Origin: Neolewinella agarilytica
Lineage (GTDB): Bacteria > Bacteroidota > Bacteroidia > Chitinophagales > Saprospiraceae
DNA: 64,000 nt
Direction of reading: 5' to 3'
Assembly: GCF_900110645.1 (NCBI RefSeq)
Contig: NZ_FOFB01000013.1
Span: 1 to 64,000 of the forward strand
Shown here: piece after piece, positions 1 to 64,000 of the stretch
Position numbering within the stretch: the first letter of the stretch is position 1
How the letters are laid out: each line of letters begins with the position of its first letter
Notes under the pieces: model-generated
The model's input: the letters and a program-made list of their open reading frames with translations, nothing else
What the model was told of the DNA's origin: nothing
The model's database searches: none
Position numbers and translations under genes: made by a program

Positions 1-212
1 CTCGCCTACAGTGACTCCATGAGCTGACGCATCAAGGGTCTTGAGTCGTAAAGATAAAAAACATCGCTAAAGCCTAGGATTTAACCATAGCACCTTTTGC
101 CCTTCAAAAGTAGGCCGCCGGCAGGCATGTAAAACGGGAAGCTTAACGGATTATAATGGATCAATCATGATTAGTAATCCAAAATCATAGCGGACCATTA
201 CTTGACAGACCA

Positions 213-1487
213 CTACCCCTCCATCAAAGTCTCCCCAATCTCCGTCCGTGCCGCCTGGGTAGCGGGTAAAACTGCCGCTACAAAGCCAATCAGCAGTGCC
301 CCTACCAGTAACCACCACTCTTCCGGCAGGAAGCGGGCGGGGTCAAGGCTGTAGCGGAAATCATCGCTTACACTGGAAGCGATAAAGTAGAGAATACCGT
401 GGCTCAGCAAAAGGCCAAGAATGTAACCGATGACCGCTACCATCAGACCTTCGACGATGATGAGGGAAAAGAGTTTGCCCCTCCCTGCGCCCATTACCCG
501 TAGCAGGGCTAGTTCATACCGACGGTCCCGCAACGAATTGAAAAGACTAATGAAAATACTCAGGGCCGAGACAATTGTAATGGCCAACACCAGAATGCCC
601 AGAATTCGCTGCCCGGAATCAAATTGCCGGCGGACTTCACTGATTTCATAGGCGGGATTTGCCGCCAGCAAGCCGGTATTTTCGTTGATGTTGCGTGGAA
701 AGTTCAGTGCCTGAAAGCTACTGGGGTTCCGGTAGCGCACCAGAACACTGGTGATTTCCTGATCGTCACCGGCCTCTAACAAGGCCTGAATGTCACGTTT
801 GCCGTGGTTATGGCCAGCGTGGTCTTCGTGATCATGCTCAGCATGGTCTTCGCCCTCGTGTTCGCCATGGGAATGCCAGTAGGTCTGGTTAGTGGTCAGC
901 ACGATTTGATCCATCACCGTGCCGCTGGGTGCAAGAATACCCACGACGGTAAATTCATCATCGTGCTCGATGTTGTCTTCGCCCTCATCAATGATGCCGT
1001 GGTTAGAGCGAAACTTATCCCCAAGCCCTAGTCCGTTCTTCGCAGCGACTTCTGCCCCGACGACCACCTCAAAGTCATCATCCCAGCGCTCACCGCTGGC
1101 CAGGGAGGCTCCGTACCAGTCCAACAATTTAGGAATCGTTCCTACAATCCGGTAGCCCCGGTAGCTATCACCGACAGACAGCGGCACGGCATCTGCCACA
1201 ATCGGGTGCTTGGGGTTGAAGAAGGAACGGACTTCTTTCAGCGTCACGTTGCCGGTTGCGTAACCAACGTGGTACATGCTGTTGAGCGTCAACTCCAAAG
1301 GGCTGCCCTTCGCGCCAACAACCAGGTTAATACCCGCCAGGTTATTATCAAACTGCTCGTCAGCCTGCTGGCGGAGATTCAGCAGCAGAGATATTAATCC
1401 GATACTGAGGGCAAACAGCAGCACACTCAGCAGTGCGCTGAGTGGCTTAAAGGTCAGGTTTTTCCACGCTAGCGAGAGCAGGTTCAT
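213..1487 (-). CDS. FtsX/MacB-like ABC transporter permease with His-rich loop
   Basis: The 424-residue product has the FtsX/MacB permease layout: one N-terminal membrane helix (about residues 17-37), a long periplasmic domain, then three C-terminal helices (about 295-320, 343-368, 388-412). In this family the permease works with a LolD-like ATPase on lipoproteins, peptides or envelope signalling, usually without moving a solute through the membrane. The periplasmic domain holds an unusual acidic, histidine-rich stretch at about residues 204-229, with nine His in HxH and HxxH patterns, which suggests binding of zinc or a similar metal. Its ATG overlaps the stop of the ATPase gene by 4 bp (ATGA at 1484-1487), so the two are translationally coupled. 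Family assignment is firm. The metal link is inference. Confidence 0.88.
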   Translation of the reverse strand: MNLLSLAWKNLTFKPLSALLSVLLFALSIGLISLLLNLRQQADEQFDNNLAGINLVVGAKGSPLELTLNSMYHVGYATGNVTLKEVRSFFNPKHPIVADAVPLSVGDSYRGYRIVGTIPKLLDWYGASLASGERWDDDFEVVVGAEVAAKNGLGLGDKFRSNHGIIDEGEDNIEHDDEFTVVGILAPSGTVMDQIVLTTNQTYWHSHGEHEGEDHAEHDHEDHAGHNHGKRDIQALLEAGDDQEITSVLVRYRNPSSFQALNFPRNINENTGLLAANPAYEISEVRRQFDSGQRILGILVLAITIVSALSIFISLFNSLRDRRYELALLRVMGAGRGKLFSLIIVEGLMVAVIGYILGLLLSHGILYFIASSVSDDFRYSLDPARFLPEEWWLLVGALLIGFVAAVLPATQAARTEIGETLMEG

Positions 1488-2110
1488 AAGCGGGTGTGTT
1501 GATCGATGATGCTCGTCAATCGGTTATCATGGGTAACAATGAGCAAAGTAGCGTTGACAGCAGCGGCGCTTTCCTGTAACAGTTGAATTACCTGCGTAGT
1601 GTTACCATCATCAAGTGCGGAGGTGGGTTCATCGGCCAAAATCACTGCCGGACGATTGATAATGGCCCGGGCAATCGCTGCCCGCTGCTGCTGACCAACG
1701 CTAAGGGCTGAAGGCAATGATTTAATCTTATGGCCTAACTCCAGCCGGTCGAGAATTTCCCGGATGGCAGGTCGGTCAGTGGTCTTACCCGCGAGCCGTT
1801 GGGCGAGCAGGAGGTTTTCCTCGATCGATACCGCTCTGATGAAGTGGGCCGTTTGAAAGACCATGCCCAGATGGCGACCGCGAAAGCGGTCGCGCTGCGG
1901 TCCACTTAGCCCGTTCAGGTCGGTTCCGTTGATCATCACCGTTCCGGTAGCTGGCGTTCTAAGCCCCGCCAACAATTGCAGCAGGGTCGTCTTCCCACTA
2001 CCGGAGTTACCGAGCAGCAAACGGGTTTCACCGGCGGCGCAGTCGATATCGGGGAACGTCAGGCGTTCGCCGCTGGGGTATTGGTAGCTTAGGTTTCTAG
2101 AGCTTAACAT
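1484..2110 (-). CDS. LolD/MacB-type ABC transporter ATP-binding protein
   Basis: This 208-residue ABC ATPase shows a Walker A motif (GNSGSGKTT), a signature motif (LSVGQQQR), a Walker B motif (VILADEPTSALD) and the switch histidine (VTHD). It is of the compact LolD/YbbA/MacB kind that drives FtsX-like permeases. The reading frame continues 28 codons upstream, but the ATG at 2110 gives the family-typical start MLSSRNLSYQYPSG and is preferred. It lies first in a two-gene operon with the permease, overlapping it by 4 bp. It probably hydrolyses ATP on the cytoplasmic side to drive mechanical work by the permease. The substrate cannot be told from sequence. Confidence 0.9.
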   Translation of the reverse strand: MLSSRNLSYQYPSGERLTFPDIDCAAGETRLLLGNSGSGKTTLLQLLAGLRTPATGTVMINGTDLNGLSGPQRDRFRGRHLGMVFQTAHFIRAVSIEENLLLAQRLAGKTTDRPAIREILDRLELGHKIKSLPSALSVGQQQRAAIARAIINRPAVILADEPTSALDDGNTTQVIQLLQESAAAVNATLLIVTHDNRLTSIIDQHTRL

Positions 2111-2489
2111 GGGAGTGCAAGGTAGGCAATGGTGAGGGATGTTTGAAAGTGGAGGGTTAGGAAAAATGAGCCACTGGTTTTCACCCAAGACCATCGGATT
2201 ACATCAAGTAGTGGATCTTTTTACTATTAGGTTAACGGGTAGGAAATGACGTCCAGATCGCTCGAAACAGGTGACGTTGTTGCTTTATATCTGGGGTATT
2301 GACGTCAACTGTTATTCCCTGAATATTGGGAACAACGCAACTTTTTCTGTTTTGAGCCCTTGATTTTGTTAGGTTTGTGCGAATGTAACATTCGCAGGGA
2401 AGTTGATTGAACGTAATGCGGATGTCATACGTTGGGCTCAACAAAATAAATCACGTATGGACAAAAATAATCTGATAATCTTTTAACCT
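2111..2489. other. Intergenic region at the left edge of the AT-rich island
   Basis: No gene is supported in these 379 bases. A 70-codon frame on the minus strand has no recognisable domain. Base composition changes here from the roughly 50% GC of the flanking ABC genes to the AT-rich island that runs to about 5.4 kb. I did not find a tRNA or an obvious attachment-site repeat at this boundary. Confidence 0.5.
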
Positions 2490-3092
2490 ATGAGGTATAG
2501 TGCAGAAGAAACAACAAAGAGAATTGAGACATTTCAGACAGATTTAAAAGCCTTATCTTCGGTAGAGGTAATTAGAAAATACATTACTTTTGGCGAGGTA
2601 GCTGCTTTAGAAGAGCACAACTATTATCAATTAAAATACGAGATATCAGATTTTTTTGAAATTCATCCTTCGCAAGTTCTAATGGTTGGGTCAGGCAAAA
2701 CAGGTTTCTCAATAAGCGAAAAGTTACACGCTAAACCTCCTAAAAAAAGGTATAGACATTTTTCAGAGGAATCTGATTTGGATATGGCTATAGTATCTCA
2801 AGAGCTATTTGATATTATCTGGAAAGAAGTTATTGAATTCTCTGATGACAAAGCACTTTGGCCAAGAAGTGACGACTTCAAAAATTACCTCTTTGAAGGG
2901 TGGATTCGCCCAGATAAGCTTCCACCATCTTTTACCTTCAAGAATGGAAAGGAATGGTGGGAATTTTTTCGTAAACTTACCTCTAAAGGTACTTATGGTC
3001 CGTATAAAATTGCAGCTGGACTCTACAAAAGTTGGTATCATCTTGAGAGGTACCAAGCTGTTACAGTTAACGAATGCAAACAACTATTATGA
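2490..3092 (+). CDS. Nucleotidyltransferase-like protein of unknown role
   Basis: This 200-residue product is not a family I can name with certainty. It contains MVGSGKTGFS (residues 65-74) followed about 20 residues later by ESDLDMAIV (94-102). A Gly-Ser pair followed by an SDLD-type acidic pair is the active-site pattern of the polymerase-beta nucleotidyltransferase fold, here with a longer insertion than usual. The C-terminal half is rich in Trp and Lys. Its stop overlaps the start of the downstream DUF262 gene in an ATGA, so the two are probably made together and may act as a pair. Codon use and composition are AT-rich, unlike the neighbours, which points to transfer. Function is inference: nucleotide transfer within a defence or stress module is one option. 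Confidence 0.7.
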   Translation: MRYSAEETTKRIETFQTDLKALSSVEVIRKYITFGEVAALEEHNYYQLKYEISDFFEIHPSQVLMVGSGKTGFSISEKLHAKPPKKRYRHFSEESDLDMAIVSQELFDIIWKEVIEFSDDKALWPRSDDFKNYLFEGWIRPDKLPPSFTFKNGKEWWEFFRKLTSKGTYGPYKIAAGLYKSWYHLERYQAVTVNECKQLL

Positions 3093-4114
3093 AAACTACT
3101 GCTACCAACACCAAAATAAGAAAGATTGTCTCAGACTTAAGGTCTGAGAAACTAATTCCCAGACCTGACTTCCAGCGAAGACTTGTATGGTCAAATAAAC
3201 ATAAAAATGCTTTTATAAAAACAGTGCTAGAGAATTTACCCTTTCCAGAAGTTTATATAGCTGCTGGCGAAGTTGACCTAGCAACAGGGGAGGGTAAGGA
3301 GATACTTGTGGATGGTCAGCAAAGGTTGACTACACTTTACCATTATTTTATTGGTTCCAAGATTATTAGATTATCTAAAGATGTTCCAGCGTATGAAGAT
3401 CTAGATAATGACGCTAAAAAGCAATTTTTAGAATATGATGTCGTAGTTAGAGATTTGGGAGCAGTTCCTATTGACGAAATCAAGGAGATTTTTTTGAGAA
3501 TAAATAGCACTAGCTATTCTCTTAATCCAATGGAAATAAATAATGCAAGATATGATGGTGAAATAAAGCAATTCGCAGATAGCTTGGCTGCATTTGATTT
3601 CTTCGAAAAGCATAACGTGTTTAGTGGTAACGACTTGAGAAGAATGAATGATGTTAGGTTTATATTATCAGTTGTTGTCACAATGATGTCCACATATTTT
3701 CACCGCGAAAGTGAAATAGAAAAATATTTAGAAAGATATAATGACGAGTTCGATTATGCTGATGAAATTAGGGCTGGTTTTATCGGGACACTAGATATCA
3801 TTGAGGGGTTCGACTTCCCGGGTGGCTATCGGGTTTGGAATAAAGCCGATTTGTTTACGTTGATTGTGGAGTTGCATAGAACAGTCATCAAGGAAAGCAT
3901 GAGTTTAGACTATACAGTGTTGAAACATATGTTGACAGAGTTCTACGACGAGGTTGACAGATATAACAAAGAAGGAAATGAAGATGTCACGTCGGCGAAT
4001 GTCATCTTATACCATTCTGCAGTATTACGAGGCACTAATGATAAAAGTAATCGATTGGCAAGAGGAAAAGTGATTTACAATCTGATTATTGGATGTATGA
4101 AAATGCTAAACTGA
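3089..4114 (+). CDS. DUF262 domain protein (GmrS-like N-terminal domain, no HNH part)
   Basis: The 341-residue product carries the hallmarks of DUF262, a ParB/sulfiredoxin-like fold found in type IV restriction enzymes of the GmrSD kind: PRPDFQRRLVW (about 25-35), VDGQQRLTTLYHYF (74-87), and FLRINSTSY followed by NPMEINNARY. Known DUF262 enzymes use the DGQQR region for nucleotide binding and hydrolysis. The protein ends where the DUF1524/HNH nuclease half would begin in GmrSD, so no nuclease domain is visible. The ATG at 3089 overlaps the upstream stop (ATGA); an in-frame ATG at 3074 is an alternative. Together with the nucleotidyltransferase-like neighbour it may be an anti-phage or regulatory pair. 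That role is inference. Confidence 0.82.
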   Translation: MKTTATNTKIRKIVSDLRSEKLIPRPDFQRRLVWSNKHKNAFIKTVLENLPFPEVYIAAGEVDLATGEGKEILVDGQQRLTTLYHYFIGSKIIRLSKDVPAYEDLDNDAKKQFLEYDVVVRDLGAVPIDEIKEIFLRINSTSYSLNPMEINNARYDGEIKQFADSLAAFDFFEKHNVFSGNDLRRMNDVRFILSVVVTMMSTYFHRESEIEKYLERYNDEFDYADEIRAGFIGTLDIIEGFDFPGGYRVWNKADLFTLIVELHRTVIKESMSLDYTVLKHMLTEFYDEVDRYNKEGNEDVTSANVILYHSAVLRGTNDKSNRLARGKVIYNLIIGCMKMLN

Positions 4115-4228
4115 ACGCGCCGAACAACGCAGCCAACGTCAACCCTCATATCGTCGGGCTGTGTGGCAGCGAACCGGTCTACGTAACAGAGTGCAAAGGA
4201 TAAATACATTAGATGTTTAGATTCTGCT

Positions 4229-5014
4229 GTGCTAAATATGTATATTTACGAAAAAATGGAGATCAGAAAGTCTTTGCCTATCAAGCATTCTTTGCTTATA
4301 GATGTAGATGGATTATCACGACTTGTAAAATATTTACATGGAAAATTTAAGAAAGTTTCCCTAATAGCAAGGTGTAATGATGATACTAGGCTAGAGTTTC
4401 AATCTCTTGCTGAGTTGGTAGATTATGAGAACCCTACTCACCGAAGGATAAATGCAATAAGAATAGTTTGCAACAAAGACGATGTGTATACATCTACCTT
4501 TGGAGATGTTGAAATTACTTTGGGTGATTACTTAACACAATGGACTGGAATTATCGAATATAGGCTTGAAGACTATCAATTTTTTTTAGAACTAGAAAAG
4601 GAGATTAGTGCAAGAATCAAGCAGTTTAAACCATGGTATTCACTGTTTACAAGCTTAGATTTTACCACTGTAATTTTCGCTTCATTGATAGGATTGTTCA
4701 TCTTGGGGACTTTTTATGGCGGATATCTTGAATACATTGGTAAGTTTCCCGAATCTACAACTAACGATGATAATAGCCCTGATATGTTGTTCTGGTCAGG
4801 ATTCATTATCGTATTTGGCGCCTCGATTCTTTTAGGATATTTATTGAATAGGATAAATAAATACCTTTTTCCAGAATTTACTTTTTTATTAGGACAGAGT
4901 AATGAGACTAGTAGTATAAAGTTTGCAGCTCTAAGATTTATATTTATCGGCGTAATTTTAGCTATCATTATAAATGTGTTAAGTAGCTTTATATACGATA
5001 TGGTGAAATCGTAG
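4229..5014 (+). CDS. Hypothetical membrane protein with three C-terminal helices
   Basis: I do not recognise this 261-residue protein. The first 130 residues are soluble and charged. They are followed by three hydrophobic segments at about residues 145-170, 187-210 and 230-254, so it is likely an inner-membrane protein with an N-terminal cytoplasmic sensor or effector part. The frame opens with a GTG at 4229. In-frame ATGs at 4238 and 4256 are alternatives, and 4256 (MEIRKSLPIK) looks most natural. It lies 114 bp after the DUF262 gene and shares its AT-rich composition, so it is probably part of the same acquired island. Soluble-plus-membrane proteins are common in defence islands as membrane effectors, but nothing here proves that. 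Confidence 0.65.
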   Translation: MLNMYIYEKMEIRKSLPIKHSLLIDVDGLSRLVKYLHGKFKKVSLIARCNDDTRLEFQSLAELVDYENPTHRRINAIRIVCNKDDVYTSTFGDVEITLGDYLTQWTGIIEYRLEDYQFFLELEKEISARIKQFKPWYSLFTSLDFTTVIFASLIGLFILGTFYGGYLEYIGKFPESTTNDDNSPDMLFWSGFIIVFGASILLGYLLNRINKYLFPEFTFLLGQSNETSSIKFAALRFIFIGVILAIIINVLSSFIYDMVKS

Positions 5015-5067
5015 ATTTCTGGTTTACTAAATTTATAATTAGTATTTTTGAAAAAATAAATCTTACA

Positions 5068-5343
5068 ATGAATAGCGAGAAAAGTAAGAAGACATTAGAT
5101 CAAAGAATTGATAAAATCAAATCTGAATTGATTGGGTTAGAACATACACACATAGGTATTGTAAAGAATATTCTGAAGTTTGGGCTGAATTTAGAAAATC
5201 CAGAAAAGCAAAAGGAAGCTTGACTGTTTTTATTAAATTTTATATTCCGAAGACAAGCCACGGTATTTGTAATCGCTATTTTTTCGGGCCTAACTGCTTT
5301 ATTTAGTGTGTACTTAGCGTCTAGAGCAAACTCAATTATTTAA
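5068..5343 (+). pseudogene. Small membrane protein ORF interrupted by an in-frame TGA
   Basis: An ATG at 5068 opens a 51-codon frame (MNSEKSKKTLDQRIDKIKSE onward, coiled-coil-like) that ends at TGA 5221-5223. The same frame continues without further stops to TAA at 5341-5343 and encodes a clear membrane helix (TVFVIAIFSGLTALFSVYL). Read through the TGA, the product would be about 91 residues with a charged N-terminal helix and a C-terminal membrane anchor. The most likely readings are a nonsense mutation of a Trp codon (TGG to TGA), a sequence error, or two small ORFs. The first 51 codons could still be expressed alone. It is at the right end of the AT-rich island. Confidence 0.45.
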
Positions 5344-5519
5344 GATCAGAACAGTAGAAAAGTCCAATTGATAAGGGGGCAAACCAACCACCCGCATGTT
5401 TGGTAGTTGTACGCTTCCCAACCCAACCTACCACCATTTATCAGAAAGTAACCCTTAAATTGATCCCTTGCCGACAAACTCAAACGCGTATCTTCACGCC
5501 CAACCACCCAATCATCGCC

Positions 5520-6332
5520 GTGCGCTCACTTCTCCTTCTTCCTTTTCTTCTTCTCTTTTTCCTGCCTACGATTAGTGCCCAGGACGGTCTTTTCCCGGCT
5601 TTTGACATTCGCGCCAGGCTTTTAGGAGGTACCGGACTAACCGGAGAAGGAATTGATGCGCTATGGACCAACCCCGCCGGCCTTGCCCATACGGGAGATG
5701 AGCTGGAAGGAGCCGCCTTTGCCGAACAGCGCTTCGGCCTCAGTGAACTAACGACGGCCAACATCGGCGCTGCCTACAAAACCGGCCTTGGAGGCTTTGG
5801 CCTCCAACTGGCCAGTTTTGGCTTTGACAGCTACCGGGAGACCCGTATCGGCCTGGCCTACGGCCGTAAACTATCTGAAAAATTCAGCATCGGTGCAGAT
5901 TTTTCCGGCTTCGCCGTCAGTACCGAAGGCTATGAGAGTACCTTCAACCTAACCTTTGGGCTCGGGATGCAGCTGGAGATCATTCCCGAATTGCACGTTG
6001 GCGCAAGAATATTCTCACCCTTACGCATCGAACGTTTCCCGGATGAATACCTTCCACAACTGCTGGCCCTGGGCCTGAGCTATCAACCGAGTAACAAGGT
6101 GATCCTCTCCGCAGAAATCCATCAGGATGCCGAGAACCCGGCCCGCTTCCGCGGCGGTCTTGAATACCTGCCTGCAGAGGAACTCAGCATCCGACTCGGC
6201 GTCGCTACGGAAAATACAGAATTATCCTTCGGGCTTGGCTATGAAGTCATTGATCGGCTGGAGCTTAGCGCAGGCGCCGTATGGCACGAAGTGCTGGGCG
6301 TCTGGCCCGGGGTTGGCCTCAGATGGCGGTAG
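5520..6332 (+). CDS. PorV/PorQ-like outer membrane beta-barrel protein
   Basis: From the GTG at 5520 the product is 270 residues and begins with a clean signal peptide (RSLLLLPFLLLFFLPTISAQ) cut after SAQ. A longer frame from 5400 would bury the signal behind 40 residues and is less likely. The mature part has the features of FadL-like PorV/PorQ proteins: an early NPAGLA segment (WTNPAGLAHTG) and repeated short amphipathic strands rich in Gly and aromatic residues, ending in an aromatic-rich strand. It should form an outer-membrane barrel. PorV proteins shuttle type IX secretion cargo, but many paralogues have no known role. It ends 14 bp inside the 3' end of the convergent PLP enzyme gene. 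Confidence 0.7.
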   Translation: MRSLLLLPFLLLFFLPTISAQDGLFPAFDIRARLLGGTGLTGEGIDALWTNPAGLAHTGDELEGAAFAEQRFGLSELTTANIGAAYKTGLGGFGLQLASFGFDSYRETRIGLAYGRKLSEKFSIGADFSGFAVSTEGYESTFNLTFGLGMQLEIIPELHVGARIFSPLRIERFPDEYLPQLLALGLSYQPSNKVILSAEIHQDAENPARFRGGLEYLPAEELSIRLGVATENTELSFGLGYEVIDRLELSAGAVWHEVLGVWPGVGLRWR

Positions 6333-8193
6333 TAACAAACTGCAAAAACACCTCCTTATGCCGGTCGAGGTCCATGTCCGGTGACAAGGCTACCCGAACG
6401 ATATAATCCTTATCGCCTTCTTTCGTGGTTCCCTGCGTTGAGGTGGCAGGCACCGTCCAGTAACACCCCTTCAGCTGACCGTAGCTTACACAGTATTTGC
6501 TTTCGTCAGGGATTTCGGTAATCATCCGATTGATTAACTTGAGGTTCAGAGCTCTTTTGTAGGCCTCTTTTTCTTCCGGAGTATTCCCTTTCGTGGGTAG
6601 TCCCAACGAAAACACAGAGGGCGTAAACCCTTGGGCAGCCAACTCTTCGGAGACGAAGTTTATTTGGGCTTCAGGCAGTACCTCCCCGACAAAATTCACG
6701 AACTCACGCGTGTTCGTATAGGCAGCCATAATGCGCTGATTCATGGAAGGCAACTGCCTGGCCAGTATTTCCACCTGATGAGCCGTAGCCTCATTGTCGC
6801 AGAGAATTAAATGGGCTTCAACTTTTTCCATCAGGCTTTCCGCCAGCTTATTCCCTACACAGTAACCAGCCGTACACAGCCCACCACTTGGAAATTTAGA
6901 CCCACTGGAATAGGATATGGTTCTGACCGTTGACAGTACTTCGCCTTCGCCTAAGAAATGCACATTGGGGCAAAAGGTCTGGTCCAGAATAAATACCGGA
7001 TCGACGGCAATTCCGCCGTTCGGCGTTGTACGTTTTTTCTCCAACGCTTCCTGCAGTTTAATCAGGTCGGGCACTTCCACCCTTGGATTCGTTGGAATCT
7101 CAGCAATAATGTAGGGTACCGCATCTTGTTTAGCGACTTCTGCCAAAACCTTTTCTACGCCCTGCACCATATCGTTACCTCCATCCACCGGCAGATCCAA
7201 CACCTCAACCTTATCGAGGCAGGCGGCTACGCGCCTTGCCTGATCGTTGGTTCCTCCGTAACAGTTTGGCGGGACAATAATTTTAATGTCTTTCCCGGGA
7301 TGATTTTCCAAAGCATGGTCAATCAATCCCATCATGATGGCATACTGCACGGAGAGACCGCTGGAGCCCAGCAAAGCTCTTGTTTCTGTGCCAGTGATTT
7401 CCTTGAGCGCATCAATCACAACGGCCTTATTTACCTCAACGTCCCCCCCCTGAGGGCCTGAGAGTTCTCCCGTAAGCACTCGCAAAGCCGCCAGGCAATT
7501 GGCTGGCGTCATCGCAATGGTCTCTCGCCTCCGTACGTGTTGAATATCGGAAACATAGCCCTTGTTTTGCGCTCCGTTGATTAGCAAGACGCTACCAAAT
7601 TGAGCATGCGTGCTCAGGAAGAAGTCAATACCTGACGAAAGCTTAACGGTAAAAATATCCTCCTGCGGAGCAACAAAAATGGTACTGCCATCAAATGCGG
7701 GAATATCTTCCACTCCTCTGACCTCCTTCAAATCGAAGGTATAGCCATAGACCCGTCGGATCATTTCGGCATTAAAAGAAGATGGCAATTTACCCGTATA
7801 CAGAATCCGGGTTTTCTTCTTCTCGAATAAGTTCTTGCGCAAGACTGCCAGTATTGGAGTCACCTTAGAGGAAAAACTGATTACGCTTTTTGCCTCTAGA
7901 TCATTAACACCAGCAACCACCCATTCCAACAAACAGGACAAGGGGTGGCCTAAGCGAATATAATCGTAGGCCGTAGGCAGTTCATTCAGGGCAGTTTTAT
8001 CAGTAACGTTATTTCTGTACAAAACCTCCAATTGTTCCAAAAACTGGCTTTTGGCCTGCTCCTCGTTGTAAATATCCAGGCGGTGGGTGGTTAAATTCAG
8101 CCAGTCAGCCGGCATATTTTCCAACACCTTCTCAACGTAACTAATCATTGTATTCCCGTTCAGGGTAGCTGAACGCTCAAAAGCTGTATGCAT
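6319..8193 (-). CDS. PLP-dependent Cys/Met-metabolism-type enzyme
   Basis: This 624-residue protein has a C-terminal fold-type I pyridoxal-phosphate domain. A central region with GSSGLSVQYAIMMG contacts the cofactor phosphate. The aspartate that pairs with the pyridine nitrogen is probably in FILDQTF, and the Schiff-base lysine is in SYSSGSKFPSGGL. It resembles cystathionine gamma-synthase/lyase-type enzymes but is longer, because of about 200 extra N-terminal residues of unclear function. It probably acts in sulfur amino acid metabolism in the cytoplasm; the exact reaction is not determined. The start may be the ATG at 8148 (MISYVEKVLENMP) instead of 8193. Its 3' end overlaps the convergent outer-membrane protein gene by 14 bp. 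Confidence 0.78.
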   Translation of the reverse strand: MHTAFERSATLNGNTMISYVEKVLENMPADWLNLTTHRLDIYNEEQAKSQFLEQLEVLYRNNVTDKTALNELPTAYDYIRLGHPLSCLLEWVVAGVNDLEAKSVISFSSKVTPILAVLRKNLFEKKKTRILYTGKLPSSFNAEMIRRVYGYTFDLKEVRGVEDIPAFDGSTIFVAPQEDIFTVKLSSGIDFFLSTHAQFGSVLLINGAQNKGYVSDIQHVRRRETIAMTPANCLAALRVLTGELSGPQGGDVEVNKAVVIDALKEITGTETRALLGSSGLSVQYAIMMGLIDHALENHPGKDIKIIVPPNCYGGTNDQARRVAACLDKVEVLDLPVDGGNDMVQGVEKVLAEVAKQDAVPYIIAEIPTNPRVEVPDLIKLQEALEKKRTTPNGGIAVDPVFILDQTFCPNVHFLGEGEVLSTVRTISYSSGSKFPSGGLCTAGYCVGNKLAESLMEKVEAHLILCDNEATAHQVEILARQLPSMNQRIMAAYTNTREFVNFVGEVLPEAQINFVSEELAAQGFTPSVFSLGLPTKGNTPEEKEAYKRALNLKLINRMITEIPDESKYCVSYGQLKGCYWTVPATSTQGTTKEGDKDYIVRVALSPDMDLDRHKEVFLQFVTTAI

Positions 8194-8321
8194 GTACTTA
8201 TTCGATTTATCTCCGGATGAACGGAAGACACTTTACAAAATTAACTTCAACGGTTTATGAAGGTTTCCGCTTTACCTGACCGGCAAAAATCAGATGGTAT
8301 CAGGGAGCTGAAACACGACCA

Positions 8322-8840
8322 TTAGCCAAAACCAATCCCTTTCTTTGAGGTAGCCTTCGCCCGGTAGAGCTCCGCCATACGAAGCGCGGTGACGGCCGCT
8401 TCCACGCCCTTATTTCCGTGCTTACCGCCGGCACGGTCAAGCGCCTGCTGGTGCGTATTCGGCGTGAGCACCCCAAAAATAAAGGGTCGCCCGGTGGCGA
8501 TGCTGAGGTTTACGAGACCCTGAGCGACGGCATTATTGATGTATTCATCGTGTTGGGTTTCTCCTTTGATGACACAGCCGATACAGATTACAACGTCGGG
8601 GTTTTCCCGGCCGGCAATGATGCGCCCTGCGGCGGGTAACTCAAAGGTGCCGGGGACCTGAACAACGTGTATTTTTTCTTCGGAGGCGCCATGCTTCTGC
8701 AAGGTTTCCAAACAGCCTTCGTAGAGGGCATGGGTAATATCCCGATTCCAGTCGGCCACGACGATGGCGAATGTCATTTCACTGGCATCAGGGATGTTGC
8801 TGTCGTCGTAGGTACTCAGGTTCTTAAGGGCAGAGGCCAT
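8322..8840 (-). CDS. ribH: 6,7-dimethyl-8-ribityllumazine synthase
   Basis: The product condenses 5-amino-6-ribitylaminouracil with 3,4-dihydroxy-2-butanone 4-phosphate, the penultimate step of riboflavin synthesis. Family motifs are clear: VADWNRDIT near the N-terminus, VPGTFELP (phosphate and substrate site), and CVIKGETQHDEYINNAVAQG with the catalytic histidine. At 172 residues from the ATG at 8840 it is of normal length. The frame extends 19 codons further upstream without homology to the family, so 8840 is preferred. It is not next to other rib genes, as is common in Bacteroidota. Lumazine synthases form pentamers or 60-subunit capsids in the cytoplasm. Confidence 0.95.
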   Translation of the reverse strand: MASALKNLSTYDDSNIPDASEMTFAIVVADWNRDITHALYEGCLETLQKHGASEEKIHVVQVPGTFELPAAGRIIAGRENPDVVICIGCVIKGETQHDEYINNAVAQGLVNLSIATGRPFIFGVLTPNTHQQALDRAGGKHGNKGVEAAVTALRMAELYRAKATSKKGIGFG

Positions 8841-8997
8841 GATTGATAGGTTTTGGCTTGAATACAGTTTTGGGGGCGGTCTGGTTGTGATTCCCACCGC
8901 TCCCCTTCCCCGCTCTGCTTTCTAAAAACATTCTCTGCACCTGCATATGTGCCCAAATCGGACTAAATTGCGAGCGGACCGATAGAAAAATCTTCCC

Positions 8998-10935
8998 GTG
9001 CCCAATCAAGTAAGTCGACGTATTTATGATTTCCTGAAGGATCTGCCTCCTTTTTCGTTCGTAAAAGAGGAAGGGGCACTACTGCAGGTTGCCGGGCGGG
9101 TTGAGGTGCAATATCAGCCCATTGGCTCCATCATTTTTCGTCCGGGAGAGCCACCGCGCGAGCGTTTTTTCCTGGTCAAGGAAGGAGCCGTGGAACTTTT
9201 TGCCGTCAATGAAGGAGAAGAGCGCCTGATTGAGCGTTTTGGCGAAGGAGAAGTGTTCGGCATAAGACCGCTGCTGGCTGAAGACGAGTATCTGTTCCTC
9301 GCCCGTTCCGCAGAAGAGACCTTACTCTACGCCATTAATACGGAGGGATTCCGTGAGCTTCTGCCCAACTACCCCGAACTCAGTAGCTATCTCGCAACAC
9401 TGATGGCGGGCAGCACCCGCTCGGCCCTGCAGGTGAAGGCCCGGCAAGCACCTGCACTCATCGAAAAAGAAAATCTCGGCGGCCCGGATCTGCTGGATCT
9501 GCAGACCATCCACCGGGCACGGGAACCCATCAGTTGCCAGGCCAGCGATCGCATCATTACGGCGGCCAAACTGATGAGTGAGCACAACATTGGCTCCATT
9601 ATTATTGTCGACAAAAAAGAACGCCCCGTAGGTATCATTACGGACAGAGACCTGCGACAGAAGGTCGCCACCGGGATAAAAAGCAACCAGGAGTTAGTCG
9701 TGGAAATCATGCAATCTCCGGTAATCTGTATTCCGCCCTCCATCACCGTAGCGGATGTACAGATCGAGATGATGCGCCACAAGATTAACCATGTGGTGCA
9801 AACGGAAGACGGGACAGATAAGACGCCCCTTACCGGAGTCATCAGTAAGCATGATCTGCTGGTAAAGCAGGGCAATAACCCTGCGATTCTCATTCGTGAA
9901 ATCGCCCGCTCCCAATCCGCTACCGAGCTAAGAGTATTACGCGAACGGGCAGAGCGCCTGCTCAGTCTCTACTTATCCCGTGAGGTTAGTATTTCCTTCA
10001 TCACCACGGTGATGACGCAAATCAACGACGAAATCATCCGTAAATGCATCAAGCTGTCACTAGCACGCATGCAGGCCGACGGGCGCGGTAACCCGCCCGC
10101 CCTCTTCGACTGGCTCGCCCTGGGAAGCCAGGGGCGGGGTGAACAACTCCTCCGGACAGATCAGGACAATGCCCTCATTTTTGAGGACGTGCCCGAAGCG
10201 CGCTACCCTGCCGTAAAAGATTACTTCCTTCAATTATCTTCTTACGCTACTGAATTTCTGAACGATGTAGGCTTTGCTTATTGCCCCGGGGACATGATGG
10301 CCAGCAACCCCAACTGGTGCTTGTCCGTAAGTAAGTGGCAGTCGCAATTCAGCCATTGGATGCACGTAAACACCCCCGAAAGCATGCTGCACACCTCCAT
10401 CTTTTTCGACTTCCGGGGTGTTTGGGGAGACGGCAGTCTGCCCGCCAAACTGACCGCTCATATCTTCAGCAACCTGGAGAAGCCGAGTCAGCGTTTCCTT
10501 TCTTCCCTCGCGCTGGCTGCGTTGGACAATCCATCCCCGCTTACCTTTTTCCGCAACTTCGTCGTGGAGCGATCCGGCGAGCATAAAGATCAGTTTGACC
10601 TGAAGGCCAGAGCCATGCGCCCACTGACGGATGCCGCCAGAGTATTAATGCTGGAAGCCCGGCAGGGAAGTGTCAATAATACCTTTCGTCGTTACGAGCT
10701 CATGGCGAAATTAGAACCTCAGAATGCCGAGTTGTATCAGGCCGCAGCGGAGGCCTATGAGGTCCTTATCCGTCTGCGGGCAACGATGGGTCTGCGGCGA
10801 AACGACTCCGGCCGCTACCTGAAGCCCAGCGAGCTGAGCCGTATGCAACGGCTGCTGCTTCGCAATAGCTTTGGCCCCGTAAAGGAGACACAATCACTAC
10901 TGGAGACCCGTTTCCAGCTTAACTTTCTTCGTTGA
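8998..10935 (+). CDS. cNMP-binding / CBS pair / DUF294 nucleotidyltransferase-like protein
   Basis: The 645-residue product is modular: an N-terminal cyclic-nucleotide-binding-like beta-barrel (about 20-135), a CBS pair (about 178-300; HNIGSIIIVDKKERPVGIIT and TGVISKHDLL), a DUF294 nucleotidyltransferase domain (GSQGRGEQLLRTDQDN from about residue 378) and a DUF294 C-terminal domain. This matches the GlnD-like signalling family whose GSxGRxE...TDQDN motif binds a nucleotide and metal. It likely senses adenine nucleotides through the CBS domains. A GTG at 8998 is the start. The stop overlaps the start of the exonuclease gene (TGATG), a pairing seen in many bacteria. The real reaction is unknown. 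Confidence 0.88.
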   Translation: MPNQVSRRIYDFLKDLPPFSFVKEEGALLQVAGRVEVQYQPIGSIIFRPGEPPRERFFLVKEGAVELFAVNEGEERLIERFGEGEVFGIRPLLAEDEYLFLARSAEETLLYAINTEGFRELLPNYPELSSYLATLMAGSTRSALQVKARQAPALIEKENLGGPDLLDLQTIHRAREPISCQASDRIITAAKLMSEHNIGSIIIVDKKERPVGIITDRDLRQKVATGIKSNQELVVEIMQSPVICIPPSITVADVQIEMMRHKINHVVQTEDGTDKTPLTGVISKHDLLVKQGNNPAILIREIARSQSATELRVLRERAERLLSLYLSREVSISFITTVMTQINDEIIRKCIKLSLARMQADGRGNPPALFDWLALGSQGRGEQLLRTDQDNALIFEDVPEARYPAVKDYFLQLSSYATEFLNDVGFAYCPGDMMASNPNWCLSVSKWQSQFSHWMHVNTPESMLHTSIFFDFRGVWGDGSLPAKLTAHIFSNLEKPSQRFLSSLALAALDNPSPLTFFRNFVVERSGEHKDQFDLKARAMRPLTDAARVLMLEARQGSVNNTFRRYELMAKLEPQNAELYQAAAEAYEVLIRLRATMGLRRNDSGRYLKPSELSRMQRLLLRNSFGPVKETQSLLETRFQLNFLR

Positions 10936-11648
10936 TGGAAGGCTTCGAATGGTTACGAAAGCTTCGGTCGAGCATGGGCAAAAGCAAGGCGAGTGAACCG
11001 GACTCAACCTGGCCGGAATGGTACCAACGCTATTTTAGGGCAACCCCCAATAAGCCAGCGGATGAAGTGCCGCTGGAGGAGCTGCCGATCGTGATCATCG
11101 ACGCCGAAACAACGGGGCTTGACGTTAAGAAGGACCGGCTCCTCAGCATCGGTGCTCTGCGGGCACTGGGTAACAGCCTGCAGATCGCGGACCATTTTGA
11201 AGGCTACCTCCCTACCCCGCCCGATCAGCAGGATGCTCGGGCGGTACACATACATGGCATCATCCCCGGTTCCCGCCGCTATGACTACCTCGAAGAAGAA
11301 GAGCTCATGGAAGGTCTTCTGGAATTTATCGGTGAACGAACGATTGTGGGCCACCACATTGGCTTCGACGTGGAAATGATCAATCGTGCCCTTGAACGCC
11401 TGGGAGCGGGGCCTCTCCGCAACCGGGTAATTGACACCGCTGACCTGGCTAAGCGAATTCAGCCATCGGGCTATTGGTCTCCGCCGGAAAAGTATTCTTT
11501 AGACACCCTGGCCAGGCGGTATCGAATCCCTCTTTCAGACCGGCATACCGCTCTGGGCGACGCTTACATTACCGGAGTACTCTGGCTCAAGCTGAAGGGG
11601 CGTTTACTGGAGAAAGTTGGCAGAGACCTGGTGCTGGGAGATTTATAA
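10935..11648 (+). CDS. DEDDh 3'-5' exonuclease (DnaQ-like)
   Basis: The 237-residue protein carries the DEDDh exonuclease motifs: Exo I DAETTGL (about residue 56), Exo II HHIGFDVEMIN (about 138-148) and Exo III HTALGDAYITG (about 202-212). The fold matches DnaQ, the epsilon subunit type, here as a stand-alone enzyme expected to degrade or proofread nucleic acid with two metal ions. The ATG at 10935 overlaps the upstream stop as TGATG, indicating translational coupling with the cNMP/CBS/DUF294 protein. The first 45 residues are an extra basic helix. Adjacency to DUF294 suggests that nuclease activity or another process is controlled by nucleotide sensing; that part is inference. Confidence 0.88.
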   Translation: MEGFEWLRKLRSSMGKSKASEPDSTWPEWYQRYFRATPNKPADEVPLEELPIVIIDAETTGLDVKKDRLLSIGALRALGNSLQIADHFEGYLPTPPDQQDARAVHIHGIIPGSRRYDYLEEEELMEGLLEFIGERTIVGHHIGFDVEMINRALERLGAGPLRNRVIDTADLAKRIQPSGYWSPPEKYSLDTLARRYRIPLSDRHTALGDAYITGVLWLKLKGRLLEKVGRDLVLGDL

Positions 11649-11760
11649 ACCCTTTCCTGAGCCGGCAGCATCCCTTTAGCTCAAAGAAAGAGAAGCATCA
11701 AAAATATTATGGTAGCGAATAATCGTCAAGAGGGTTATCTTACCCATAAACAGAGACATC

Positions 11761-12663
11761 ATGCAACGACGTAACGCAATTAAACTGGCGGCTAGCCTTC
11801 CCTTCGCCGCCGCACCACTTGCCGTTAAGGCTCAAACTACCAGGAACACCAATAAATTCAATCTCGCTTTTGCTCCCCACGCCGGAATGTTTAAAGCCCA
11901 TGCCGGCGAAGACATTCTGGATCAGATTCGCTGGGCGGCTGATCAGGGCTTCACTGCCTGGGAAGACAACAATATGCCTAAGCGAGAACCAGCCCTGCAA
12001 GCAAAGATTGGCGAGCTGCTGGCCAAACACAATATGACCATGGGCGTCTTTGTGGCCAACAAAATCAATTGGAAAGAACCTACCCTTACGAAAGGAGCCG
12101 GTGAGCATCGTGATGAATTCCTGAAGGACATTCAGGCCTCGGTCGAAATTGCCAAACGCTGCAATGCTAAATGGATGACCGTAGTGCCCGGTTTCGTAGA
12201 GATGCGGCTGGAGCCCATGTACCAGTTTGCCAATGTTGCCGAAACCCTCAAGCAAGGCGCCGCCATTCTGGAACCTCATGAGCTCACCATCGTACTGGAA
12301 CCGCTAAACTACCGGAACCACCCAGGGTTGTTCCTGACCAAAGCTGCCCAGGCGTATGCGCTCTGCAAAGCCGTAGACAGCCCGGCCTGCAAGATCTTAT
12401 TCGACATCTACCACCAGCAAATCCAGGAAGGGAACCTCATCCCCAATATCGATGCTGCATGGGACGAGATCGCCTACTACCAGATTGGTGATAACCCCGG
12501 CCGTAAGGAACCCGGAACGGGAGAAATCAATTACGCCAATGTGCTGGCTCACATTCATAATAAAGGTTTCCGAGGTGTCTACGGTATGGAGCACGGCAAC
12601 AGCCAGGACGGTAAGGCAGGAGAAATGATGGTGATGGACGCTTACCGGAAGGTGGATGTGTAG
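11761..12663 (+). CDS. Secreted sugar-phosphate isomerase/epimerase-like TIM barrel (hydroxypyruvate isomerase family)
   Basis: The 300-residue protein begins with a short signal of the twin-arginine-like kind (MQRRNAIKLAASLPFAAA, then VKAQ), after which a TIM barrel of the AP-endonuclease-2/xylose-isomerase-like family follows. Segments such as VLEPLNYRNHPGLFL (metal-ligand Glu), LFDIYHQQIQEG (Asp/His) and YGMEHGNS (Glu near the C-terminus) match the metal-binding positions of hydroxypyruvate isomerase-like enzymes. It probably isomerises or epimerises a small sugar acid in the periplasm, a common arrangement in Bacteroidota. Substrate is unknown. The gene stands alone between the exonuclease and a repeat-rich spacer. 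Confidence 0.82.
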   Translation: MQRRNAIKLAASLPFAAAPLAVKAQTTRNTNKFNLAFAPHAGMFKAHAGEDILDQIRWAADQGFTAWEDNNMPKREPALQAKIGELLAKHNMTMGVFVANKINWKEPTLTKGAGEHRDEFLKDIQASVEIAKRCNAKWMTVVPGFVEMRLEPMYQFANVAETLKQGAAILEPHELTIVLEPLNYRNHPGLFLTKAAQAYALCKAVDSPACKILFDIYHQQIQEGNLIPNIDAAWDEIAYYQIGDNPGRKEPGTGEINYANVLAHIHNKGFRGVYGMEHGNSQDGKAGEMMVMDAYRKVDV

Positions 12664-12670
12664 GGGGGGG

Positions 12671-12768
12671 AGTTGCAGGTTACAGGTTGCAGGTTGCAGG
12701 TTGCAGGTTGCAAGTTGCGGGTTACGGGTTATGCTCCCTGCAACCTGCACCCTGCACCCTGCCCCTAC
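12671..12768. repeat. Heptamer tandem repeat (GGTTGCA-type) with inverted counterpart
   Basis: Bases 12671-12729 consist of about eight degenerate copies of a 7-bp unit (ggttgca/ggttaca/agttgcg). Bases 12734-12768 then carry CCTGCA-rich sequence roughly complementary to it (ccctgcaacctgcaccc). The array can therefore fold on itself. It sits between two convergent genes, where it could serve as a bidirectional transcription barrier, and its 3' part runs into the last codons of the minus-strand gene. Confidence 0.75.
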
Positions 12769-15617
12769 TGCTCTATCTCATTCCCCTCCAACAGGCGCCA
12801 ACTTTCCCGTGCGACGGCCCGGAGTCGCGGAGATAATTCCTCGGCCACGGCATACTTTTTCAGTAACGGCAGGTAGTCCTGGTTCCGCAGGCGCCCCATC
12901 AGCTTTAGCGCGGAGAGTTGCAGGCGGCGATCCTTGCCCTCCATACTTTGCATTAAAGATTTGAATTCCCGACGACGGAGTACTTCCATTGAGTCCCGGG
13001 TAGGCAGAATGGGCTGGGTCACTTCGCCAGTCTGTCGTTGCCGGGCTTCCAGAATGGGGATCAGGCTCCGCTGTACCGAGCTTTCCAGCAGGTTATCCAG
13101 GAACTCAATGGCGCTTATTTGCTCTTCGATGGTTCCTTTGGTCAAAGCCCGGTGCACGGGAATAATGTCTGTGGGAGGATAGCGCAGACCTAACAACCTC
13201 ATTAATCGCTCAAAGGTGCCCGCCATCCGCTGGCGCAGTAGATTGGCGTACCCTTCGCGGTAATCCAACTCTTCTTCGTCCGTTGTAACTGTCAGCAGGA
13301 TGTTCTGGACATTGAGCCTCTCCTGCAAACTCTCATAGGACTCCATTTCTTCCATCAACAACCGGTAAATGGTTTTAGCCGGCAGAACTCTGTTTGGAAA
13401 ATCACGACGGAGTTTATTGAGTCCCCGAACGGCCTGCAGGCGCGTTTCATAGTCATGTGGTGCATAGCGTTCTATGCAGCCGATGAGCAGGTCGACGGAA
13501 GCACGGCTATCCAGCTGGCTCAACACGGCCGGTAAACGGCGCAGCTCCTGAACGGAAATTTCTCCGGACCGGATCAAGTCTGGCAATACTGCCGTTAACC
13601 CCGGGCCATACTGAACGAGCGCCTGCTCTACCTGTTTACGTAATTTAGGCTCCGTGATGAGCTGTAGAAGAGGGCGAATAAACTCTTCGTGTTGGTACTC
13701 CCCGGCGGAAATAACGGCGTGTTTAGCTACCACCGGATCATCATCAATCAGACAGGACAAGATGAAGCTCCGCGCAGATACGGATTGCGCCCGGCCACAA
13801 GCCCTTAGCACGTACTCCGCCCATTCCCGCCGCTGCGCGGCGGGCATACTGCGCATAGATCGTATCCTTGCTCGTATCCGCTGAGCAACATCCCAGCGAT
13901 CCCGGCTTACTTCATTTCCTGATGTTTCCGTCGCCAGGCTCACCAATGCCGGTCCGGCGATTGCTACCGATTCATCCTCCAGGCATTCCCTCAGGATTCC
14001 CCGCACGCTGGACTCCGGACGGGAGAACAGATAGTCAAAGGCAGCTGCACGTACCTGCGGATCATTGTCCTTGATCAAAGAGGACACCTCTGATACCAGA
14101 TCAGCTCCTGGTTGCAGGTATAAACTCCGCAAGGCTCTGGCCCGGACATTTGCGGAGGGGTGATTCAGGAGTTTGCGCACCGGGGTCCGTAAGGAAGTGT
14201 CCGCCAGGCTATCTGACCGCTCCAGTACGTAGAGTAATTGACGCTCCTGAGAGGTCATCTTTCCATCTTTCAACACCTGCAAAAAGCCCGCCAAAACCTG
14301 TTTATGGGTACTCTTCATCCGGTTTCTCTTCTCACGGGGTTGCAGGTGAGACAGTTGGTCCCTAAAGGCGTCCATATACTCTTCGCGAATCATCAGCACA
14401 CAGACCAACCAGACAACGGTAAAAAGAATAACCACCCAGCTAATACTTGCTGCGGAGAAGCCCGCTATCTGTGTAAGCAGGATCAGGATCAAGCCACCCA
14501 GCCCGCCGGCAGCACTGTCGATAAAGACATCGATATAGGTCTTTACCTGTTTTTTCGTTTCCGCGTCTACTGGCAGGAAAAGCATCTCGGACGAAGCACG
14601 CGAAAGGCTCTGCTTTAAACTCCCGTCGGTAGCCCGACTGAAAGTAGCCGCTCCCAGCCCCGGTAGAAATAGCATTACTAATGCCCCGAGCCCCAGCCCC
14701 AGCGGTAAGAAGAGTAAGGCTCCGCTTACCCCAAACAGGCGAACAATTCGCTGCGTGAGTAACAACTGAATCAGAAGAGCGATGATATTGAAAGTCGAAT
14801 ACCAAAAGCCAAAAAAGGCCGCAAGCCGCTCCTGACTACCATAGCGAACGGCGGCAAGAGCACTGAACTGATAATCCACCAGCTTAGCCACCGTAACGCT
14901 TAAGGCGATAATGGCGCACATAAGTAACAGGTGCTTACTCTCCAGAATCAGACGATGGGGAGCCTTAAACTCCTCGGCGGATTTCTTTTTGCGGCTCACC
15001 TTACTACGGGTACGACTCACATAGCGCCGCCAGATAAAGGCCGTCAGCAAAATACAGGGCAGGAGCAACAGAGCGGCTATGAGCATCAGGTTGCGCGCGC
15101 CAATGTCCTGAACGAATAAATTGGTTACGTAGCCGCCGGCAATACCCCCGGCAATGGCACCAGCGCCGATGAGCCCGAAGAGGCGTTTAGACTGGCGGAC
15201 GTCAAAGACGAAGCTGGCCATCATCCAGAATTGGCTGGCGGCCAGAACACCAAATATAGCTACCCACAGATAGAGTGCCACTGACACGGCTGGCCGAATG
15301 GAGGGATACTTCATTAACCAGCCACAAAGACCAAGTATGACCAACAGGATGGTCAGTGACGCAATCATTACCCGGATCAGGCTATTGTAGCGAAGGGCAA
15401 AGGCATAACCAGTAGAAACCACCGCGGCCAAGAAGGCCGTAATCACAAACATATAGGGCAGGCCAACGGCGCCATACTCATTGAGGAACAGGGCACTTGC
15501 AGTTGGCTTTACCATTAGCAAAATGGCAATGATCAGAAATATCAATAGTTGTAAAACCAGCACAGCTCCCCATTCCCCCGGTCGGGCCCGAAATATTTTG
15601 CGGAGGAATTCTTGCAC
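12765..15617 (-). CDS. Npt/TLC-like nucleotide transporter fused to HEAT repeats
   Basis: The first 430 residues of this 950-residue protein contain about 12 membrane helices, beginning LLIFLIIAILLMVKPTASAL, and resemble the ATP/ADP translocase (Npt1/Npt2, TLC) and major-facilitator-like families. The rest is soluble and shows repeated helical pairs of the HEAT type (for example LLNHPSANVRARALRSLY, IKDNDPQVRAAAFDYLF, IDDDPVVAKHAVISAGEYQH). Classical TLC carriers exchange nucleotides in intracellular parasites; free-living Bacteroidota have HEAT-fused relatives of unknown substrate. The protein should sit in the inner membrane with the HEAT part in the cytoplasm as a regulatory or docking platform. 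Transport specificity is not visible from sequence. Confidence 0.78.
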   Translation of the reverse strand: MQEFLRKIFRARPGEWGAVLVLQLLIFLIIAILLMVKPTASALFLNEYGAVGLPYMFVITAFLAAVVSTGYAFALRYNSLIRVMIASLTILLVILGLCGWLMKYPSIRPAVSVALYLWVAIFGVLAASQFWMMASFVFDVRQSKRLFGLIGAGAIAGGIAGGYVTNLFVQDIGARNLMLIAALLLLPCILLTAFIWRRYVSRTRSKVSRKKKSAEEFKAPHRLILESKHLLLMCAIIALSVTVAKLVDYQFSALAAVRYGSQERLAAFFGFWYSTFNIIALLIQLLLTQRIVRLFGVSGALLFLPLGLGLGALVMLFLPGLGAATFSRATDGSLKQSLSRASSEMLFLPVDAETKKQVKTYIDVFIDSAAGGLGGLILILLTQIAGFSAASISWVVILFTVVWLVCVLMIREEYMDAFRDQLSHLQPREKRNRMKSTHKQVLAGFLQVLKDGKMTSQERQLLYVLERSDSLADTSLRTPVRKLLNHPSANVRARALRSLYLQPGADLVSEVSSLIKDNDPQVRAAAFDYLFSRPESSVRGILRECLEDESVAIAGPALVSLATETSGNEVSRDRWDVAQRIRARIRSMRSMPAAQRREWAEYVLRACGRAQSVSARSFILSCLIDDDPVVAKHAVISAGEYQHEEFIRPLLQLITEPKLRKQVEQALVQYGPGLTAVLPDLIRSGEISVQELRRLPAVLSQLDSRASVDLLIGCIERYAPHDYETRLQAVRGLNKLRRDFPNRVLPAKTIYRLLMEEMESYESLQERLNVQNILLTVTTDEEELDYREGYANLLRQRMAGTFERLMRLLGLRYPPTDIIPVHRALTKGTIEEQISAIEFLDNLLESSVQRSLIPILEARQRQTGEVTQPILPTRDSMEVLRRREFKSLMQSMEGKDRRLQLSALKLMGRLRNQDYLPLLKKYAVAEELSPRLRAVARESWRLLEGNEIEQ

Positions 15618-15785
15618 AGACGGCTGGAGTAAGGTGGTGATGCGGCGAAGATCGTTATTTACTTCGGCTTTTGGTCGATCACGGTCACCTTCTCTGCTTT
15701 AAAACTTCCCCTGCACCCGCGGCCGCGCCTGAACTTGCCAACACGCACCGTTGACTCTATTCTCTTCAAGCTAAATTTGCTGTGA

Positions 15786-16325
15786 TTAATTTTCTTCCGA
15801 GCTCCCCAGAGTCGCCAAATAATTATTCAGCATTTCCATAGGCTTCACTACCGCCACCCGTCCGGAACGGACGAATTCGTACACTTTGAATTTCTTCAGG
15901 TCTTGCAATAAAGCCTCCGTTTCGTGCTCGTGGCCGGTCTTTTCAATGACTACGAATTCCGGTTCAATCAGCAATACCCGGGCGTTGTGCCGGCGGATCA
16001 GCTGCTCGACTTCACTACCATTGCTGAATACCTCGATGGGCACTTTATACAGGGCAATTTCCTGGTGTACAATCTGGCTGTCATCGTAATAAAACGCCTT
16101 TAGCACATCCACCTGCTTATCCAGCTGAGCCACCAACTTTATCACCATCTCTTTGGTTACGTCCACCACGATGGTAAACCGGTGGATCGTCGGGTCACTA
16201 CTCTGACTCGTCGTCAGACTAGGTATATTGATATTCCGGCGATTGAAAATGCCAACTACCCGGGACAAAAGCCCCGCCTGGTCTTCAGTAAAAACGGTGA
16301 TGGTGTAAGAATTGATTTCACTCAT
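15786..16325 (-). CDS. ilvN: Acetolactate synthase small (regulatory) subunit
   Basis: The 179-residue protein has an N-terminal ACT domain (YTITVFTEDQAGLLSRVVGIFNRRNINIPSL) and the C-terminal domain typical of IlvN/IlvH. It binds the large subunit IlvB and gives valine feedback inhibition of the first common step in valine, leucine and isoleucine synthesis. It is the third gene of a minus-strand ilvD-ilvB-ilvN set. A 174-bp spacer with a tandem repeat separates it from ilvB, so it may have reduced or separate expression. Length and motifs are normal. Confidence 0.94.
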   Translation of the reverse strand: MSEINSYTITVFTEDQAGLLSRVVGIFNRRNINIPSLTTSQSSDPTIHRFTIVVDVTKEMVIKLVAQLDKQVDVLKAFYYDDSQIVHQEIALYKVPIEVFSNGSEVEQLIRRHNARVLLIEPEFVVIEKTGHEHETEALLQDLKKFKVYEFVRSGRVAVVKPMEMLNNYLATLGSSEEN

Positions 16326-16427
16326 ACTATAATAATCTTTGGGTGCAGATACTCAGGCAGGCTTAGCGAGGGGCCGCAGGGTGCAATGTGGGTTAAAAAG
16401 CAATGATCTCCCTACCTACACACTCCC

Positions 16428-16501
16428 TTGACCAACTCATTGACTCCTTGACCATCTGACTGCCCGACTGTTTGACTCCTTGACTATCTGACTGTTTAAC
16501 T
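16428..16501. repeat. 32-bp-period tandem repeat in the ilvB-ilvN spacer
   Basis: Two units starting at 16440 and 16472 share 22 of 23 bases (ttgactccttgac then atctgactg), with a partial unit before them. The repeat is rich in TTGACT and CTGACTG words and ends at the last codons of ilvB. It lies between cotranscribed genes, so length changes by slippage could alter mRNA structure or stability between the two subunit genes. Confidence 0.7.
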
Positions 16502-18254
16502 ACTTAATATCCTCCGGACCTAAAATCACCTCACTAACCGCCTTACCACTTGGCACCATCGGGAAGACATTGTCTTCCTTTACGGTCGTAACGTGCAACA
16601 GGTAGGGGCCTTTATGCGCCAGCATTTCAGCGATGGCTTCCTTAACGTCAGCCGGATTGTTAATACTCCTTCCGGGAACGCCGAACCCCTTAGCAATGGT
16701 CACAAAGTCAGGGTTGACCAATTCAACGGAGCTATATCTTTTTTCGTGGAACAATTCCTGCCACTGGCGAACCATGCCAAGGAAGTTGTTATCCAGCAAA
16801 ACAATCTTCACACCTACATTCCACTGAGCGCAAAGTCCCAGTTCCTGTAGCGTCATCTGAAAGCCTCCATCCCCGATAAAAGCGATGGTTTCCCGCTCCG
16901 GGTCTGCATATTTGGCACCGAAGGCTGCTGGCAGTCCGTACCCCATCGTTCCGGCTCCGCCGGAAGAGACCCACTGGTCATGCCCCTTATACTGATAATA
17001 GCGGGCGGCCATCATCTGGTGCTGACCTACATCGGTAGCTACGATGGCCTGACCGTCGGTCTGATTACTCACTTCCCGAATGACCTGTCCCATCCGGATT
17101 TGTCCGTCTGCTGTTGGTGTAATTGCCTCATCAATAACCCGCTTTTTCTCAATGCGGGTGCATTCGTTGAAACGACCAACCCACTCCGGATAGCTCTTTT
17201 TTTCTACCAGAGGTAAGAGTTTTTCCAGCGCTTCTTTGGCGTCTCCGAGAACGGGCGCGTCGGCTTTCACGTTCTTGTTCAGTTCTGCCGGATCTACTTC
17301 GATGTGCACCACCTTACTGTCAGGCAGATAGGTAGACAGTTTACCCGTCACCCGGTCATCAAATCGCATACCAATGGCGACAACCACATCCGCATCGTTC
17401 TGCAGAAAGTTCGGACCATAATTCCCGTGCATGCCCAGCATGCCCATAAAGAGGGGGTGATCATCGGGCAAGGCCGACAAACCGTGACAGGTTGCACCAA
17501 CCGGAATACCGGTCTTATCCACAAAATCTCTGAAGATTTCCTGAGCGTGCGCAATGTGGATACCGTGGCCGGCCAGAATCATCGGTTGTTTAGCACCGTT
17601 GATCAATTCAGCCGCGGCCACCAGCTGGCTTTTCCTGACCTTATTGTAAGGTATATAGCTACGGATCTCCTGATCCCTGGGATAAACGAAGTCGACCATG
17701 GCCAACTGTGCATCCTTGGTTATATCGATCAGTACGGGCCCTGGCCGTCCGCTATTGGCGATATAAAAGGCTTTCTTGAATACCCAGGCGATATCCTTTG
17801 GATCCGTAATCTGATAGTTCCATTTGGTAACGGGAATGGTACAATTGATGACGTCTACTTCCTGAAAAGCATCGCTTCCCAACAAGTGTCCATGGACCTG
17901 CCCGGTAATGGCAACCAGCGGTAAGGAATCCAGCTGAGCATCACAAAGGCCGGTCAGCAGGTTAGTAGCTCCCGGGCCTGAAGTAGCCATACAGACGCCC
18001 GTCTGCCGCTTAATGCGGGCGTATCCTTCGGCGGCATGAATCGCCCCCTGCTCATGTCGGGGAAGGATATGCGTCAGCTTATCCTCAAAGTCAATGAGAG
18101 AATCATAGACCGGCATAATCGCTCCTCCGGGGTAACCAAAGATCGTATCTACGCCTTCATTAATCAGGCACCGCAAGACGGCTTCCGCCCCCCGAATCAA
18201 GTTCGGAGCCGGTGCTTTGCCGTTGGAGGAAGGTTTGGTGGCAGTGGTATTCAT
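16500..18254 (-). CDS. ilvB: Acetolactate synthase large (catalytic) subunit, biosynthetic type
   Basis: This 584-residue thiamine-diphosphate enzyme condenses two pyruvates to acetolactate, or pyruvate and 2-oxobutyrate to acetohydroxybutyrate. The N-terminal domain contains [16 protein letters not shown] and the catalytic glutamate segment [15 protein letters not shown]. The C-terminal domain has the ThDP-binding motif [13 protein letters not shown]...[15 protein letters not shown]. All parts are present and the length is normal for the biosynthetic enzyme. It lies 58 bp after ilvD and upstream of ilvN, all on the minus strand, and is probably controlled from the leader region upstream of ilvD. 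Confidence 0.96.
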
Positions 18255-18312
18255 ATCACTCTGCTTTACTAATTCTCGTTGTATAAACTTGGGTCTCTTT
18301 TGGGCTGACGAA

Positions 18313-19995
18313 CTAGAGATCCGTCACACATCCCAGTGAGGCGCTGCTGACTGATTTGGCGTATTTCTTCAGTACACCAAACTTTGCCCGCGATTCTGGT
18401 GGCGTCCAGCGGGCACGACGCTCAGCGATCGTGGCTTCGTCCAGCTCTGCTTCCAGAATGTTTTTCTCTGCATCGATCCGGATGATGTCGCCATCTTCCA
18501 GCAGACCGATCAATCCGCCCACCTGGGCCTCGGGGCTGATGTGGCCCACCACAAACCCGTGGGTTCCGCCGCTGAAGCGGCCATCGGTAATGAGGGCAAC
18601 CTTTTTACCCAGGCCCTGGCCCATCACTTCACTCGTTGGCTTCAGCATTTCAGGCATTCCGGGGCCGCCCTGCGGGCCGGAATAGCGGATGACGACCACG
18701 TCTCCCTCCACAATTTCACGGCGGCTCAGGGCCTGGTTAGCCTCCAGCTCCGAGTTGAACACTTTAGCCGGCCCCATGAAGTGCAGACCTTCCTTGCCCG
18801 TGATTTTAGCCACGGAGCCTTCCGTTGCCAGGTTGCCGTAGAGAATGCGTAAGTGACCAGTTTCCTTGATCGGTTGATCAAAGGGCTTGATGATTTGTTG
18901 TCCGGCTTTCAGCGGTGCTGCTTCTGCCAGGTTCTCGGCCAGCGTTTTACCGGTAACGGTCATACAATCACCGTGCAGGAGACCTTGCTCCAGCAATACC
19001 TTCATTACGGCTGGAACACCGCCGACGTAGTACAAATCTTCCATGACGTACTTGCCCGAAGGCTTCAGGTCTGCAATGAAAGGAACCTTATCGCTGACCT
19101 TCTGGAAATCGTCGATGGTAATGTCCAGGCCGGCAGCATGGCTCATGGCGAGCAGGTGAAGGACGGCATTCGTACTTCCTCCCAAGGCGGTAATGGTGAC
19201 CATTGCATTCTCAAAGGACTTACGGGTCAGAATGTCGCTCGGCTTGATGTCTTTTTCCAGTAGCCGGAGCATGTATTCACCGACGCGCTTGCAGTCAGCA
19301 GCCTTATCCGTGGAGTTGGCCGGGATGGAACTGTTGTAGGGCAAAGACATACCCATGGCCTCGATGGCGGAGGCCATCGTGTTGGCCGTATACATTCCTC
19401 CACAAGCACCGGAACCCGGGCAGGCGTGACGGATCACCCCTTTGTATTTCGTTTCATCCGCTTCTCCGGTCCGGTATTTACCCAACACTTCGAAGGCAGA
19501 AACAATGTCCAGCTTCTCCTCTTCGTAGCAGCCGGGGCTGATGGTGCCACCATAAAGCAGGATGGCCGGACGGTTGAGCCGGGCCAGCCCGATCATCGCC
19601 CCGGGCATATTCTTATCACAGCCCACTACGGTCACCAGACCGTCGTACCACTGTGCACCGGCAACGGTCTCAATACTGTCGGCAATTACATCGCGGCTGG
19701 GCAGGCTGTAGCGCATACCATCCGTACCCATACTGATACCATCACTTACCCCAATGGTGTGGTACATCAGGCCAATCAGGTCCTGCTGCTCGTTGATACT
19801 CTGTTTTACATCCTCGGCCAGGCCATTGAGGTGCATATTACAGGGGTTCCCTTCCCAACCGGTGGAGACCACACCAATCTGGGCTTTTTCCATGTCCGCA
19901 TCATCCATGCCGGTGGCGTAGAGCATGGCCCGGGCGGCGGGCTGTTCTGGGTTGCTGGTTACGTTTTTGCTGTACTTATTTAGCTGGTGTGCCAT
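18313..19995 (-). CDS. ilvD: Dihydroxy-acid dehydratase
   Basis: This 560-residue enzyme removes water from dihydroxyisovalerate and dihydroxymethylvalerate to give the 2-keto acids of valine and isoleucine. The iron-sulfur cluster cysteines lie in [11 protein letters not shown] and [18 protein letters not shown], and the C-terminal substrate loop [18 protein letters not shown] is intact. It is the first structural gene of the ilvD-ilvB-ilvN operon. About 100-170 bases upstream lies a branched-chain-rich leader peptide and, between the peptide and the ilvD start, an intrinsic terminator. Expression is therefore likely to be governed by attenuation that reads Leu/Val/Ile-tRNA charging. Confidence 0.97.
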
Positions 19996-20033
19996 ATGTT
20001 TGGGTTAGACGGAGCCTTCAGATTATTGGTTGG

Positions 20034-20076
20034 GATAAAAGAAAAGCCGCTTTCCCCCTAGAGGAAAGCGGCTTTT
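20034..20076 (-). terminator. Attenuator terminator upstream of ilvD
   Basis: A perfect 14-bp stem (arms 20063-20076 and 20042-20055 with a 7-base loop) reads in the ilvD direction as AAAAGCCGCTTTCC, loop, GGAAAGCGGCTTTT, followed by a T-rich run (TTTTC TTTTATCCC). It lies between the leader peptide stop (20092) and the ilvD start (19995), so it would stop transcription before ilvD. Bases 20061-20072, the 5' arm, can instead pair with 20096-20107 in the leader peptide coding end (11 of 12 pairs), which is the antiterminator expected for an attenuator. The A/T-flanked stem could also act on the other strand. Confidence 0.88.
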
Positions 20077-20091
20077 TTGCCCTGCACTAAA

Positions 20092-20169
20092 TCATGCTGC
20101 TTTCCTCCATGGGGTGGATACCACCACCACAAGAACAAGAATTAGCAACACGACGAGCAAAGCGTTCAT
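20092..20169 (-). CDS. ilvL: Branched-chain leader peptide of the ilv operon (IlvL-like)
   Basis: An ATG at 20169 opens a 25-codon ORF ending in TGA at 20092-20094. Residues 4-17 read LLVVLLILVLVVVV, that is 6 Leu, 7 Val and 1 Ile in a row, followed by STPWRKAA. This is the composition of the IlvL/IlvGMEDA-type leader peptides of Enterobacteria, where ribosome stalling on branched-chain codons prevents terminator formation. The mRNA segments fit the classic four-part scheme: segment 1 (20155-20163, codons 3-5), segment 2 (20096-20107, codons for the RKAA end), segment 3 (20061-20072) and segment 4 (20042-20055). Segments 1 and 2 pair 8 of 9. The peptide was too short for routine gene calling. 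Function is inferred from position and pattern. Confidence 0.87.
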   Translation of the reverse strand: MNALLVVLLILVLVVVVSTPWRKAA

Positions 20170-20218
20170 CAATTAGTTTCCTTTGATGCACACAATGTAC
20201 AAGGAAGCTACGGCCGGC

Positions 20219-20251
20219 CAAAGCATAGTTGGACGGAATTTACGATGGCAA
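20219..20251 (-). promoter_or_regulatory. Possible promoter of the ilv leader
   Basis: Reading the minus strand, TTG (20251-20249), a 21-base spacer and TATGCTTTG (20227-20219) resemble the Bacteroidota -33 TTG / -7 TAnnTTTG promoter, with one extra base in the -7 element. Transcription would begin near 20210, about 40 bases before the leader peptide start, and the region overlaps the end of the upstream beta-barrel gene by only a few bases. It is a candidate based on pattern alone. Confidence 0.4.
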
Positions 20252-20258
20252 AGCGGGC

Positions 20259-20927
20259 TTAGTAGCGTCGATGATCAAAGCGAAAGAGGGCACGGATGCC
20301 CACCTGAAAGGTTGTCAGCTTAGGTTCCCGAACTCCAAGGGACTGTCCGTTTACGTCAGTAACGACCAAATCATCAAGCAGTGGCCCGGTACCTACTCGT
20401 GCATTAGCATAGGGTGTAATGGTTAACAAATTGCTGAGCCCGATATCCAACCCAACTCCACCGCCGTAGGTGAATCCATTACCACTATCGAACTCAAAGC
20501 CTTCACCGTTGAGGTCGTAAACGGCGTAGCCCGGAGACAGCTGCAGGTAAAAACCTTTTTGCAGTTGGGGGCCTTGTTTCCCGAACGTCGGGCAATCACA
20601 GTCTCCCCCAAAATCAAAGGGATAAACGTTTACCTTAAATTCAAAGCCATATTCCCTGAGCTGGATTTGAGTTCGATCAACCACATTGTCATCGGTTTTA
20701 CTGCTGGCAAAATAAACCGTTGGCAAAAACTCGACCCGTTTTTCGGGCAGGCGAAACCAGTAGCCAACCGATACCTCATTGCCTGCTTTCCAGTCCAGAA
20801 GGTTCTCTACTGACTCATCGCTAACATCCCAGCGTGTTTGGTTGAAATTAGCGGAGGCTGATACGGCCAGCTGGGCAAATCCGGTAGCGGAGGACAGTAA
20901 GAGAAGGAAAATGAATAGACGGCTCAT
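20259..20927 (-). CDS. Outer membrane beta-barrel protein
   Basis: From the ATG at 20927 the 222-residue product starts with a signal peptide (MSRLFIFLLLLSSATGFAQ) followed by beta-rich sequence with alternating hydrophobic residues and Gly/aromatic-rich strands, ending in a strand-like LTTFQVGIRALFRFDHRRY. A longer frame from 21152 would place 75 Arg/Pro-rich residues ahead of the signal, in a region of inverted repeats, and is not supported. It is of the opacity-like/OmpW-size barrel type. A short DCDCP segment is notable. No specific function can be assigned. It is transcribed toward the ilv leader, ending 90 bp before the leader peptide start. Confidence 0.72.
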   Translation of the reverse strand: MSRLFIFLLLLSSATGFAQLAVSASANFNQTRWDVSDESVENLLDWKAGNEVSVGYWFRLPEKRVEFLPTVYFASSKTDDNVVDRTQIQLREYGFEFKVNVYPFDFGGDCDCPTFGKQGPQLQKGFYLQLSPGYAVYDLNGEGFEFDSGNGFTYGGGVGLDIGLSNLLTITPYANARVGTGPLLDDLVVTDVNGQSLGVREPKLTTFQVGIRALFRFDHRRY

Positions 20928-21026
20928 GGATTGATTACTTAGTTGAATATGTGCATTTGAACGAGGAAAGCTTCCCGGTAGTATGGGTGCAAGGGTATAC
21001 ACCGTGGGTTGAACCCGGTTCACCCT

Positions 21027-21103
21027 CGTCGGCCGAGGAGAAACGACTCTTCTCTCCCCTCGGCGGACGAGCGAAACTCCTTCGTCAAAACGCTCGGCCG
21101 ACG
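21027..21103. repeat. GC-rich inverted repeat (CGTCGGCCGAG) between two genes
   Basis: Bases 21027-21037 and 21093-21103 are perfect inverted copies of CGTCGGCCGAG. A related palindromic word (ctcggcggacgag) lies between them at 21060-21072. The element can fold into one long or two smaller hairpins. It lies between the unknown gene ending at 21112 and the outer-membrane protein gene starting at 20927. It could be a terminator or a REP-like element. Confidence 0.6.
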
Positions 21104-21111
21104 GGCGCGCC

Positions 21112-21612
21112 TCAAAACTCCAGCTCCATGGCTCCTCCAACCGCCACTGCATTCCAGCGTCCGCGCAAAATGTTTAGTTGCTCCCGGATGCGACACAGCT
21201 TCTCCTCGGTCAGAAGCAGCATCTCCGGTAAGTTACTTTGCCGCAAAATTTCCTGAAAACGGGGGATAAAGTCCTGTAAGGGCGCTCCTGATTGCAGTTC
21301 CGTCAGCAATAAATTCACCAGATGCTCCACCTGCAGGGAGGTGCGGGGCAAGTTTGCGGGGCGTAATGGATCCGGTCGTTCTTCGGGCCGCGCCTCAAAG
21401 TCTTCAATCGCATAGCCCGCCGCCAGAATGCCATAAAACGCATCCTTCAGCTCAAGCTCCGTCTCAATAGCATAGTGCGCCAGATCATGAAGTTCCGTTC
21501 CCGGGTGGAGTTTAGCCCAGGTCATGCTACCGTCTGATCGGGTTACGGACAAGACCGTACGGCCCGATTTTGGGCGGGAAAAACGAATAGTCAAAGAAGG
21601 TAGTTCAGGCAT
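21112..21612 (-). CDS. Hypothetical protein, soluble, unknown function
   Basis: I do not recognise this 166-residue protein. It begins MPELPSLTIRFSRPKSGRTV with beta-strand-like sequence and a motif SMTWAKLHPGTELHDLAHYA, which contains a HDxAHY-like pair of histidines. It then becomes helical (HLVNLLLTELQSG). No signal peptide or membrane segment is visible, so it is likely cytoplasmic. It lies 16 bp downstream of the LytTR response regulator gene on the same strand, so the two are probably cotranscribed. Composition matches the neighbours, and the frame is well used along its length. Confidence 0.6.
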   Translation of the reverse strand: MPELPSLTIRFSRPKSGRTVLSVTRSDGSMTWAKLHPGTELHDLAHYAIETELELKDAFYGILAAGYAIEDFEARPEERPDPLRPANLPRTSLQVEHLVNLLLTELQSGAPLQDFIPRFQEILRQSNLPEMLLLTEEKLCRIREQLNILRGRWNAVAVGGAMELEF

Positions 21613-21628
21613 AGTATTCTAGGTTAAA

Positions 21629-22438
21629 TTAACCCGCTAACAGCTCCAGTAAGCGCTGCTTCCTCGCAGCGGCAACGGCTAACTCCGTCCCGTCATTCAG
21701 CGTAACGGCCCCACCCTTACCCCTATGATACCTTTTAACGCTGGCCAGGTTAATGACCGTAGACCGGTGGATGCGGAAAAAGCCCGCTGGCTCCAGCAAG
21801 GCGTCATAAAATTTGAGCTTACGGCAGATCAATAGCTTTCGTCCATCGGTCAGGTGGAAATTTGTGAAGTTATCCGCCGCTTCCAGAAAACGAATCTCTT
21901 CGGGCAGTACAATCTCTAATCCATCGATCAACGGCAGAGCCAGCCGGGAAGGTGCCTCCAGCGTGGTCTTTTTAAAATTTTCCAACAGAGTCCTGGTCAC
22001 CTGTCCTTGTTCCCGCAGTCCCGCCCGGGCCTTTACTTTCGCCACGGCGTCGATGAGATCATCAATATCCACGGGTTTCAGCAGGTAGTGCGCTGCGCTC
22101 ATACGAAGCGCACGCAAAGCATACTGCTCGTAGGCAGTAACAAAAACGACTTCCATCTGATGAGACGCAGGCAGGCGTTCCAGCAAATCAAAACCATTTC
22201 CAAAGGGCATCTCAATATCCAGAAACAGTACCTCCGGCTGGTGATTCCGGATAGCCTTCAGCCCCGCATCAACGCTTTCGGCCTCCCCTACCACCTGTAC
22301 ATCCGGGCAGTACTTCTCCAGGTAATGTCTTAGTGCCTCCCGGCTGGGCGCTTCGTCGTCAATAATTAGCGTTCTGATGGCGGTTGGTTTTGGTGATGAT
22401 TTATCAACCCGTTGGTAAGCTCGGTCGATTGGCTCCAC
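21629..22438 (-). CDS. LytTR-family response regulator
   Basis: This 269-residue protein has an N-terminal receiver domain (about 20-140; acidic pair TLIIDDEAPS, phospho-acceptor Asp in VLFLDIEMP, conserved Lys in LLKPVD) and a C-terminal LytTR DNA-binding domain (about 165-268; IRFLEAADNFTNFHL, GFFRIHRSTVINLASV). Such AlgR/LytR-type regulators are activated by a histidine kinase, often a 5TMR-LYT membrane kinase, and regulate promoters directly. No kinase gene lies next to it. The first 20 residues before the receiver domain are probably partly untranslated; in-frame starts nearer 22380 are possible. Confidence 0.88.
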   Translation of the reverse strand: MEPIDRAYQRVDKSSPKPTAIRTLIIDDEAPSREALRHYLEKYCPDVQVVGEAESVDAGLKAIRNHQPEVLFLDIEMPFGNGFDLLERLPASHQMEVVFVTAYEQYALRALRMSAAHYLLKPVDIDDLIDAVAKVKARAGLREQGQVTRTLLENFKKTTLEAPSRLALPLIDGLEIVLPEEIRFLEAADNFTNFHLTDGRKLLICRKLKFYDALLEPAGFFRIHRSTVINLASVKRYHRGKGGAVTLNDGTELAVAAARKQRLLELLAG

Positions 22439-22506
22439 AATTTAGGAAGAAAGGAATAGCTGGCGTACAAAGAAATTTATCCGTGCGCCTACCGTCAAAA
22501 CCAACA

Positions 22507-22667
22507 TACCTGAAACGAAGTGGTTTGGGACAATTAGCGCGCCGTTAGCGTGGTGGGTGGCAAGGCGCTTGAGGCCGACTTTAGCCATAGCTAAAGGAGG
22601 TTTCAGGCAACGCAGCCAGCCGCCGCGATAACAAGCGATAAAGTCCCAAACTACTTTGATTCAGGTA
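22507..22667. mobile_element. MITE-like element with 25-bp terminal inverted repeats
   Basis: The arms 22507-22531 and 22643-22667 match as inverted copies at 22 of 25 positions. The conserved core is AGTGGTTTGGGAC at the inner side and TACCTGAA at the outer side. The 111 bases between them fold into smaller hairpins, including CTTTAGC/GCTAAAG at 22579-22596. It codes for nothing and lies 157 bp upstream of ilvC. Size and structure fit a non-autonomous, fold-back mobile element, but only one copy is in the window, so mobility is inference. Confidence 0.65.
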
Positions 22668-22791
22668 TAAGCAGCTAGCAGACTAAGGTTGGCCAATAAA
22701 AATTCAGCATTCAGGTCTGCACTCCATATTACTAGCCACTAGCCATCGTAATTGACTTAGCTTTTAACCTAAGCCATTCCCTCAATTTTAT

Positions 22792-22799
22792 CATCTTTG
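22792..22799 (+). promoter_or_regulatory. Possible -7 element upstream of ilvC
   Basis: CATCTTTG matches the Bacteroidota -7 consensus TAnnTTTG at all but the first base. No TTG is found at the expected spacing, so the -33 element is weak. Transcription starting here would give a leader of only about 20 bases before the ilvC ATG at 22824, leaving no room for an attenuator like that of ilvD. Confidence 0.35.
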
Positions 22800-22823
22800 C
22801 CTTCCCACCAAAAAATAAATGAA

Positions 22824-23870
22824 ATGGCAATGTTAAACTTCGGAGGAACGGAAGAGAAAGTCGTGCTCCGCGAAGAATTCCCCCTCGAGAAAGCACTGGA
22901 GACCCTGAAAGACGAAACCATTGCCGTGATTGGCTATGGCGTACAGGGCCCCGGCCAAAGTATGAACCTGCGGGACAATGGTTTCAACGTCATCGTTGGT
23001 CAGCGTAAAGGAGGTGCTTCCTGGGACAAGGCCGTTGCTGACGGTTGGGTACCCGGCGAAACGCTTTTCCCCATCGAAGAAGCTGCTGCCAAAGGAACCA
23101 TCATCCAGTACCTGCTGAGTGACGCCGCTCAGATCGAGGTCTGGCCAAAACTAAAGCCGCACCTGACGCCGGGTAAAGCACTCTACTTCAGCCACGGCTT
23201 TGGCATTACTTACAACGACCAAACGGGCATTCAGGCTCCGGAAGGCGTTGACGTTATTCTCGTCGCTCCCAAAGGTTCCGGCACTTCCCTGCGCCGGATG
23301 TTCCTGCAGGGTCGTGGCCTCAACTCCAGCTACGCTATTGCGGAGGATGCTACCGGACGTGCTTACGAGCGCGTCATTGCTCTGGGTATCGGCGTTGGTT
23401 CCGGCTACCTGTTTGAAACCGACTTCCAGCGAGAAGTATACTCCGACCTTACCGGTGAGCGGGGTACGCTGATGGGTGCCATCCAGGGTATCTTCGAGGC
23501 CCAGTACAGCGTTTTGCGCGCCAATGGCCATACGCCTTCGGAGGCCTTCAACGAAACGGTAGAAGAACTCACACAGAGTTTGATGCCACTCGTGGCAGAG
23601 AACGGAATGGACTGGATGTACGCCAACTGTTCTACCACCGCTCAGCGGGGAGCACTGGACTGGAAAGACAAATTCCGCGACGCAACGAAGCCTGTGTTCG
23701 AGGAGCTGTACAAAAGTGTGGCGACCGGCGAGGAAGCCCGCCGCAGTATCGACCTCAACTCACAGCCTGATTACCGGGTGAAGCTGGAAGCAGAACTAAA
23801 AGAGCTACACGAAAGTGAGATGTGGCAGGCTGGCCGTACGGTCCGTGGCCTTCGCCCCGAAAATAACTAG
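22824..23870 (+). CDS. ilvC: Ketol-acid reductoisomerase (NADP+)
   Basis: This 348-residue enzyme isomerises and reduces acetolactate and acetohydroxybutyrate in valine and isoleucine synthesis, upstream of IlvD. The Rossmann motif is GYGVQGPGQSMNLRDNG, and the C-terminal knotted domain with the metal ligands contains GERGTLMGAIQGIFEAQ and EELTQSLMPLVAENGMDWMY. The ATG at 22824 (MAMLNFGGTEE) matches the start of Bacteroidota homologues; the frame extends upstream to a TTG at 22797, inside the probable promoter. A terminator-like hairpin follows, then ilvA. It is separated from the ilvD-B-N operon and probably regulated differently. Confidence 0.96.
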   Translation: MAMLNFGGTEEKVVLREEFPLEKALETLKDETIAVIGYGVQGPGQSMNLRDNGFNVIVGQRKGGASWDKAVADGWVPGETLFPIEEAAAKGTIIQYLLSDAAQIEVWPKLKPHLTPGKALYFSHGFGITYNDQTGIQAPEGVDVILVAPKGSGTSLRRMFLQGRGLNSSYAIAEDATGRAYERVIALGIGVGSGYLFETDFQREVYSDLTGERGTLMGAIQGIFEAQYSVLRANGHTPSEAFNETVEELTQSLMPLVAENGMDWMYANCSTTAQRGALDWKDKFRDATKPVFEELYKSVATGEEARRSIDLNSQPDYRVKLEAELKELHESEMWQAGRTVRGLRPENN

Positions 23871-23901
23871 TCGAATGCAATTCTGATTTTATAGAAAACC
23901 T

Positions 23902-23938
23902 TGCCGATAGCGCTTAACTGTGTTATCGGCATTGTTTT
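23902..23938 (+). terminator. Terminator after ilvC
   Basis: An 8-bp stem (TGCCGATA at 23902-23909, TATCGGCA at 23924-23931) with a 14-base loop is followed by TTGTTTT, 32 bases after the ilvC stop. It fits a weak intrinsic terminator between ilvC and ilvA, so ilvA may be partly independent. Confidence 0.6.
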
Positions 23939-24042
23939 ACCTTGTCCTCCGCTAACGGAATATCGTCCGTTTCAGAATAGGGGCGCGGTCGCAGGTGCAA
24001 TGAAAGTTGCGGAAGCAATGCGCTCACAATCCAGCCTTACTT

Positions 24043-25302
24043 ATGCCTTCCATCTCCAATTCGACCCTAATTCCCGTTGATGACGTAATGCGTGCCCGGC
24101 ACCGCCTGCGGGGTATAGCCCTGCATTCACCGCTGCAACGCAATCATCGGCTGAGCGAGCTTTACGGAGCGGATATTTACCTGAAGCGGGAAGACCTGCA
24201 GGAAGTACGCAGCTATAAGATCCGGGGAGCTTTCAACAATATGGCCATGCTCTCCGACGAGCAGCGCGCCCGTGGCGTGGTTTGCGCCAGCGCCGGCAAT
24301 CACTCTCAGGGCATGGCGCTTGCCTGCGCCAAGATGAAGGTCAAAGGCACTATCTACATGCCCGCCGTTACCCCAAAGCAGAAAGTAAACAAGGCTAAAT
24401 CCTTTGGTCGGGAGTTCGTCACCATCGTGCTTACGGGTGACACTTATGATGACGCTTATGCAGAAGCACTACGCGGTGCGGAGGAAAACGGCTGGACCTT
24501 CGTCCATCCCTTTAATGACCGGAACACCATCGCGGGCCAGGGCACCGTTGGCCTCGAAATTCTCGACGATGCCCACCAGCCAATTGACTATCTGCTCATG
24601 GCCGTCGGAGGCGGAGGCCTCAGCGCCGGAGTAGGCAGTGTTTTTGCCGAGCTAAGCCCCAGTACGACCATCTATGGTATCGAACCCGCCGGAGCTCCAG
24701 CTATGCACGACAGCTTTCGCGCCGGCGAAGTGGTCACGCTGGAAAAGATAGACAGCTTTGTGGATGGCGCCGCGGTGCGGCGCGTGGGAGACATCAACTT
24801 CCCCATCGTAAAAGAAGTAATCAGAGACATCCTTCTCGTGCCCGAAGGCAAGGTTTGCAAGACCATGCTAGAACTCTACAACGAAGACGGCATTGTTGCT
24901 GAACCCGCGGGCTCCCTCTCCGTTGCCGCCCTGGATCAGTTAGGCGACATTAAGGGCAAAACCGTCGTTTGTGTTATTGGCGGCGGGAATAATGACATTG
25001 CCCGAACCGCTGAAATTCAGGAACGTGCCTTACTATTTGCCGGCCTTAAGCATTACTTTATTATTGAGTTTCCCCAGCGAGCCGGTGCCCTACGGGACTT
25101 TCTCAACATCCTCGGCCCTAAAGACGACATCACCCACTTTGAGTATACCAAGCGGACCAACCGAAGTGTAGGCCCGGCTTTGGTCGGTATCGAGCTAGGC
25201 AATGCCGAGGACTTCAAAAACCTTACTGATCGGTTGGATAAAGGTGGTATTCAGTATAAACACATCAACAACCAGCCTTTACTCTTTGAGATGCTGGTGT
25301 AA
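24043..25302 (+). CDS. ilvA: Threonine dehydratase, biosynthetic
   Basis: This 419-residue PLP enzyme deaminates threonine to 2-oxobutyrate, the entry step of isoleucine synthesis. The Schiff-base lysine is in VRSYKIRGAFNNM, and the phosphate-binding glycine loop is in VGGGGLSAGVG. The C-terminal 80 residues (FIIEFPQRAGALRDFLNIL, then GPALVGIEL) form an ACT-like regulatory domain, consistent with isoleucine feedback control. The ATG at 24043 (MPSISNSTLIPVDDVMRA) is preferred over the upstream TTG frame at 24007. It lies 172 bp after ilvC. A copy of an interspersed GGCGC...GGTGCAA repeat sits just upstream (23981-24000). Confidence 0.95.
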   Translation: MPSISNSTLIPVDDVMRARHRLRGIALHSPLQRNHRLSELYGADIYLKREDLQEVRSYKIRGAFNNMAMLSDEQRARGVVCASAGNHSQGMALACAKMKVKGTIYMPAVTPKQKVNKAKSFGREFVTIVLTGDTYDDAYAEALRGAEENGWTFVHPFNDRNTIAGQGTVGLEILDDAHQPIDYLLMAVGGGGLSAGVGSVFAELSPSTTIYGIEPAGAPAMHDSFRAGEVVTLEKIDSFVDGAAVRRVGDINFPIVKEVIRDILLVPEGKVCKTMLELYNEDGIVAEPAGSLSVAALDQLGDIKGKTVVCVIGGGNNDIARTAEIQERALLFAGLKHYFIIEFPQRAGALRDFLNILGPKDDITHFEYTKRTNRSVGPALVGIELGNAEDFKNLTDRLDKGGIQYKHINNQPLLFEMLV

Positions 25303-25305
25303 GCC

Positions 25306-26184
25306 CTACCAGTAAATATCCACTATCGTCATCGCACCAAAAAGCAGGCTGGCTATTCCGTTGGTGGTAAAGAATGCCAAATTGATGCGGCTCAGGTCTC
25401 CGGCCTTTACGAGAGAATGCTGGTAGATCAGACAGGAAATAAAAATCAGCCCGGCCATGAGGCTTAACCACTGAAATTCAGGGTACAGATTCCCCTGATA
25501 CCATAGGGCGTATACCAATATACTTGCGCACACGAGATGGAGGAAACGCCCCAGGCGTAGTGCATTTTCGGTTCCCAGGCGGACAGGAATGGAAAACAAG
25601 TCCTCTTCCCGGTCAAACCCCTCATCCTGCAGGGCATAAATAATGTCGAAGCCGGAAACCCATAGTAATACTACAGAGCCATAGAGTACGGGAAGCAGCG
25701 CCCACTCTGCCGTAACCGCCAGGTAAGCCCCGACGGGTGCGAGAGCTAACCCAAGCCCCAAAACAAAATGACACAGGTAAGTGAATCGCTTGGTGTAGCT
25801 GTATCCCAGAATGACCAGGAGAGCAATTGGGGACAAAGCGAAACAAAGTGGGTTCAGCAGATAAGTAGCACCGACAAAAAGCAGGCAGTTAATAATGACA
25901 AAGATCAGTGCGGACCGACTGGATATCTTGCCGGCGGGTATTTCCCGAACGGCAGTTCGCGGGTTCTTACCGTCAATGTCCCGATCAAGCCAGCGATTAA
26001 ATGCCATGGCCGCAGAGCGGGCAAAGATCATACATAAAATCACCAGGCCAAGCTCCCGCAGGGGAAGGCTGCCATGATCTAACACCCCCAGGAAGAAGCC
26101 CAGGAGCGCAAATGGCAGCGCAAATATGGTGTGGGAAAATTTTACGAGCGACAGGTAGTCGCCCAAACGGCGAAGTAGGGACAT
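25306..26184 (-). CDS. UbiA-family prenyltransferase (quinone biosynthesis)
   Basis: This 292-residue protein has about eight membrane helices and the two Asp-rich motifs of the UbiA superfamily, NRWLDRDIDGKNPRTAVREI (first) and YALQDEGFDREEDLFSIPV (second), which bind the prenyl diphosphate through magnesium. The NPRT and second-motif pattern matches 4-hydroxybenzoate polyprenyltransferase and the MqnP enzymes of the futalosine menaquinone route. As Bacteroidota normally make menaquinone, an MqnP-like role is plausible, particularly with a UbiD-family decarboxylase at 51.6-53.5 kb. The stop lies 3 bp from the convergent ilvA stop. The substrate is inferred. Confidence 0.88.
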   Translation of the reverse strand: MSLLRRLGDYLSLVKFSHTIFALPFALLGFFLGVLDHGSLPLRELGLVILCMIFARSAAMAFNRWLDRDIDGKNPRTAVREIPAGKISSRSALIFVIINCLLFVGATYLLNPLCFALSPIALLVILGYSYTKRFTYLCHFVLGLGLALAPVGAYLAVTAEWALLPVLYGSVVLLWVSGFDIIYALQDEGFDREEDLFSIPVRLGTENALRLGRFLHLVCASILVYALWYQGNLYPEFQWLSLMAGLIFISCLIYQHSLVKAGDLSRINLAFFTTNGIASLLFGAMTIVDIYW

Positions 26185-26283
26185 ATATGGTCTTCACTGA
26201 TCCTATGGGGAAGACGTACGGCAGACAGAATTGTTTGCTAAAAAGCAGGCCTGCCCGCTGTTCAGCATAGAAACGTTCAATTC

Positions 26284-29200
26284 CTACCTCATTAAGACGA
26301 AATCCCCCTTCACAAACCGTTCGGAGCCATCCGTTAATCGAACGGTAGCATAGAAGACATATACACCAATCAGAGCAGAACGTCCATCCAGGTTGCCGTC
26401 CCATCCATTGGGCCCTTCGTGCACCAGGTTACCCCAGCGATCAAAGATCTGGAAGGTGGTAAGTTCTTCCACCCGGTCACCATATTCCAGCTGGTAGAAA
26501 TCGTTTACGTTATCTCCATTAGGGCTGAAAGCGGAGGGAGCGTATACGGGCAGACGCTCATCTACCGTAATGGCTACCCGTTCCGTGAAGCGACAGCCAT
26601 CAACGGTAAGCAAATTGAGCTGATAAGTCGAAGAGGAGGAAGGCCGGGCAATCGTTGTCTCCTGACCTGGTGTTCTCAACCCAAGGGGCGGAGACCACCA
26701 GGCGGTATCGAGTGCAATACTGATGTCGGGGTCCAGGAGCAGGCTGTCGCCGATAATGATGGTGGTATCGGCAAAGAGATTTAGCTGCGGGCGCAGAGCC
26801 CCTGGCACTGTATATCTTAGCCGGAGCGAACAGTCATTGGCGTCTTGAAAGGTTACTGTCCCTGTGCCCACCTCCGGGGCAAAGTCTATGGCTCGTTCAA
26901 CGGGAAGAAAGAACTGACCATCAAGGCTCATTTCGTAGAATCCGGAGCCTCCGAAAATAGTGTCTACAACGATCGCCCCCCTGCCACCAACACAATTAGG
27001 TGGTAAGGCGGAAACCTCTGCCCGTAGTTGCTCCCGGTCGGAGATACTTACTGAATCAACCCTGAGGCAACCATCGGCATCCTCCACTGATACGGAATAG
27101 GTTCCTCCAAATAGATTCCGGTTGAGGGCTTCCGTTGGCCCATTACTCCAGCTGTAGGTATAAGGTTCCTGCCCTCCCGCAACCTCTACCCGAACCCGAC
27201 CAAGCGTATCGACACAAAAATCAGCAGGATCGAGGACAGCCTCCGTAGCGATCGTCAAATCATTGACATTGACGCGGGAGTCACCGGTAAAAGTTCCGGG
27301 GCAACCGCCGATTCCGGCATCCACCAAGGTATAGATCGTTGATTCCTCCGGGTGAAAGACTACCCGACTGCCATCCGTTATTCCATTCAGGTTGGTGGTA
27401 TTCCCCAGGAGGTCACGGATTTGAGCATTGATGCCTCCGGGGCCGTCGTAGGCAAAACGCAACTCAATAGAGTCTCCCTGGCAGATTTCATGGTCTCCCA
27501 GCAGGCGAAGCCCCCCTACCCTTCGGAAGCTAACGTTGACGGCCACCAGGGAATCACAGCCAGTAGAAGAAAGACCGGGAAGGCGGGCAACTCCGCCCGG
27601 ATCATCAACAGTGTAGATTTCTCCGCCATAACGAATGGTGTCACCGGCACAGGCATTAGCCGTATAACTTCCGATAAACACCGGAGGAATGTCTAGGCGA
27701 ACGTAGACCAGGCTGTCACACTGCCCGGCACGGGCAAATGCGACTTCTCCTTCCGGGCGGTTAGCGTTGAAGGTATCTTGTGTTTCCGGAATTATGTATT
27801 CCGTTCCCGGGCAAATGAAAACTACAGAAGTATCTGGTATTTCCGGAGAAAGAAATGTGATATCTACCTCGTAACGCTGCCCGCAGGATGATCCATCATC
27901 GACCATAAAGGTGTCCGACGGGTTGGAAACATCAAAGGAACGACCACCGATCATGAGGGGTTCCGGCCGGCAGACAAAATCAAACCGGCGGATGGTATCC
28001 GGCTGATCTACTTCGATACGGGTAGTGATGTTAATCTGTCGCTCACAGTTAGCGTCCGTGATCTCAATTAATTCGACCAGGTTGTTATTCCCAGGCAGGT
28101 CACTGACGGCGACCCTGAGTACTGCTGTGTTGCCCGGTGAGGTGAAGGTTGCATCGGTAACGGGTGCACCAGCAGGTAATGGTACCAGGCGGTAGGCAAG
28201 ACTGAAGGGGCCCGTTCCGGAAAAAGCAATAGGTAAACGCAGGCTATCCCCTTCGCATAGTTCATATTGCGGATCGGGCATAGTGACAATTGCAGGCGCA
28301 TCATCCACCCCGGTAATGGAGAACATCGTATCCAGACGACAATCGTTGGAATCAAGAATGCTGAGCGCAAAATCCCCTTCCATTGTGGGGAAAACAATGC
28401 TATCATTCGGGAAACCGGCATCGGACCAATTATACCGGATCGTTCCAGCAGTATTAGTAGCCAAAACGCTGATCGACCCATTTCCATCGCAATTCACGGG
28501 GTCGATAGTGGCAACGGCTGAAACCCGGCAGGGCTCTTCAATGATGGTAAAAGTACAGCCGGCCGATACACAGCCATTGGCATCTGTAACCCTGGCGGTG
28601 TAGGGTCCGGGAGACAGCCCGTCAATCAGCGTATCTCCAGCAACGGATACGTTATAGTTCGTTTCCAGTACTTGTTGATCAAGGGTTATTTCGTAAGGTG
28701 GCAACCCTCCGGAAACGCCCAGTACGATGCTGCCGGATGTGGAGCCAATTGCGTTCGTTTGTGCCCCACAAACAATTGCCGGTGATTCTCCATCTTCCAG
28801 CGTAATCATTACCGTGTCGAGGCAGGTGTTAGCATCCATTATTTCAATGGTGTAAGTGCCAGCTGGTAAATCAGTCTGGGTCTCTCCCGGCGGCAGAACT
28901 CTGCCGGATGTTCGCTCGGGGTAATCTATCCAACGATAGGTGTAGGGCTCAGTGCCTCCGCTGGCGGCAACGGTCAGACTTCCCGTTGCTTCACCGGAAC
29001 AATCGGGAGCGGTAATAACCTGGTTCGCAGTGGGCAAGGTAAAAGTGGGAGGAGCGGCATTAATCAGTACGTAGCTGTCCGGTGCGGAACTACAGCCTAC
29101 GGCATCAATGGCTATCACACGGTAGGAACGCCCGAATACCCCTCCGGACAGGCTGTCAAAGGTGATGAGCTCTCCGGCGATGAGATTCGATATACTGTCC

Positions 29201-31569
29201 AGGCCAGCCCCATTGGTTGGGTTGATTAGTCTTATGGTGTAGGGTGGCGTACCACCCCCAGCGACGGCAACTTCAATCGCGCCCGTTGGGGAGCAAGGGT
29301 TAGAAGGGGTAACCGTAGCCGACTCCAACGCAACCATTCCACGGTTACGCACCAGGATCGGGCCCGCCATGACCGGCGGGCAGCCGGAGCCGTCAGAAAC
29401 GGAGACGAAATAATCTCCCTCCGGCAGCGGGCCTGCCTCCTGCATATTGTCGAACGTACCAATTCCATTACCTCCGCTCCAGCTGGTAAAAATCGGTCCG
29501 TCATTTCCGGAGATGCTCAGGCGGATAACGGAGTTATCCACCCCGCTACAACCGTCGGCCAGGATGGAGACGTCGTTGATGGTCAGTGGGCAGTTTTCAT
29601 CGATAATTTGCTGGAAGCAGGAGGTCATTTGCCCTGCGTCGTCAGTAACAGTAATGGTGTAAGTCCCCTCGGCCAAGCCATCAAAAACACGACTTCCTGC
29701 GGGCTGGTTGGGGAAAGTAGTACTTCCCCCACCTCCGTCGGAGAGCACGACATTGAATGGTGGCACACCACCATACAGTTCAATAGAAATAGCGCCCAAA
29801 ACGGTAGTGCCATTAGCCTGGTTTCTGATGGCGCAGGTAAGGATGATCGGGTCGAGCAGGGTGACTTCTGCCGTACAGGTATCGCTAACACATCCGTTGG
29901 CGTCTGTTGCGACGATGCGGTATTCACCGGGCCGGAGGCCGGTCAGTTCTCCCATTGCCATTGGGAAATTCATGGCACCTGCGTCTGCGCCCAAATAAGT
30001 CACCGTATAAGGAGCGGTTCCTTCCGCCAGAGAGACCACAATAGATCCGTCAGGTACTCCCGGACCACTTGCTCCGCCAGACACCTGACAACTCAAGGAA
30101 AGTGGCGGCCCATCCGGGACGGTAGCCACTCCGGTCGTTTCACATCCATTTCGGGAAGTTACCGTCCAGGTATAATCGTCTGGGGCGAGTCCTGTAACCG
30201 TTGCCATGTCTGGTAGCGTGTCCCCCGCCCACTGGAAAGAAAAGGGGCTCTCTCCAAAAGCCGTTAATACGACTCCGCCATCTTCATTTCCCGGACAGTT
30301 CGTCGGTATCTCCATAACGCCGACGGTCGGGCCTCCCTCCAGCACCAACTCAATGGGTACTAGGTTTCCTTCACAGGTAAAAATACCCGCGCGAGCAAAA
30401 ATGGTCGTTTCCGGGCTGGTAAAGACTTCCGGGTCCGTGATTTCCTGCGTTCCGGCAGCATCAGTATAGTAGGTGACGGGTTGCCCTCCGCCAATTTCAT
30501 CATCCCACAAGCGGAGGTTAAATTCTCCCATGCCCACAAAAAGCGGGTCACAACCGCCTATGGGCTCGGACGGAATCATGGTAATGGCCCTATCCCCCTG
30601 ATATTCGATAAAAAGGCGGCTCACCACGATACAGAGATTCTCGGCGTAAATAATCCGGGAATAGATGGTATCTCCCGGCGAGCCATCAGGCGTGTACTCC
30701 GTAATCCTGCTTACGTTCGTTTCGGCGGCTTCTGCTGAAGGGTGGAAGGATACGGATAAGGCAGATGCAGGATAAATGGCCGATAACTCTACTGCGCTAA
30801 CCGTTGGGAGATCGCCGTTCGGGTCACAGATAAAAAAGGTAGTATCCAGTGCCGGGCAGGTTTCCGGGATGATGGGTAAATCACAATCCAGATTCCCCAC
30901 CTGATTTAAACCGACCAGATAGTAGGTACCATCATCGGGGTCCAGCTCGCGGGTATTGTAGGTAAAGCCCCGTAAGCCACAACGGGAGATAATGGTGATC
31001 GTTCTTAAGGGGTTTCCACTTTCCGGCGCACCATTGGCAAAAGCTCCAGCCGTTCGTTCACAGGCGCTTTGCAGGATATAAACCGGACGATCTCCGCTGC
31101 AGACATTACCAAAATTAAATTCAGAATCAGCCAGATCAATGTTTTCGGTAGTCCCGGTGGCGAAGACAACCACGGTTGCACCAGCTGGAATGGTATCATT
31201 TGGCCCAAGGGGAATAATATTCGTACAACCTGGTAAAAGAGTGATGGCCGGTTCTCTCCATCCACAGCCTAAGGGGTTTCCGGAAAGATCAACGCCGATG
31301 TCTGCGTTAGGGTCTCCAAAGCCATTAAAAGGAAGATCAATCCCGATAACAGATACCGGAACGGGAACCAGGCCGCTCGATAATACCAGTACCTCAGACT
31401 CAACCCGGGTATCACTACCGTTGGGATTTGGGTGATCTACACAGGAATTTAACACGGCCAACTCTGGCGTGAGACACTGAGCCGTCAGATCAGGCGCAAG
31501 CAAACAAGAAAAAAGGCAGATCGTCAGCAGCCAAAGACTGTTCGTCCACGTTTTGTTAAGGGATGTCAT
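26284..31569 (-). CDS. Giant secreted protein with T9SS type B (gliding-motility) C-terminal domain
   Basis: The 1761-residue product starts with a signal peptide ending in LAPDLTAQ and ends in a gliding-motility-associated C-terminal domain (VYAPSAFSPNGDNVNDFY, FQIFDRWGNLVHEG, GVYVFYATVRLTDG), the type B sorting signal of the Bacteroidota type IX secretion system. The middle has many SprB-type repeats of about 70-90 residues. These carry GGTPPYTIR or GGLPPYEITL followed by LPAGTYTIEIMDANTCLDT-like endings, with paired Cys likely forming disulfides. It is expected on the cell surface, in adhesion or gliding. Codon use resembles the rest of the chromosome. The specific ligand is unknown. Confidence 0.92.
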   Translation of the reverse strand: MTSLNKTWTNSLWLLTICLFSCLLAPDLTAQCLTPELAVLNSCVDHPNPNGSDTRVESEVLVLSSGLVPVPVSVIGIDLPFNGFGDPNADIGVDLSGNPLGCGWREPAITLLPGCTNIIPLGPNDTIPAGATVVVFATGTTENIDLADSEFNFGNVCSGDRPVYILQSACERTAGAFANGAPESGNPLRTITIISRCGLRGFTYNTRELDPDDGTYYLVGLNQVGNLDCDLPIIPETCPALDTTFFICDPNGDLPTVSAVELSAIYPASALSVSFHPSAEAAETNVSRITEYTPDGSPGDTIYSRIIYAENLCIVVSRLFIEYQGDRAITMIPSEPIGGCDPLFVGMGEFNLRLWDDEIGGGQPVTYYTDAAGTQEITDPEVFTSPETTIFARAGIFTCEGNLVPIELVLEGGPTVGVMEIPTNCPGNEDGGVVLTAFGESPFSFQWAGDTLPDMATVTGLAPDDYTWTVTSRNGCETTGVATVPDGPPLSLSCQVSGGASGPGVPDGSIVVSLAEGTAPYTVTYLGADAGAMNFPMAMGELTGLRPGEYRIVATDANGCVSDTCTAEVTLLDPIILTCAIRNQANGTTVLGAISIELYGGVPPFNVVLSDGGGGSTTFPNQPAGSRVFDGLAEGTYTITVTDDAGQMTSCFQQIIDENCPLTINDVSILADGCSGVDNSVIRLSISGNDGPIFTSWSGGNGIGTFDNMQEAGPLPEGDYFVSVSDGSGCPPVMAGPILVRNRGMVALESATVTPSNPCSPTGAIEVAVAGGGTPPYTIRLINPTNGAGLDSISNLIAGELITFDSLSGGVFGRSYRVIAIDAVGCSSAPDSYVLINAAPPTFTLPTANQVITAPDCSGEATGSLTVAASGGTEPYTYRWIDYPERTSGRVLPPGETQTDLPAGTYTIEIMDANTCLDTVMITLEDGESPAIVCGAQTNAIGSTSGSIVLGVSGGLPPYEITLDQQVLETNYNVSVAGDTLIDGLSPGPYTARVTDANGCVSAGCTFTIIEEPCRVSAVATIDPVNCDGNGSISVLATNTAGTIRYNWSDAGFPNDSIVFPTMEGDFALSILDSNDCRLDTMFSITGVDDAPAIVTMPDPQYELCEGDSLRLPIAFSGTGPFSLAYRLVPLPAGAPVTDATFTSPGNTAVLRVAVSDLPGNNNLVELIEITDANCERQINITTRIEVDQPDTIRRFDFVCRPEPLMIGGRSFDVSNPSDTFMVDDGSSCGQRYEVDITFLSPEIPDTSVVFICPGTEYIIPETQDTFNANRPEGEVAFARAGQCDSLVYVRLDIPPVFIGSYTANACAGDTIRYGGEIYTVDDPGGVARLPGLSSTGCDSLVAVNVSFRRVGGLRLLGDHEICQGDSIELRFAYDGPGGINAQIRDLLGNTTNLNGITDGSRVVFHPEESTIYTLVDAGIGGCPGTFTGDSRVNVNDLTIATEAVLDPADFCVDTLGRVRVEVAGGQEPYTYSWSNGPTEALNRNLFGGTYSVSVEDADGCLRVDSVSISDREQLRAEVSALPPNCVGGRGAIVVDTIFGGSGFYEMSLDGQFFLPVERAIDFAPEVGTGTVTFQDANDCSLRLRYTVPGALRPQLNLFADTTIIIGDSLLLDPDISIALDTAWWSPPLGLRTPGQETTIARPSSSSTYQLNLLTVDGCRFTERVAITVDERLPVYAPSAFSPNGDNVNDFYQLEYGDRVEELTTFQIFDRWGNLVHEGPNGWDGNLDGRSALIGVYVFYATVRLTDGSERFVKGDFVLMR

Positions 31570-31905
31570 TTTCCTGTGAGAAGGGTGGTATTCAAAGTGT
31601 TTTAAATCGGTATACCGAAGGTAAGTCTAAATCATACCGCCGTAAGAATTAACGGCCAGGAATTAGCTATAATTGTCCATGAAATGGAGATAAAGGAAGA
31701 CGAAATCGTTAATATGTTTAAGTTTGAATGTTTATTGTCCTATTTTTCAAAGACAGATGGTTAACTGTCGAGCTACTACGACCTGGTTCCCTGCTTACAG
31801 CTCCCCTTCAGGCCTTTGTGCGCTGACTCAATAAACCGTTAATAGTCAATCCTCTGTTCGGAGACAGGTGCACTAATAGAAACGGTAAAAAAAGACCAAC
31901 AAATC

Positions 31906-31935
31906 TTGTCTAAACCAACAAAACCCGTATCTTTG
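31906..31935 (+). promoter_or_regulatory. Bacteroidota-type promoter for DUF177-rpmF
   Basis: TTG at 31906-31908, a 19-base spacer and a perfect TATCTTTG at 31928-31935 match the -33/-7 consensus of Bacteroidota housekeeping promoters. Transcription would start about 5-8 bases later (GCGCCCAC), giving a leader of about 55 bases before the DUF177 start. Of the promoters in this window it is the best match. The 428-base space between the giant gene (31569) and the DUF177 start holds nothing else that I can name. Confidence 0.75.
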
Positions 31936-31997
31936 CGCCCACTTTGAAACGTCCTCCGGTGCCAACGGGCTCCAAATCCGGAACAAAACGTAAGGCC

Positions 31998-32552
31998 ATG
32001 TCCACACAATCTCCTTTTATCTTACCCTTAAGCGGGCTTAGTCAGGGTATTTACGTGTATGACCTGATCGTTGATGATGAATTCTTCGCTACTTTTCCCG
32101 ATTCTCCGGTAAAGCACGCCAACGTAAAGCTTCAGCTTACCGTTGACCGGCAGACCCGCGAGATGGTGCTGGACTTCGATTTTGCGGGTACCACAAATAC
32201 CAACTGTGATCGTTGTTTGGCAGACATTGACTTGCCGATTGCTGATAAACGTCAGTTGATTGTGAAGTTCAGTGCTGAAGCCACTTCTTTGGAAGAAGAA
32301 GGAGAGCTCATTTATCTCCATCCGGACACTAGTCTTTTCAACGTCGCTCCCTATGCCTACGAAATGGTGTTGCTGGCTCTACCCATGATCCGCACCTATG
32401 ACTGCCGTGCGGGGGAAGGGCCCTACCCTTGCGATGAAGAAATGCTGGATCGTATTGATGCTTCCGTAGATGTGGCTCCGGCCCCGGATGAAGAAACATC
32501 AAATGATTCTGACAAACCAGGCCCCTGGGACGTACTGAAGGATATCAAATAA
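31998..32552 (+). CDS. DUF177 (YceD-like) protein
   Basis: This 184-residue protein is of the DUF177/YceD family, almost always encoded just before rpmF and linked to large-subunit ribosome or 23S rRNA maturation. Characteristic features are a cysteine pair (NTNCDRCLADIDLPI) and the conserved late part (HPDTSLFNVAPYAYEMVLLALP) with further cysteines (YDCR, YPCDE). The ATG at 31998 (MSTQSPFILPLSGL) is preferred; a TTG 18 codons upstream extends the frame only by basic residues. It is cotranscribed with rpmF, 25 bp away. The molecular role is known only by association. Confidence 0.88.
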   Translation: MSTQSPFILPLSGLSQGIYVYDLIVDDEFFATFPDSPVKHANVKLQLTVDRQTREMVLDFDFAGTTNTNCDRCLADIDLPIADKRQLIVKFSAEATSLEEEGELIYLHPDTSLFNVAPYAYEMVLLALPMIRTYDCRAGEGPYPCDEEMLDRIDASVDVAPAPDEETSNDSDKPGPWDVLKDIK

Positions 32553-32577
32553 ATAAAAGAACAAAATCTAAATAGCC

Positions 32578-32802
32578 ATGGCACATCCCAAGTCGCGGAT
32601 CTCGAAGCAACGGAAGCGTAAGCGTCGTACTCACTACAAGGCTACGGCCCCCACTATCTCCGTTTGTCAGACGACCGGTGAAACTCACCAGCCTCACCGC
32701 GCCTACTTTGATGCGGAAGGTAACATGTTCTACAACGGTAATATGATCGTCAAAGGCCCCGAGCAGTTCGAGGACGAAGAGGTCGGTGACATCGAAGAGT
32801 AG
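32578..32802 (+). CDS. rpmF: 50S ribosomal protein L32
   Basis: The 74-residue product starts MAHPKSRISKQRKRKRRTHY and continues with the L32 pattern CQTTGETHQPHRAYFDAEGN, typical of Bacteroidota L32 with an acidic C-terminal tail. Only one cysteine is present, so this is a zinc-free form. It follows the DUF177 gene, the conserved order, and is followed by a strong terminator. Confidence 0.95.
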   Translation: MAHPKSRISKQRKRKRRTHYKATAPTISVCQTTGETHQPHRAYFDAEGNMFYNGNMIVKGPEQFEDEEVGDIEE

Positions 32803-32824
32803 AGCTTCTTACTTGTAGCTATTT

Positions 32825-32859
32825 GAATAGCCCACTGGTTCCATACCAGTGGGCTATTC
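32825..32859 (+). terminator. Strong hairpin terminator after rpmF
   Basis: A perfect 15-bp stem (gaatagcccactggt and its complement) with a 5-base loop begins 22 bases after the rpmF stop. The trailing sequence is only mildly T-rich (cgtgtttga), and the upstream side ends in ATTT, so it can work in both directions. Confidence 0.8.
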
Positions 32860-32906
32860 GTGTTTGATATATTCCCCTTACTTTCGGCCACGAAAAACAA
32901 TCAACT

Positions 32907-33293
32907 ATGTCCAGAACCATCATTAATACTTCTAACGCACCTGCTCCCGTAGGCGCCTACAACCAGGCTATTCTCCATAACGGCGTTCTATACGTAAGTG
33001 GGCAAATCGCCCTGGACCCCGACAGCGGTGAACTACTCACCGGCGATATCGAAACAGAAACCCGCCGGGTACTGGACAACCTGGGCGCCATTCTGGAAGC
33101 TGCAGGTACCAGCTTTGCCAACATCCTGAAGTGCAGCGTTTTTGTAAGCGACATCGAAAACTTTGGCCGTATCAACGCAGTCTACAGCGAATACTTTGAC
33201 GCAGAGACGGCACCAGCTCGTGCCCTGGTGGAAGTAGCCAACCTTCCGAAATACGTGAATGTGGAGATTAGCTGTATTGCGGCGGTCGATTAA
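32907..33293 (+). CDS. ridA: RidA-family 2-iminobutanoate/2-iminopropanoate deaminase
   Basis: This 128-residue YjgF/RidA protein hydrolyses reactive imines, such as those released by PLP dehydratases like IlvA. Conserved parts include APVGAYNQAILHNGVLYVSGQI, the Arg in PARALVEVANLP and the C-terminal VNVEISCIAAVD. Length and motifs are normal, with a start at 32907 (MSRTIINTSNAPAP). It is a single gene between terminators. The link to IlvA is functional, not positional. Confidence 0.95.
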   Translation: MSRTIINTSNAPAPVGAYNQAILHNGVLYVSGQIALDPDSGELLTGDIETETRRVLDNLGAILEAAGTSFANILKCSVFVSDIENFGRINAVYSEYFDAETAPARALVEVANLPKYVNVEISCIAAVD

Positions 33294-33299
33294 TAGTGC

Positions 33300-33499
33300 C
33301 CAACATGAGTCATCCCGAATTTTAGGCAGCCTTCTCTGTGTTTTCTCGGATGAAACCTCGTTCGAGCGGTATAGAAAACGATCAGCGGACAGCATTCAGA
33401 GCCGTTTTGCCTGAATGCTGTCCGCTGATCGCTAAAAGTCTTATTATTTACCAGAAAACATAGTCATCTCATCCCAAAAACAGGGATAACTCATGTTGG
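33300..33499. mobile_element. 200-bp fold-back element between convergent genes
   Basis: The ends 33300-33316 and 33483-33499 are inverted copies at 16 of 17 bases (ccaacatgagtcatccc). Inside, 33379-33398 and 33412-33431 form a perfect 20-bp stem (cgatcagcggacagcattca), and TGTTTTCT/AGAAAACA words also pair. The whole element fills the space between ridA and the minus-strand gene at 33502 and codes for nothing. It resembles a MITE, and its central stem may act as a bidirectional terminator. Confidence 0.65.
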
Positions 33500-33501
33500 C
33501 C

Positions 33502-33939
33502 TCACTCCCCGCGCATCGCCCGCATCATTTCATTAATGTTATACCGATCAGCGGGAAAGGCCCAGGTGCGGCGATCTTTGGTTTGGACCAGCAACACTCT
33601 CGTGGCGGGCCCTAAGCCGCTGCCCGTATAGCTTTCCAGGCGCATTTCCGAAGGTTTAGGCATTGGAAAGTCTTCGCTGCCAATCAGTAGTCTCTCATCC
33701 GCAATTTTCACTTCAGGATATTTGAAGACCGACCAGAAAGAGCCCAGAAAGCCCATCAGGGCCAGCAATGCTAAGAAATAGGACAGCATGGGCATCAACA
33801 CTCTGCGACGAGGATCCGGATGCTTGTTTTTGTTAAGCCTGAAGGCCAACCAGACAAGGATGATAAACAAGGCCCCACAAACAGCAGCCATCAGGTATAT
33901 GTCGCCCATCTGCGGGCTGAAGGAAAGTGCTTCGTTCAT
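33502..33939 (-). CDS. Small membrane protein, unknown function
   Basis: I do not recognise this 145-residue protein. It has two hydrophobic helices at about residues 14-35 and 50-70, with a basic loop between (NKNKHPDPRRR), and then a soluble C-terminal region that looks like a small beta domain (RLLIGSEDFPMPKPSEMRLE, RTWAFPADRYNINEMM). The layout is that of an inner-membrane protein with a PH-like cytoplasmic tail. It lies 52 bp downstream of the thioredoxin-like gene on the same strand, so it may be cotranscribed with it. Confidence 0.62.
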   Translation of the reverse strand: MNEALSFSPQMGDIYLMAAVCGALFIILVWLAFRLNKNKHPDPRRRVLMPMLSYFLALLALMGFLGSFWSVFKYPEVKIADERLLIGSEDFPMPKPSEMRLESYTGSGLGPATRVLLVQTKDRRTWAFPADRYNINEMMRAMRGE

Positions 33940-33991
33940 GATTTTGAATGTGCTGTTTGCTGCTTGAGGGATGGCATAAAAGTCTGAGGTA

Positions 33992-35422
33992 TTACTTGCC
34001 GCTCGCTTCTGCCTCTAATTCCTTTTGTCGTTCCAGTGCGGTGAGCAACTCATCGAGTTGCTGGGCACCAATTCGCTTCGAGACGATCTTCTTATTCTCA
34101 TCAAGGACAAAAATGGAAGGAGTGGACCGAATGTCATAGTCTTTATAAAAGCGCATGTAGCGATCCGTGGCATGCAGCCATTCCCCGATCCCATTGTCAT
34201 CAATGTATTCCCAGCATTTACCAATCTCTCCCTGCTTGGTACAGATGGAGAAAATCTCCACACCTTTGTCTTTCCATTTCTCGTAGAACTCCTTCATGAA
34301 AGGGGTGGACTTTTTGCAGGACGGGCAGGCAAATTGCCAAAAATAGAGAATGGTATAGTTAGCCTTTAGATCATACAACTCAACGGGAGTTCCATCCCGC
34401 CGACTCATCTTCATATTCGGTGCTTGCTTACCGATGAGGAGAGGTCTGGCCCGTTCCGCATTTTCCTGCATACTCTTTAGTTGCTCTTCATCCGTCCAGT
34501 AAGCGCGGCCGTTACTGTAGTAATTGTCCACCATATGCACGTAAACAGCATCCATACCAACAATTTTGCTGGCTGCTGCTTTGTTGATAAAATGAACAAC
34601 GTAGTACTTAAACATCTCGGATTTTGGATCCATCAGATCCAGTACTCCATCAATCGTTTTTGATACCGTATCGGGGTGCTGAACGTGGAGCTTATCCACA
34701 AAATACTCGATCCGATTGAAGAGAAAAGGTGTCCGGAGCAGTCGCTCATCCTTTAGATCAATGGGGTCGAAATAGTGTTTCTGCAACCACTTTAGCTGGG
34801 CGGTTCGTCGTTCCGTTTCGTCCGCTATTTCAGGGTATTCCGGCGGGTTATTCGACTGGTTAGTGCGGATGATGGCAGCGACAAAAGATGCCGGATGCTC
34901 TTTGATTATATCGTCTTGTTTAGCCTTAACGCGTAGGTCAAAACCTTCCATTTCCTTCGTTACTTCTTCCCTCCTTGCGTCCGTGGTCGTAGAGTCCTGA
35001 AGGACTTGCACCAGCGGCTTACTTTCTTCCTGCATGTTGTTTAGAAAATCCATGTATCCGAAAAAAAGCTCGTTTTCCCGGCTACCTTTTGCCGTAACTT
35101 TTCCGAGATTGGTCAGCTGAGTAGACAGGCTGAATTCCTGATCTCCATCCGTGCCGATCAGCATCTGGAAGTAGTTATTGTCGGGTTGAGTTACCACGAG
35201 ATAAATACCTGCGGGCAGCGGTTCATCTCCAACAAAAAGATAACTTCCATCTTCCGTCTGATAAGCCGTATCCATGAGATATTGCTTATCGAGAATATTG
35301 TTAGCCATGGTCAGGATTTCCTGGTCGTAGCCTTCAATATCGACGCTGATTTTATAGCCTTCTTGTGCCAACAGCACGGAGGCAAAAGGAAATAGTAAGG
35401 CAAAGAGAGAAAGAAACTTCAT
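33992..35422 (-). CDS. Thioredoxin-like protein with DUF4369/DUF5106-type domains
   Basis: From the ATG at 35422 the 476-residue protein has a signal peptide (KFLSLFALLFPFASVLLAQ). It continues with a beta-rich DUF4369-like N-terminal domain (GYKISVDIEGYDQEIL, YLFVGDEPLPAGIYLV), a helical middle like DUF5106, and a C-terminal TlpA/thioredoxin domain with CPSC (YFWQFACPSCKKSTPFMKEF). This type of envelope protein is common in Bacteroidota and probably works as a periplasmic disulfide oxidoreductase, perhaps anchored or lipid-linked. A frame opening at 35446 adds only eight residues. The redox partner is unknown. Confidence 0.85.
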   Translation of the reverse strand: MKFLSLFALLFPFASVLLAQEGYKISVDIEGYDQEILTMANNILDKQYLMDTAYQTEDGSYLFVGDEPLPAGIYLVVTQPDNNYFQMLIGTDGDQEFSLSTQLTNLGKVTAKGSRENELFFGYMDFLNNMQEESKPLVQVLQDSTTTDARREEVTKEMEGFDLRVKAKQDDIIKEHPASFVAAIIRTNQSNNPPEYPEIADETERRTAQLKWLQKHYFDPIDLKDERLLRTPFLFNRIEYFVDKLHVQHPDTVSKTIDGVLDLMDPKSEMFKYYVVHFINKAAASKIVGMDAVYVHMVDNYYSNGRAYWTDEEQLKSMQENAERARPLLIGKQAPNMKMSRRDGTPVELYDLKANYTILYFWQFACPSCKKSTPFMKEFYEKWKDKGVEIFSICTKQGEIGKCWEYIDDNGIGEWLHATDRYMRFYKDYDIRSTPSIFVLDENKKIVSKRIGAQQLDELLTALERQKELEAEASGK

Positions 35423-35652
35423 GTAAGCGCGTTTTGCGTTGCGCAAAGGTAACGCACGACTCGCCGAAAGTATTAGCCAGCAAGGGAGGTTTACATTTGT
35501 TTAAGAACCAAAAAACGGCTGAGGAGGCGCTGACGCAGGTGCAAAGAACCGTTGATAAGAGCAAGGTGGAGATATTCCCGCTATGCCAGTCTCCCGATTT
35601 TCAGTATCATCGTTCTGTCGTTTATCCGTTTCTCCTCTAAAACCATAGCGTT

Positions 35653-36879
35653 ATGCCGAGAATTGTAACATTCGGAGAAATCATGCTTCGGCTTAGCCCG
35701 CCCGGCTGGAAACGTTTTTCTCAAGCATCTTCCTTTGACGCGATCTATGCCGGAGGAGAATCCAACGTAGCTTTTAGTCTCGCTAATTTCGGACTTGACA
35801 CTCGCTTTGTCACCCGAATCCCTGAGAACGACATCGGAGCGTGTGCACTTAACGCCCTGAATTCCTGCGGTGTAGACACCAATCATGTGATCCGGGGAGG
35901 AGAAAGGTTAGGTATTTACTTTCTGGAAACGGGCGCTATGCAACGGGGGGCTAAAGTAGTCTACGACAGAGCCTATTCCAGTATGACAACTATTATGCCA
36001 GGTCAAATTGACTGGGAAGCTGCATTCGAAGACGTAGATTGGTTTCATTGGACGGGAGTTACTCCGGGCCTCAGTCAATCCGCAGCGGATGCCTGCCTGG
36101 AAGCCTGTAAAGCCGCCGCCGACCGGGGAATTACCATCTCTTCAGACCCGAATTACCGTAAAGCCCTATGGAAATACGGCAAATCACCAGCAGAAGTTCT
36201 GCCGGCATTAGTTGAGTACAGTGATATCGTGATCAGCAGCAAATTTGACGCAGAAACACTATTCGATATTCCCTTTGAGGAAGAAGGCTTATGGAATAAA
36301 AATCCGGACAGCCGTACCAGCTATTCAGCCGTTGGCAAAGCAGTTATGCAACGGTTTCCAAAAGTAAAGAAGGTAATTTCCACTTCCCGGGGATCCATCA
36401 GTGCAAGCCATAACACCTGGTCGGCGATGTTGTGGGATGGTAAACAGATTCACACAAGTCCGACCTACGAACTGAGCCATATCGTAGACCGCGTTGGCGG
36501 TGGTGACAGTTTCATGGCTGGCCTGATTTACGGCTTCCTTACCTGGCCGCAAGAGGACCCAATGGCTCTCCGCTTTGCTGTTGCCGCTTCTGCACTTAAG
36601 CACTCTGTTTCCGGAGACACTAACCTGGCTACGGTCGACGAAGTTATGAGTTTATTACACGGTGACGGAAGTGGTCGGGTAAGCCGTTGGCCTCTCTACC
36701 CCAGCCCATTGTACCACCGCAGAGCGGCAACAATCATGTCAGGTTCTGCCGTAGCGTTTACCCGGGCGCTGCCCGGGGCGGAGAGCAGCGTGAAGTTGAT
36801 TCGGCTGTCTTCATTTTTCTTATCCTGCCGCATAAGGGTGAGCAACTGCCCGAAGGCCGATTCCGGTACTGCCTGGTGA
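35653..36879 (+). CDS. kdgK: PfkB-family sugar kinase (KDG kinase-like) with run-on C-terminus
   Basis: The first 346 residues match a PfkB/ribokinase-fold kinase of the 2-keto-3-deoxygluconate kinase type: FGEIMLRLSPPGW at the start, GGESNVAFSLANFGL, and the catalytic segment DRVGGGDSFMAGLIYGF. It should phosphorylate KDG, or a related keto-sugar acid, with ATP. Homologues end near the GDGSGRVSR here. Instead of a stop the frame reads TGG and continues about 62 residues (WPLYPSPLYHRR onward) antisense to the aroB 3' end. The run-on looks like a lost stop codon, TGA changed to TGG. No carbohydrate operon surrounds it. Confidence 0.85.
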   Translation: MPRIVTFGEIMLRLSPPGWKRFSQASSFDAIYAGGESNVAFSLANFGLDTRFVTRIPENDIGACALNALNSCGVDTNHVIRGGERLGIYFLETGAMQRGAKVVYDRAYSSMTTIMPGQIDWEAAFEDVDWFHWTGVTPGLSQSAADACLEACKAAADRGITISSDPNYRKALWKYGKSPAEVLPALVEYSDIVISSKFDAETLFDIPFEEEGLWNKNPDSRTSYSAVGKAVMQRFPKVKKVISTSRGSISASHNTWSAMLWDGKQIHTSPTYELSHIVDRVGGGDSFMAGLIYGFLTWPQEDPMALRFAVAASALKHSVSGDTNLATVDEVMSLLHGDGSGRVSRWPLYPSPLYHRRAATIMSGSAVAFTRALPGAESSVKLIRLSSFFLSCRIRVSNCPKADSGTAW

Positions 36880-37754
36880 CCGTAGATTTTCAGCAGATAG
36901 GTGGTAATTTCTTCGAGGTCATCACCTGACAGAGAGTCCAGCTGCGTGCTTAGCCAACTCTCCATTATCATACCCGCTGCCACGGCTTCGCCGTGGAACA
37001 AACGATCCTCCGTTTCCAGCCAAAAAGACTCAATGGCGTGACCAATGGTATGGCCGAAGTTCAGGGATTTGCGCAAGCCTTTCTCAAAGGGGTCCTCCAG
37101 CACGACTTCCCGTTTAATGTTTACACTTGCCGGGATGATGGTACTCCAGTCAACTTCCTCCAGTTTCGTAATCGTCTTGACCGCCTCCCACTGCTCCCGA
37201 TCAGCGATAAGTGCGTGCTTCACAATTTCTCCGTAGCCTGACCGGACTTCCCGGGCAGAAAGTGTTTTCAGGAAAGCCGGGTCAATCCAAACTGCGACCG
37301 GGTCATTGAAGACTCCGATACTGTTCTTGACATGATTAAAATCGATCCCCAGCTTCCCCCCAACGGAAGAGTCTACCATCGACAGGAGTGTGGTAGGAAT
37401 CTGTAAAAAGTCAATCCCACGCTTATAGGTAGAGGCCACAAAACCGCTCATATCTTCCAATACTCCGCCGCCCAGACAGATGGCGCACCAGCGGCGCCCT
37501 ACCCCAGCCTCAAACATGGCTTCCCAAAGTTCCTGGCAGGTTCCCAAGTGCTTATTGAGCTCTCCTTCCGGCGCCACCACCACCGGCGTCCCTTCCGGCA
37601 GGTAGTGCTCAATCAGAGGCAGACAGTCAATAACTGTGTTATCATCAGCAAAGACTATCCAGCCGGCGTATTCTTTGCCCCTGAGCCAGTCAAAGTGCTT
37701 CTGGGTAATAGAGCCAATTTCAATCTGATAGCTGTCAGCGACCTGAAGCGTCAT
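36696..37754 (-). CDS. aroB: 3-dehydroquinate synthase
   Basis: This 352-residue enzyme makes 3-dehydroquinate from DAHP in the shikimate pathway, using NAD+ and a divalent metal. Family motifs include LGGGVLEDMSGFVASTYKRG, PTTLLSMVDSSVGGKLGID, RSGYGEIVKHALI and NFGHTIGHAIES, the last with metal-binding histidines. It is of typical length and the stop at 36696 is in a plausible place, so this gene appears normal and the overlap of 184 bases comes from the run-on of the convergent kinase. It stands apart from other aro genes. Confidence 0.95.
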   Translation of the reverse strand: MTLQVADSYQIEIGSITQKHFDWLRGKEYAGWIVFADDNTVIDCLPLIEHYLPEGTPVVVAPEGELNKHLGTCQELWEAMFEAGVGRRWCAICLGGGVLEDMSGFVASTYKRGIDFLQIPTTLLSMVDSSVGGKLGIDFNHVKNSIGVFNDPVAVWIDPAFLKTLSAREVRSGYGEIVKHALIADREQWEAVKTITKLEEVDWSTIIPASVNIKREVVLEDPFEKGLRKSLNFGHTIGHAIESFWLETEDRLFHGEAVAAGMIMESWLSTQLDSLSGDDLEEITTYLLKIYGHQAVPESAFGQLLTLMRQDKKNEDSRINFTLLSAPGSARVNATAEPDMIVAALRWYNGLG

Positions 37755-37814
37755 GGAAGTTAATTTTAGGATGAAGGTAGGATGTTCATCGGGGAGTAAA
37801 ACTCCTACCGTTTA

Positions 37815-38174
37815 TTAAGAAAGGCCCTTAATCGATTTCTTTAGGTCCCTTTCGTGCATTTTCACCTGACTGGAAAATTCCGGAAGTAGAGATGCCACCC
37901 TCTTCAGGTCTTTCCCTTCCGAGGCTTTTTCCAATACAAGGCACAGAGCAGAGAGAGAGTCTGAACCAAGCACCTTCGCGTTCGACTTCAAAGTGTGAAA
38001 CACCCGCTTTAGGGAAACGAAATCCCGTTCACTGAATGCTTTAGACAATTGTCTTTTCATTTGTGTCAGGTCACGCAGGTAGACGTCAATGAGTTCCTGT
38101 TTAAAACTAAGATCTCCACTGGCCATGGAATCCAGTAGTTGAAGCCTGGTATCAAAAGTATAAGGAGAATGCAT
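37815..38174 (-). CDS. HPt domain phosphotransfer protein
   Basis: The 119-residue helical protein contains the histidine phosphotransfer pattern RVFHTLKSNAKVLGSDSLSALC with the phospho-accepting His near residue 60. Such stand-alone HPt proteins carry phosphate between a hybrid histidine kinase and a response regulator. No kinase is adjacent. The protein is soluble and has a weakly charged N-terminus (MHSPYTFDTRLQLLDSMASG). It begins 384 bases from the divergent helicase start. Confidence 0.8.
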   Translation of the reverse strand: MHSPYTFDTRLQLLDSMASGDLSFKQELIDVYLRDLTQMKRQLSKAFSERDFVSLKRVFHTLKSNAKVLGSDSLSALCLVLEKASEGKDLKRVASLLPEFSSQVKMHERDLKKSIKGLS

Positions 38175-38558
38175 AATGTAAGGATGTACTTTAAAACGGT
38201 CTGATAATCCCGTTTAAACGAGCTTCTGTCTCACGCTCCGAATCACATCGATTACCAGTGTACTGGTTGTAGTCAGCGCTACAACGTAGCCCGGGGACGC
38301 GCGAAAAACGCCACAAATGTAAAGTAAAGACGACAATGGTAGCAGCCAGGAACAATCAGAACCTGGTTGCAGCTGGCCCAAGCTAAAATGCACAGCAGCG
38401 CTCCATCATCCTCCCGCCCCCTTTAACATTGGCAGTGTGCCAGATATAAGGATACACCTTAGCCGTCAGACCAACTGAAGCAGGAGGAAATGCCCTTCAG
38501 GCGAATACGGTTGCCATTCTTACATCTGTTGTATTGCCTAATCATTTACCTTTGCTCT
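38175..38558. other. Intergenic region between HPt and helicase genes
   Basis: These 384 bases hold no gene that I can support. Two small hairpins are visible, gttgtag/ctacaac near 38267-38286 and an imperfect gcagccagg/cctggttgc pair near 38343-38372. A -7-like element, TACCTTTG, lies at the right end before the helicase start. A strong AGGAGG word at 38480-38486 precedes an ATG that would extend the helicase by 23 residues with a hydrophobic stretch; this is not favoured. Confidence 0.45.
38547..38554 (+). promoter_or_regulatory. Possible -7 element immediately before the helicase start
   Basis: TACCTTTG is a perfect match to the Bacteroidota -7 consensus and ends only four bases before the preferred ATG at 38559, implying a leaderless or nearly leaderless mRNA. 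No good TTG lies 19-21 bases upstream, so the support is partial. Confidence 0.45.
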
Positions 38559-39794
38559 ATGAAATTTACCGACTACCCGCTCGCTTCAGAAATTAAGCGA
38601 AGCATTGGCAAACTAGGCTGGAAGCGCCCCACGGACATCCAGTACAAAGCCATCCGGCACATCCTGGCCGGAGAGGACGTTATGGGTATCGCCCAAACGG
38701 GTACCGGTAAAACGGCAGCCTTTGCTATTCCCGTCTTACAGCTGATTCATACCGGCAAGGAAAACCAACGTCGCAAAGACGGCATCAAGTGCCTCATCAT
38801 GGTCCCTACACGTGAGCTGGCCATGCAACTCGATGAAGTATTTACGGCACTGGCCAACGGAACCCGGGTGAAGGTTTTTGCTCTTACTGGCGGCGTGGAG
38901 CAAGACCCACAAATTGCGCGACTCCAAAACGGTGTAGACATCCTCATCGCCACCCCCGGGCGGATGTTCGACCTGCTCAACCAGAAAATTCTCCGACTTG
39001 AACGGGTTAACATTCTCGTTCTCGACGAGGCCGACCTGATGCTCGACCTTGGTTTCATTGATGACATCCGCGGTGTACTCGGCCACCTGAAGATGCGGCG
39101 GCAAACATTATTTTTCTCCGCTACCATCAACGAGAAAATCAAAAAGCTGGCCTACACGCTAGTCAATAAGCCCATCCGCATTCAAATCTCTCCGAAGGAT
39201 CCGATCTCTCGCAATGTCGATCATTCTGTTGTATTTATTGAGATGGACGACAAACGCTTCTTTCTCGAACGGTTCATTAAGGAAAATCCCGAAGCCAAAA
39301 TATTAGCCTTTGTTCGCACCCGCGTCCGCGCCGAAAGAGTCCATAAAGCCATGAGCCGGGTTGACATCCCGACACTCTATCTACACGGTGACCTTAGCCA
39401 GGAAGAACGTAATACCGCTCTCGAAGCTTTCCGAAACGGCGAGCAACGCGTTATGATCGCTACTGATGTTAGCGCCAGAGGTATTGACATCCCTGACGTG
39501 ACGCATGTCATTAATTACGACCTGCCCGACCAGGCCGATAACTACGTCCATCGCGTCGGCCGTACCGGCCGTGGGGAACGCCGGGGCTTCGCCTACACTT
39601 TTTGTGCCCCGCAGGAACACGATAAGCTCAGGGCCATTGAGGCCTATACCGGCACCGAAATCAAGGTTGTGGAACTTGACCGGCAACAATACAAGGAAAC
39701 GCTTCACTTCAGCCGTACGGACAACATGAACCTGGACGAACTTTTGAAAGAAGCCGAGCAATGGGAAAAGGGAAAGAAGAAGAAAAAGCGGTAA
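38559..39794 (+). CDS. DEAD-box RNA helicase (RhlE/CsdA-type)
   Basis: The 411-residue protein contains all the DEAD-box motifs: Q motif (KRPTDIQYKAI), motif I (AQTGTGKTAAF), Ia (PTRELAMQL), II (VLDEADLML), III (FSATI) and VI (YVHRVGRTGRGERRG). It ends in a short Lys-rich tail (EQWEKGKKKKKR) that should bind RNA. It likely unwinds RNA in ribosome assembly, mRNA decay or cold growth. The ATG at 38559 gives the normal start MKFTDYPLASEIKRSIGKLG. A second, more divergent helicase is at 61.9-63.2 kb. Confidence 0.93.
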   Translation: MKFTDYPLASEIKRSIGKLGWKRPTDIQYKAIRHILAGEDVMGIAQTGTGKTAAFAIPVLQLIHTGKENQRRKDGIKCLIMVPTRELAMQLDEVFTALANGTRVKVFALTGGVEQDPQIARLQNGVDILIATPGRMFDLLNQKILRLERVNILVLDEADLMLDLGFIDDIRGVLGHLKMRRQTLFFSATINEKIKKLAYTLVNKPIRIQISPKDPISRNVDHSVVFIEMDDKRFFLERFIKENPEAKILAFVRTRVRAERVHKAMSRVDIPTLYLHGDLSQEERNTALEAFRNGEQRVMIATDVSARGIDIPDVTHVINYDLPDQADNYVHRVGRTGRGERRGFAYTFCAPQEHDKLRAIEAYTGTEIKVVELDRQQYKETLHFSRTDNMNLDELLKEAEQWEKGKKKKKR

Positions 39795-39800
39795 CTTTTT

Positions 39801-39866
39801 GTAGACGCGCTCCGCGATTTTAGGCACCTACCCTAAGGAGCACCTAAAAGCGCGAAGCGCGTCTGC
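39801..39866. terminator. Long GC-rich hairpin between convergent genes
   Basis: Arms 39801-39824 and 39843-39866 pair at 21 of 24 positions (gtagacgcgctccgcg-type with a T-run in the middle) around a loop of about 18 bases. It comes right after a T-run and the helicase stop, and before the AraC gene's stop at 39923. It fits a bidirectional terminator and may be a decayed fold-back element. Confidence 0.65.
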
Positions 39867-39922
39867 AAGAAAGAGGAGCGCAGCGATCCCTTTCGTCTGA
39901 AAGCCTGCGCAGCAGCGGGCGC

Positions 39923-40819
39923 CTAATCCGGCAACAGCCCTACAATCGTTTTGCGCAAATCACTCCGATACTCCGTCGGTGTTCTTCCGGTATGCTTTTT
40001 AAAGGCCCGGTTAAACTGACTGAGAGAATTGAAGCCACTATCGTAAGCTACTTCAGCGATAGTCGAGTGCTCGTCGCCCAGCAGCTTACAGGAATATACG
40101 ATCCGGAAGTTATTGAGGTAGGTGACAAAGGTTTTGCCCGTCACTTTTTTGAAGTAGCGACAAAAAGCTGGAACCGTCATGGAAGCCACCTTCGCAATTT
40201 CCGTAAGGGACATCTCATCCCGAAAGTTTTCGCTGATAAACTGCTGCACATCGTTAAACCGATCGTAGCCGTGCGTAGCAATTTGCAGGTGGAAGCCGTC
40301 AGCGTTAAGCGATTCATATTCCTGGCTTACCGCCAGGTTCTGTAAGATGTCGATCAGCAGCAACAAACGGCTAAGCGGATCAAGATCGATCAGTCGCTCC
40401 AGGCGAGAGCCCTGGACGGTGCGCGTAAGCCCCCCAAAAGAGAGTCCGTTCCTGGCTCGATCCATCAGGTCACTCACGCCACGCATTTCTGGCAGGTTGA
40501 GAAAATCGGCAGAAGGAAAATCGGTAGAGAACTGTACGACAGTTTCGGCCTTGTTTCCGGTAAAGCGATCCGTAAAACCCCAATGGGGCAAATTGGAGCC
40601 AATGAGAATGAGCTCACCATCCCGATAGTGAGACACGTGGCTCCCCACATGACGGCGACCATGGCCACCGCGAACATACACCAGTTCCAGCTCCGGATGA
40701 TAGTGCCAGTTAGGCAGCTTGTTTACCCGGATAGAAGGATCAGCGTAATGCTTTACTAAAAAAGAGGCTCCTGGCTGCGGCATTACCCGTTCTAATACGG
40801 GAGTGGTATTTAAATCCAT
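39923..40819 (-). CDS. AraC-family regulator with cupin sensor domain
   Basis: The 298-residue regulator has an N-terminal cupin-type ligand domain (NWHYHPELELVYVRGGHGRRH, then GELILIGSNLPHWGF) and a C-terminal AraC/XylS pair of helix-turn-helix motifs (SLTEIAKVASMTVPAFCRYF and STIAEVAYDSGFNSLSQFNR, then TGRTPTEYR). It probably binds a sugar or a related small ligand and controls carbohydrate genes. The target is not obvious, since its neighbours are a helicase and a small secreted protein. Its length and motifs are standard for the class. Confidence 0.9.
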   Translation of the reverse strand: MDLNTTPVLERVMPQPGASFLVKHYADPSIRVNKLPNWHYHPELELVYVRGGHGRRHVGSHVSHYRDGELILIGSNLPHWGFTDRFTGNKAETVVQFSTDFPSADFLNLPEMRGVSDLMDRARNGLSFGGLTRTVQGSRLERLIDLDPLSRLLLLIDILQNLAVSQEYESLNADGFHLQIATHGYDRFNDVQQFISENFRDEMSLTEIAKVASMTVPAFCRYFKKVTGKTFVTYLNNFRIVYSCKLLGDEHSTIAEVAYDSGFNSLSQFNRAFKKHTGRTPTEYRSDLRKTIVGLLPD

Positions 40820-41151
40820 GGGAAAAATTCTGACGACTGTACTAACGCAAACTATTGGTTGGACGTATCCATGCCCTAAAGTAACACATCAGATGAGATT
40901 CGGACGAGTCGGGGGGGTACAAACCTTTGCGGGAGGACTGTGCCAATATTGTCAATTGATGAGTTAATAAAGGGCCAAAAGGCGCATATATTACCCTAGC
41001 AATGCTGTTTTTTACCCCTTCAAATATCAATGGTTAATAAATGCGCAGTCTTTGCCAAGATACGCGTGGCAAACAGCGAATATTCGCTCCATCTTTGCAT
41101 TGCAATGAGGTCGGACATGCACCATTTGTGAACTACTAACCTCTTGAAACC
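40820..41151. promoter_or_regulatory. Divergent upstream region, AraC regulator and secreted protein
   Basis: This 332-base space separates two divergent genes. A CATCTTTG box at 41090-41097 lies about 55 bases before the secreted protein start and could be its -7 element. An exact TTG at the -33 position is absent. No RNA gene or repeat was recognised. Confidence 0.4.
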
Positions 41152-41751
41152 ATGAAAATAGTACTTAATCTATTTTGTCTGTTGGTTTTCTCTTCCGTAG
41201 CAACGGCATCGGTAGATCCATTTGACATTGTCGTCTTGGCAGACCAGTCTAATCAGAGTGTTGTCTTCCGCACAACGGTCGCTTTTGACCGTACGACAGA
41301 CTTTGAAATATACAGCAATTCCGGAGATCTTATCTTTCAGGAAGAGCTGGCCCCAGGAACCTTCTTAGCCAAACGGTTTAAGCAGAACAACTTTGGCCCG
41401 GGCAAGTATACCATAATTCTGGCAGATGCTGTCGGGAGAACGGAATTACCCGTAACGATGAGTAGTGATAACATTTCTACGGATCGGAACCTGGCCCTGC
41501 GGACGCAGTTTCCGGTTGTTGACCTGAAAAGCAGCGGTGTATTAGTGGTTAACTGCCGCAATAAGCCTTGCCGACGGATCAGCCTTCGGTTGACGGACAA
41601 AGCTGGAGAGGAAATCTTCAGTGAGGAAGTTGACGGAAAAGCAAGCGTCCGGCGTTCCTACCAATTGAATCAACTGGCGGCGGGAGATTATCTCGTCACC
41701 ATCTCGTCGAAAGACGTACAGAACTATACAGCAGCCTTTACGCTGCGCTAA
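41152..41751 (+). CDS. Secreted protein with two beta-sandwich-like halves, unknown function
   Basis: The 199-residue product starts with a signal peptide (MKIVLNLFCLLVFSSVATAS). The mature part has two similar halves with the pattern of small Ig-like or T9SS-C-terminal-like beta-sandwiches. Each half has VVFRTTVAFDRTTDFEIYS or VVNCRNKPCRRISLRLTD, followed by a GKYTIILADAVGR or AGDYLVTISSKDVQ ending. No clear sorting signal is seen, though the second half resembles the type A C-terminal domain. It is a stand-alone gene with a strong terminator after it. A periplasmic or exported role is likely. The function is unknown. Confidence 0.7.
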   Translation: MKIVLNLFCLLVFSSVATASVDPFDIVVLADQSNQSVVFRTTVAFDRTTDFEIYSNSGDLIFQEELAPGTFLAKRFKQNNFGPGKYTIILADAVGRTELPVTMSSDNISTDRNLALRTQFPVVDLKSSGVLVVNCRNKPCRRISLRLTDKAGEEIFSEEVDGKASVRRSYQLNQLAAGDYLVTISSKDVQNYTAAFTLR

Positions 41752-41780
41752 GATTTTTTGCATGATCGACTTTAAGTTTT

Positions 41781-41817
41781 CGCCCCTCTCGGCTTTTTGC
41801 CGGGGGGGGCTTTTTTT
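41781..41817 (+). terminator. Intrinsic terminator after the secreted protein gene
   Basis: A GC-rich stem (cgcccctctcggc and gccggggggggc) with a T-loop is followed by seven T. It is placed 29 bases after the stop of the upstream gene and fits a textbook rho-independent terminator. Confidence 0.85.
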
Positions 41818-41859
41818 GTGGTCGGTACTTAAGCCTCTTAGTTAGCTACAGCATTTTGG

Positions 41860-41883
41860 GGCGTCCCGCAGTTTTGCGGGACA
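41860..41883. repeat. Palindromic repeat GGCGTCCCGCA..TGCGGGACA, copy 1
   Basis: The 24-base palindrome ggcgtcccgcagttttgcgg followed by gaca has a second copy at 48663-48686 on the opposite orientation, differing only in the loop. It may be a REP-like element. It lies in the 344-base space between the secreted protein gene and the CAT-like gene; the rest of that space holds no recognised feature. Confidence 0.6.
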
Positions 41884-42095
41884 GGAGCAGAGAAAGCCGT
41901 TGAGGAGCATAGTTTGGGGCAGGCATTGCGATCAGGATTACCAGATGCACCACCTATGAGAAGATCAATCTTCACCTACAGGGATTTCAGCATCCAGCGG
42001 CCAGGTCAGGATAATCAACTCGTTAGTGCCTTTGGTTATTTAAACGTGCTCCTTCACGCCAAGTGTAAGGACCTTAAATACCTATCTTCACCTCC

Positions 42096-42749
42096 ATGAA
42101 AAAGATCTCTTTCGAAGACCCTCACCGCCGCCTCCACTTCGATTTTTTTCGGAATATGGATAGTCCGCACTTTGGCATAACGGCAGACGTAGACATCACA
42201 ATATTTCTTGATTGTGTACGACGATCACCAGGCTTACGGTTCACGCCGGCCATTGTATATCTCATTACTCAAACAGCCTTGGAGATTTCTCCCTTTTGCT
42301 GGCGCATCAGAGGAGAAGAAGTTGTTGCGCATGATAATCTGAAGCCTAGTTTCACCGTACCTACTGCTGCGTCTTCAGTGTTTAGCTTTTGCACCGTCCC
42401 CTATCTGCAAGACCCCACTGACTTTCACACCCTTGCCGAAGAAACCATCGAGGCCATGAAAGAAAACCCGAGCTTTGAAGACGAGCCAGGCGCAGACGAC
42501 TACCTCTTCCTGTCCGCCTTCCCCTGGGCGAGTTTCACCAGCATAACCCATGCAATGAATCATTCACCAGCCGATAGCATACCGCGTATCACCTGGGGGA
42601 AATACTATAAAAGAGACCAGAAAGTATTTCTTCCGCTAGGCGTACAAGCGCATCATGCCTTGGTTGATGGCAGCGATATTGGCCGATACTATCAACTCCT
42701 TGAGCAAAAACTGAAGGACAGCGAAAATATTTTTGACAAATTCCTATGA
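42096..42749 (+). CDS. Chloramphenicol acetyltransferase-like enzyme (CatA family)
   Basis: This 217-residue protein is a type A chloramphenicol acetyltransferase-like trimeric enzyme. It has the N-terminal family part (DPHRRLHFDFFRNMDSPHFG), a middle with ALEISPFCWRIRGEE, and the catalytic segment VQAHHALVDGSDIGRYYQ, whose HHxxxDG holds the acetyl-CoA-reactive histidine. Chromosomal members in Bacteroidota may act on other substrates, so drug resistance is not implied. It lies alone with no mobile-element genes nearby, and composition matches the surroundings. Confidence 0.85.
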   Translation: MKKISFEDPHRRLHFDFFRNMDSPHFGITADVDITIFLDCVRRSPGLRFTPAIVYLITQTALEISPFCWRIRGEEVVAHDNLKPSFTVPTAASSVFSFCTVPYLQDPTDFHTLAEETIEAMKENPSFEDEPGADDYLFLSAFPWASFTSITHAMNHSPADSIPRITWGKYYKRDQKVFLPLGVQAHHALVDGSDIGRYYQLLEQKLKDSENIFDKFL

Positions 42750-43007
42750 TTTCTCACTTTTTTACCACCAAGCATTATTTGGGGATAAAACGCCCCGCGA
42801 AATACACTTAGTTACTATTTCTATTAAACAGAATAAATTTGGGAAAATGCGAATCCCCTTGCTCCCTCAACCTAATCAGCACCTGCGTATAGCGCCCAAA
42901 ACATTTGATTATCAGATAGTTCGGCATAACTTTACATTTAAATTGGCGTTAGTGTACATAGAACACTATCCAAGTCCTTCCATCTGTAAAAAAACCACAC
43001 TACTATT
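42750..43007. other. AT-rich spacer upstream of the fusion protein gene
   Basis: A 92-codon frame that begins inside the CAT-like gene crosses this space, but it has no recognisable domain and poor codon bias, so no gene is called. I see no hairpin or clear promoter here. Confidence 0.45.
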
Positions 43008-43733
43008 ATGATTAAGAAGTCTGTTGTAAAATCAAAAAATCAGTACAAGGTTACTTTTGAGGTCCCTTCTGATCTTATCGGAGCCGGCCGTGAAGTACGG
43101 GTACTGGCTAATTTCAACGACTGGAGTTGGGACGGAGGCCTGGTCATGAAAAATGGCAAAGGCACCTATAAAGCCAGCACTGAACTGCCCGCAGGCCATT
43201 ACCAATTCCGCTACCTGGTTGATGGTTGGGACTGGAAAAATGACGACAGTGCCGAAGCTTATACCGATAGCGGATACGGTACGATCAACTGCTGTTTTGC
43301 TTTAGATGCTATTGCTGCCAAGAAGGCCGCGCCTAAAAAAGCAGCTCCCAAGAAAGCTGCTCCAGCGAAGAAAGCCGCTGCGAAGCCTGCTGCGAAGAAG
43401 GCCGCCCCTAAGAAAGCCGCTCCAGCTAAAAAAGCTGCTCCCAAGAAGGCTGCTCCTGCGAAAAAAGCCGCTGCGAAAAAAGCTGACGATCTGAAGCGCA
43501 TTGAAGGCATCGGCCCGAAAATCGCCGGTCTGCTCAACGATGCTAACATTCACACTTTCGCCCAGCTGGGCAAAGCCAGCCCCAAGAAACTTGCTGACGT
43601 ACTGCAGGCCGCAGGCGCGCGTTTCCGTCTTGCTAAGCCTGACACCTGGCAGGAACAGGCTAAACTAGCCGCTGCCGGTAAAGACGCTGAACTGAAAACG
43701 CTGCAGGATTCCCTGAAGGGAGGCCGTCGCTAA
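43008..43733 (+). CDS. E-set/CBM48-like domain fused to histone-H1-like linker and HhH domain
   Basis: The 241-residue protein has three clear parts. Residues 10-98 resemble an isoamylase/AMPK-beta-type carbohydrate-binding E-set domain (VRVLANFNDWSWDGGLVMKN, PAGHYQFRYLVDGWDWKN). Residues 103-159 are Ala/Lys/Pro repeats (AAPKKAAPKKAAPAKKAAAK) like histone H1 tails. Residues 160-225 form a helix-hairpin-helix-type domain (LKRIEGIGPKIAGLLNDANI, then TFAQLGKASPKKLADVLQAAG). The last domain is also found as an extension of ribosomal protein L21 in some Bacteroidota. It lies 190 bp upstream of glgB, which suggests a link to glycogen, while the tail suggests nucleic-acid binding. Function is unknown. 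Confidence 0.78.
   Translation: MIKKSVVKSKNQYKVTFEVPSDLIGAGREVRVLANFNDWSWDGGLVMKNGKGTYKASTELPAGHYQFRYLVDGWDWKNDDSAEAYTDSGYGTINCCFALDAIAAKKAAPKKAAPKKAAPAKKAAAKPAAKKAAPKKAAPAKKAAPKKAAPAKKAAAKKADDLKRIEGIGPKIAGLLNDANIHTFAQLGKASPKKLADVLQAAGARFRLAKPDTWQEQAKLAAAGKDAELKTLQDSLKGGRR
43318..43490 (+). repeat. In-gene AAPKK-coding repeat tract
   Basis: Inside the fusion gene, about 170 bases repeat a 15- to 30-base unit encoding AAPKKAAPAKKAA. The third codon positions vary, so the repeat is older at DNA level than simple slippage, but length variation between strains is likely. Confidence 0.75.
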
Positions 43734-43770
43734 TTCTATGCATGGCTGATGAATTTCAGCTTCTCTTCTG

Positions 43771-43822
43771 CGCTTCGCCCATCGCTCTCCGGTAAGGAAA
43801 GCTTTGGGCGAAGCGTTTTTTT
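43771..43822 (+). terminator. Terminator after the fusion protein gene
   Basis: An 11-bp stem (cgcttcgccca at 43771-43781, tgggcgaagcg at 43805-43815) with a 23-base loop is followed by seven T. It separates the fusion gene from glgB, although glgB starts only about 100 bases later. Confidence 0.75.
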
Positions 43823-43923
43823 ATGCTGTTAACATCTGTCAAGTTGATCCGTTAGACTTATGTTAGCAGCTTAATTGGTAATGCGCCCGTAAGCCATTCC
43901 ACTTTAGAAAATTTTCCCAGCCT

Positions 43924-45846
43924 ATGAGTTCCGTAAATAAAGTAGTCGCCCACAGCCTTTTCACTGATTTTGACATCAGCCTCTGGAAGGCTGGTAAAAA
44001 CTTCCGTGCCTATGATAAGCTAGGTAGCCACGTCATTGAGGTAGACGGAACCAAGGGCACCTACTTTTCCGTTTGGGCGCCCAGTGCACGGGCAGTGAGT
44101 GTAGTGGGTGACTTTAATTACTGGAACCGGCAGGAACACAAGCTTAATCCACGTTGGGACAGCAGCGGCATCTGGGAAGGCTTCCTTCCTGGCCTCGGGA
44201 ATGGAACCGTTTACAAATATGCTATTGATGGTCCTGATGGTGAGCACCTCGAAAAAGGAGACCCTTTTGCCCGTCTGTGGGAGGTACCGCCCAAAACCGC
44301 CAGTGTAGTGTGGGACACCTACTACGAATGGGACGATAAAGAGTGGATGGACAAGCGCATTGAAGCCAACGGCATCGATCGGCCCTATTCCGTTTACGAA
44401 TGTCATCTGGGTAGCTGGAAGAAAAAAGAAGGCGGGATGGAGAGCCTGAGCTACCGGGAACTTGCCGTAGAGCTGGTCGCTTACCTGAAAAAAATGAACT
44501 TCACTCACGTGGAGTTTTTGCCCGTAATGGAGCACCCCTACTTCCCCAGCTGGGGGTATCAGATTACCGGGTACTTTGCCCCCTCGAGCCGTTTCGGCGG
44601 CCCGCAGGATTTTATGTATCTCGTGGATGAGCTGCACAAGGCCGGGATCGGGGTGATCCTTGACTGGGTGCCCAGTCACTTTCCTACCGATGACCACGGA
44701 CTGGCTCAATTCGACGGTACGCATCTGTTCGACCACGAAGACCCGCGTTTGGGCTTTCACCCTGACTGGAAATCAGCCATCTTTAACTACGGCCGGAACG
44801 AAGTCCGCTCCTTCCTGATATCTAACGCTCTTTTCTGGCTCGACCGTTACCACATCGATGGACTGCGGGTAGATGCCGTTGCCTCCATGCTCTACCTGGA
44901 CTACAGCCGCAAGGAAGGAGAATGGATCCCGAACAAATACGGTGGCAACGAAAATCTGGAAGCCATTGGCTTCCTCCGGGAGTTTAACGAAACGATCTTC
45001 CGGGAGTACCCTGATACAATGACCATCGCGGAGGAAAGTACGGCCTTCAGCGGCGTCTCCCGGCCCACCTACGTCGGAGGCCTCGGCTTTGGGCAGAAGT
45101 GGATGATGGGCTGGATGCATGACACCCTGGGCTACTTTAAGCATGAGCCCATTCACCGAAGCTACCACCACGGCGAAATCACCTTCAGTCTCGTGTATGC
45201 TTTCAGTGAAAACTTCATGCTCCCGCTGAGCCACGATGAAGTAGTACACGGCAAAGGCCCCCTCATTGACCGGATGCCCGGAGACGAATGGCAACGCTTC
45301 GCCAACATGCGCGCGCTGTATGGATATATGTACACCCACCCCGGTAGCAAACTCCTCTTTATGGGCGGAGAGTTCGGGCAGACGACCGAGTGGAGCATCG
45401 AAAAAGGTATCGACTGGAACCTGACGAAATACGCCCCGCACAAAACGCTTCAGAAGTTCGTAGCTGACCTCAATAAGCTCTACCAAAGCACTACTGCTCT
45501 TTACGAAAAAGCCTACGACCCCAAGGGCTTCGAGTGGATCGACGGAGGTGATCACCAGAATAGCGTACTGAGCTATCTGCGCCGTGGCAAAAAGGAGAAA
45601 GATATTGCGGTGGTCATCAACAACTTCACACCGGCCGTGCGCCATCACTACCGCATCGGAGTACCCTTCAAAGGGACCTACGCCGCCATCCTCAACAGCG
45701 ATGAGGAGAAGTACGGTGGCACAGGTAACTACGACTTGCCTAAGCTAAAAGCTGCTGATTCCGAATGGAACGGCCGGCCCTATCATCTGGAGATGACGAT
45801 TCCACCTTTGAGTACGGTGGTGCTGAAACTGCAAGGGAAGAAGTAG
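43924..45846 (+). CDS. glgB: 1,4-alpha-glucan branching enzyme
   Basis: The 640-residue enzyme makes alpha-1,6 branches in glycogen. It has an N-terminal CBM48 E-set (GTYFSVWAPSARAVSVVGDF), a GH13 (alpha-amylase fold) core and a C-terminal all-beta domain. Catalytic regions are visible: DGLRVDAVASML (nucleophile Asp), MTIAEES (acid/base Glu) and LPLSHDEVVHGKG (transition-state Asp). Length fits GH13 subfamily branching enzymes of Bacteroidota. The gene follows an unusual E-set/HhH fusion gene on the same strand, but no glgA or glgC is nearby. Confidence 0.95.
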   Translation: MSSVNKVVAHSLFTDFDISLWKAGKNFRAYDKLGSHVIEVDGTKGTYFSVWAPSARAVSVVGDFNYWNRQEHKLNPRWDSSGIWEGFLPGLGNGTVYKYAIDGPDGEHLEKGDPFARLWEVPPKTASVVWDTYYEWDDKEWMDKRIEANGIDRPYSVYECHLGSWKKKEGGMESLSYRELAVELVAYLKKMNFTHVEFLPVMEHPYFPSWGYQITGYFAPSSRFGGPQDFMYLVDELHKAGIGVILDWVPSHFPTDDHGLAQFDGTHLFDHEDPRLGFHPDWKSAIFNYGRNEVRSFLISNALFWLDRYHIDGLRVDAVASMLYLDYSRKEGEWIPNKYGGNENLEAIGFLREFNETIFREYPDTMTIAEESTAFSGVSRPTYVGGLGFGQKWMMGWMHDTLGYFKHEPIHRSYHHGEITFSLVYAFSENFMLPLSHDEVVHGKGPLIDRMPGDEWQRFANMRALYGYMYTHPGSKLLFMGGEFGQTTEWSIEKGIDWNLTKYAPHKTLQKFVADLNKLYQSTTALYEKAYDPKGFEWIDGGDHQNSVLSYLRRGKKEKDIAVVINNFTPAVRHHYRIGVPFKGTYAAILNSDEEKYGGTGNYDLPKLKAADSEWNGRPYHLEMTIPPLSTVVLKLQGKK

Positions 45847-46010
45847 TCAGGTAGGCTGCCGCAGGTTGGAGGTGTTGTATTTGGCTGCGGCCAACGGAGT
45901 TCGCGTTTATGCCGAGCGTAGCTGAGGTGCAGGTGCAAAGGATGGATAAAAGGTGATGTTCCAATGTATTACCTTTAGAGCGTTTCAGAACCTAGCTAAA
46001 TCCTATCAAC

Positions 46011-46625
46011 ATGCGTCCCTTCCTGCTCATTCTTTTTCTTCCTCTTTTTTTCTTACTAGATAGCTGTAAGACAACTCAATCAAGCACTAATGCAGAGCAT
46101 ACCGTTATCGAAGCCGCTGAAGAAGTAAGGCTAAGCCCAAACAGAAAGAGCTTTACTTACATGAAAAGCGGTCAAGAATTTAAAACCAAACGAGCACTGA
46201 AGGGTACACTAAGCCCCGAGCTCACCGATAGCCTATTCTCGTTAGCGCAGGAAGAAAATCTACCTGCGTCTAAGGTTTTGTTAATCTACTACTATCCAGC
46301 CAAAACACTTAGTAATAGTACTGGCAGTTGTAACAGCTCCTGCACAAAAAACAAGTACAAACAGGTCGATCGGCGGATAAATAAACTAGAAGGAACTGCC
46401 GTAAGCTACCTGAAACGGCCCGGAGCCGATTTAGGCAAGTATGCAGAAATATCTAATTGGAAAGATGACACCTATTATCTTATTGAGCGCAACTTTGTTC
46501 CGCATCCTCAATTAGGAAATAGCTTTATAGTACTCTCTAAGAACGGTAATTATGAGGCCTATTTAGGAGAGTACCCTCAATCCTACGTATTAGAAACCTT
46601 CAGTCGGGTTTACAAAAAAAACTAA
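46011..46625 (+). CDS. Predicted lipoprotein, unknown function
   Basis: I do not recognise this 204-residue protein. It has a signal peptide with a lipobox-like end (LFFLLDSCKTTQSS), the Cys at position 19 being the probable lipid site. The mature part has an unusual Ser/Cys-rich loop (SNSTGSCNSSCTKNKYKQ) and a conserved-looking C-terminal region (DTYYLIERNFVPHPQLGNSF, then SYVLETFSRVYKK). It should be attached to the outer or inner membrane. Composition is lower in GC than its neighbours. A degenerate -7-like TACCTTTA lies at 45970-45977. Confidence 0.6.
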   Translation: MRPFLLILFLPLFFLLDSCKTTQSSTNAEHTVIEAAEEVRLSPNRKSFTYMKSGQEFKTKRALKGTLSPELTDSLFSLAQEENLPASKVLLIYYYPAKTLSNSTGSCNSSCTKNKYKQVDRRINKLEGTAVSYLKRPGADLGKYAEISNWKDDTYYLIERNFVPHPQLGNSFIVLSKNGNYEAYLGEYPQSYVLETFSRVYKKN

Positions 46626-46658
46626 AATGCCAACGCTTACATAGATTAGTCATTTTTT

Positions 46659-48650
46659 CTAATCCAACAACCGCCAACTAACCCCAATTCGCAGCGCCTC
46701 ATCCGGATAAGGATAATCTGAGGTGAGGTAAAGCAAAGCATCCAAGTCCCAGAGATTGTTGAGTTGGACGTACTTCACGAAGAAGCGGAAGCGGGTCACC
46801 CGCATGCTGAAGAAAGGATCAATCTGATACTGGAAGCCCGTCTGCCGGTCTTCCTGCAGCTGGAACTGCTGCACGACGGGGTTGTAGTAGTAAGGGCGGA
46901 AGCCGGAGGCATAGCGGAAGTCGAAGCCGAGGTTGACGTTCAGGACCTTAAACCACTTTCCGGAGTAGTAAAAACTATGCTCGCCGTAGAGACGTGGCAG
47001 GCGAAAGACGTCCTGATCCGCCTCCTGTAGCAGGAGTCGGTTATTGAGGTTCCAGCGGCCGAAGGAGAAGTCGCGTTCGGCCGTCAGCTGCAGCAAGCTG
47101 TTGGCTCCATTAGACTGCTCCGGGCGCCCCTCCGAATTGAAGTAAACATAGTCCGTTAGTAAAGAGTACGCCAGCCCAGCCCGGATTTTCACCACCGGCA
47201 GTGTGTATGCCCCTTCGAGCCGAAGCTCCAGCGTTTTCCCAAAATCGTTGCTCCAGATATTTTCTCCGTTGAGGCGGAAATTCTGGGCTACCAGATCCTG
47301 GGCGTAGAGCTGATTCAGGGCCTTGAGCTCGAGTTTGCCGGCTTTGCCGAGGTCGAGGGTACCTTCACCGGAGAGACGATAGTCGCCGGTTTGGCCCACT
47401 AAATTTAGCTGGGCGTTGACCAGCAGGCTGAGGCGGTCACTGGGCCGAAGACCAATACGGGCGTGAGCAATCAGGTTATTGACCGTGGAATCACCGTCCT
47501 GCTGAATACGGTGCAGCTGGTGCGTCAGGCCGGCTTCCAGTACATCTTTCTGAACGGTAGCCCGGTCTCCTGATTGTCCTCTCCTAAAGGTAGATAGGGT
47601 GATATCGTTTTCGATAATCCGGTGTTCAATCTGGTTGCGGACGCCGCGTACATCAACGAATAGAGCTGGAAAACGACGAAAGAACGCGGAGGTGTCCGTA
47701 TTCGTCTCTTCGGCGGAGACGCGATAGCGGCGACTATCCAACCGAAAACGGTGGCGAAGGGTGAAAGCCCGTCCCTCATTACCCGTCAGGCTGTCTTTTT
47801 TACCGCCAAACTGCAGGTACTGGGTAGCCATCAGTTCACGGTAGCTGTAGCGCAAACGGGTTTCTTCCAGAAAGCTTTCCAGGTTTTGCAGGTTGTTGAC
47901 CTCTCCGCCGTCTACATTATTCTGAAAAGAAGAATCAATTACCCCTCCGTTCTGCAACTGCTCATAGGTATTAGCCGCGAAGCTGAAGAAGCCGCTGTAG
48001 CGGCTGCCCGGTGGTCGGACACTCAGGGCCGTGGCCACATGCGTATTTCTAAGGTTCTGATTGGGGTACTGATCCTGGGTGCCCTGCTGAGAGATTCGGG
48101 TATAATCAAGGAGCAGGTTAACGCCGGCAGCAAAGTTGCGGCTGAACTTGGCGGTGGTCCAGTTATCCTCCTGCTGGCTTTCACGCACGTGGCCCAGATA
48201 AGTGAAGGGGTGTTCCAGCCGGTAATATTCCAGATTTTCACCCGTGAGTTGATAGAGGTCAAACTGCCGGAAGCCAATGGTCGAGCCCGTGCGGGTGATC
48301 GGTTCGTAGCGAAGAGGGTAAGCTGCTCCACCACGGGTGCCGATGGTGGCGTAATCAAAGTCAGGCTTTCGGTCTGGCTCATACCGCTGGAATTGATCGA
48401 GCAAAGAGTCCCGCCAATTGCTTTCAGAGTTAGGGTTGTCCACCAGGTAAGTGAAAATGCCGAAAGTATCAACGATGGCCTGCCGTTGTTCCTGAGGGCC
48501 GGCCCGGCGATCGGTGCTGGCATCGAAGTCGGGGTCTCCGGACTGGGGCCGCCCATCAGAGGAAGGGTCAAGGATCTGCCCGAACAGAACCGTTCCGGAT
48601 AGTACGAAGAGGGCGAAAAGGAGGAGTCTCCTCCCCTGCCCTACAAGCAT
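46659..48650 (-). CDS. Putative porin (Porin_10-type outer membrane protein)
   Basis: From the ATG at 48650 the 663-residue product begins with a signal peptide (LLLFALFVLSGTVLFGQ) and continues as a large beta-barrel with long loops, matching the putative porin family Porin_10 of Bacteroidota. Strands such as YLQFGGKKDSLTG, RFRLDSRRYRVSAEETNTD and the final EALRIGVSWRLLD (ending in aromatic-hydrophobic residues) support an outer-membrane barrel of 16-18 strands. A longer frame from 48728 would run through a palindrome at 48663-48686, so it is not favoured. Substrate is unknown. It likely passes small solutes across the outer membrane. Confidence 0.8.
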   Translation of the reverse strand: MLVGQGRRLLLFALFVLSGTVLFGQILDPSSDGRPQSGDPDFDASTDRRAGPQEQRQAIVDTFGIFTYLVDNPNSESNWRDSLLDQFQRYEPDRKPDFDYATIGTRGGAAYPLRYEPITRTGSTIGFRQFDLYQLTGENLEYYRLEHPFTYLGHVRESQQEDNWTTAKFSRNFAAGVNLLLDYTRISQQGTQDQYPNQNLRNTHVATALSVRPPGSRYSGFFSFAANTYEQLQNGGVIDSSFQNNVDGGEVNNLQNLESFLEETRLRYSYRELMATQYLQFGGKKDSLTGNEGRAFTLRHRFRLDSRRYRVSAEETNTDTSAFFRRFPALFVDVRGVRNQIEHRIIENDITLSTFRRGQSGDRATVQKDVLEAGLTHQLHRIQQDGDSTVNNLIAHARIGLRPSDRLSLLVNAQLNLVGQTGDYRLSGEGTLDLGKAGKLELKALNQLYAQDLVAQNFRLNGENIWSNDFGKTLELRLEGAYTLPVVKIRAGLAYSLLTDYVYFNSEGRPEQSNGANSLLQLTAERDFSFGRWNLNNRLLLQEADQDVFRLPRLYGEHSFYYSGKWFKVLNVNLGFDFRYASGFRPYYYNPVVQQFQLQEDRQTGFQYQIDPFFSMRVTRFRFFVKYVQLNNLWDLDALLYLTSDYPYPDEALRIGVSWRLLD

Positions 48651-49084
48651 TCTTCCTGCACTTGTCCCGCAGCATTGCGGGACGCCTAAATCCCCGTCTT
48701 GTCTTACTAACTTCCTCATGCACCGCAAAGAAACGATGAATGAGGGGAACGTTGCCTGACAATGCCCGGATTAGAGAAAAATTAAGACAATCACCAACAG
48801 CCCGACAGTTCCCGACCGTACATAGCTAAGCGTTCCCGCTCCGTAGTTCCCGTCTCAATACTAAGCTCTTCTCCAAAGCGAATTCGGTAAGTGTTGCGTA
48901 GATAGGAAAGCATGGATACCAAGGCTACCCTACCCGATTCATATTCATGCCGCAGCAAGGACACGTTGCTGCTGCGCGGTAGAATGATAGAATAGAAGGG
49001 TTTTAAGATTATCACGGCGGACAATTCTATCACTCTATAAATTCTATCATTCTAACTCCCGCTATAATTGGGAGCAATGGCAAC
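48651..49084. other. Intergenic region with two inverted repeats
   Basis: The space contains a second copy of the GGCGTCCCGCA palindrome (48663-48686) and a perfect 14-bp inverted repeat, tagaatgatagaat at 48980-48993 with attctatcattcta at 49041-49054. An 80-codon minus-strand frame at 48791-49033 lies across the second repeat, lacks a recognisable domain and is not called as a gene. The 14-bp repeat is placed just after the fabI stop on the plus-strand side and may help transcription end. Confidence 0.5.
48663..48686. repeat. Palindromic repeat GGCGTCCCGCA..TGCGGGACA, copy 2
   Basis: The sequence tgtcccgcagcattgcggga followed by cgcc is the inverted counterpart of the copy at 41860-41883. 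The arms are the same in both, only the loop differs. It lies immediately upstream of the porin start. Confidence 0.6.
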
Positions 49085-49888
49085 CTACCCTTCCAACAAT
49101 TTCGGGTTCATCCCCATATTCGAGAATCCGCCATCGTGGTAGAGGTTCTGCATGGTCACGTAGCGGGTCAGGTCGCTAAAGAGGGTGGCACAGTAGTTGG
49201 CACAGTCAATGGCCGGGGCGTTGCCCAGGGGCGACATATCATCTCCGTAGCCGAAGAACTCCTGAAAGCCTTTGATGCCTTTGCCAGCCGTCGTCATGGT
49301 GGGTGACTGGCTGATGGTGTTCACGCGAACCTTTTTCTTCTCGCCGAAGTGGTAGCCGAAGCTACGAGCGAAGCTTTCCAGCAGCGCCTTGCTCTCCGCC
49401 ATTTCTCCGTAATCCGGGAAAATACGCTGAGCGGCGATGTAAGTCAGGCCTACGATACTTCCCCATTCCGCCATGTGGTCTCCCTTATACAGCACCTGGC
49501 ACATCTTATGAAAGGACATGGCGCTGATGTCGAAAGTCTTTTTCATCCACTCGTGGTTAGAGTCCGTGTAATGCTTTTTCTTGCGCACGTTGAGGCTCAT
49601 ACCGATAGCGTGGAGGACGAAATCAATCTTTCCTCCCAGGATTTCCTCTGACTGCTGAAAGAGATTTTCCAACTCTTCGATACTCGTAGCATCACAGGGA
49701 ATGATGGTAGCTCCGAGTTTTTCTCCCAGGGCATCCAGCTGACCAAACCGAAGCGCAACGGGTGCATTGGTAAGCGTGAATTTTGCGCCCATGGAGGCAC
49801 AAACCTCCGCTACGGCCCAGGCAATTGATTGGTCATCGAGAGCACCAAAAATAACGCCGCGCTTGCCGGCAAGAAGTTGGGTAGCCAT
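49085..49888 (-). CDS. fabI: Enoyl-[acyl-carrier-protein] reductase (NADH)
   Basis: The 267-residue short-chain dehydrogenase-like enzyme reduces the enoyl-ACP double bond in fatty acid elongation. It has the FabI-type NADH loop (KRGVIFGALDDQSIAWAVAE), a middle with VLHAIGMSLNVRKK and the catalytic Tyr and Lys in DYGEMAESKALLES, then SQSPTMTTAGKGI near the substrate loop. The ATG at 49888 gives the natural start MATQLLAGKRG; the frame extends 75 codons upstream through promoter-like sequence and is not used. A GGCGC...GGTGCAA repeat lies about 115 bases upstream (50004-50022). Confidence 0.94.
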   Translation of the reverse strand: MATQLLAGKRGVIFGALDDQSIAWAVAEVCASMGAKFTLTNAPVALRFGQLDALGEKLGATIIPCDATSIEELENLFQQSEEILGGKIDFVLHAIGMSLNVRKKKHYTDSNHEWMKKTFDISAMSFHKMCQVLYKGDHMAEWGSIVGLTYIAAQRIFPDYGEMAESKALLESFARSFGYHFGEKKKVRVNTISQSPTMTTAGKGIKGFQEFFGYGDDMSPLGNAPAIDCANYCATLFSDLTRYVTMQNLYHDGGFSNMGMNPKLLEG

Positions 49889-50128
49889 ATCAGAATACTT
49901 TAGTGTGTTAGTCTTTTTGTGTAAACTGGGCGTGAAGGTAGTCAGTTCGGCAAAAACCAAGGCGAGAAAGCAACATATTATGCACTTTGGCAAGCTCAGC
50001 GGAGGCGCGGACGCTGGTGCAATGATGACTTTAAAGGAGCCGTGTTTTGCCAATTGAGTCCCTACGGCTATCTTGATGCCCAACAAACGATGGGCGTTTG
50101 CCCGTTTCACCATTACAATTTTCCGATC

Positions 50129-50269
50129 ATGGCCAAAAGAAAAGTTTCTCGTAAAAAGCCAAAAATCAATGCAGAAAATGCTGCACAGACTAAAAAATTC
50201 TTCACCATCACTGGCATCCTAGTTCTGGTTTTGCTGGTGATAATTTTTATTTTCTTCTCTCAGTCCTAA
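50129..50269 (+). CDS. Small basic single-pass membrane protein
   Basis: From the ATG at 50129 this is a 46-residue protein with a strongly basic N-terminus (MAKRKVSRKKPKINAENAAQ) and one membrane helix (ILVLVLLVIIFIFF). A longer frame from 50042 has poor codon use and crosses the repeat-bearing region. I see no known family. Small basic TM proteins can be subunits of membrane complexes. It is transcribed divergently from fabI and followed by a long hairpin. Confidence 0.6.
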   Translation: MAKRKVSRKKPKINAENAAQTKKFFTITGILVLVLLVIIFIFFSQS

Positions 50270-50290
50270 GAGCAGGATGCTCCGTCAGCT

Positions 50291-50392
50291 ATTCCGGAGG
50301 AATCACGGCTGAAAATGGTGATGGTTGCAGGTGCAAGACATGCCTTGCACCTGCAACTTGACCGCCTCTTGAGGCCTCAACTCCTCCGGAAT
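50291..50392. terminator. Nested hairpin element between the small TM gene and the Ate1-like gene
   Basis: An inner perfect 14-bp stem (gttgcaggtgcaag at 50324-50337 with its complement at 50344-50357) is enclosed by an outer perfect 11-bp stem (attccggagga at 50291-50301 and 50382-50392). It lies in the space between the small membrane protein gene and the convergent Ate1-like gene, so it can end transcription from both sides. The ggtgcaag core resembles the interspersed repeat seen elsewhere. Confidence 0.7.
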
Positions 50393-50513
50393 CGTAGTAA
50401 ACATTGGCGGAACAGCTTAATCCTGAGAGTTTGTCTGCCGGACTAAAAGTATACCCTTCGGGGCTGCTGTGCGGTGAGCGCCCGGCAGGTATGCGTTAGC
50501 CATGGGTGTCCCT

Positions 50514-51572
50514 CTACTCCGGAGCCGTCAGGTTAAGCCCGGCCAACAGCTCTTCTGCAGTAGTTCCCCGGGCAAGAACCTCCCCCTTTTTCACGGGCTG
50601 TTCGTAACGCCGCCTTCCGGATGGGCCAACGGAAGACACCTTGATGTCACGCAGGCCCGACGGTAGCGCCCGAAAGTAATGGTACTCCCCCAGCGTATTG
50701 TCGTAAATGACCATGCCCGATAAAGCACCGGAAATGGTCATCAGATAGGGAGCATCCAACATGCCTACCCGGTTACCCGGGTAGTGAAAACAAGCGGTGA
50801 AGGAGGGGTATTCCAGTATCGAAGTCTGGAATAATTTTTTGGGCATAATGGCCTTCAGCCGCTCCAGCGCTTCCAGATTATCGGCCAAAGGGCCAGATGG
50901 AAAATCTGCCCGATCAGCGGGCAGCGGAAGCCATTCACCCGACCTCACCTCCCGATACTCCATCGGGCCAAAACTCATTTTGTAGTCAAAGGCAGGAAAG
51001 CCCGGTGAAAAGTAGCCCGGGTGATAATAGGACTTCCCCTGAGCAATGCACCAGGCAATTTCCAGCAGTATCGTGTAAGTCCCTAAGCTGTCTGCAGCAT
51101 AGTCAGGATCATAAATACCTGCCTTCGTGTAAGCACAGGTTTGCCCGGCGTCAAAAAAGCTGAAGCCCGCCAGCCGCTCTCCGTCATAAAGACGAACCAC
51201 GTGGGTATGAAACACTTTCCAGCCAATATCCCCCGTAACGTGGTACTCAATGTCCAGTCGGCTTTTCTCCGGGTTTTTCTCCATGTAGCGTCGGTTTACT
51301 TCCCACATGGCAGCATCGGGCAGTTGGGCCGGGCTAATCTCCACCCGGAATTTCTTTTCATTCCGCCGCATTAGTTTCCGGTGGCGCTTCTTGAAGACAA
51401 AGCCCCTGAGCGGAAGCCTTAGCTGCAGGCATCCATAGAGCGCATCATCGTCCGTCCTTAAATAGTCCGAGCAATAAATAGACTGCCCCGCTGGCCGCCA
51501 GCCGGCGGTGAGGTAGTCGTCCAGGTCGGCTGGTTGAAGCGGACCCTCGGGATGAAGGATAATGACGGGCAA
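50514..51572 (-). CDS. Arginyl-tRNA-protein transferase-like (Ate1/Bpt) protein
   Basis: This 352-residue protein resembles the GNAT-fold transferases that attach an amino acid from tRNA to protein N-termini (Ate1/Bpt). It has a basic segment RLPLRGFVFKKRHRKLMRRN as in the N-terminal half, and the C-terminal GNAT pattern LGTYTILLEIAWCIAQGKSY, then HPGYFSPGFPAFDYKMSFGP, like the Ate1 YLGYWIPG...DYKA region. The N-terminal cysteines of true Ate1 are not clearly present, so substrate and role may differ. It is encoded just after the UbiD gene, on the same strand, with a 52-bp gap. Confidence 0.68.
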   Translation of the reverse strand: MPVIILHPEGPLQPADLDDYLTAGWRPAGQSIYCSDYLRTDDDALYGCLQLRLPLRGFVFKKRHRKLMRRNEKKFRVEISPAQLPDAAMWEVNRRYMEKNPEKSRLDIEYHVTGDIGWKVFHTHVVRLYDGERLAGFSFFDAGQTCAYTKAGIYDPDYAADSLGTYTILLEIAWCIAQGKSYYHPGYFSPGFPAFDYKMSFGPMEYREVRSGEWLPLPADRADFPSGPLADNLEALERLKAIMPKKLFQTSILEYPSFTACFHYPGNRVGMLDAPYLMTISGALSGMVIYDNTLGEYHYFRALPSGLRDIKVSSVGPSGRRRYEQPVKKGEVLARGTTAEELLAGLNLTAPE

Positions 51573-51624
51573 AAGGCCGTAAGATTGGGGGCGGCGAAGA
51601 TAAGACGGAATAAGTGTTGGACAA

Positions 51625-53541
51625 TCATCCTAAAAGGCCCTTTTCCGACAATTGATCTACACGACCACTGACCTGCGCGTCTTCCACCAGCCCTGGCGCA
51701 TGCCAGGGTTTCACCCTGGCGTCGATAACCAGAGGGCCGGCACATCCCCAGTGCTTGTGCTCGGTGAAGGCACCCAGGCCGTGCACATCATGGCTCGGGT
51801 TGGAACGGGTGAAGGTGGCCCAAACGAAGTTGGAGAAGTCTTCGGCCAGGAAAGCACTGTCGTCACAGATAACAATCATGGCTATTCCGTTTTCCAACAT
51901 AGCACCTGCGTCCGCGCCCAGATCCGCCGTAGTAAAACGCTCCACATCTTTAAGTGCCTGATTAGCACCGGCACTATCCAGCTGGGCCTTGTCCGACGGA
52001 CCAGCCGGAAAAGCAATGAGTCGCGCGGGATCCGGGTCGGCACCCGGCACCGCCGGCCCTTTGACCGCCAGAATACCTGGCGCCACAAAATGCGGGTCGC
52101 TAAAGCCTGCAGGCAACGCTAAATTAGCGGGTAAATCCGTCGTCAGTTCCCGTCGTTTCTCCCCGCGTACGGCCCAGATTAACTTACTCCCACCGTTCCA
52201 GCCCGAGCCGCTGTAGTCCAGCGTATCGATGGTAGTTTTGGTCTGAAAGTGAAGGTCGCGAGTAGGGTCAAATCGTTCCAGAACGTGTTGGAAGAAGGCC
52301 GGTTGGTCGTCCGCATCCAGTTCGGGATCATCTTCGCCGGCGGCAATAATGCAATACTTGGCCAGGCTCGTCTGTCCGCTGCCAATGATTCGGTTCGCCT
52401 GGGTAATAATTTCTTCCGGCACGAGCATTTGACCGTCTTCGCGGAAGGGCATGTATCGTTCCGAACCAATAGCCAGCAATAGCGGATGAACACCGGCTTC
52501 GTCAACGGCATTGACCTGTTTGATGCCGGGGAATTCGCCCGGCGTGAGGTCTTTAACAATCTGATGAATCAGGTAGCCAAACTGGCTGTCCTCCGCTGGC
52601 GGACGGCCCACCACGGTGAAGTGCCAGATCGGATCTTTGCGGTGCCAGACGGTTTCGACGTCCATGACCGGGAAAGGGTGCTGCAAACTGTAATAGCCCA
52701 GGTGATCACCGAAGGGCCCTTCGGGCATCATTCCGTTTTTACGGATGGTGCCGGTGATGACGAAGTCGGCGTCAGCCGACAGCAGCCAGTCCCGGTCCCA
52801 GGTATAGCCAAAGCGGCGGCCGGCCAGCATACCGGCGAAGGTCATTTCGCTCAATCCTTCCGGCAAAGGCATGATTGCACAGAAGGCGTGGCTCGGAGGC
52901 CCGCCCACAAAAATGCTGCAGCGGAATGGCTCATCAGATTTAAGGTACTCCGTATGATGGACGCCGATGCCCCGGTGCAGCTGGTAGTGCAGGCCAATTT
53001 CTTTGTTCGTAACGTAGTCGTTACCCGTCAGCTGAATCCGGTACATTCCGATGTTGGATTGCATCGGTTTACGGCTTCCTGGCGGCAGGGTCATTACCTG
53101 TGGCAGGGTGACGAAGGCGCCACCATCCTGTGGCCAGGATTTGACGAGCGGAAGCTGATCAATCGTCGTTTGGCCGTACTTGATGGCGGGATTGAGGTGC
53201 TTTCGGGGCAAGGCGCTCAGCGCCGTGAAGGGTGCGCCGGCATAGCGGAGCGGAGCCTTGGCGAAGTTGGCGGGGTCGGCCTTTAGCTCCACTACCTTTT
53301 TAACTTTGGGCAGGGTCTTCCGGAAGAGAAAGTCCGTCCGTTCTTTGGTTCCATAGAGGTTAGACATCGCCTGAAAAGGGCTACCCTTCACGTTCTCAAA
53401 CAAGATTGCCGGACCACCTTTGGCAAAGATGCGGCGGTGGATCTCGGCCATTTCCAGATCAGGGTCTACTTCGGCGCTGATGCGGAGAAGCTGACCTGCT
53501 TTTTCGAGGTCTCGGGCGGCTTGGCGGAGGGAGGAGTACAT
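51625..53541 (-). CDS. UbiD-family decarboxylase (quinone biosynthesis)
   Basis: The 638-residue protein is a UbiD-family reversible decarboxylase that needs prenylated FMN made by a UbiX-type enzyme. Long length (about 600 or more) is typical of Bacteroidota members annotated as menaquinone biosynthesis decarboxylase. Visible family parts include GLHYQLHRGIGVHHTEYL, VGGPPSHAFCAIMPLPEGLS and PEGPFGDHLGYYSL, and the Glu in the latter type of segment is part of the active site. The ATG at 53541 (MYSSLRQAARDLEKAG) is preferred over a longer frame. With the UbiA-like gene at 25.3 kb it may make menaquinone by the futalosine route; that pairing is inference. Confidence 0.85.
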   Translation of the reverse strand: MYSSLRQAARDLEKAGQLLRISAEVDPDLEMAEIHRRIFAKGGPAILFENVKGSPFQAMSNLYGTKERTDFLFRKTLPKVKKVVELKADPANFAKAPLRYAGAPFTALSALPRKHLNPAIKYGQTTIDQLPLVKSWPQDGGAFVTLPQVMTLPPGSRKPMQSNIGMYRIQLTGNDYVTNKEIGLHYQLHRGIGVHHTEYLKSDEPFRCSIFVGGPPSHAFCAIMPLPEGLSEMTFAGMLAGRRFGYTWDRDWLLSADADFVITGTIRKNGMMPEGPFGDHLGYYSLQHPFPVMDVETVWHRKDPIWHFTVVGRPPAEDSQFGYLIHQIVKDLTPGEFPGIKQVNAVDEAGVHPLLLAIGSERYMPFREDGQMLVPEEIITQANRIIGSGQTSLAKYCIIAAGEDDPELDADDQPAFFQHVLERFDPTRDLHFQTKTTIDTLDYSGSGWNGGSKLIWAVRGEKRRELTTDLPANLALPAGFSDPHFVAPGILAVKGPAVPGADPDPARLIAFPAGPSDKAQLDSAGANQALKDVERFTTADLGADAGAMLENGIAMIVICDDSAFLAEDFSNFVWATFTRSNPSHDVHGLGAFTEHKHWGCAGPLVIDARVKPWHAPGLVEDAQVSGRVDQLSEKGLLG

Positions 53542-53626
53542 AGTCTGGTGGTTCGATAGTCTTGTAGTGCCGTGCAGCATGCGTGACGGGCACGACAAGA
53601 CTACTGAACTACCAGACTACTAATAT

Positions 53627-53747
53627 GGGCGCGGACGCCGGTGCAAAGTAGGACTTCTTAAAGAGCAATGAAGAGAAGAAGGTTGTCTCTCTTCTGTCAG
53701 AAATTCATTGCTCTCTAAAAACGCCGCTTTGCACCTGCGGTAGCGCC
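53627..53747. repeat. 121-bp inverted-repeat element between divergent genes
   Basis: Bases 53627-53670 (gggcgcggacgccggtgcaa onward to ttaaagagcaatg) are inverted at 53704-53747 (attgctctctaa, then ctttgcacctgcggtagcgc). The two arms match at most positions and form a long hairpin with a 35-base centre. Related half copies occur at 57001-57043 and 50004-50040. It lies between the divergent ubiD-like and AraC-type genes, so the arms may contain their two promoters, since TTTGCACC is placed like a transcription start. A MITE origin is an alternative. Confidence 0.65.
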
Positions 53748-53822
53748 AAATACGCTACTGGCTGATCTTCAACTTCCTGATTCCTGTTTTTGTCGTCTCG
53801 TCAAGGAAGCTTAAAGACTTCC

Positions 53823-53830
53823 TAAATTTG
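53823..53830 (+). promoter_or_regulatory. Possible -7 element of the membrane AraC gene
   Basis: TAAATTTG is a perfect match to TAnnTTTG, 73 bases upstream of the TTG start codon at 53903. The -33 TTG is not at the normal distance, so the call is tentative. Confidence 0.4.
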
Positions 53831-53902
53831 CCGGCAAACAAGGATGTATGCAACTTCAGACGTATCCTGTAAGGTCTGTTACATCACTTAAAACCCCGGA
53901 CA

Positions 53903-55045
53903 TTGTCATTACTATCAGCCCTTTTCGGCATCGCTATTTTTCAGGGACTTGTACTGGGAGTGATCATTCTCAGGTCGCCCATATTCCGGAGCGATGCCAA
54001 TAAATACCTGGCGTACGCGGTGATGGGGCTTTCCTTCGCCTTGCTTAGCCTGGCTTATGAGCTCACCGAAGATTACCCGGAAGACTTTCTGCCCTTTATC
54101 ATTGATATTTTCAGTTCCGGGGCACTCTTTCCGGTGCTGGTATTATTGTTTATCGTCAACCAGGTGGACCACCCGATTCGGCGCTCCGGTAAACGGTGGT
54201 GGTGGTTTCTTCCGCATTTCTCCTCCGTTGCGCTGAGTGGGCTTAATGCGATTGTCGATTTTGCTTCCGCTCCTTTAATAGTTAAGGTATTATTTGATGC
54301 AGCCGAGGTCAGTGTATTTCTGCTGATACTGGTCTTCATCCCGGGCATTTTACTCTACGGATATTCTTTCCTCAAATACGCTGATAGCTCCCGGGAAAAA
54401 CGCTGGCTAACCCAGCTCTGGTTCTGGGTGTTCGCCATTATGGCTTCCTGGGTCTCATCCATAGTGTTTGCTATGTTTTCCTACATCAATATGGCGTGGA
54501 TGCTGAGAACGATCGCTTTGGGTGCCAGCTTTTTAATTCACTGGATTACTTACGCAGGCATCTTCAAATTCAAACTATCCAAAGATCAGGAAGAGATCCG
54601 GGCTTTGATCAGCAAGTGGAAATCAGGCTCCCTCCAGCCAGCCCTCTCCACATCCTCTCCGCCTCCACGTCAAAGTGAGGAGAAGCAGGAGCCTTCTTTT
54701 ACCGAAGAAAACGATTATTTCAGAAGGCTGGAAACACTCTGTGCCAACGAGCGGATATATCTTGACCCTTCACTGGACAGGGCTAAAGTTGCAGAGATGT
54801 TGGGGATAAGCCCCGGTTATGTTTCTCAACTCGTCAACTCCATCACGGGAGATAATTTCTCGACCTACATCAATCGCTACCGGGTCGAAGCCGTCAAAGC
54901 GATGATTGCCAGTGCCGAGTTTGACAACTACAGTTTACTGGCCATCGGGCTGGAATCCGGCTTTTCCTCAAAGACCACTTTTCACACCGCCTTTAAAAAA
55001 ATGACGGGAATGACCCCTAACGGGTACCGAAAAGCACATTCCTAG
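53903..55045 (+). CDS. AraC-family regulator with N-terminal membrane domain
   Basis: The 380-residue protein has about seven membrane helices in the first 230 residues (for example LFGIAIFQGLVLGVIIL and FVFAIMASWVSSIVFAMFS-like segments) and a C-terminal AraC DNA-binding domain (about 275-378; DRAKVAEMLGISPGYVSQLV, YSLLAIGLESGFSSKTTFHT, TGMTPNGYRK). This class in Bacteroidota probably senses a signal in or at the membrane and acts on nearby genes. It starts with a TTG at 53903 (read as Met). The adjacent outer-membrane protein and hydrolase genes on the same strand are possible targets. Confidence 0.85.
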   Translation: MSLLSALFGIAIFQGLVLGVIILRSPIFRSDANKYLAYAVMGLSFALLSLAYELTEDYPEDFLPFIIDIFSSGALFPVLVLLFIVNQVDHPIRRSGKRWWWFLPHFSSVALSGLNAIVDFASAPLIVKVLFDAAEVSVFLLILVFIPGILLYGYSFLKYADSSREKRWLTQLWFWVFAIMASWVSSIVFAMFSYINMAWMLRTIALGASFLIHWITYAGIFKFKLSKDQEEIRALISKWKSGSLQPALSTSSPPPRQSEEKQEPSFTEENDYFRRLETLCANERIYLDPSLDRAKVAEMLGISPGYVSQLVNSITGDNFSTYINRYRVEAVKAMIASAEFDNYSLLAIGLESGFSSKTTFHTAFKKMTGMTPNGYRKAHS

Positions 55046-55119
55046 GTTCGGATTCATGGAAATTCAAGGTTTTGGAACCTCTGGCGACGGGATTTGGCCG
55101 ACTATTGCCCCAGAATCAA

Positions 55120-55860
55120 ATGAATGAAATCATGCATTTAACCAAAAGCCTTTCTGGCTTGTCCGACCATCATTGTACTACAAGCTACGGTCAGGCCAGG
55201 CAGGCGGAACGAGAGAAACCTCACGGATACAACTTCCCCTCCGCCCTGCCTTCAGTCTACCTTGTGATTGTCCTGCTGCTGCTGCTGACGGCCAGGCTTT
55301 CGGCGCAAAACACATCTGCCCCCATATCCTTCGCGGGAAGTACCGACTTCAAGGTCGGGTATTTTGGCAATATATTCTCTAACCAAGGCCTCAATATTGG
55401 TGCAGAACACCTCTGGAGAGAGAGGATCAAAATCAAAGAAAGAAGGAAAGGTCCGAAGACTATCAGGCGCCAACTACTACTGAACGGTAATATTGGCTAC
55501 TCCACAAACTTCGCCACCCAAACCCAAAACGGAATTTTCGCCTATTCCGGCCTCACCCTCCGCAGAGTCAACGCTAAAAGCAGGGAGCTTTTCATTGAGC
55601 TCAATCCACTTGGCTTTTACCGTTCGATGCTGCCCACAACCTATGAGGTAGCGGGTGATGACGTCAGCCGCGTTTCCTTGCCCGGCAGAAGCTACTACGC
55701 CCCCTCCGTCGCCTTTGGTATAGGGCGGTTCCGCAAAGAGACCAAACGATCCGGTTGGTACTTCAACCTTCAGTATACGGTACTGACTGACTACAATGCT
55801 GCCGTGCTGCCCATCTTCTCGCTGCACTTCGGCCGCAAATTCAATTTCACCCGTAAATAA
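55120..55860 (+). CDS. Outer-membrane or periplasmic protein, unknown function
   Basis: From the ATG at 55120 the product is 246 residues. It has a late but clear hydrophobic signal (VYLVIVLLLLLTARLSAQ) preceded by about 45 less typical residues, so the true start may be an unseen one closer to the signal. The mature part is beta-rich (FKVGYFGNIFSNQGLNIGAE, LLLNGNIGYSTNF, GWYFNLQYTVLTDYN) and ends in a strand-like LHFGRKFNFTRK, suggesting a beta-barrel. It lies 75 bp after the AraC gene and directly before the lipoprotein/hydrolase ORFs. Confidence 0.6.
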   Translation: MNEIMHLTKSLSGLSDHHCTTSYGQARQAEREKPHGYNFPSALPSVYLVIVLLLLLTARLSAQNTSAPISFAGSTDFKVGYFGNIFSNQGLNIGAEHLWRERIKIKERRKGPKTIRRQLLLNGNIGYSTNFATQTQNGIFAYSGLTLRRVNAKSRELFIELNPLGFYRSMLPTTYEVAGDDVSRVSLPGRSYYAPSVAFGIGRFRKETKRSGWYFNLQYTVLTDYNAAVLPIFSLHFGRKFNFTRK

Positions 55861-55872
55861 AGCCCTTCAGCC

Positions 55873-55959
55873 ATGAAATTCAACAAAGTCAAAACAGCCC
55901 TTTCGATATTCGTAATGCTCAGCGTCTTCTCCTGCACGAAAGGAAGAAATGAACCTTAA
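55873..55959 (+). pseudogene. Lipoprotein signal-peptide ORF, probably the detached N-terminus of the hydrolase
   Basis: An ATG at 55873 opens a 28-codon ORF with a lipoprotein-type signal (MKFNKVKTALSIFVMLSVFS followed by C-TKGRNEP) and then stops at TAA 55957-55959. The hydrolase frame starts at 55949, one base out of register (76 bases from this ATG). A single-base change would join them into one secreted lipoprotein hydrolase. It therefore looks like a frameshifted N-terminus or a sequence error, unless the two overlapping ORFs are separate products. Confidence 0.5.
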
Positions 55960-56908
55960 AGACCTGAATGAAACCATCTACCTAAGACACCGACAGGCGG
56001 ATATGCCCGCTCACGTACACGGCAACGCTTCCGAAAAAGTGTTCCTAATCTATCTGCACGGTGGCCCTGGCGGATTGGGCCTGGAGGCCCGGATAAACAC
56101 GTTGATCACCGAGGTTGAAAAAAATAACGCTGTTGTCTATTTTGATCAACGGGGATCCGGGAATGCACAAGGAAACTATTCGGAAGATGACGTGAGCATC
56201 GACCTGATGGCAGAAGATGTGTTAGCCCTGGTGAAAGTTTTGCGAGCCAGATACGGTGACGACCTTAAGTTCTTCCTGATGGGTGCAAGCTGGGGAGGAA
56301 CCCTCGGGCCGGCAACTTTACTAAAAAACCAGGATGCCTTTTTAGGGTGGATCGACGTTGCTGGCGCCCATAGCCCTAAAGACTTGTACCACGAGTACCA
56401 GATTATATTACCCGAAAAGGCCAACGAGCAGATTGCGTTGGGGAACAGTATACCACACTGGGAGGGTGTTCTTGAGCTCGTCCGAAATGTAGGCCCTGAC
56501 TACAGTGAGGAGGATTTCTCTAAGTTAAACCCGAAAGCGCACGAATCCGAAAAGGTACTTGCTCAAGACATGGTCATCGTTTCACCACAAATTATTGGAG
56601 AGGACGGTGCAGAGCGGAGTTTTGCTGTCCGAAACAACGGAGAGATCGGAATTTTATTAACTCAAATGGGGCTTTGGAGTGACCTGTCCTTCACGGACCG
56701 CCTATCCGAAATAATCATACCATCCTTAGTTCTTTGGGGAGCACATGATCTGGTCGTTCCGACCAGGTTTGCACAGGAAGCATACAATCACTTAGGTTCT
56801 ACGCACAAGGAGATCTTTGTTTTTGAGCGTTCGGGACATAGTCCGCTGGAATCTGAGCCCGGTCTTTTCGCTGAAAAGGTCATTGGGTTTATTAATGAGT
56901 ATCGGTGA
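55949..56908 (+). CDS. Alpha/beta hydrolase, proline iminopeptidase-like
   Basis: The 319-residue alpha/beta hydrolase has the oxyanion segment IYLHGGPGGLG, the nucleophile elbow MGASWGGTLGP (GxSxG), an acid in LVLWGAHDLVVP and the catalytic His in RSGHSPLESEPGL. The HGGPG motif is typical of proline iminopeptidases and related serine hydrolases. No signal peptide precedes it in this frame, but a 28-codon lipoprotein signal lies just upstream, out of frame by one base. It may be a periplasmic peptidase whose N-terminus was separated by a frameshift. Substrate is not determined. Confidence 0.82.
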   Translation: MNLKDLNETIYLRHRQADMPAHVHGNASEKVFLIYLHGGPGGLGLEARINTLITEVEKNNAVVYFDQRGSGNAQGNYSEDDVSIDLMAEDVLALVKVLRARYGDDLKFFLMGASWGGTLGPATLLKNQDAFLGWIDVAGAHSPKDLYHEYQIILPEKANEQIALGNSIPHWEGVLELVRNVGPDYSEEDFSKLNPKAHESEKVLAQDMVIVSPQIIGEDGAERSFAVRNNGEIGILLTQMGLWSDLSFTDRLSEIIIPSLVLWGAHDLVVPTRFAQEAYNHLGSTHKEIFVFERSGHSPLESEPGLFAEKVIGFINEYR

Positions 56909-56944
56909 AGACTTCTTTTTTAGTTTGAAGTAGCCGGTTAGAGT

Positions 56945-56985
56945 CAGGCAGTCAGGAAGAACTCTTTGACTGCCTGGTTCTTTGA
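56945..56985 (+). terminator. Hairpin after the hydrolase gene
   Basis: A perfect 10-bp stem (caggcagtca at 56945-56954, tgactgcctg at 56967-56976) with a 12-base loop is followed by gttctttga, 37 bases after the hydrolase stop. Confidence 0.65.
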
Positions 56986-57000
56986 TGCTAAACCAAATAC

Positions 57001-57043
57001 GGCGCAAACGCCGGTGCAAAGCAAGACTCATTAAAGAGCAATG
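57001..57043. repeat. Half copy of the GGCGC-ACGCCGGTGCAAAG / TTAAAGAGCAATG repeat
   Basis: This segment matches 53628-53670 at most positions: ggcgcaaacgccggtgcaaa, then gcaagactca, then ttaaagagcaatg. The inverted second half seen at 53704-53747 is largely decayed here. It lies between the hydrolase and the aspartoacylase-like gene, with no gene reading from it. This supports an interspersed repeat rather than a promoter. Confidence 0.6.
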
Positions 57044-57107
57044 GTTGGCAGAAGCTAACTCACCATCCGAATCCAGAAATGAATGGCCTGGAGAGGGTTA
57101 ATTAGCC

Positions 57108-58094
57108 TTATTCAATTCCAAGGTGCAGAATTCTGCCTCCGCTTTGATTTACCGGGCTGGTGGATTTACCGATCACCACGCCTTTTTCTGGTGCGTAGTA
57201 TTGCTTAATGAGTTCACCAAAAACATTTCGGAGAGAGGCGATCAGCTGCCCTTTTTCCAGGCGATCCAGCAGTTCAACGTGAACCTGTAGTAGGCCACCG
57301 GTTTGGGTGTAGAGCCAATAGCTCTTCTTGCAGATTATGGTAGACTCCTTGGGTTCCAGCGTCTCATCATCCGTCATTTTAAGGTAGCTGAGCACGTTGT
57401 GTACTCCCACCAAACCACTACGGATCATTTTCTTCTGGTACACCCCCGGATTACCCACCTCGAGTGTGATGGCGGGGATGTCGAGAGCATCGGCTGTCCC
57501 CCGGAAAGTACCATCATTAGGAGGGTTGTGCACAATAAGCTGCGGGTGTTGCAAGAGCGCGAGTCGCCGGGTTACCTCTATGCTCATATCAGCACGGACA
57601 TAGTAACTATTAATCCGGCCACGACTGGCCGTGTGAAGATCCAGCAGGTAATCGGTAAATTTCAGGAAACGATTTACCAGCCGGTAGGCGTAAACCTGGC
57701 TGGCGTTTCCATTTTCCTTACCGGGCATGAGGTGGTTGAGATCAGAGCCATCAGCGTAAAACCGTTGTTGGCGGTTGAAGCCGGGAATATTGACCACGGG
57801 AATAGCGACCACCGTTCCTCTCAGGGTTTCGACGTCCAGGTCAGCGAACAAGCGTTGGATGACGGAAATACCGTTCAGTTCGTCGCCGTGAATGGCAGCG
57901 GTCAGGCCCAGGACGGGGCCGTCATCAAGGCCACGGGCCACCATCAGAGGCACCAGCATCGGGTTCCCCATTCCGTCGCTGGCCAGTCGTAGCCAGTAAT
58001 GACGGATAGATCCCGGAGGAGTGTCCTCTAAGTTAAAAGAAAGCACAATCGGCAGGTCATTAAAGCCTTTCGTTGAGATACTCGTAGATTCCAT
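57108..58094 (-). CDS. Succinylglutamate desuccinylase/aspartoacylase-family deacylase
   Basis: The 328-residue protein is a zinc carboxypeptidase-fold deacylase of the AstE/AspA type. It shows the metal motif AAIHGDELNGISVI (HxxE), a central LLDLHTASRGR (second metal His) and the catalytic-Glu region AITLEVGNPGVYQ. It should cleave an N-acyl or amide bond in a small molecule or peptide. The ATG at 58094 overlaps the preceding ATP-grasp gene by 35 bp and gives a natural start. It is the third gene of a compact minus-strand operon with two ATP-grasp-type proteins. Substrate is unknown. Confidence 0.84.
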   Translation of the reverse strand: MESTSISTKGFNDLPIVLSFNLEDTPPGSIRHYWLRLASDGMGNPMLVPLMVARGLDDGPVLGLTAAIHGDELNGISVIQRLFADLDVETLRGTVVAIPVVNIPGFNRQQRFYADGSDLNHLMPGKENGNASQVYAYRLVNRFLKFTDYLLDLHTASRGRINSYYVRADMSIEVTRRLALLQHPQLIVHNPPNDGTFRGTADALDIPAITLEVGNPGVYQKKMIRSGLVGVHNVLSYLKMTDDETLEPKESTIICKKSYWLYTQTGGLLQVHVELLDRLEKGQLIASLRNVFGELIKQYYAPEKGVVIGKSTSPVNQSGGRILHLGIE

Positions 58095-59103
58095 TGATGG
58101 TTTGTTGCAGAATTGGTCGGCCCGTTTGCGCTTCCGCCTGGGGGAAACCGCCAATACTGTTGGTATTTAATTCGGACAGGACGCGTTTTCCGTCATCGTC
58201 CATTAAGGTGTCTGCTCCGAAGATAACAATGCCCTTTTTCAGCAAAACAGGAGCAATTGCCGCAATCATTTCTTTCTCTTCCGGGCTGGCTTCGGCGGGT
58301 ACGGAAGAACCACCCTGAGCGACATTACACAGCCACTGTCCGGGAGCAGGCAAACGGAGGCTGGCGCCCAATATCTGACCGTTAACCACCAGAATGCGTT
58401 TATCTCCGGCAGAAACGTTTTTGAGGTACTTCATGGCCAGATAGTTCCCCGCTTCAAGGTCATTGGTGGCAGATTCGAGCCAGTCATCGAGGGGGAATGA
58501 ATGCCCATTTACCTCTGCGGTACCGTTCATAATCCGCACTAACCCTCTGCCGCCGTATTCCTGCAGGGGCTTAAGGACGATGGGGTGTTGGGCGGCAAAA
58601 CGCTGCACCTCCAACTTACTTTGCACCCTGCGCACCGCCGCCGTAAAACCAGGAAAATTGTGCAAGAAAGCCTTACTGCCCGTTTCCAGAATTCCGGCCG
58701 GATTATTAATAATAACTGGTCCTGAAGATGGCGCATCCGTGGTCACAGAGCCTGCTGAATGTGCTGGCACAATGGACGATAAACGGGCAAAGAAAGCCTC
58801 ATCCGCCGGAGGCGGTAGCCGAAGCCAGATCACATCTGCCTCCGCAGCCGTAAACTGCCTGTCCTCCCCGCAAAACTGATCACCAGAGGGGTCGTAGTTG
58901 AAGTGTTCGCTTGCCTCGCACCCAAAAAGAGGAGCCTTAAGTTCGCCGGCAAAAAAGGCCCGATTGCGTTCATCTCCCCTGCTGGCTACGAAGACAAATG
59001 CCGTGCGCGGGTCCTTCGCTAGCTTCCGGGTCAGCGCATAAAGAGAATTTTGATCGCTGTGCCCACGATGATCGGTCAGGATCAGAAACTGGTATTTCCT
59101 CAT
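58060..59103 (-). CDS. ATP-grasp ligase (glutathione synthase/RimK-like)
   Basis: This 347-residue protein has the glutathione synthetase-like ATP-grasp layout. There is a pre-ATP-grasp N-terminal Rossmann-like part (FLILTDHRGHSDQNSLYALT), the ATP-binding Lys/Gly loop (HPIVLKPLQEYGGRGLVRI) and the metal-binding end (LSELNTNSIGGFPQAEA, with the Glu-x-Asn motif). Such enzymes form amide bonds from a carboxylate, ATP and an amine. It overlaps the upstream gene by 4 bp and the downstream deacylase by 35 bp, so the three are translationally coupled. The substrates are unknown; this is not likely to be a housekeeping glutathione synthase. Confidence 0.82.
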   Translation of the reverse strand: MRKYQFLILTDHRGHSDQNSLYALTRKLAKDPRTAFVFVASRGDERNRAFFAGELKAPLFGCEASEHFNYDPSGDQFCGEDRQFTAAEADVIWLRLPPPADEAFFARLSSIVPAHSAGSVTTDAPSSGPVIINNPAGILETGSKAFLHNFPGFTAAVRRVQSKLEVQRFAAQHPIVLKPLQEYGGRGLVRIMNGTAEVNGHSFPLDDWLESATNDLEAGNYLAMKYLKNVSAGDKRILVVNGQILGASLRLPAPGQWLCNVAQGGSSVPAEASPEEKEMIAAIAPVLLKKGIVIFGADTLMDDDGKRVLSELNTNSIGGFPQAEAQTGRPILQQTINGIYEYLNERL

Positions 59104-60548
59104 AAGAGAACTTCATTGAGCAGCGCAGCATCGTCATTCAGGCTCTTAAAGAGCCGCATACTGAACTTCCCTTTTTTAGTGTAAAGCTGCTTCGCCATTT
59201 TATCAATGGCGATTGTGGAAAGTACCGTCTGGATATAGGCTTCGATTAAATCGTCTAAACCCACGCCCATACGATTGAAATCGCGCCGATCCATCAGCAA
59301 CAGCCGGTTAACGTCACTTGACCATTGGTTATCTCCTAGTTTTTCAGAGAGGTTAGTGCCCAGCATCGCCCAGGAATCGTCATTATCCGTCAGCGAGTCT
59401 GCCAGGGGTTTTCTAGCTCTGCGACTGTAGCAGGCCAAGGGCCGGATACCATTTGCCGTGCTGCTGACCATCAGCCGGATATCACAAACGTGCGTCTTCC
59501 CTTGTTTATTGGGAATGGTCCCAACGTGAAAATAACGCCCCGAGCTACTATTCGAACTCCACTGGTAATTTCCGATGAGGCTCTGAACGATATAGCGATC
59601 ATAGTGAATATCTGTGTCCATAAAGGCTGCTAACTCCTGCTCATTGGTAATGGTGTACACGCCCTGCCCGGCATTGCTGTAAGGGATTTTCACCACCGCC
59701 AACCCGCCCCAGCGGGCAACCCATAGCGGAATCTCTGCTTTAGCCACATCCCGGATAGTTTCCGGCGCATGAATTCTGAGGCCGCTGCCGCTAAGTTCAC
59801 CATTGAAGAAATCGTAAGCCTTTGCAGCAACCATTTTGTTCCGGCCACCGGCCAGGCAGGCTACAATCGGGTTGAGTATTTTGGTCCGGCAATTCAAGGG
59901 CAGGCGGTTCCAGGGCTTCTGCGTAACGTAGCGGAAGGCAGCCCGCAAAGGCACCCATTGCTCCTCCACTCTGGCAAAGAGCTGGTTATTTTCCAGTTTC
60001 AGGTTGCGGGAGGAAGCTCCGTCGTAATCAGTGATCAGCAGTACGTCTTCTTTAAACACATCAGCGATGATGGCTGCATAGCCCGTCGTTTCCATGGGGT
60101 TCTTATCGTAGATCACGGCCAGGCGACCTTCCACCTTTGGGCCACCGGTCTTTCGGTTTACGTAAGGAAGGAAGGTTCGCTCCACGAGGCGGCGATAGCC
60201 GCCTTCTTCTTCATGGTCATCAAGTAATGGCATCGACTTTTGCCCGCTGGGGCAAGAGTTATTCTCAATAACTACCATTCGCCGGTTCCCTTCCGCCGTA
60301 GTGGCGTGAATGAGGTCGGCACCACTCCACAAAAAGTGACGACATTCATAGTTCAGCAAGTCCAGCAATACTGCCTTATCCGTTTTGGGATTAAGGTGGC
60401 AATACCTGCTGACAATTCGCTCGGTGGATAAATTAAGGAAGAAACTTACGAGGGGGTGAATGGTAGCGTTTAACGCTTTAGGATACCAATGCGCTTCGGC
60501 TTCGAAGCTACCCGGGGTGATAGCCCGGACAATTTTGTTTTCTGTCAC
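59100..60548 (-). CDS. Probable ATP-grasp-like protein of unknown function
   Basis: The 482-residue protein is not one I can name. An ATP-grasp-like core is suggested by VARWGGLAVVKIPYSNAGQG (a Lys and Gly-rich ATP loop) and later by RYFHVGTIPNKQGKTHVCDI (a strand with Asp that could bind metal). The N-terminal half has WSGADLIHATTAEGNRRMVV and IENNSCPSGQKSMPL, which may also be an acidic substrate site. It is the first gene of a three-gene operon and overlaps the ATP-grasp ligase by 4 bp (59100-59103). It may be a second amide-bond-forming enzyme acting in sequence with its neighbour. Confidence 0.68.
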   Translation of the reverse strand: MTENKIVRAITPGSFEAEAHWYPKALNATIHPLVSFFLNLSTERIVSRYCHLNPKTDKAVLLDLLNYECRHFLWSGADLIHATTAEGNRRMVVIENNSCPSGQKSMPLLDDHEEEGGYRRLVERTFLPYVNRKTGGPKVEGRLAVIYDKNPMETTGYAAIIADVFKEDVLLITDYDGASSRNLKLENNQLFARVEEQWVPLRAAFRYVTQKPWNRLPLNCRTKILNPIVACLAGGRNKMVAAKAYDFFNGELSGSGLRIHAPETIRDVAKAEIPLWVARWGGLAVVKIPYSNAGQGVYTITNEQELAAFMDTDIHYDRYIVQSLIGNYQWSSNSSSGRYFHVGTIPNKQGKTHVCDIRLMVSSTANGIRPLACYSRRARKPLADSLTDNDDSWAMLGTNLSEKLGDNQWSSDVNRLLLMDRRDFNRMGVGLDDLIEAYIQTVLSTIAIDKMAKQLYTKKGKFSMRLFKSLNDDAALLNEVLL

Positions 60549-60768
60549 TTTACGTGTTTGATTAGGGACTACAAAGCTACGCGGGGTTTTCTATTAAAAC
60601 TGCTTTTTTTTGCCCTGACTTTTCCCTTTCTTCACCATGAGCTTTTCCCCTTTTTCATCAGGGATTTATTATGGCCATTCGCAGGCAGGTAATTGTCTTG
60701 ACAGCATAACATCTAAGCCAGGTCCATAGAATCAATTGCTTCTATGCTTACCTTAGGCTCTACCTTCT

Positions 60769-61830
60769 ATGACCGCTAACCCCAATGCCACCCGCGCCAC
60801 CCGTGCGTTGTTTCAAAACCTGCGCGAGCTGGCTAAAACAAGTACGCTCTTCGGTCATCAGGACTCCCTTGCCTATGGCGTGAAGTGGAAAGACTGGCAC
60901 GAATTCCGTACCGACATAAGTGACGTTTGCGGCCAACACCCTGCTGTCTTTGGCTGGGACCTCGGCTGGATGGGTAAAACCAACCACAATCTGGACGACG
61001 TCCCCTTCAAGGCCATGATGGTCTGGATGCGTGAAGTTCACCATCGCGGAGGCATCAACACCGTCTCCTGGCATATGGACAACTTCCACGATGGCACGGC
61101 CTGGTCCATCAGCCGGCGGGTCGTGGCCAGTATTCTCCCCGGCGGCAGCAAACATCAGGACTATCTCGATAAACTGGATGCCTTTGCCGGCTTTGTTGAT
61201 GAGCTGGAATTGGGCACCATCATTACCCGCGACATTCCCCTCATCTTCCGCCCCTTTCATGAACATACGGGCAGCTGGTTCTGGTGGGGAAACGCCCACT
61301 GCACCAAAGAAGAATACGTCGCTCTTTGGCGGTTCACCTTTCATTATCTGACCGACGAAAAAGGACTCAACAACCTTCTCTGGGCCTATTCTCCGGACAT
61401 CTTCGAAGACGAAAAAGATTACCTGGAGCGCTATCCGGGCGATGACTACGTCGACGTGCTGGGCCTCGACGACTACCATGACGTAGGGCCCGGCGGCCAG
61501 CCAATAGAATTCCTCCGGCGGCTCCGCCTGCTGGTGAGCATGGCCGAATCGCGCGGCAAGCTCGCCGCGCTGACCGAAACAGGTGCTGAGGCCATCCCGG
61601 ATCCCTGCTGGTGGACCCAAACGCTCCTCCCCGCCATTGCCGAAGATCCCGTCGCTTCCCGTATTGCCTGGGCACTGCTCTGGCGCAATGACCGGCCGAC
61701 GCATCATTACGGGCCGTATCCGGGGCACGCCAGCGTCCCGGACTTCAAGGTTTTCAGCGAGCATTCAGCTATCTTTTTCCGGGACGACCTGGACAAAATT
61801 TACCGCTTACGAATAGAGCCAAAGGCCTGA
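60769..61830 (+). CDS. Glycoside hydrolase family 26 (beta-mannanase-like), no signal peptide
   Basis: The 353-residue TIM-barrel protein matches GH26: N-terminal LFGHQDSLAYGVKWKDWHEF, the acid/base Glu in FRPFHEHTGSWFWWG (about residue 163) and the nucleophile Glu in AALTETGAEAIPD (about residue 269). GH26 enzymes cleave beta-1,4-mannans or related glycans with retention. Unlike most such enzymes this product lacks a visible signal peptide and starts with MTANPNATRATRALFQNLRE, so it may act in the cytoplasm on imported oligosaccharides, or the start may be incorrect. Single gene with no polysaccharide locus around it. Confidence 0.88.
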   Translation: MTANPNATRATRALFQNLRELAKTSTLFGHQDSLAYGVKWKDWHEFRTDISDVCGQHPAVFGWDLGWMGKTNHNLDDVPFKAMMVWMREVHHRGGINTVSWHMDNFHDGTAWSISRRVVASILPGGSKHQDYLDKLDAFAGFVDELELGTIITRDIPLIFRPFHEHTGSWFWWGNAHCTKEEYVALWRFTFHYLTDEKGLNNLLWAYSPDIFEDEKDYLERYPGDDYVDVLGLDDYHDVGPGGQPIEFLRRLRLLVSMAESRGKLAALTETGAEAIPDPCWWTQTLLPAIAEDPVASRIAWALLWRNDRPTHHYGPYPGHASVPDFKVFSEHSAIFFRDDLDKIYRLRIEPKA

Positions 61831-61901
61831 GGTTTACGGCTAAATCAAATATCACCTATCGCCAATCGCTTATCGCATATCCCTTTCCTACCTTCGCCCC
61901 C

Positions 61902-63206
61902 ATGAAAACCCAATCCGACATTCTTGCCAAGCTGGGCATTGAGAAACTCAACCCCATGCAGGAAGAGGCCCGCAAGGCTATTCTGAAAAACCCGGAGGTA
62001 GTACTCCTCTCCCCTACAGGTACGGGTAAGACGCTGGCTTTCCTGCTGCCGATTATTGAAGAACTGAAGAAGAAAACGGAGCAGGTACAGGCGATGGTAA
62101 TCGTGCCTTCCCGCGAGCTGGCCATTCAGATTGAGCAGGTACTGCGGCAGATGGGGAGTGGTTGGAAAGTCAATGCATTTTACGGCGGTCGGGCAGGAGC
62201 ACAAGACCGGGCGGAGCTGAAAACACCCCCGGCCATACTGATCGGCACCCCGGGACGAATCGCCGATCATTTCCGCCGCAAGAACATCAATACGGATTAT
62301 GTGCGCACTCTCGTGCTTGATGAATTTGACAAATCGCTTGAGGTGGGCTTTGACGACGAGATGAAAACAATCATTGACGGCCTGCCTAACCTGCAGAAAA
62401 AAATACTCACCTCCGCTACTCAGGGAATCGAGATCCCGGAATTCCTGGGCTTAGAAGACGCCCTGACGATCAACTATCTCGGTAGCCACAGCAGTAAATT
62501 ATCGCTACGCAGTGTGGCATCGCCGGACAAAGACAAGCTCTCTACGCTCCGGGCCCTGGTTGCCAATACCCGGGAAGGCAGCGGAATTGTTTTCTGCAAC
62601 TTCAAAGCGACGATTGATTTTGTGAGTGATTACTTCGACGAGCACGACATCGAGCACAGCCTCTTCCACGGCGGCATGGAACAGATTGACCGCGAGCGGG
62701 CCCTGGTACAGTTTCGCAACGGCACCCACCGGGTTTTACTGGCAACCGACCTTGCCGCCCGCGGAATTGACGTGCCGGAACTCGACTACATCATCCACTA
62801 CCAGATGCCGGCCCGGGAGCCGGAGTTTACCCACCGTAATGGCCGGACGGCAAGGATGCACGCCAGCGGAACGGCTTACCTGATGCATTGGGAAAAAACA
62901 CCACTGCCTGACTTTGTTGAAGGAGCCATCCCGCTGGAGCTAAGTAAAAAAGTACCCGCTATCAAAGCCAGCAAGTGGGACACAATCCATGTTTCCGGGG
63001 GAAGGAAAGACAAGATATCCAAAGGGGATCTGGCGGGGCTTTTCTTCAAGCAGGGCGGCCTTAAAAAAGGAGAACTGGGTGTTATTGAGTTAGGCTCTCA
63101 ACACTCCTACGTTGCCGTACCACGAGCGAAATCGCTCGCGCTGGTAAAGAAGCTCAACAACCAGAAAGTAAAAGGACGGAAGGTTCGGGTTTCGGTAATT
63201 GACTGA
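61902..63206 (+). CDS. DbpA-like DEAD-box helicase with a DEFD motif II
   Basis: The 434-residue protein has helicase motifs I (LLSPTGTGKTLAF), Ia (VPSRELAIQI), III (TSATQ) and VI (HRNGRTARMHASG). Motif II reads LDEFDKSL (DEFD instead of DEAD). The C-terminal 70 residues (KDKISKGDLAGLFFKQGGLK, then GELGVIELGSQHSYVAVPR) form the DbpA RNA-binding domain that in E. coli recognises hairpin 92 of 23S rRNA. It probably helps large-subunit ribosome assembly. Motif VI has HRNGRTAR rather than HRxGRxGR. It is immediately preceded by a TACCTTCG element that might be a promoter. Confidence 0.88.
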   Translation: MKTQSDILAKLGIEKLNPMQEEARKAILKNPEVVLLSPTGTGKTLAFLLPIIEELKKKTEQVQAMVIVPSRELAIQIEQVLRQMGSGWKVNAFYGGRAGAQDRAELKTPPAILIGTPGRIADHFRRKNINTDYVRTLVLDEFDKSLEVGFDDEMKTIIDGLPNLQKKILTSATQGIEIPEFLGLEDALTINYLGSHSSKLSLRSVASPDKDKLSTLRALVANTREGSGIVFCNFKATIDFVSDYFDEHDIEHSLFHGGMEQIDRERALVQFRNGTHRVLLATDLAARGIDVPELDYIIHYQMPAREPEFTHRNGRTARMHASGTAYLMHWEKTPLPDFVEGAIPLELSKKVPAIKASKWDTIHVSGGRKDKISKGDLAGLFFKQGGLKKGELGVIELGSQHSYVAVPRAKSLALVKKLNNQKVKGRKVRVSVID

Positions 63207-63245
63207 GTTTGTGGAGCAACATGAGTAAAAAGGACGTGATTAATT

Positions 63246-63403
63246 GACTTGTTGCGAGTTCGCTTTCCGAGCGAGCGACGGCAGGTTTTGTTCTGAACAA
63301 GGCGCGAAAAGGGAGCCTGGCCTAAGCCAGATGACCGATGATGCAACGCAGTTCAGGATAAAATTGGCGAATCGCAGCCGGCAGGGTGAGCTCGCAACAA
63401 GTC
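63246..63403. repeat. Fold-back element upstream of the TonB receptor gene
   Basis: Bases 63246-63258 (gacttgttgcgag) and 63391-63403 form a perfect 13-bp inverted repeat. Inside, ttctgaac and gttcagga and other words also pair. The 158-bp unit has no coding potential and fills much of the 325-base space before the TonB receptor gene. It resembles the other fold-back elements of this window in design but not in sequence. Confidence 0.5.
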
Positions 63404-63531
63404 TAATACCATTAATTGGTAAAATACTACCAGTCAATACTTGTTAGCGGCATTTACTTTCCAAGGGTTAACAAAGAGTCGTAATTTTTCGCCAGCCTAG
63501 GATATGTTTCCGGCCCCTCACCTTTTGCCTT

Positions 63532-64000
63532 ATGCGCTACATCAGCTTGCTTTTACTTTTTAGCAGTCAACTTTTGCTCGCCCAGGTAAGCGGCCGGGTA
63601 ATTGATGCCGATAGTGGCCAGGGAGTTGAGTATGCGACGGTGAGCGTGCTAAGTGCGGTGGATTCCAGTGTTATCGGCGGCGCGGTCGCAGGTGCCATGG
63701 GAGCCTTTAAAATGAGCAAAGTAAAGGGCCGCGACGGCTGGCTGCTTCGCGCCAGCTTTATTGGTTATGACGACAGCTTCAGCGAGGTTTTTGCCGGAGG
63801 GGCTTCTTTGCCACCCAACTTCACTTTGCGCCTGCGCTCCGGCGCCCAAATTCTGGAGGAAGTACGGGTGACGGGCAAACAACTGACCGATATTCATCGC
63901 CTCGACAAACAGATCTTCGATGCCGAACAATTTACCAACGCCCGCGGCGGCTCCGCCACTGATGCCATCGCTAACCTCCCCGCCGTCAGCGTCAATTCTG
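63532..64000 (+). CDS. TonB-dependent receptor, N-terminal part (cut by window end)
   Basis: The gene begins with ATG at 63532 and runs off the right edge, with 156 codons visible. The product starts with a signal peptide (ISLLLLFSSQLLLAQ), followed by a carboxypeptidase-regulatory-like beta domain (VSGRVIDADSGQGVEYATVS, then LLRASFIGYDDSFSE) and the beginning of the plug region (EEVRVTGKQLTDIHRLDKQI, then ATDAIANLPAVSVNS). This matches outer-membrane TonB-dependent or CarboxypepD_reg-like receptors common in Bacteroidota. Ligand is unknown. Confidence 0.85.
   Translation, partial: MRYISLLLLFSSQLLLAQVSGRVIDADSGQGVEYATVSVLSAVDSSVIGGAVAGAMGAFKMSKVKGRDGWLLRASFIGYDDSFSEVFAGGASLPPNFTLRLRSGAQILEEVRVTGKQLTDIHRLDKQIFDAEQFTNARGGSATDAIANLPAVSVNS

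Follow-up and report, generated by a model that had tools for sequence, protein, structure and literature searches.

A probable leader-peptide attenuator upstream of ilvD-ilvB-ilvN in Neolewinella agarilytica and its distribution among Saprospiraceae

Organization of the ilvD-ilvB-ilvN locus

We analysed a 64,000-nucleotide stretch of the Neolewinella agarilytica genome (positions 1 to 64,000 of contig NZ_FOFB01000013.1, assembly GCF_900110645.1), referred to as the window. Its minus strand carries ilvD (18313-19995, dihydroxy-acid dehydratase; TIGR00110, E 5.7e-220), ilvB (16500-18254, acetolactate synthase large subunit; TIGR00118, E 7.5e-208) and ilvN (15786-16325, acetolactate synthase small subunit; TIGR00119, E 4.9e-32), with ilvD as the first gene behind the putative attenuator, while ilvC and ilvA lie on the opposite, plus strand. 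The gene upstream of the leader is on the same strand as ilvD and ends at 20259. Between them, a candidate promoter of the Bacteroidota type can be read from the minus strand at 20222-20192, consisting of TTTG (20222-20219), a spacer of 19 nt and TACATTGT (20199-20192). The motif TTTG-N18-20-TAnnTT, which we take to be the Bacteroidota-type promoter consensus, precedes the ilv leader in five of the ten leader-bearing loci of the genus (shuffle mean 0.1). Among the 48 other ilv entries, it was found in only 3 (shuffle means of 0.3 in strict and 1.1 in relaxed form).

The leader ORF, MNALLVVLLILVLVVVVSTPWRKAA*, comprises 25 codons on the minus strand (20169-20092), from an ATG at 20169-20167 to a TGA stop at 20094-20092. 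It contains a run of 14 consecutive Leu, Val and Ile codons (LLVVLLILVLVVVV, 20160-20119; 6 Leu, 7 Val and 1 Ile), as a preliminary description of this DNA had stated. None of the six Leu codons of the leader is CTG, the commonest Leu codon (39.8%) in 14 genes of the window, and we take this as a weak hint.

The region 20030-20180 folds at -65.9 kcal/mol (shuffles -40.3 +/- 4.06, z -6.31). An intrinsic terminator lies between the leader and ilvD at 20076-20042 on the minus strand, with segment 3 (20076-20061) as its 5' arm, segment 4 (20057-20042) as its 3' arm, a loop of 3 and the T-rich tail CTTTTATC (20041-20034). The perfect 14-bp hairpin described earlier is indeed present in its pairing of segments 3 and 4 (14 consecutive Watson-Crick pairs), and is extended by U.G and C-G to a full stem of 16 pairs. 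Segment 2 (20110-20095, minus strand) encodes WRKAA, ends directly before the leader stop and can pair with segment 3 instead, to form an antiterminator that excludes the terminator. The 11 of 12 pairs claimed for this 2:3 pairing were recovered, and the duplex has an energy of -21.2 kcal/mol (shuffles -12.0 +/- 2.2, z -4.22). As isolated units, the antiterminator and the terminator have energies of -24.1 and -25.3 kcal/mol, and when the RNA is folded from 20109 on, with segment 2 free, the minimum-energy fold is still the terminator (-32.9).

Segment 1 (20163-20155, minus strand) had been proposed as a protector of segment 2. In the window, 8 of 9 pairs can be formed by eye between GCTTTGCTC and GAGGAAAGC (p 0.01), but this part of the earlier scheme shows little conservation, p<=0.05 being reached only in the window and L135, with the other eight genus loci above this value. 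Over the 49 leader entries assembled below (window included), the mean z of this pairing was -0.87, with 9 entries below -2.

Between position 22301 and ilvC, no Leu/Ile/Val-rich short ORF was found, in agreement with the claim that ilvC lacks such a leader. This is compatible with split control of the pathway, in which ilvC might be regulated separately from ilvD-ilvB-ilvN. Likewise, no leader was seen before the leuA-like gene (553.6 bits, family cut-off 598.7).

Conservation of the leader within the genus

ilvD was present in all 21 genomes of the genus that were searched, with readable upstream DNA in 20 of them (L147 starts inside ilvD). The leader was found in 10 of these 20, i.e., in N. 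agarilytica itself and in L130-L138, whose IlvD proteins are 84-100% identical to that of the window, and was absent in the other 10 (L002, L139-L146 and L264, with Neolewinella litorea among them), whose IlvD proteins are 65-79% identical. An apparent eleventh leader, in L142, was a chance match inside an upstream open frame and was removed from the count.

The ten leaders share the consensus MxxLLxVVLLLVLVVVxPTxxRKAA. Within the run, Leu, Val and Ile replace one another, T being invariant at many second codon positions, while the RKAA* end, which is the antiterminator strand, occurs in all ten and is followed by the stem GCCGC 18-20 nt after the stop. The 2:3 pairing over the genus loci ranged from z -1.0 (L137, weak) to -4.1. 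The preliminary description had suggested that upstream regions of relatives be examined for a leader ORF with compensatory changes, and would have counted absence from close relatives against attenuation. The leader ORF was found in half of the genus genomes and is missing from the other half, and because the paired segments hardly vary within the genus, compensatory changes were obtained from other genera only.

A strong hairpin before ilvD is kept in four of the leaderless loci (L002, L140, L141 and L143). Loss of the leader in the leaderless clade is the simpler reading because other genera have leaders, with an independent gain in the leader-bearing clade as the alternative. In the leaderless L002 and L050, a promoter-like TATTTTG or TATCTTG can be seen by eye just 5' of the remaining hairpin, as if the transcript started at the old terminator.

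Distribution in the family and beyond

In the family set, an ilvD match was obtained in 51 of 80 genomes and 49 upstream regions were read, two matches being cut by contig ends. A strict leader, defined as an ORF of 10-40 codons in which at least 8 of 10 codons are Leu/Ile/Val and at least 6 are Ile/Val, preceded ilvD in 21 of the 49 family loci, counting the window. The reverse strand gave none in 49, and ten dinucleotide shuffles gave 0-1 of 49 each. In a set of named GTDB genomes, the corresponding numbers were 13 of 79, 1 of 79 and 0-1, and among the leader-bearing loci are records under the names Lutibacter, Flavobacterium and Sediminibacterium, as well as an Ignavibacteriae MAG. With the cut-off relaxed to 7 of 10, the separation was worse (25/49 vs 12 on the reverse strand; 27/79 vs 17 in the named set).

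The lax leader (7 of 10, with 5 Ile/Val) was used for a test of co-occurrence with a terminator that lies within 400 nt and folds at -13 kcal/mol or lower. Among the other genera of the family, a terminator was found in 22 of 23 loci with a leader and in 9 of 24 without one (Fisher p 2.8e-5), these 9 including L019 and L027, which have weaker leaders of the GGWY type. The named set gave 18 of 19 vs 13 of 60 (Fisher p 1.1e-8), the two tests being not fully independent because the sets overlap (L046/L081, L041/L091 and N. litorea L050/L143). Five loci (L006, L018, L073, L119 and L124) have no Leu/Ile/Val-rich ORF by the lax criterion and carry strong hairpins before ilvD, which have energies of -25.3 to -28.9 kcal/mol and are followed by T tails.

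For the pairing analysis, 49 leader entries from 43 loci were chosen by hand from the scans, with L019 and L027 taken in because of their GGWY-type ends. Excluded were ORFs that were weak or contained Leu only (for example L007, L060, L067, L069, L074, L077, L083, L094 and L124), the duplicates L081 and L091, as well as L084 and L095. A hairpin starts at most 39 nt after the stop in all 49 chosen entries, with one poor case (L109a). The antiterminator was stronger than in shuffles at p<=0.05 in 38 of 49 entries (mean z -2.96; 11 above 0.05). It was searched for only between the hairpin and a point 45 nt ahead of the stop, and its nearness to the stop in relatives is therefore partly by design. 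Each entry's own antiterminator-terminator pairing exceeded the mean swapped pairing in 45 of 49 cases (Wilcoxon p 9.8e-12). It is these shuffle and swap controls that carry weight, since the duplex was selected by optimisation and its anchoring is crude. Covariation is visible at the position that follows the shared AGCC in segment 3, where all four bases occur across the 49 entries and the partner matches in segment 4 in nearly all of them and in segment 2 in 37 of 49.

Two variants of the arrangement were observed. Six loci (L011, L022, L042, L071, L075 and L109) have two Ile/Val-rich leader ORFs in series before ilvD with a terminator after each, which suggests that attenuators responding to the same amino acids follow one another. 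In L042 the outer leader is the weaker one, with 6 of 10 codons, and L109 has an ambiguous inner terminator. The tandem attenuators of Salmonella mgtCBR similarly have two short ORFs per leader region, but they control a different operon, whereas both ilv leaders are rich in Ile/Val codons (PMC3641672, excerpt). In another six (L003, L008, L010, L019, L027 and L029), the leaders end in GGWY or similar and lie 220-375 nt upstream of ilvD; their last codons form the antiterminator, and a long stretch of 165-239 nt separates the end of their terminators from ilvD. A search of Rfam with 20 of the 24 family loci that are leaderless by the lax criterion returned only a SAM riboswitch in L014, more than 1 kb from ilvD.

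Operon content and amino acid composition of the leaders

In the downstream DNA of 20 of the 25 leader-bearing loci from other genera of the family, ilvC follows ilvN on the same strand in 15, of which 14 also contain ilvA, while among leaderless loci of other genera ilvC follows ilvN in 4 of 11. In the window and five leader-bearing genus-mates, ilvC does not follow ilvN in the DNA examined. The 17 leaders of 14 ilvDBNCA loci contain 119 Ile, 56 Val and 10 Leu codons, the five ilvDBN-type leaders of other genera 28 Ile, 20 Val and 8 Leu, and the ten leaders of the window's genus 61 Leu, 60 Val and 20 Ile. Because of these counts by operon type, the predicted Leu/Val sensor is a trait of the genus, tied only loosely to operon content. 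The idea that Ile content tracks the presence of ilvA in the operon holds at most partially, as the five ilvDBN-type leaders elsewhere are still Ile/Val-rich.

Proposed mechanism and alternative explanations

In E. coli, the ilvGMEDA, ilvB (ivbL) and leu operons are controlled by leader attenuators, which share a leader ORF with branched-chain codons, alternative hairpins and an intrinsic terminator before the operon. The N. agarilytica locus has the same elements, namely a short leader ORF in which codons for amino acids of the pathway follow one another, an intrinsic terminator between the leader and ilvD, and an antiterminator strand (20110-20095) that adjoins the leader stop (20094-20092), although the sequences are unrelated to those of E. 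coli and the genus uses mainly Leu and Val codons. The attenuator of Corynebacterium glutamicum ilvBNC also precedes acetolactate synthase genes, but differs, when compared by description, in its three-hairpin model and in having ilvC in the operon (PMC11857589, excerpt). The classical layout put forward in the preliminary description is thus supported: its parts occur in the order described, are kept in 10 of 20 genus genomes and recur in other versions in other genera and families. We conclude with high confidence that ilvD-ilvB-ilvN is likely under ribosome-mediated transcription attenuation, and that the operon is very probably turned up when branched-chain amino acids run short, as in E. 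coli.

From this anatomy and its conservation we infer the following course of translation, stalling and changed termination. Transcription would start just upstream of 20169, and a ribosome would translate the 25-codon leader behind RNA polymerase. When charged Leu- or Val-tRNA is scarce, the ribosome should stall within 20160-20119. Counted from the first base of the final Val codon (20121), the core of segment 2 (20107-20096) begins 14 nt further on, so that segment 2 would be free under a stall and could pair with segment 3 once this is made, thus preventing the terminator and allowing transcription of the operon. Under good charging, the ribosome would reach the stop at 20094-20092 and cover segment 2, segments 3 and 4 would pair, and transcription would terminate before ilvD. 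Because the terminator wins at equilibrium even with segment 2 free, the choice would have to be kinetic, with the antiterminator forming first. This is also how the antiterminator prevails in the classical model. An untranslated window leader is predicted to fold with the terminator formed, but the 1:2 protector behind this fold shows little conservation.

Could the hairpin be only the terminator of the upstream gene, with the hydrophobic ORF arising by chance? The upstream gene is on the same strand, and hairpins also occur before ilvD in leaderless loci (the 9 of 24 and 13 of 60 given above). But the hairpin starts 183 nt after that gene, downstream of a promoter-like motif, and leader, spacing and antiterminator are kept together, which makes this explanation very unlikely. 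Alternatively, the product of the ORF might be a small membrane peptide with a function of its own, either toxin-like or regulatory, and the terminator might belong to its gene, as 25 hydrophobic residues followed by a terminator might suggest. Leaders elsewhere are however rich in Ile and Val and poor in Leu and Phe (326 Ile, 155 Val, 60 Leu and 17 Phe in the 49 entries), unlike a generic membrane segment, and the C-terminal ends follow the RNA pairing (RKAA* or GGWY*), so that we consider such a peptide highly improbable.

It is also conceivable that another RNA sensor, either a T-box or a riboswitch, drives the terminator and the ORF is a bystander, and T-boxes and leader peptides do swap between phyla (PMC2965389, excerpt). 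Of the three explanations this one appears the least credible, because the coding run is conserved, there would be little RNA 5' of the leader if our promoter guess is right, and the window matched no T-box, riboswitch or leader family of Rfam 15 at the gathering score. Ribosome-mediated attenuation is hence the explanation that we adopt.

Attenuation in Bacteroidota and the trp, his and phe leaders

The preliminary description noted that this type of control is best known from Proteobacteria and Actinobacteria. This agrees with Naville and Gautheret (2010), to whom leader peptides were known only from these phyla, but the same work added Firmicutes (PMC2965389, excerpt), and a 2021 study of Flavobacterium psychrophilum had already reported strong indications that amino acid operons are attenuated by leader peptides, with structured 5' elements upstream of pheA and hisG (PMC9723704, excerpt). 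F. psychrophilum is of the same phylum, but ilvD, trpE, alternative pairings and the distribution in Saprospiraceae are absent from the excerpt of that paper used here. In Bacteroides thetaiotaomicron, transcriptome data include short ORFs reminiscent of leader peptides (PMC7366714, excerpt). No paper on ilv attenuation in Saprospiraceae was among the matches listed by a literature search covering few subscription journals, and Lopatovskaya et al. (2010) may hold predictions for the phylum. Attenuation in Bacteroidota has therefore been suggested before, and the ilvDBN attenuator proposed here is a new, well-supported instance.

Leaders for other amino acids are present in the same genome. A trpE-like gene (398 bits with TIGR00564, below the cut-off of 517.7) is preceded in L162 by the leader MHNKNLNNWWWLNRSLRAS (WWW), hisG in L160 by MFNFHHHHASFSCHTGER (HHHH) and pheA in L161 by MINRNFYFEYGFYFYPSGKGR (NFYFEYGFYFY), each followed by a terminator. 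Across the genus, 21 of 21 trpE-like loci have a leader containing two or three Trp (20 with a terminator), 18 of 21 hisG loci have one with at least three His, and all 20 pheA loci with upstream DNA have one rich in Phe/Tyr (L205 starts at a contig end). These counts take the ORF richest in the amino acid at each locus, without a shuffle control, and the antiterminator signal is weak (mean z -0.49, -0.65 and -1.27; p<=0.05 in 3/20, 0/18 and 7/20 for trp, his and phe, respectively). For these reasons the support is conservation, and only leader and terminator are claimed for the three operons. On these numbers, the ilv leader is less stable in the genus than any of the other three.

Ribosome-mediated attenuation in the classical systems requires that the leading ribosome follow close behind RNA polymerase. 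It may be that Bacteroidota generally control amino acid synthesis by classical attenuation and re-tune it quickly, with Ile/Val leaders before most ilv operons of the family, the shift to Leu/Val in the genus, serial double attenuators, loss throughout a clade, and leaders for Trp, His and Phe/Tyr in parallel, a generalization that we regard as evenly balanced between right and wrong. If it is true, transcription and translation would be closely coupled in a phylum that, unlike E. coli, starts translation without Shine-Dalgarno pairing (PMC9976891, excerpt), and the repeated attenuators would make this coupling testable with natural reporters. One genome would offer sensors for several amino acids (Leu/Val, Trp, His and Phe/Tyr), and one family a case of a regulatory RNA that was duplicated, re-tuned, and either lost or gained.

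The His leader, which was located via hisG, contains four His codons. A pattern of five His codons was also tried on the N. agarilytica genome and rejected, giving 15 matches vs 13 in a reversed control, of which seven inspected by eye were unlike leaders. The TTTG-TAnnTT motif was found at 0 of 21 hisG loci (18 of them with the His leader), and the hisG operon may therefore be read from a tRNA promoter. In L160, an apparent tRNA-Phe gene, recognized by eye, lies directly 5' of the hisG leader.
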